In this document: positions 1-20,913 of the stretch, one piece after another | Layout: the number at the start of each line of letters is the position of its first letter | How positions within the stretch are numbered: the first letter of the stretch is position 1 | Origin: Spirogloea muscicola | Taxonomy: Eukaryota > Streptophyta > Zygnematophyceae > Spirogloeales > Spirogloeaceae | Reading direction: 5' to 3' | DNA length: 20,913 nt | Assembly (NCBI GenBank): GCA_009602725.1 | Contig: WELB01000174.1 | Span: 165,310 to 186,222, forward strand | The notes under the pieces: generated by a model | Databases searched by the model: none | What the model saw: the letters and a program-made list of their open reading frames with translations, nothing else | Told to the model about the DNA's origin: nothing | Position numbers and translations under genes: made by a program

Positions 1-3000
1 GGCCCGCTGCGCTCCGCCGCGGCGCACCTGCGGCAGCCGCCCGCCTGCCGCCTGGAGGCGGGCGCCGCTGTGGCGCCCGGCTTGCGCCTAACCGGGCAAG
101 CGCCTCCTTACAACGTCCTCATCACCGGCGGCACTAAAGGTGGGCAAGGCTGCGGTTGCACTCCGCGGCACTGGACGCCGCAGAGCCGAGGGCCACGGGT
201 CGCGCTGCCAGGTCCTTCAGTGGGCAGCAAGCTGCCATGGCGGGCAGGCGTGGGCTTGGCGCTGGCGCGGGAGTTCCTGCGCGAGGGCGACAGCGTCCTC
301 GTCTGCTCCCGGTCCGGTGAGAAGCAGCTCCGCCACGCTGGCGCAGCATCCGCCGCGCTGCCTGCCTGCTCGCCTGGGCGACGGCACCCGAAGCCCTGAG
401 CTCCGAGCCCTCTCCTCCTCCCAGCCCAAACGCCTTGAACCATCCGAGTCGGAGCTTCTCAGTGGTCAAGCTGAGTCGCTGAGCACGAGACCGAAGATCG
501 GCTCCCGCTCTTCGAGCTTAGGGCCACTGAGAGCGCCTCCCCTCGCAGGCGACAGAGTTGAGAGCACGGTGCGCGAGCTCCAGCAGGACCACAAGGGCGA
601 GCGTGTATGGGTGCGCCCAGCCCGCAGGACCTCTGGTGTTGCCTCATCCTGTTGATCGGCCATGTCGGGGTTAACTGGGCCTCAATTTGCCAGTCGAGGG
701 TTGACCTTGGCATTGGGATATGAGTGGCAAGCTCTGAATATGTCTGCTGTCCTTGCTGTGCTGAACTAGGGGACAACCTGCGACGTCAGTGTTGCCGAGG
801 ACGTAGAGCAGCTTGCTGTCTATGCCAAAGACCACCTTGACCACATTGACATCTGGGTGAGTCATTGTCATCTTCCGCTTGAGATCTTGCATATCTTGCG
901 GACGCATTGGAGCTGATCATGCTTGCAGTCCTTCCGCTGGACAGATCAACAATGCAGGCTCAAATGCGTATACATACAAGCCACTGATTGAGACGGACAA
1001 CAAGTCCATAGCGTAATTCCCTCTCCTTGCCTTTCATGTGATGTTACTGAGCTGTATACAGACTGCACAGGACCTCTGGCAGCTAAAATCATGTTGTTTC
1101 CTGTTCGGAAGCCTGAGTTGCTGTAGGTGCCATCAATTGCCAACATAAGCAAGCCTGAGTCGCTGAGATGCGATAAAAGCGTCTCTGCGAGCCTAGTACG
1201 GCAACATACGCAGGATATTCATGTGTGAAATATTGTGGTCTGGTGGGTCGTGCCCCAGGGAGATAGTGGAGACCAATACGTTGGGTGTGATGCTCTGCTG
1301 CCGTCAGGTGGGCCAAACCACAGTGTGACCCAAGCTCATCAATGTAGAGTGTGCAAGCACTTCTCTTGCAGCTTTTAACAAGTGCCAACTCCTCTAGACT
1401 GCAGTAGTCTAGGGTTTTAAGCATGTAGGAGTGCATCACATGACAAGCTGTGGACCCAATTGAGCTCTGTGCGTTGTCCATAGAACTTCAATAGTTGCGT
1501 ATCTGCCATACCTACGGCAGCAAGGTTGCTCAGTCAACTTTGTGATGACAGCAACTAGAGGTACCTCATGCACTATCATAGACATAGCGAATGCAGGGTG
1601 CAGAGGAGTCGGTTGAGCAGCTAGTGAGACTCATGGACAGGAAAAGTGTACGGCTGTCTCTATTTGGTGCATGCTTATAATTGCATCATGCAGCCATTTA
1701 GGCAGCTTGTTGATGGGAGTGACTTGCCTATCACTGTGCAAGAGGAAAGGTGCAACAGCTATTAGCAGGCACAGTAAGAACAACATCATGCTCGTTGGCT
1801 CCTCCATCACAAGTGCAGCCTGTGCTGCGGCCGCCGCAGGCTATAAGGATGATGCGGGAGCAGCCAAGGGGAGGGCACATCTTCAACATGGATGGCGCCG
1901 GATCAGATGGCAATGCGACCCCCAGGTATGGGAGCTGAAAATGTGTACAGTGGCTTCTCCCCATCCCTGCTTTCTCCATAGAATTCCGCCCGTTGCCATG
2001 CTCCACAGTTGCTGTTCTGTACCTTTAGGTTTATGTTTGTTCTCAATGCCACATTGCTCCAATTGCTGAGAAAACTTACTGCCAGCGTGAGCATGAGCTT
2101 TCTCTTGATTTCAAGGGCCTGCAGTAGTAGCAGATAAAACACATGACTTGTGGTGCTGTGGGCAACTTATACTGAGCTATTTTGTCTTGCAGGTACACTA
2201 AGTTGCTGGGTCGGTAGCATGCACCTTTCCTACATACCAAAGAGAAATTGGCATTGCCATGAAAGTTGCACAATCCATGATGCAGGTCCAGTCTTCGTAA
2301 TTAGTGGACAACCTTCATCAGATGTGCAGGTTTGCAGTCTACGGGGCAACCAAAAGAAGTTTAACTCAATTCACCAAGTCTTTGCAGGTAGCACTGTGAG
2401 CCCACACTTAGGTGGCCCTGCCTCCTCAAATAGACAGCATTAACGTACATGATTGATATCGAAGTTGCATGTCATTGGCTCAAACTCACAAAGTGAGTCA
2501 AGGAAACTTGTGAGACGCCTGTGTTATGTCTTCCGCTCGTTAATTTGCCCCTCTAGGCATCTGCCGTATGTGCTCTTCCGCTTCTGATCCTAAATTCTGC
2601 TTGAAATGTGCAGGCTGAGCTAAAGATGTTGAAGGTGGAGAATGTGGTCGTCCACAATCTCTCGGTTGGTGGCCTTCACTGTCCTATCCAGCAGTGGCTG
2701 CTCCTGCAGGCACAGCTGCTATTTGCAGCCACTGGCAGAAAGTTTAAAGCTTGACAATGGCAAGTGGATAGATCATGCACATTGCCATGCTGAGATGCCC
2801 CTTCACCTCATATTACAGCCAGGAATGGTGACGACGGACCTTTTAATGTCGGGTGGCGACACACGTCAGGTCCGTGTCTCTTTGCATGCCTTTCGTTTGT
2901 CCAACAGGTAGAGGACGCTTTGCTGTTGATAAGCATACTCTGTGGATGCAGCTGCGACTGTTGCCACAGTCTTTCTTGAGAGCTGAGAATGCTTCATGGT

Positions 3001-3471
3001 GCATTTATACACGTGCAGGCCAAGTTCTTCATCAACGCTCTAGCAGAGCCAGCTGACAAGGTCCTGCAACAACAGCATGGCAATCACATTTTTATGACCC
3101 TGTCGATTGCATGTGATCATGGGCCCCAATCAGGCTCCTCTGCAGATGAGGTCTTTTGATAATAACACCTTGTGCATAGTCCAGGTTGCACAGTACCTAG
3201 TTCCTAGGATTCGGCAAGTTCCTCGCGCTGGTGGCAGTAGCAGCACTTACATTCGCTTCCTCACGGGCCCAAAGGCCTACATACAAATACTTGGGGTCAG
3301 TTCCAGCTCATGCTCATGCAGGCACTTCGGCACATGCACGTTGTTACTATGTAGAGCTTCTGTGACCTTATAATGTGCAAAGAATCACAACACTGATGTC
3401 CTACTATTATCAATTTCTTACAGAGGCTGCTCTATGGAGCCAGGAAAAGTCGCTACCTTCCTGAGGATTGA
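1..3471 (+). CDS. NOL: Chlorophyll b reductase, NOL/NYC1 type (SDR family), 5'-truncated by the window edge
   Basis: Short-chain dehydrogenase that reduces chlorophyll b to 7-hydroxymethyl chlorophyll a in the plastid, the first step of chlorophyll b and LHCII breakdown (family knowledge). Exons read: 1-139, 248-316, 549-610, 770-856, 945-1012, 1259-1307, 1840-1925, 2330-2387, 2614-2664, 2819-2869, 3019-3060, 3185-3295, 3424-3471. They join in phase to 306 codons plus TGA. Seen: cofactor motif TGGTKGVG (residues 42-49 of the visible part), INNAGSNAY (120-128), the active-site Ser in GAGSDG (180), YGATK catalytic Tyr/Lys (191/195), then VVVHNLSPGMVTTDLLMSG, and a C-terminus ending YLPED. The blocks after the NNAG motif follow land-plant NOL almost block by block, which favours NOL over NYC1; no membrane segment is visible. 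The start codon and transit peptide lie upstream of the window. The donor after 3060 (GTCCTG) is weak. It faces the SCAMP gene tail to tail. Confidence 0.93.
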
Positions 3472-3552
3472 GCAAGTAGTCCAAGCAAACAGCCTTCGTT
3501 AAAAGCAGCACCAGAATTGCACGCACAACAGCTTAGTGAGTCACGTTACTGC

Positions 3553-3579
3553 ATGCACTCTTTGTTACAAAGAGTGCAT
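3553..3579. repeat. Perfect 12-bp stem hairpin between convergent genes
   Basis: ATGCACTCTTTG (3553-3564), a TTA loop, and CAAAGAGTGCAT (3568-3579) form a perfect inverted repeat. It lies 81 bp past the reductase stop and downstream of the SCAMP gene. On the minus strand the loop plus one stem base on each side reads TGTAA (3569-3565), the pentamer used as poly(A) signal in many chlorophytes, so it may help end the SCAMP transcript. The structure is seen; the function is inferred. Confidence 0.6.
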
Positions 3580-3687
3580 ACAGCCACAGATCTCCTATGC
3601 TGCTTGTCAAAGCGCAAATTGGCGGTCAAGGCCATAATACACTGGTGAGGACATGTTGGCAGATTCCAACAATGCCTGGTAGCTGTA

Positions 3688-3978
3688 CTAGCCTGCTCTG
3701 CTGCCAGCAACGTCTGCAAGCTCCTTCAGGGCGAAACAATAATTGATTGCAAAATCTGCCGTTGACAGCTCCCCCTTGCTTGCAATGTAAGGAAGGACAC
3801 CCAAGGCACCCACCGACTGCATTCTCGAATGTACCGCTATCTCCTGTACACCGTCTATGACAAGCTCAGCATGCTTATCTAGTGAAAAGGGCGAATTAAT
3901 GATTGGAAGATGTTGTGGATGAAGATGCCGGAGAGGCGCGCAGGTGCAGGCTGACTGGAGGAGTCCCCAGTGGCCTGC
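3688..3978 (-). other. Open frame overlapping the SCAMP 3' end: possible alternative C-terminus
   Basis: A frame different from the proposed last SCAMP exon stays open for about 100 codons to a TAG at 3690-3688. Its lower part looks protein-like, with peptides such as LDKHAELVIDGVQEIAVHS and GELSTADFAINYCFALKELA, and contains no stop. An acceptor ending in CTCCAG near 3956 would join it in phase to SCAMP exon 8 and give a tail of about 90 residues in place of 32. I do not recognise the family of this peptide. It may be a true alternative exon, part of another gene, or chance openness in a 3' UTR. Confidence 0.3.
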
Positions 3979-6176
3979 CTTCCCTTCTTGTCTGCACGTG
4001 GAGCACGTGTGTGACGGCTTCTGTCAAGCCCATTAGTCAAGCATGACTACATTATTTCGTCAAGAGCAGATTGGCTGCAATCAAACAATATTGGCACAAA
4101 TTCTGCCTGGTCCCTTGAGCTGATTGAAGGCATACCAGTGACACGTATAAGAGGGCAGTGCATGACAGCACCACATTGAATGACCACAAGCATGACTCTG
4201 TGATGGTCCATATATACCAAAAGCCTGACAGTTGCTTAGATCGCTGCGAATCAAGACCAAATCCAATTTTCAGGTACAGGTGCATCAATCAGGCCAAGTC
4301 AGAATCGCCTTTCAGCCCTGGCAAACTGTCCCCTTCTTCATCAATTTTATCTGTCAGCTGCTGTCATGTGACCTGTACTAGCAAAACCCAAGACAAGGCA
4401 TCACCTGCAAAGCAAGAACTGCTAAGGAGCTTACTGTCCAACACAGGCTGTCGACCTACCCGGGACTTGGCAAGATTCAACCAGCCGTTGTAATTCGAGC
4501 CACTCACAATGGAGAATGCAACAAATGCACAGATAAATACCTGCCACGGGCAATCTCTGTTTGTGTCATTCTTGCATGAAAGTCCAGAGTTATCAAAAGT
4601 GGCCTATGAATCTATGTATCATCAAGGCTTAGCATACTATTACACTCCGAATATGGTCTTGCCTGCCGCAATAGGCATTGAAGATGACTGCATGTGAGCA
4701 ACATGACTTGAGACATGATCGTCTAGCAGGTCAGGTATTCCACATGCAAGAGGGGCTCTCACCGGCTGGATGCACAGGTATCTTAGACTAAATTTGGGAT
4801 TGGTGGTTACAAGACCCTGCACAAGGATCACCGTGGATCTCTGTCAAGCTTGAACAATTGGATGGAGGAGTTAGCAACATGCACAAAAGTCAACTGCAAT
4901 GATAGTCTTGCGCCGCTCACCTTGTAACACATATAAAATGAGTACAAGCCAGCAACTGCGAAAATTACCACATCTGTTCCATAGCAATGGAGAACTTGTA
5001 ATGCAGTGAGAAGATGCAACATGAAAGTTCCCTCATGGAACTGCTGCCAAGCACACTGTGCCACTAAGAGCTGATTGGAGTGGCTCAAACAAGCACAGCC
5101 AGCCCTAAATTTGCTCACTAGTAATGAGCCTAGAATCTGTACATTGAAGTCTTCAATGCAGAGGCAAAGGCCATTCTATGACGAAGCTCATATTAGGTCA
5201 AAAAAAATGTTCACGTGGGAGAGACTCACTGAACGTTGAGTAGACAATTGTGACGGCCTTCCCGTGCACACCACCCAATGCCAGGATGATTGTGCCGCCC
5301 ACTGCAACCAACAATGCATCGAAGTATGATGCTTGGAACTTAAAAGCACTGCTTACTTGAACTAGAAGGATTCTTAGATCATCCTTTACTGCACTTCCTC
5401 CCCTCAGGCATGACCAGTCAAGGGCAGCATGCAAGATGCTCAGAGTCCTCAATTGCTTTGTACTAGTCAAGCAGGTCAAGCAACAAAACGCCCCATGCAA
5501 CTCCGTGTCATTGCAGAAGAATAGCGTCTATGCAAGGATCAGCAGATTATAATCCGCAGATGACTCAGACATAAGTGATGATGCCTTACGATTGCCCAAG
5601 CAGGAGCCGACCCCCACGACAAAGGCCAGATGAGCAAAGAAGGTGGCTCTCCTTGCATGTACATCCTGCGTGCAAAAGCATGCTAGAGCTTATGTCGCTG
5701 CCTATAAGAGCTGCAGGTAAGGACGGCAAAAGCGTATTGACTGCATCGCTTTCAACTGCTAGTTGCGTGGGTCAACAGGGAGATGCATGCAGTTTGACGC
5801 AAGTGGGAGTAAGGAAGGGTAAGTCCACAGCCCCATGCGCTCACCTCAACATCGTTGAGCTCATAGTGAAGTAAGCGCAGGAAAGGCGGGTAGTTGTAGT
5901 TTTCCCAATTGACCTGCTGGAGTGTATCTGGATGAGAACTTGCATGGTGAAAGCCAGTGTCTGACGTCCCTCCGAGCTTTGCAGCTTTGCTTTGCAGCAT
6001 GATGGCCTGTTATCCCCGAGATGTCATGGTGAGATCGTCACCTGCTGGTTGCCGATAAGAAAGGGGAAGGAGGAATGGCCGCCTCGGCTGAAGAGGCGGC
6101 CCAAGATGTACTTGAAGTCGTCGGCGATGTCGTGCGCAATGGTGGCCAGCACGCTGCGCAGGAGCTTGAACGCCAT
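3896..6176 (-). CDS. Secretory carrier-associated membrane protein (SCAMP)-like, nine exons
   Basis: SCAMPs are tetraspan proteins of post-Golgi, recycling and plasma membranes, acting in exo- and endocytosis. Minus-strand exons: 6176-6042, 6006-5845, 5665-5590, 5301-5230, 4973-4921, 4816-4763, 4540-4460, 4243-4145, 3991-3896; all phases agree and give 275 aa, close to plant SCAMPs (about 280). Seen: NYPPFLRLLHYELNDV (83-98), which matches the SCAMP signature before TM1 (W/YPPF...H-D-I...IP); four hydrophobic spans at about 107-135, 141-164, 177-198 and 219-244; a basic FYMCYKGL segment after TM2 where the family has a WYRPLY-like stretch; and GSNYNGW after TM3 where SCAMPs have a G..GW turn. 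N-terminal NPF repeats are absent. Doubts: the first intron would be only 35 bp, so translation may start at Met 6000 in exon 2; an acceptor ending at 5362 would add 20 aa to exon 4; the C-terminal exon has an alternative reading (see 3688-3978). Confidence 0.72.
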
Positions 6177-6422
6177 AGCTCGGCGCGCTCGAGGCGCGCG
6201 GGCGCATCCTCAGAGGCCCCGCGGCAGCGCAGAGGTCGCGAGCGCGCAGGCCGGGCGGCAGCGGCATGATGCACGGGAGCCGCAGCCAGCCACAGCGGTC
6301 ATGTCGCCATGGCAGATCGCGCGGCCGCCGCCCTGTGCTGCCGCCAGATCTTCGCCAGAGAGCCGGGCCAGAGGCGCGCGCGCGGCGCAGGGCGAGCAGA
6401 GTCAGCGAACTGGCTCGCCGCG

Positions 6423-6462
6423 GCGGGCGGCGGCGGCGGCGGTGGCGGCGGCGACGACGGCC
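6423..6462. repeat. GGC trinucleotide-rich tract
   Basis: An imperfect (GGC)n run, interrupted by GGT and GAC triplets. It lies upstream of the SCAMP gene, in the divergent promoter. Such tracts are common in GC-rich algal 5' regions and vary in length. Confidence 0.8.
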
Positions 6463-6814
6463 ATGGCTTCAAACTGGGGGCTGCGACCGTAGTGCCCGGG
6501 GGGGTCCTAGGGGGCGCGGCTGCCCAGGCTCCCGTGGCCACGTGGGCAGCGTCAGCGCCACGCTGGACGGCGACGGGGCCCGCCGAGCCCAAGCCCAGCC
6601 GCTCGTCTGATATGACCAGCAGCGTCCGTCGTGCTCCGCCGGCTGCAGCTGGGCTGGCCCGCCCCAGCCGCGCGTTTCGCCGCCGCTGGGCCCAGTGCCC
6701 TCAGGTGGCCCCCCCTCCATTTTGAACCGTGTATTGGCTTGAATTGGCCTCCCTTTTCATTTCATGCGCCCCGCGCGCCTTCCCCCCTCCATTTTCTTTT
6801 TTTCCATGAAGAAG

Positions 6815-6884
6815 AGCGCGCCCATAGAAAAGAGGGGCTGGCCAAGCCAGCCCAAAAAAGAATGGACAATGTCCAAAGCCAAAG
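6815..6884 (+). repeat. Hairpin repeat, copy 1 (full core)
   Basis: GCGCGCCCATAGAAAAGAG is followed by the perfect hairpin GGGCTGGC-CAA-GCCAGCCC (6835-6853), an A-run, GAATGGACAATGTCC (6860-6874; its last 11 bases are an interrupted palindrome) and AAAGCCAAAG. The same order of blocks recurs at 11255-11317 and 11530-11600, and in reverse at 10307-10372. Confidence 0.8.
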
Positions 6885-6990
6885 CAGGCCCCGCATTCGC
6901 TGCTTAGCTCGTAGTTTGGCCCCTTCGAACCTTGTCAATTTCGGGCTGGCTTCTCACGGCCCTTGCCCCCATTGGGAGAGCCACTTCTTC
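6885..6990 (-). repeat. Hairpin repeat, variant copy with left extension
   Basis: Positions 6889-6970 match 20832-20913 at the window's right edge almost base for base (CGCTGCTTAGCTCGTAGTTT, then the GGGCTGGCTTCTCAC block). The reverse complement reads GGGCCGTGAGAAGCCAGCCC followed by GAAATTGACAAGGTTCGAAG, so it is a diverged relative of the 6815-6884 core in the opposite orientation. The outer part, ATTGGGAGAGCCACTTCTTC (6971-6990), recurs at 7151-7169 and 12803-12821, and in reverse at 12546-12565. Confidence 0.75.
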
Positions 6991-7011
6991 TAAGCAAGAG
7001 TAGCCGGAGAA

Positions 7012-7063
7012 AGGACTACACTACAACATACTGCAGAACACAGAAACGATGCAGAGGAAAGCT
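7012..7063 (+). repeat. Second module of the interspersed repeat
   Basis: AAGGACTACACTACAA, CTGCAGAACACAGAAACGATG and a GAGGAAAGCTC block. Close copies lie at 11620-11670 (plus) and, inverted, at about 10237-10292; a decayed copy lies near 11350-11398. In the fuller copies it follows the hairpin core at a distance of about 20-30 bp, so both belong to one longer element. Confidence 0.65.
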
Positions 7064-7137
7064 CGGCCCCCATGCGGGGCCCGTCGCCCAGGCCCCGTCC
7101 CCCCGCGAGTCGCTGTCTCCTCGCTCAGTCATGTCTT

Positions 7138-7225
7138 TTTCGCCCTTGCCCCCATTGGGAGAGCCACTTCTTTCCGGCTCCTTCAGACCTTGTCCACTCC
7201 TTTTGGGCTGCCTCCCACAGCCACC
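7138..7225 (-). repeat. Hairpin repeat, variant copy in the PABPN1 5' region
   Basis: Repeats CCCTTGCCCCCATTGGGAGA and GCCACTTCTT from 6961-6988, then CCTTGTCCACTCCTTTTGGG and CTGCCTCCCACAGCC, a second diverged core. It ends about 130 bp before the PABPN1 start codon, so it is probably transcribed as 5' UTR or lies at the core promoter. Confidence 0.65.
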
Positions 7226-7356
7226 CCGCCGCCGCGGCTCCGCCGCCGCCGCCGCTCGAGCCTCTGATCGGCGCCGCCGCCTGCGTTCGATTTTCATCCG
7301 GCGCGGGCGGCCCGCCGGCGGGGCCTCCTGCCGGCCCGGCACCGGGGTGCCCCGCC

Positions 7357-9309
7357 ATGGAGGATGAGCACGAGGTGTATGGCGGCGAGATCCCGGAGGT
7401 CGAGGGCGACCTCGACGGCGAGGACGGCCTGGCCGAGGACGGTGCCAAGGCGGACGACGCTGCCGGCGACGACGCCGCCTCCAAGGTGCGGCTGGCCGGC
7501 CCGCCAGGCGGGGCCAGGCTCGGCCAGCATGGCCCCCAAGAGGTGCCATTGCCGCTGCCGTCGGCCAGCTCTGACGCTCCCCCGCCGGCCGGACTCGCCA
7601 GGAGCTGGAGGAGATGAAGAAGCGGCTCAAGGAGATGGAGGACGAGGCGGCTGCGCTGCGGGAGATGCAGGCCAAGGTCGAGAAAGAGATGTCTGGTGGC
7701 GCTCAAGGTGCACTAGCTACCCCTGCTCTTGCTGGCACCCCACTTCCCGTGCCACCAGCGGGCAGTACGCGCAGCTGCCACGGTCCTGTGGCCGCTCAGT
7801 TGTAACGTACCGCCGTCTCAGACGCCACCAGCAGGAGCTTGCGTCTCTATGGCACAGAATTTTTGTCAGGGAAAAGGGGCGGATAGGGTTTAGGGTTGTG
7901 TGGGACTCTGCCGTGCCCACTGTCAGGGCTGCAGGCACGCTAGCTTGCTACGCTTGGGACGTGGAGCCTCAACAAGGGGCTTCTTAGCTACATTGTACTA
8001 CCGATCGCTTTTCTCGTGCTGTTTGAGTTGCTCCGCAGATCCTGGTGCCTTGGCTGCACAGCAGACCAGAGAGGAAGCCGATGCTAGATCCGTATTTGTC
8101 GGCAATGTAAGACATTCTGGGAGCTCAGCTTGTGCTCCTGCTGATGATTGGTGAATAGACTGCCAGTAACCTTCAACTTGACTAGCTTTGACCTGAACTT
8201 CAGCAACGTATTGGCAAGCTCTGAAAGTGTGGGTTCGCCCTATGTCCTTGCAGGTCGACTATGCTTGCACACCAGAGGAGGTGCAACAGCACTTTCAGTC
8301 GTGTGGCACGGTCAATCGAGTCACGATACTTACTGACAAATTCGGTCAGCCTAAAGGGTACGAGGATAGCATGTTGTGGCTGCGATGTTGCTCGTTGACC
8401 TCATCTGATAGCTCCGATCATTACCACTCTCTGTCTCTTGCTTGTTGCAACTCCGGCTTGCTTGATGAGCATTAGAGGCATTGACAGGAGGCTGCAGCTT
8501 TTGTTCTGGCGTGCTTGTTTGCATAACATTCTTGGAGTGGTGTTAGTGGGTTGCATGTGTGTAGTGTTGTACGTTGTTAGTCTTTGTCGATCAGAAATAG
8601 AATCATTTTCAGACTTATGTAGCCCATTGCTTATTCACCTATGCAGCTTTGCATATGTGGAGTTCCTTGAACTTGAGGCCGTGAGTAATGCAATCCTCCT
8701 GAATGAGTCAGAAATGCACGCCCGGCAGATCAAGGTAAATGTTGAAGGACACAAGTGCATAATGCTTTCGTCCATGACAGCGAGAGCCTTCTTCTATCAT
8801 CATGCCTGAACTACACAACATATGCAAGGAAGCTTCCATGCTAGTTCATCTATTGTCGCCCATGCAAGTTCATATACTGTCGCTCCTGGGCTCAACCATA
8901 CGCCCTGCACAGGTGACTGCTAAGAGGACCAATTTGCCAGGGTTGAAAGCACACCGAGGCAGACGGCCAGCGATGTACTCTCCTTATGGTTACAGACCTC
9001 GCAGGCCAGGTTATGGGTAGGCACTACTTATCCCGTTCACGGCTGGATGCAGTCCTGGTCTTGCTCCCTTCTAGTGACGACCCTCGCAATACTTCGCAAT
9101 GCCTCATATTGCCACTGATTGTCCTGGTCGAATATGAGGATGGAGCTCGAAAACAAGTGATCTAAGCATTGAGTGGAGGGTTCCTTGCAGGTATTCTCAG
9201 AGAAGCTGCACTAGTGATACAGGTCATCCTCACCTCTTCTTCTTGTCTTTTTCTGTCCAGGAGATTTCCTCGGTTCCGGCGGCCAACGCGATACCGCCCT
9301 TACTATTGA
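7357..9309 (+). CDS. PABPN1: Nuclear poly(A)-binding protein, PABPN1/PABP2 type
   Basis: Binds growing poly(A) tails in the nucleus, stimulates poly(A) polymerase and sets tail length (family knowledge). Exons: 7357-7485, 7602-7695, 8039-8106, 8254-8357, 8647-8734, 8913-9016, 9261-9309; phases agree, 211 aa. Order of parts: acidic N-terminus (1-43); a coiled-coil helix, [20 protein letters not shown] onward (44-74), as in PABPN1; one RRM from about 92 to 166 with RNP2 SVFVGN (92-97) and RNP1 KGFAYVEF (131-138); the family-typical GTVNRVTIL and KRTNLPGL; then an Arg/Tyr-rich tail ending RYRPYY. A single RRM behind a coiled coil separates it from cytoplasmic PABPs, which have four RRMs. The start is the first ATG in frame with the acidic block. 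Without removal of the last intron, translation would stop at TAG 9018-9020, right after RPGYG. Confidence 0.92.
7882..7893 (+). repeat. Short telomere-like stretch in PABPN1 intron 2
   Basis: AGGGTTTAGGGTT contains one TTTAGGG unit, the plant-type telomere repeat, plus a partial second. It lies in the second intron. It is too short to be a telomere relic with certainty; it may be a telo-box motif or chance. Confidence 0.3.
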
Positions 9310-10130
9310 GTCGGGGTCCTGACAAATCAGGCTCCTTCCGCTTCTGAGGAGCTAGGGGAGTGCAATGGATGGTCACTAACAAATGCTTCACTAAGCTCAT
9401 GTAGCTCGTGCAGTAGCTGAGTCGTATTGCCAAACTTCTTACCGCAATTCGAAAACGATGGGGGGTTTACTAGCCAACGCTCTGCTTACTGATCACTGAG
9501 GAGGCCGCTTGCCTGCATGAGAAGTCAATATCCTTTGTCTGCAACCCCCTCTAGCTGCGATGTTCCCCTTCACAGCCATTTGGCAAGGTCGTAGTTGAGT
9601 CACTGGCACCTGATAAGTCAAGTCAGCCGTGTCCGTTAGGCTACTTCTTCAAGGGGTGTTGCCTGATGTCAGCAGGCTAGGGTGTGTGGGCTTTTGAGGG
9701 CAAGGGTCTCCTCCGTGCCAGACAAGGGGGCGAGGGGGTGGGCCAAGTGTGGTCATGTAGAGGCAAGCTCCACTTACAGAGCATGAGGTGCGCGCAGCCA
9801 ATCCAGATGCTGCAGACATAAGAGTGTCGGAAGCAGGACGGGGCCAGCAGAGGAGACCGATGTCGCAGACTAAGCGTCAGTGTGCAGTCGACTGCGCCAC
9901 CTGCAGAGGCAGAGAGGCAGCAGCTTGACTTAGACAGCTTGGTGTAGGAAGACGAAGCCCCATGGAGCATGCCCAAGGCAGCAACTAAACACTCGTCCGC
10001 AGATACAATGCGATGGATAGCAGGCGCTGCCAGTGATCGATACGGCATGCAGTGTGCGTGCGCAAACGCCGCAAACAGAAGCCCGCCTGCTCCCTGTGCA
10101 GAGCTGGCCGCTGGGCAGTAGCAGGCGCTG
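9310..10130. other. Stretch after PABPN1 with no supported gene
   Basis: Holds the PABPN1 3' UTR and spacer. A minus-strand frame of 156 codons (10147-9677) is Ser/Ala/Cys-rich, has no recognisable motif and is probably chance. A plus-strand stretch behind a CTTCACAG acceptor-like site (about 9581-9670) reads VVVESLAPDK and GYFFKGCCLMSAG before a stop; it could be a stray terminal exon, but nothing joins to it convincingly. Confidence 0.4.
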
Positions 10131-10372
10131 TGACCACTGCTTCTCAAGGCGGCTGGGGGTGGAGTCGAGGGCTGGGGGGCGCGCTCCTCTCCTTGCGGCG
10201 AGCTACTCCGACCTGATGTTGCTCACTTGCGGGTAATGAGCTTCCCTTTGCATCGTCTTGCGTTTTGTAGTTTTTTGAGGTGTAGTCCTTTTTTCGGCAC
10301 TTTTCATTGGCTTTGACCATTGTCCATTCTTTTCGGGCTGGCTTTGCCAGCCCCTCTTCTCCATGGGCGAGC
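10130..10372 (-). repeat. Composite interspersed repeat, inverted copy
   Basis: Read on the minus strand: GTGCTCGCCCATGGAGAAGA, the perfect hairpin GGGCTGGC-AAA-GCCAGCCC (plus positions 10335-10353), GAATGGACAATGGTC (10320-10334), AAGGACTACACCTC, GACGATGCAAAGGGAAGCTC, GTGAGCAACATCAGGTCGGA and GTAGCTCGC. The same blocks in the same order make up 11530-11720 on the plus strand. This shows an ordered element of about 200-250 bp. Confidence 0.75.
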
Positions 10373-10690
10373 ACTTTCTTCTCAAGGTGGTTTGCGCTTT
10401 TTGGACCCTTCTGAACCTTGTCCATTGTGGACTGGTCTTCACACTGGAAGTGTCTTTCTCTTTCAAAGCCATCGCCTCTTTGGGGAGAGCTTGAGCTTCT
10501 TCCCTTGGGATAGATATTATATCGGGAGTGTGTGAGCTTCTTCTTATCCTCAAGGGGGGCGATGGCTGTGAAAGGCCATTCCAATAGGGCGGAGCTCTTA
10601 CCAAGGGGCGTTGGCGATGGCCAGCCCAAGAAGGGCAAGGTCCGTGCCAAAGAAACAGGAGCTCAATTCTAGAAGCGGCTGTGTAAAGTA

Positions 10691-10760
10691 AGAAAAGAAA
10701 GAAACAGCTCTTCCATTGTAAGGCAGTGGCTGTGCGAGGCCAGCCAAATTGAATTTTCCT
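10691..10760 (+). repeat. Degenerate repeat unit (AAACAGCTCTT block plus hairpin relative)
   Basis: GAAAGAAACAGCTCTTCC, ATTGTAAGGCAG and GGCTGTGCGAGGCCAGCC followed by AAATTGAATT. Related blocks occur at 12761-12799 (AGAAACAGCTCTTTC, CAATGTAAAGCAG) and 13025-13075 (AGAAATAGCTCC, GGCTGCGAGAGGCCAGGCCC). These look like older copies of the same family. Confidence 0.5.
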
Positions 10761-10954
10761 GCTGCTGATAGGCACCAAAGAGAGGGAGGGGCCAAGAAGC
10801 GCCGGTCGGCAGGCGGGTCAGAGAGAAGGCGCGCACTGCGCATGAAATGAAAGGGTGGCCTATTTAAGCCAGTACAGTATTTAAGCAGAAATTAGTGCAA
10901 AAGAACGTATTACATGAATTGAAGCCTTATGCTAAGGTGGCTAAAAGAAAATTA

Positions 10955-11020
10955 AGTGGCTCTTCCAAAGGGGGTGAGGGCTGTGAACAGTCGGCTCGGA
11001 GAAAGTTGACAAGGTCCGAA
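10955..11020 (+). repeat. Hairpin repeat, diverged copy
   Basis: AAGTGGCTCTTCCAAAGGGG, then GGGCTGTGAACAGTCGGCTC and AAGTTGACAAGGTCCGAA. The blocks follow the variant at 12546-12605 in order, with several substitutions; the stem is no longer perfect. Confidence 0.6.
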
Positions 11021-11156
11021 CGGGTAGAGTACCCACGGGTGAAGAGAAGAGGGGCTGGCGGGTGGCGGGCTCAACCCCGGGTGAGCACATACAATCTCGA
11101 CAAGCTGACTTGGGGAGCCGGAGCGCCGCTACGGAAGCCGGTGGCCTGCCTTAGAA

Positions 11157-11206
11157 GAAAGGGCTCGCCCATTGAGGATAGGGGCTGGAAAAGCCAGCCC
11201 CTATCC
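11157..11206 (+). repeat. Hairpin repeat with extended 13-bp stem
   Basis: GGGCTCGCCCATTGAGGATA leads into GGATAGGGGCTGG (11176-11188), loop AAAAG, and CCAGCCCCTATCC (11194-11206): a perfect 13-bp stem. The five outermost base pairs, absent from other copies, keep pairing, which suggests compensating changes or selection for the fold. The GAATGGACAATG block is missing. Confidence 0.7.
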
Positions 11207-11254
11207 CAAGCCTTAGAGCGCGCCGGAGTTCGGAGGACCCGTTAGTTAGGGGGG

Positions 11255-11510
11255 AGGGCTCGCCCATAAGAAAAGAGGGCCTAGCAAAGCCAGCCCAAAC
11301 AAGAATGGACAATGTCCGCAGGCCTCAAAAGGCCACAAAACAGTGCCAGGAAAGACAAAACTACACATCAAGACACGAAATGATGCAGATCGATGCTCAG
11401 TAACCACGATTGAGCAACAGCAAATTAGAATAACTCGAAGCAGGAAAAGCGGCACTCTGCTGAGACCCTTAGGCAGCAGCCATAGCGCGGCCAGCGCGCG
11501 TGTGGACCGC
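11255..11510 (+). repeat. Composite interspersed repeat, decayed copy
   Basis: GGGCTCGCCCATAAGAAAAG, a damaged hairpin (GGGCCTAGCAAAGCCAGCCC), GAATGGACAATGTCC (11303-11317), then diverged forms of the second module (11350-11398) and of the GTAACCACGATTGAGCAACA and GCACTCTGCTGAGACCC blocks. The block order equals that of 11530-11760. Confidence 0.65.
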
Positions 11511-11529
11511 ATGAGCCTGAGAGGGAAGT

Positions 11530-11765
11530 GCGCGCCCATAGAGAAGAAGGGCTGGCAAAGCCAGCCCAAAATAGAATGGACAATGTCCAAAGCCAAAGAA
11601 AGAGGAGCAGGAAAAAGGACTACACTACAAAACACTGCAGAACACATAGACGATGCAGAGGGAAGCTCAGTACCCACGAGTGAGCAACATCAGGTCTGAG
11701 TAGCTCGCTGCAGGGAAAGAGGCACTCCGCCGAGACCCAAAGGCGGCGGCCATAGCACGGCCTGC
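11530..11765 (+). repeat. Composite interspersed repeat, best-preserved copy
   Basis: GCGCGCCCATAGAGAAGAA, perfect hairpin GGGCTGGC-AAA-GCCAGCCC (11549-11567), GAATGGACAATGTCC (11574-11588), AAAGCCAAAG, AAGGACTACACTACAA, CTGCAGAACACATAGACGAT, GAGGGAAGCTC, GTGAGCAACATCAGGTCTGA and GAGGCACTCCGCCGAGACC. No protein frame spans it, so it looks non-autonomous. The last block recurs inverted near 20656-20672 (GGTCTCGGCGGAGTGCCTCT). Confidence 0.75.
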
Positions 11766-12230
11766 TCGTGTGTGGACGGCGTGGGCAAGGGAGCGCTGAA
11801 GCGATACGGCCAGGCGCATGCGGAAGACTCTGCGAGCGAACCGGCGGCGTTGAAGCCGGGCAGCGCCCTTGGCAGACCCGGCCGCCGGTCAATTGCCTGG
11901 CGGGCAAGCCGCTGAATGAGATCCAGCCAGCGGCTGCCGAAAGCCCCGTGTACATCCATTGCCAGGGCCGCGAACTCATCCCCCACTGGGTGATCAGCAT
12001 ATTTTCGCTGGGCTGGCCTCTCCCAGCCACCAGTTAATCTGGCCGCGCTTGCTCTCTATTTTCGCTCCTTGCCCCGGGCCGCCTGGCCGACCGCGTGCCC
12101 TGCAAACGACCCCGATCTGGTGGGATTGGCGGAGTCGATGCAGTCAGTTGTCACCACATCAGCGATGATGCGGGGACGGCCGCCGGGCGGGATGGCGACC
12201 AGGTCGGCGCGTCGCGTATGGGGCTGGCCG
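11760..12230 (-). pseudogene. Fragment of a LINE-like retroelement, C-terminal part, copy 2
   Basis: Minus-strand frames carry two blocks in the expected order. First, RRADLVAIPPGGRPRIIADV followed by a VTTDCIDS run and KERK (about 12221-12056), like the post-reverse-transcriptase region with an 'R..D......G....DV.VT' pattern in algal and protist LINE-like elements. Second, FAALAMDVHGAFGSRWLDL (about 11974-11918), followed by QRLARQA. A stop and a frame change separate the blocks, so it is dead. No endonuclease or catalytic RT motif is present. A hairpin-like GGCTGG-GAGAGG-CCAGCC lies between the two blocks (12011-12029). The assignment is from pattern memory and is moderate. Confidence 0.45.
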
Positions 12231-12341
12231 TCCGCGCCCAGCAGGATGGGCGGAGTTCTCCACCGCGACCTTAAAGCCGGCCTCCGAAAACACCCCCTGC
12301 ATACCATCTCGCAGGAGAGCGCTGGAGCAAGACCGCCAGTC

Positions 12342-12610
12342 TCATTCGAAAGACCTGAGCGAGGGGAGCCGGCAGCATTGAAGCCTGGCGGACCCGGCCC
12401 GCCGCTCGATGGCCCGCCGGGCAAGCCGCTGGAGGAGATCCAACCAGCGACTGCCGAAGGCCCCGTGAACGTCAATGGCCAGGGCCGCGAAGGCAGCGCC
12501 TGGAGGGAGGTCAGCGTACTTGCACTCCTTACTCCGAGCCGCCAAAGAAGAAGTGGCTCTCCCAATGGGGGCAAGGGCTGTGAGAAGCCAGCCCGAAAAG
12601 AATTGAGCCG
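12342..12610 (-). pseudogene. Fragment of the same retroelement, copy 1
   Basis: The minus-strand frame reads SKECKYADLPPGAAFAALA, then IDVHGAFGSRWLDLLQRLAR (about 12540-12425). It matches copy 2 at roughly 80 percent over the shared block, by DNA (plus strand 11870-11975 against 12385-12490) and by protein. Only the last block is left. A full variant hairpin repeat (12546-12605) abuts its 5' side. Confidence 0.45.
12546..12605 (+). repeat. Hairpin repeat, variant copy
   Basis: AAGAAGTGGCTCTCCCAATG, GGGGCAAGGGCTGTGAGAAG, then CCAGCCCGAAAAGAATTGA. It is the exact reverse complement of most of 6938-6990 and agrees with 20862-20913 inverted, so this variant has moved or been copied recently compared with the decayed copies. 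Confidence 0.75.
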
Positions 12611-12627
12611 CCAAAGCGACCGCGTGT

Positions 12628-12651
12628 CTTCTTCTTCTTCTTCTTCTTCTT
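12628..12651. repeat. (CTT)n microsatellite
   Basis: A run of about eight CTT units next to the retroelement fragment. Simple repeat, likely length-variable. Confidence 0.85.
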
Positions 12652-12719
12652 TCCCTCGCCCGCCTTCGTACTTGGCCACTCAGGCCCTCCATCACAATAT
12701 ACACGCTCCACCCTTTGGA

Positions 12720-13512
12720 TGAGCTTCTTACGTTACACCTTAAGCTCAGGGTCTGAGAAGTAAGAAACAGCTCTTTCTTTCTCTTTCAATGTAAAGCAGC
12801 ATTGGGAGAGCCACTTCTTCAAGCAGCAGAAGGTGCAAAGGCACGAAACTACTCTCCGTGACTTCTGCGAGTGGGCGCTCAATCGACTCTAGTCAGCAGG
12901 TGCAGATCAAGCGCTGCCGACTTTGCGGGGTTGGCGGAGTCGACGCAATCTGCAGTCACCAGGTAGTAGGGGCAGGGAGTCAGGGCAGGGCCCGCGCGCG
13001 TGGCCGGTGGGCGCGGGGACGGAAGTGAGAAATAGCTCCGTCAATGTTGAGGCACTGGCTGCGAGAGGCCAGGCCCAAGGAGATGTCCGCGGCAGGGGAA
13101 GCGAGCGAGCGAGCGCGGCCGCTGGGGCCGGTGGGGCGAGGCGGGCAAGCGGTGGCGCGCTCTTCCAGAAGGAGGCGCCGCTACAGCCGAGACGGGCCCC
13201 GCCGTCTCCGTCTCCTCGCTTCTTCAGCATTTAGCGCCACCCCCCCCCGCCCCCGCGCGCGCGCCAGCTGGCCCCGCCTCGTGCCCCCCCCCNCGCAGCT
13301 CACGCAGAGCCCCTGCCCGCCGGAGCGTGCCCTCGGCCTCTCGGCCCTCCAGCGCAGCCGCGCATGCGTCTTGGCCTCCCCCACGCCTCATCCGAGCGCC
13401 GCGGCTGGCCAGCCTCCGCCGCCTCCCTCCTCGGCGCGCCACTGTGCGGGCGTCTCGCGGCTGCATCGGCGGCGGCGGCAGTGACGGCGGCGGCGCCGAC
13501 TGCTGGAGGACC
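12720..13512. promoter_or_regulatory. CUL1 upstream region
   Basis: No exon is supported here. It contains degenerate hairpin-repeat pieces (12761-12821, 13025-13075), C-runs around 13242-13295 with one undetermined base at 13293, and GGC-rich 5' UTR-like DNA before the CUL1 start. No TATA box was recognised. Confidence 0.45.
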
Positions 13513-13530
13513 ATGCACGGCGGGTCGTGA
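13513..13530 (+). CDS. Upstream mini-ORF (5 codons) in the CUL1 leader
   Basis: ATG CAC GGC GGG TCG TGA lies 27 bp before the first in-frame CUL1 ATG. A further out-of-frame ATG at 13554 precedes the start. If the leader includes them, they could lower CUL1 translation; whether the transcript begins upstream of here is unknown. Confidence 0.35.
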   Translation: MHGGS

Positions 13531-13557
13531 CGGAGTGGGAGGCCGGCCGCTGTATGC

Positions 13558-19057
<5,500 letters not shown>

Positions 19058-20110
19058 GAGCTCAATTACTGGTCATCTTTTAGTGCGTGTGATGAGCCTC
19101 TTGCCCTGGCTCTTCGCAGGCTTCCTTAGCAAGCCCGCATAGTCAGTTGGGAGTAATTCACTGGAACAGCAGAGCCCCAAAAGTAGGGAATGCTTTGTAC
19201 CAATGTATGTGCTCAATGCAGAGGGGAAGCCACCTACTAGCAGGCATGCAGCTGTGCTCGCAGGAGTGCTTAGGCTGAGTTGCCAGGTTGCTGATGTCCT
19301 CCCCTGCTGCAAGCGCAAAATATTCTTTTATGGGCAGATTCTTTGGTCCCCCCACAGCAGCTTTCAAGCATACGCAGCAGTATTGTACATGAGGGAATGA
19401 CTTTATGCTGGATGAAAGCCTATGTAGAGGCTGGTAGACAGCTGAGCCCACAGTTGCCTTGCGGTCAGCAATTGTTTGCCTCATGGCCAAGCTTGTGGTA
19501 TTGCTTCAAGCCTGATTGGTTTCATTGAGTTGGCCTGTCGTAGCAGCTTGAGTCCTTGCCGAAAGGTGTCCTTCACACAACAGCAGGGACTTGGCCGCAC
19601 ATCCACGTTCTACATTATCTTCTTGAAGGAAGCCAACAAGCTAGGGCGCCATTTGTGATCAATGCCTTCTTGTGGACTTAGGAAGAACCAGGGGGTCGAT
19701 ACTGTAGGGCCTTAGGGATTTAAGAAGTAAGGGTTCCGGGCTGTCCATGTCCGTGGTGACCTGTTAGTGCCGCCGCTGCGCCGCCTTCGGAGCCGGAGCC
19801 CGGACTACCCCATGCTAAGCTTGCTCGCCAAGACTTGCCTGCGACAATCCCCAGTCCGCAATCGCGACTGCCACAATCACCTGCTGGGCAGCCGCCCCTC
19901 TTTTGTTTCTGCTGCAGCCGCTCCTCACTCCGATTATCACCACCACCTCCAATGACCTTTCCCCTTTGCCGTCCCTGCTACCGCCTCTGCTACCACCCTC
20001 CACCATTGCCTACAACATGTCCGCCTCCGCCTCCTCCATCACTTCCACCATCGCCATCACCGCAGTCCCTCCCCGTTAGTCCTCGCGCTGCTTCCTGTCT
20101 GATAAATGAA
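19058..20110. other. CUL1 3' UTR and spacer, no supported gene
   Basis: Frames of up to 110 codons exist on both strands, but none has a recognisable motif or consistent splice context. No TGTAA was found in the first 700 bp after the CUL1 stop. From about 19860 to 20090 the plus strand is C-rich (CCACC/CCTCC runs), a low-complexity tract. Confidence 0.5.
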
Positions 20111-20120
20111 GTCTGATTAG

Positions 20121-20320
20121 TTGCAAGCAAGTGTAATCTTTGTTTACACTGATTCTGATTGGGCTTGTGGCTTGAAAAACAAATGCTCAACTACCGGGTA
20201 CGTCTCTTTGCTGTATATAAACATTTCGTGTACTTCAAACAAACGAAGCTACAGATCCGCTGTCAATGGTGGAAGCAGAGTACTTGGCTACGTGCTGTCT
20301 GGAAAGCAGTCGGCGGCGTT
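20121..20320 (+). pseudogene. Ty1/copia retrotransposon remnant, RNase H end of Pol
   Basis: The plus strand reads VYTDSDWACGL and KCSTTGYVSLL (20136-20208), the family's 'Y.DSDWAG......STTGY.F' stretch. A frame change follows, then SMVEAEYLATCCLE (about 20262-20303), the 'LS..EAEY.A' catalytic block. The order and spacing are right, but the frames differ and the Trp-Lys-Ser-Lys-Lys-Gln linker is degraded. No integrase, RT or LTR was recognised around it, so this is a dead fragment. Confidence 0.75.
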
Positions 20321-20580
20321 GAAGCCGGGCTGCTCACCCTGCTGTCCCTGTCAACGATCGATAGCCCGCCGTGCAAGAAAGCCGCTGCAGAGAAAAGAAG
20401 GGCAGAAAGGCGCCGGAAATACCACAGCTATGCAAGCGACTACGGACTAATAATATGGAGGCCACCAACTGAGGCTTGGGCAACCTGGGTAACCCATGTT
20501 AGTGCAATGTCGAAGGAGACGGCCGGTGTAGCTGAGGTGGCAGGTCCAGTACCAGTTCGCTTTACTTCCACTCTTTGAGA
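20309..20580 (+). other. Region after the copia remnant with an open frame of unknown nature
   Basis: The plus frame up to 20578 includes CKKAAAEKRRAERRRKYHSY and the stretch YGLIIWRPPTEAWATWV. The 5' end shares GGCGGCGTTGAAGCCGGGC with 11848-11866 inside the LINE-like fragment. It may be another retroelement scrap; no domain is recognised. Confidence 0.3.
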
Positions 20581-20639
20581 TCAGAGACCGCATTTCCCTT
20601 CACTTCGCTCGCCCAGGTATCCCACATGCGCCTGGCGGT

Positions 20640-20913
20640 CTCGTTTCAACGGTCTCGGCGGAGTGCCTCTTTCCCACGCCTTGCATCTGCGTGCTGGCCG
20701 TGCTCTCGCTGCGGCCTCCGGCTTTCGTCAGGGGGATAGTTTACCGGCAGCTAGTCTGTCGGATGTGAGGCTCCTCACTCGTAACTACTAAGTGGTTCAT
20801 CCTCCCCCGTTCTGCCATAGCCTCTTCAGGCCCCGCAGTCGCTGCTTAGCTCGTAGTTTGGCCCCTTCGAACCTTGTCAATTCTTTTCGGGCTGGCTTCT
20901 CACAGCCCTTGCC
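20640..20913 (-). repeat. Interspersed hairpin repeat at the right window edge
   Basis: GGTCTCGGCGGAGTGCCTCT (20654-20673) is the inverse of the tail block at 11720-11740. Positions 20824-20913 repeat 6880-6970 (GCCCCTTCGAACCTTGTCAA, TTCTTTTCGGGCTGGCTTCT, CACAGCCCTTGCC) and run off the end of the window. Confidence 0.7.

Follow-up and report, generated by a model that had tools for sequence, protein, structure and literature searches.

This locus raises the question of what a dispersed, hairpin-bearing repeat, described as a unit of about 65 bp, represents. The window (the whole stretch of DNA that was analysed, 20,913 nt) carries eukaryotic-style genes with introns; three exon pieces at 17140-18424 match Pfam Cullin and a piece at 8254-8358 matches RRM_1. 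Judged by eye, the cullin gene extends over ~13.5-19.1 kb and the RRM gene over ~7.4-9.3 kb, and the hairpin repeats, which lie at 6.8-7.2, 10.1-13.1, and 20.3-20.9 kb, are intergenic. From the sequence we consider it likely that the repeat forms the 3' terminus of a non-LTR (LINE-type) retrotransposon whose own reverse transcriptase would recognise the hairpin (a "stringent" LINE). The scattered hairpin repeats thus probably make up a new family within a known class of elements.

Copies of the hairpin repeat

The original prediction described a repeat family that is mobile and dispersed, carries a hairpin, and has subfamilies, and this description is upheld by our analyses. All ten copies that it named are mutually related. 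A pattern consisting of the hairpin, a spacer, and GAATKGACAA had four matches in the window and none in 100 dinucleotide shuffles, and a profile built from 11 seed copies (whose own E-values are circular) found 14 matches in the window above the inclusion threshold and 17 at E<0.1. Two subfamilies are clear and a third was judged by eye. The view that the repeat resembles no known family is consistent with the lack of an Rfam match at gathering thresholds.

The individual copies are less uniform than had been supposed. The full order of parts, attributed to all ten, is present in only four (6811, 10307(-), 11255, and 11530, with one stem pair broken in 11255), the rest being partial or belonging to the second subfamily. 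The copy placed at 7138(-) is related, but is actually two adjoining half-copies, 7142-7172 and 7171-7224. Similarly, copy 10955 is a true relative with a degraded stem (4/6 inner pairs), and copy 11157, although its extended stem of 13 pairs at 11176-11206 is real, is without the A-run and GAATGG part. To these we added weaker or decayed relatives at 10397-10505, 10541-10600, 10595-10660, 10692-10760, 12010-12056, 12802-12820, and 13025-13085. The element's sense strand is best taken as the opposite of the one originally called "+". With strands given in the sense of the element, the degraded or partial copies are:

10951..11034, - strand: second-lineage 3' end with the hairpin degraded (profile match, pair count)
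7142..7224, + strand: two adjoining half-copies (profile match)
10397..10505, + strand: degraded copy with extra sequence inside the hairpin (profile match)
10692..10760, - strand: third-subfamily 3' end, the subfamily judged by eye (profile match)
13025..13085, - strand: third-subfamily 3' end, by eye (weak profile match, E 0.074)

Long copies and their reading frame

The proposed 65-bp unit did not survive comparison of the longer copies, which stay similar into further UTR and then into a reading frame. Rather than a stand-alone foldback or structured-RNA repeat, the hairpin marks the 3' end of something longer that includes a coding region, in all likelihood a LINE. The parts of this putative LINE in the long copies are:

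11524..12314, - strand: inner LINE copy, with a frameshifted ORF end, 3'UTR, hairpin, and 3' end (similarity to long copies)
11667..11669, - strand: ORF stop codon of the inner copy (frame reading)
11549..11567, - strand: inner-copy hairpin, GGGCTGGC-TTT-GCCAGCCC (folding, position in copy)
11252..12543, - strand: outer LINE copy, interrupted by the inner copy (similarity covers 11252-11523 and 12311-12543)
10169..10384, + strand: LINE 3' end, with ORF end (..SYSDLMLLTCG*), UTR, and hairpin (similarity, frame)
20604..20913, + strand: second-lineage LINE 3' end, with ORF end (..SLSDVRLLTRNY*), UTR, and hairpin (cut by the window end)
6811..7072, - strand: LINE 3'UTR copy, 6811-6886 + 6992-7072, split by insertion D (similarity)

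The inner copy carries a nested insertion (E, below) and measures 791 bp as an insertion, or 734 nt without E. It is flanked by 5-bp direct repeats, GAGAG, at 11519-11523 and 12315-12319. In the 734-nt sequence the stop occupies 589-591 and the hairpin 691-709, which leaves 25 nt up to the end of the element; the 3'UTR (11524-11666) is 143 nt. When used as a query with E removed, the inner copy matched 10169-10376(+) at 83% over 212 nt, 6884-6811 and 7072-6992(-) at 93% and 85%, the outer copy at 11523-11252 and 12543-12311(-) at 73% and 74%, 11200-11159(-) at 83% over 42 nt, and 20604-20910(+) at 62% over 314 columns, including a 25-nt exact piece. It also matched two ORF pieces, 12961-12908(-) and 20393-20311(-), at 74% and 71%. 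Similarity of the outer copy's frame continues to ~12630, beyond insertion A.

The ORF end and stop recur in four copies, where the UTR and hairpin come next, the three besides the inner copy being decayed. Their frames end in ..AASYSDLMLLTRGY (inner), ..AASYSDLMLLTCG (10169), ..AASLSDVRLLTRNY (20604), and ..ASSYSNLLLLNRGY (outer). Further upstream, 54 codons compared between the inner and outer copies differ at 7, 7, and 23 sites in codon positions 1, 2, and 3, respectively, with a dN/dS of 0.17. Based on this codon-position bias and the shared ORF end and stop, we infer that the element was once coding. The long copies themselves are dead: a change of frame separates the upstream ORF piece from the ORF end, and the outer copy contains an additional stop.

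The window contains no more than the final portion of the element's ORF, and neither Pfam nor PDB searches with its pieces found a reverse transcriptase or endonuclease. There was likewise no transposon family among the Pfam matches of the window's ORFs and ORF pieces. Two sub-threshold viral Pfam matches on one frame (REV, 16.7 bits vs. 22; UL78, 10.7 vs. 50) were rejected. One ORF piece, RRADLV..IIADVV, was weighed as a possible site of a restriction-like endonuclease motif; a single-sequence structure model of an ORF piece had a mean pLDDT of 45.8, too poor for use. Among viral contigs, three DNA patterns and one protein query gave no related locus, and a peptide pattern matched six stretches, none of which was confirmed. 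The single match of one pattern among genome contigs (in a Deltaproteobacteria MAG) was attributed to chance, as the family profile finds nothing there.

Short insertions and a proposed mechanism

Five short insertions, of 19, 47, 54, 57, and 105 bp, contain nothing but the 3' end of the element:

12548..12604, - strand: insertion A, 57 bp, second lineage, in the outer-copy ORF; 12-bp repeats GAGCCGCCAAAG
11156..11209, - strand: insertion B, 54 bp, containing the 13-pair stem 11176-11206; 8-bp repeats GCCTTAGA
12802..12820, + strand: insertion C, 19 bp, the element's last bases only; 8-bp repeats AAGCAGCA; profile E 0.05
6887..6991, + strand: insertion D, 105 bp, second lineage; the 5-bp repeats, at 6882-6886 and 6992-6996, read AAGCA
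12010..12056, + strand: insertion E, 47 bp, in the inner-copy ORF; 10-bp repeats TATTTTCGCT

Insertion C was assigned through 19 bases that match the end of A and D, and the assignment of E is based on its hairpin together with a weak profile match (E 0.032). The flanking direct repeats of A, B, C, and E (12, 8, 8, and 10 bp) are exact. Among 3000 random placements, drawn in 6.7-13.0 kb with six bases of slack either side, 0.8% reached 8 bp and 0.17% reached 10 bp, while 20% reached the 5 bp seen at D and at the inner copy, whose repeats are not significant by length alone. Of the 19 candidate intervals initially considered, only four had clear end repeats of at least 8 bp. D and the inner copy each interrupt another copy, and similarity to the query resumes on the far side of the insert. 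At least three insertions are nested within other copies, and the reading frame is hit twice: A and E break the element's own frame, which continues as ..HAVALAARSKECKYADLPPG.. and ..GHAVGQAARGKERKYADHPVG.. once the inserts are removed. Other direct repeats were rejected as target-site duplications: one of 9 bp around 10541-10600 was considered part of the repeat itself, one of 8 bp at 11500/11770 falls in matching outer/inner ORF sequence, and the remaining ones were self-matches or 7 bp long.

That four insertions each have their own flanking repeats of 8-12 bp argues against a single local duplication, which the original prediction had named as the explanation that would undo it. Target-primed reverse transcription by LINEs characteristically leaves copies with a common 3' end, differing 5' ends, and target duplications whose length varies. 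The bounded insertions (19-791 bp) have the same kind of 3' end, T/C-rich (e.g., CTTCTTC), and different 5' ends, consistent with variable 5' truncation, E being counted by its hairpin only. Target-site duplications of 12, 8, 8, and 10 bp in four insertions, a coding region that ends just 5' of the 3'UTR (four copies), and, as in stringent LINEs, a 3'UTR stem-loop near the 3' end complete the features present. No poly(A) was seen at the 3' ends of the bounded insertions, nor was there a clear tandem array or tail at the insert ends.

Two other kinds of mobile element have to be weighed against these insertions. The similar sizes of several of them (47, 54, and 57 bp) would suit an independent SINE-like retroposon of about 50-65 nt that shares the LINE 3' end and is moved by the LINE enzyme, and green algae do have LINE/SINE pairs with a common 3' end, as described in excerpts of PMC3747384. 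We consider this very unlikely, as the five insertions differ in 5' end as well as in length, A, C, and D contain only element 3'-end sequence, and no tRNA or Rfam match was found. For the tRNA, ARAGORN predicted 0 genes on the window, a search that a decayed tRNA-like head could escape. A foldback element or a MITE-like DNA transposon with a central hairpin would also give short, nested, hairpin-bearing copies in both orientations, but the insert ends have no terminal inverted repeats by eye, the flanking repeats range from 5 to 12 bp rather than being constant in length, and the long copies have an ORF end and UTR; this origin is extremely improbable.

Under the LINE reading, the element's own reverse transcriptase would recognise the hairpin block in the RNA, and copying would begin at the tail through target-primed reverse transcription. 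Frequent early arrest of copying, perhaps at the hairpin, would yield very short stubs, which may be what had been seen as the 65-bp family. Insertion E begins at the first base of the hairpin, A begins ten bases ahead of it, and B ends in what appears to be a snap-back, which suggests that reverse transcription stalls at the hairpin, while D and the inner copy run further; since copies were found mostly via the hairpin, this sample of 5' ends is biased.

The 13-pair stem of insertion B had been taken as a sign that the fold matters. The stem is real (fold -31.7 kcal/mol, z -4.75), but snap-back copying explains it better. After its hairpin, B has the complement of its own other flank, with one bulge, in place of the family's A-run and GAATGG. 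The simplest reading, drawn from this one copy, is that the first cDNA strand snapped back on its own hairpin, was extended, and was then joined to the target, which would produce the 13 pairs. The same stem could have been made later by quasi-palindrome correction, an established process in DNA replication, rather than by cDNA snap-back. We think this possible but doubtful, as the copied stretch sits at the target junction and ends at the flanking repeat. Tentatively, and with less than even expectation, we suggest that the LINE's recognition hairpin may also be the site at which its reverse transcriptase fails, filling the genome with stubs of ~19-57 bp that have target-site duplications, some of them closed by snap-back, which would turn the hairpin into a longer palindrome. 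If true, the LINE would continually produce and scatter short hairpins, each stub recording the end of one copying event.

Conservation of the hairpin and comparison with known LINEs

Two first-lineage copies fold better than their shuffles (z -3.2 and -2.9), and the second-lineage insertions D and A and copy E have no clear excess (z 0.98, -1.13, and -1.47, respectively). An outer helix, TGTCCAT/ATGGGCG, surrounds the inner stem with 7/7 pairs in four first-lineage copies and with 6/7, 5/7, and 4/7 in three others, two of which have A-U for C-G at one pair. Over 15 sequences, 83% of cells are paired, compared with 27-47% in slid controls, and 71 of 500 shuffles also reach 83%. The covariation check proposed with the original prediction gave a score no better than shuffles: 123 of 500 reach it, and one slid control exceeds it.

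The hairpin could be a passive part of the LINE 3' end, roleless and similar among copies through recent common descent only. The covariation result would fit such a hairpin, as would an outer helix represented by seven copies, with one compensatory difference and one copy at only 4/7 pairs. Conservation points the other way. Between the inner copy and the second lineage, identity is 28/38 in the hairpin block compared with 28/90 in the remaining UTR and 116/185 in the ORF end, where gap columns count as differences throughout and the second-lineage copy is cut short, without the part 3' of its hairpin. The corresponding block and UTR values are 34/38 and 44/87 between the inner and outer copies, and 35/38 and 64/80 between the inner copy and the close copy 10169; ORF-end identities were left out for these two, being lowered by unaligned ends. 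As the block outlasts the remaining UTR, we regard a passive hairpin as unlikely. Conservation is a better sign of hairpin function than covariation here, and the pattern is the one that would be expected of a recognised 3' hairpin.

The excerpts of earlier work that we drew on describe several related systems. A 3'UTR stem-loop is reported to be essential in SART1, UnaL2, ZfL2, and R2, and 3' hairpins in L1 of algae are named there too (PMC5135761); a plant L1 lineage is reported to have a 3' hairpin with compensatory changes (PMC3747384). Our family resembles these stringent LINEs in having a hairpin near the 3'UTR end, conserved amid a diverging UTR, and short insertions that retain the 3' end, and differs in that recognition by a reverse transcriptase is inferred with no such enzyme seen, and in having no clear tandem tail like (TGTAA)n (PMC5135761). 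It shares a conserved hairpin-bearing 3' end within the green lineage with plant and algal L1 (LINE1-1_ZM; L1-1_CR with SINEX-3_CR), although the L1-1_CR end is poly(A) and none is present here, a comparison made by description and not by sequence (PMC3747384). Zepp, a LINE of Chlorella and Coccomyxa, is likewise a green-algal LINE in nested clusters, but its tail is (A)n and each chromosome carries one cluster, as excerpted, in contrast to copies without poly(A) between ordinary genes (PMC3446292, PMC3747384). RandI/Dualen are green-algal LINEs without poly(A), and the related SINEX-2_CR has a (CTTT)n tail (PMC3747384, PMC4640811); the (ATT)n or (CTATTT)n tails given for RandI were not seen at the insert ends here (PMC3747384). 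RandI/Dualen have APE and restriction-like endonuclease domains, for which the ORF-piece searches were empty here and the structure model poor. A description of our hairpin was not found in the literature searched, portions of which were available and which is not searchable by sequence, so that its absence there is unproven.

Experiments on how LINE reverse transcriptases recognise a 3' hairpin have mainly been conducted in animals, as far as the excerpted sources indicate, with hairpins reported for algal and monocot L1 (PMC5135761, PMC3747384). A family that keeps its hairpin while the remaining UTR diverges is a natural comparison for hairpin-recognising LINEs, and its very short, well-bounded stubs would make it possible to tally stopping points around the hairpin across a whole genome. 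For annotation, the family suggests that what is recorded as a "hairpin repeat family" may be the part of a LINE that is readily seen.

Genes and gene-like stretches

Genes and gene-like stretches of the window, recognised by Pfam matches, by eye, or by both:
1-3500 (+), gene-like stretch with introns (by eye)
3500-6200 (-), gene-like stretch with introns (by eye)
about 7.4-9.3 kb (by eye), RRM gene (Pfam RRM_1 at 8254-8358)
about 13.5-19.1 kb (by eye), intron-rich cullin gene (Pfam Cullin at 17140-18424, three exon pieces)

The 1-3500 (+) stretch is reminiscent of a short-chain dehydrogenase; a Pfam search of a piece within it (2150-2443) returned zero matches. By eye, the RRM gene appears similar to a nuclear poly(A)-binding protein. 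About 140 bp upstream of this gene's first ATG, as placed by eye, lies a broken copy (7142-7224) of the hairpin repeat that forms the 3' end of the probable LINE.

Decayed hairpin copies and the edge of the outer copy of a probable LINE

Two decayed hairpin copies, 10397-10505 (+) and 10541-10600 (-), are oriented toward each other, the former having additional sequence within the hairpin. The outer copy of the probable LINE has a (TCT)n run (12627-12650) at its 5' edge; this run may represent either the target of that copy or a piece of an older insertion.

Opposed pieces of the probable LINE

A search with the 734-nt query (the inner LINE copy minus its nested insertion) identified 20311-20393 (-) as query 337-416 and 20604-20910 (+) as query 418-711. 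These pieces are adjacent within the element and have opposed orientations in the window, an arrangement that resembles 5' inversion by twin priming, with the 210 bp separating them left unaccounted for.
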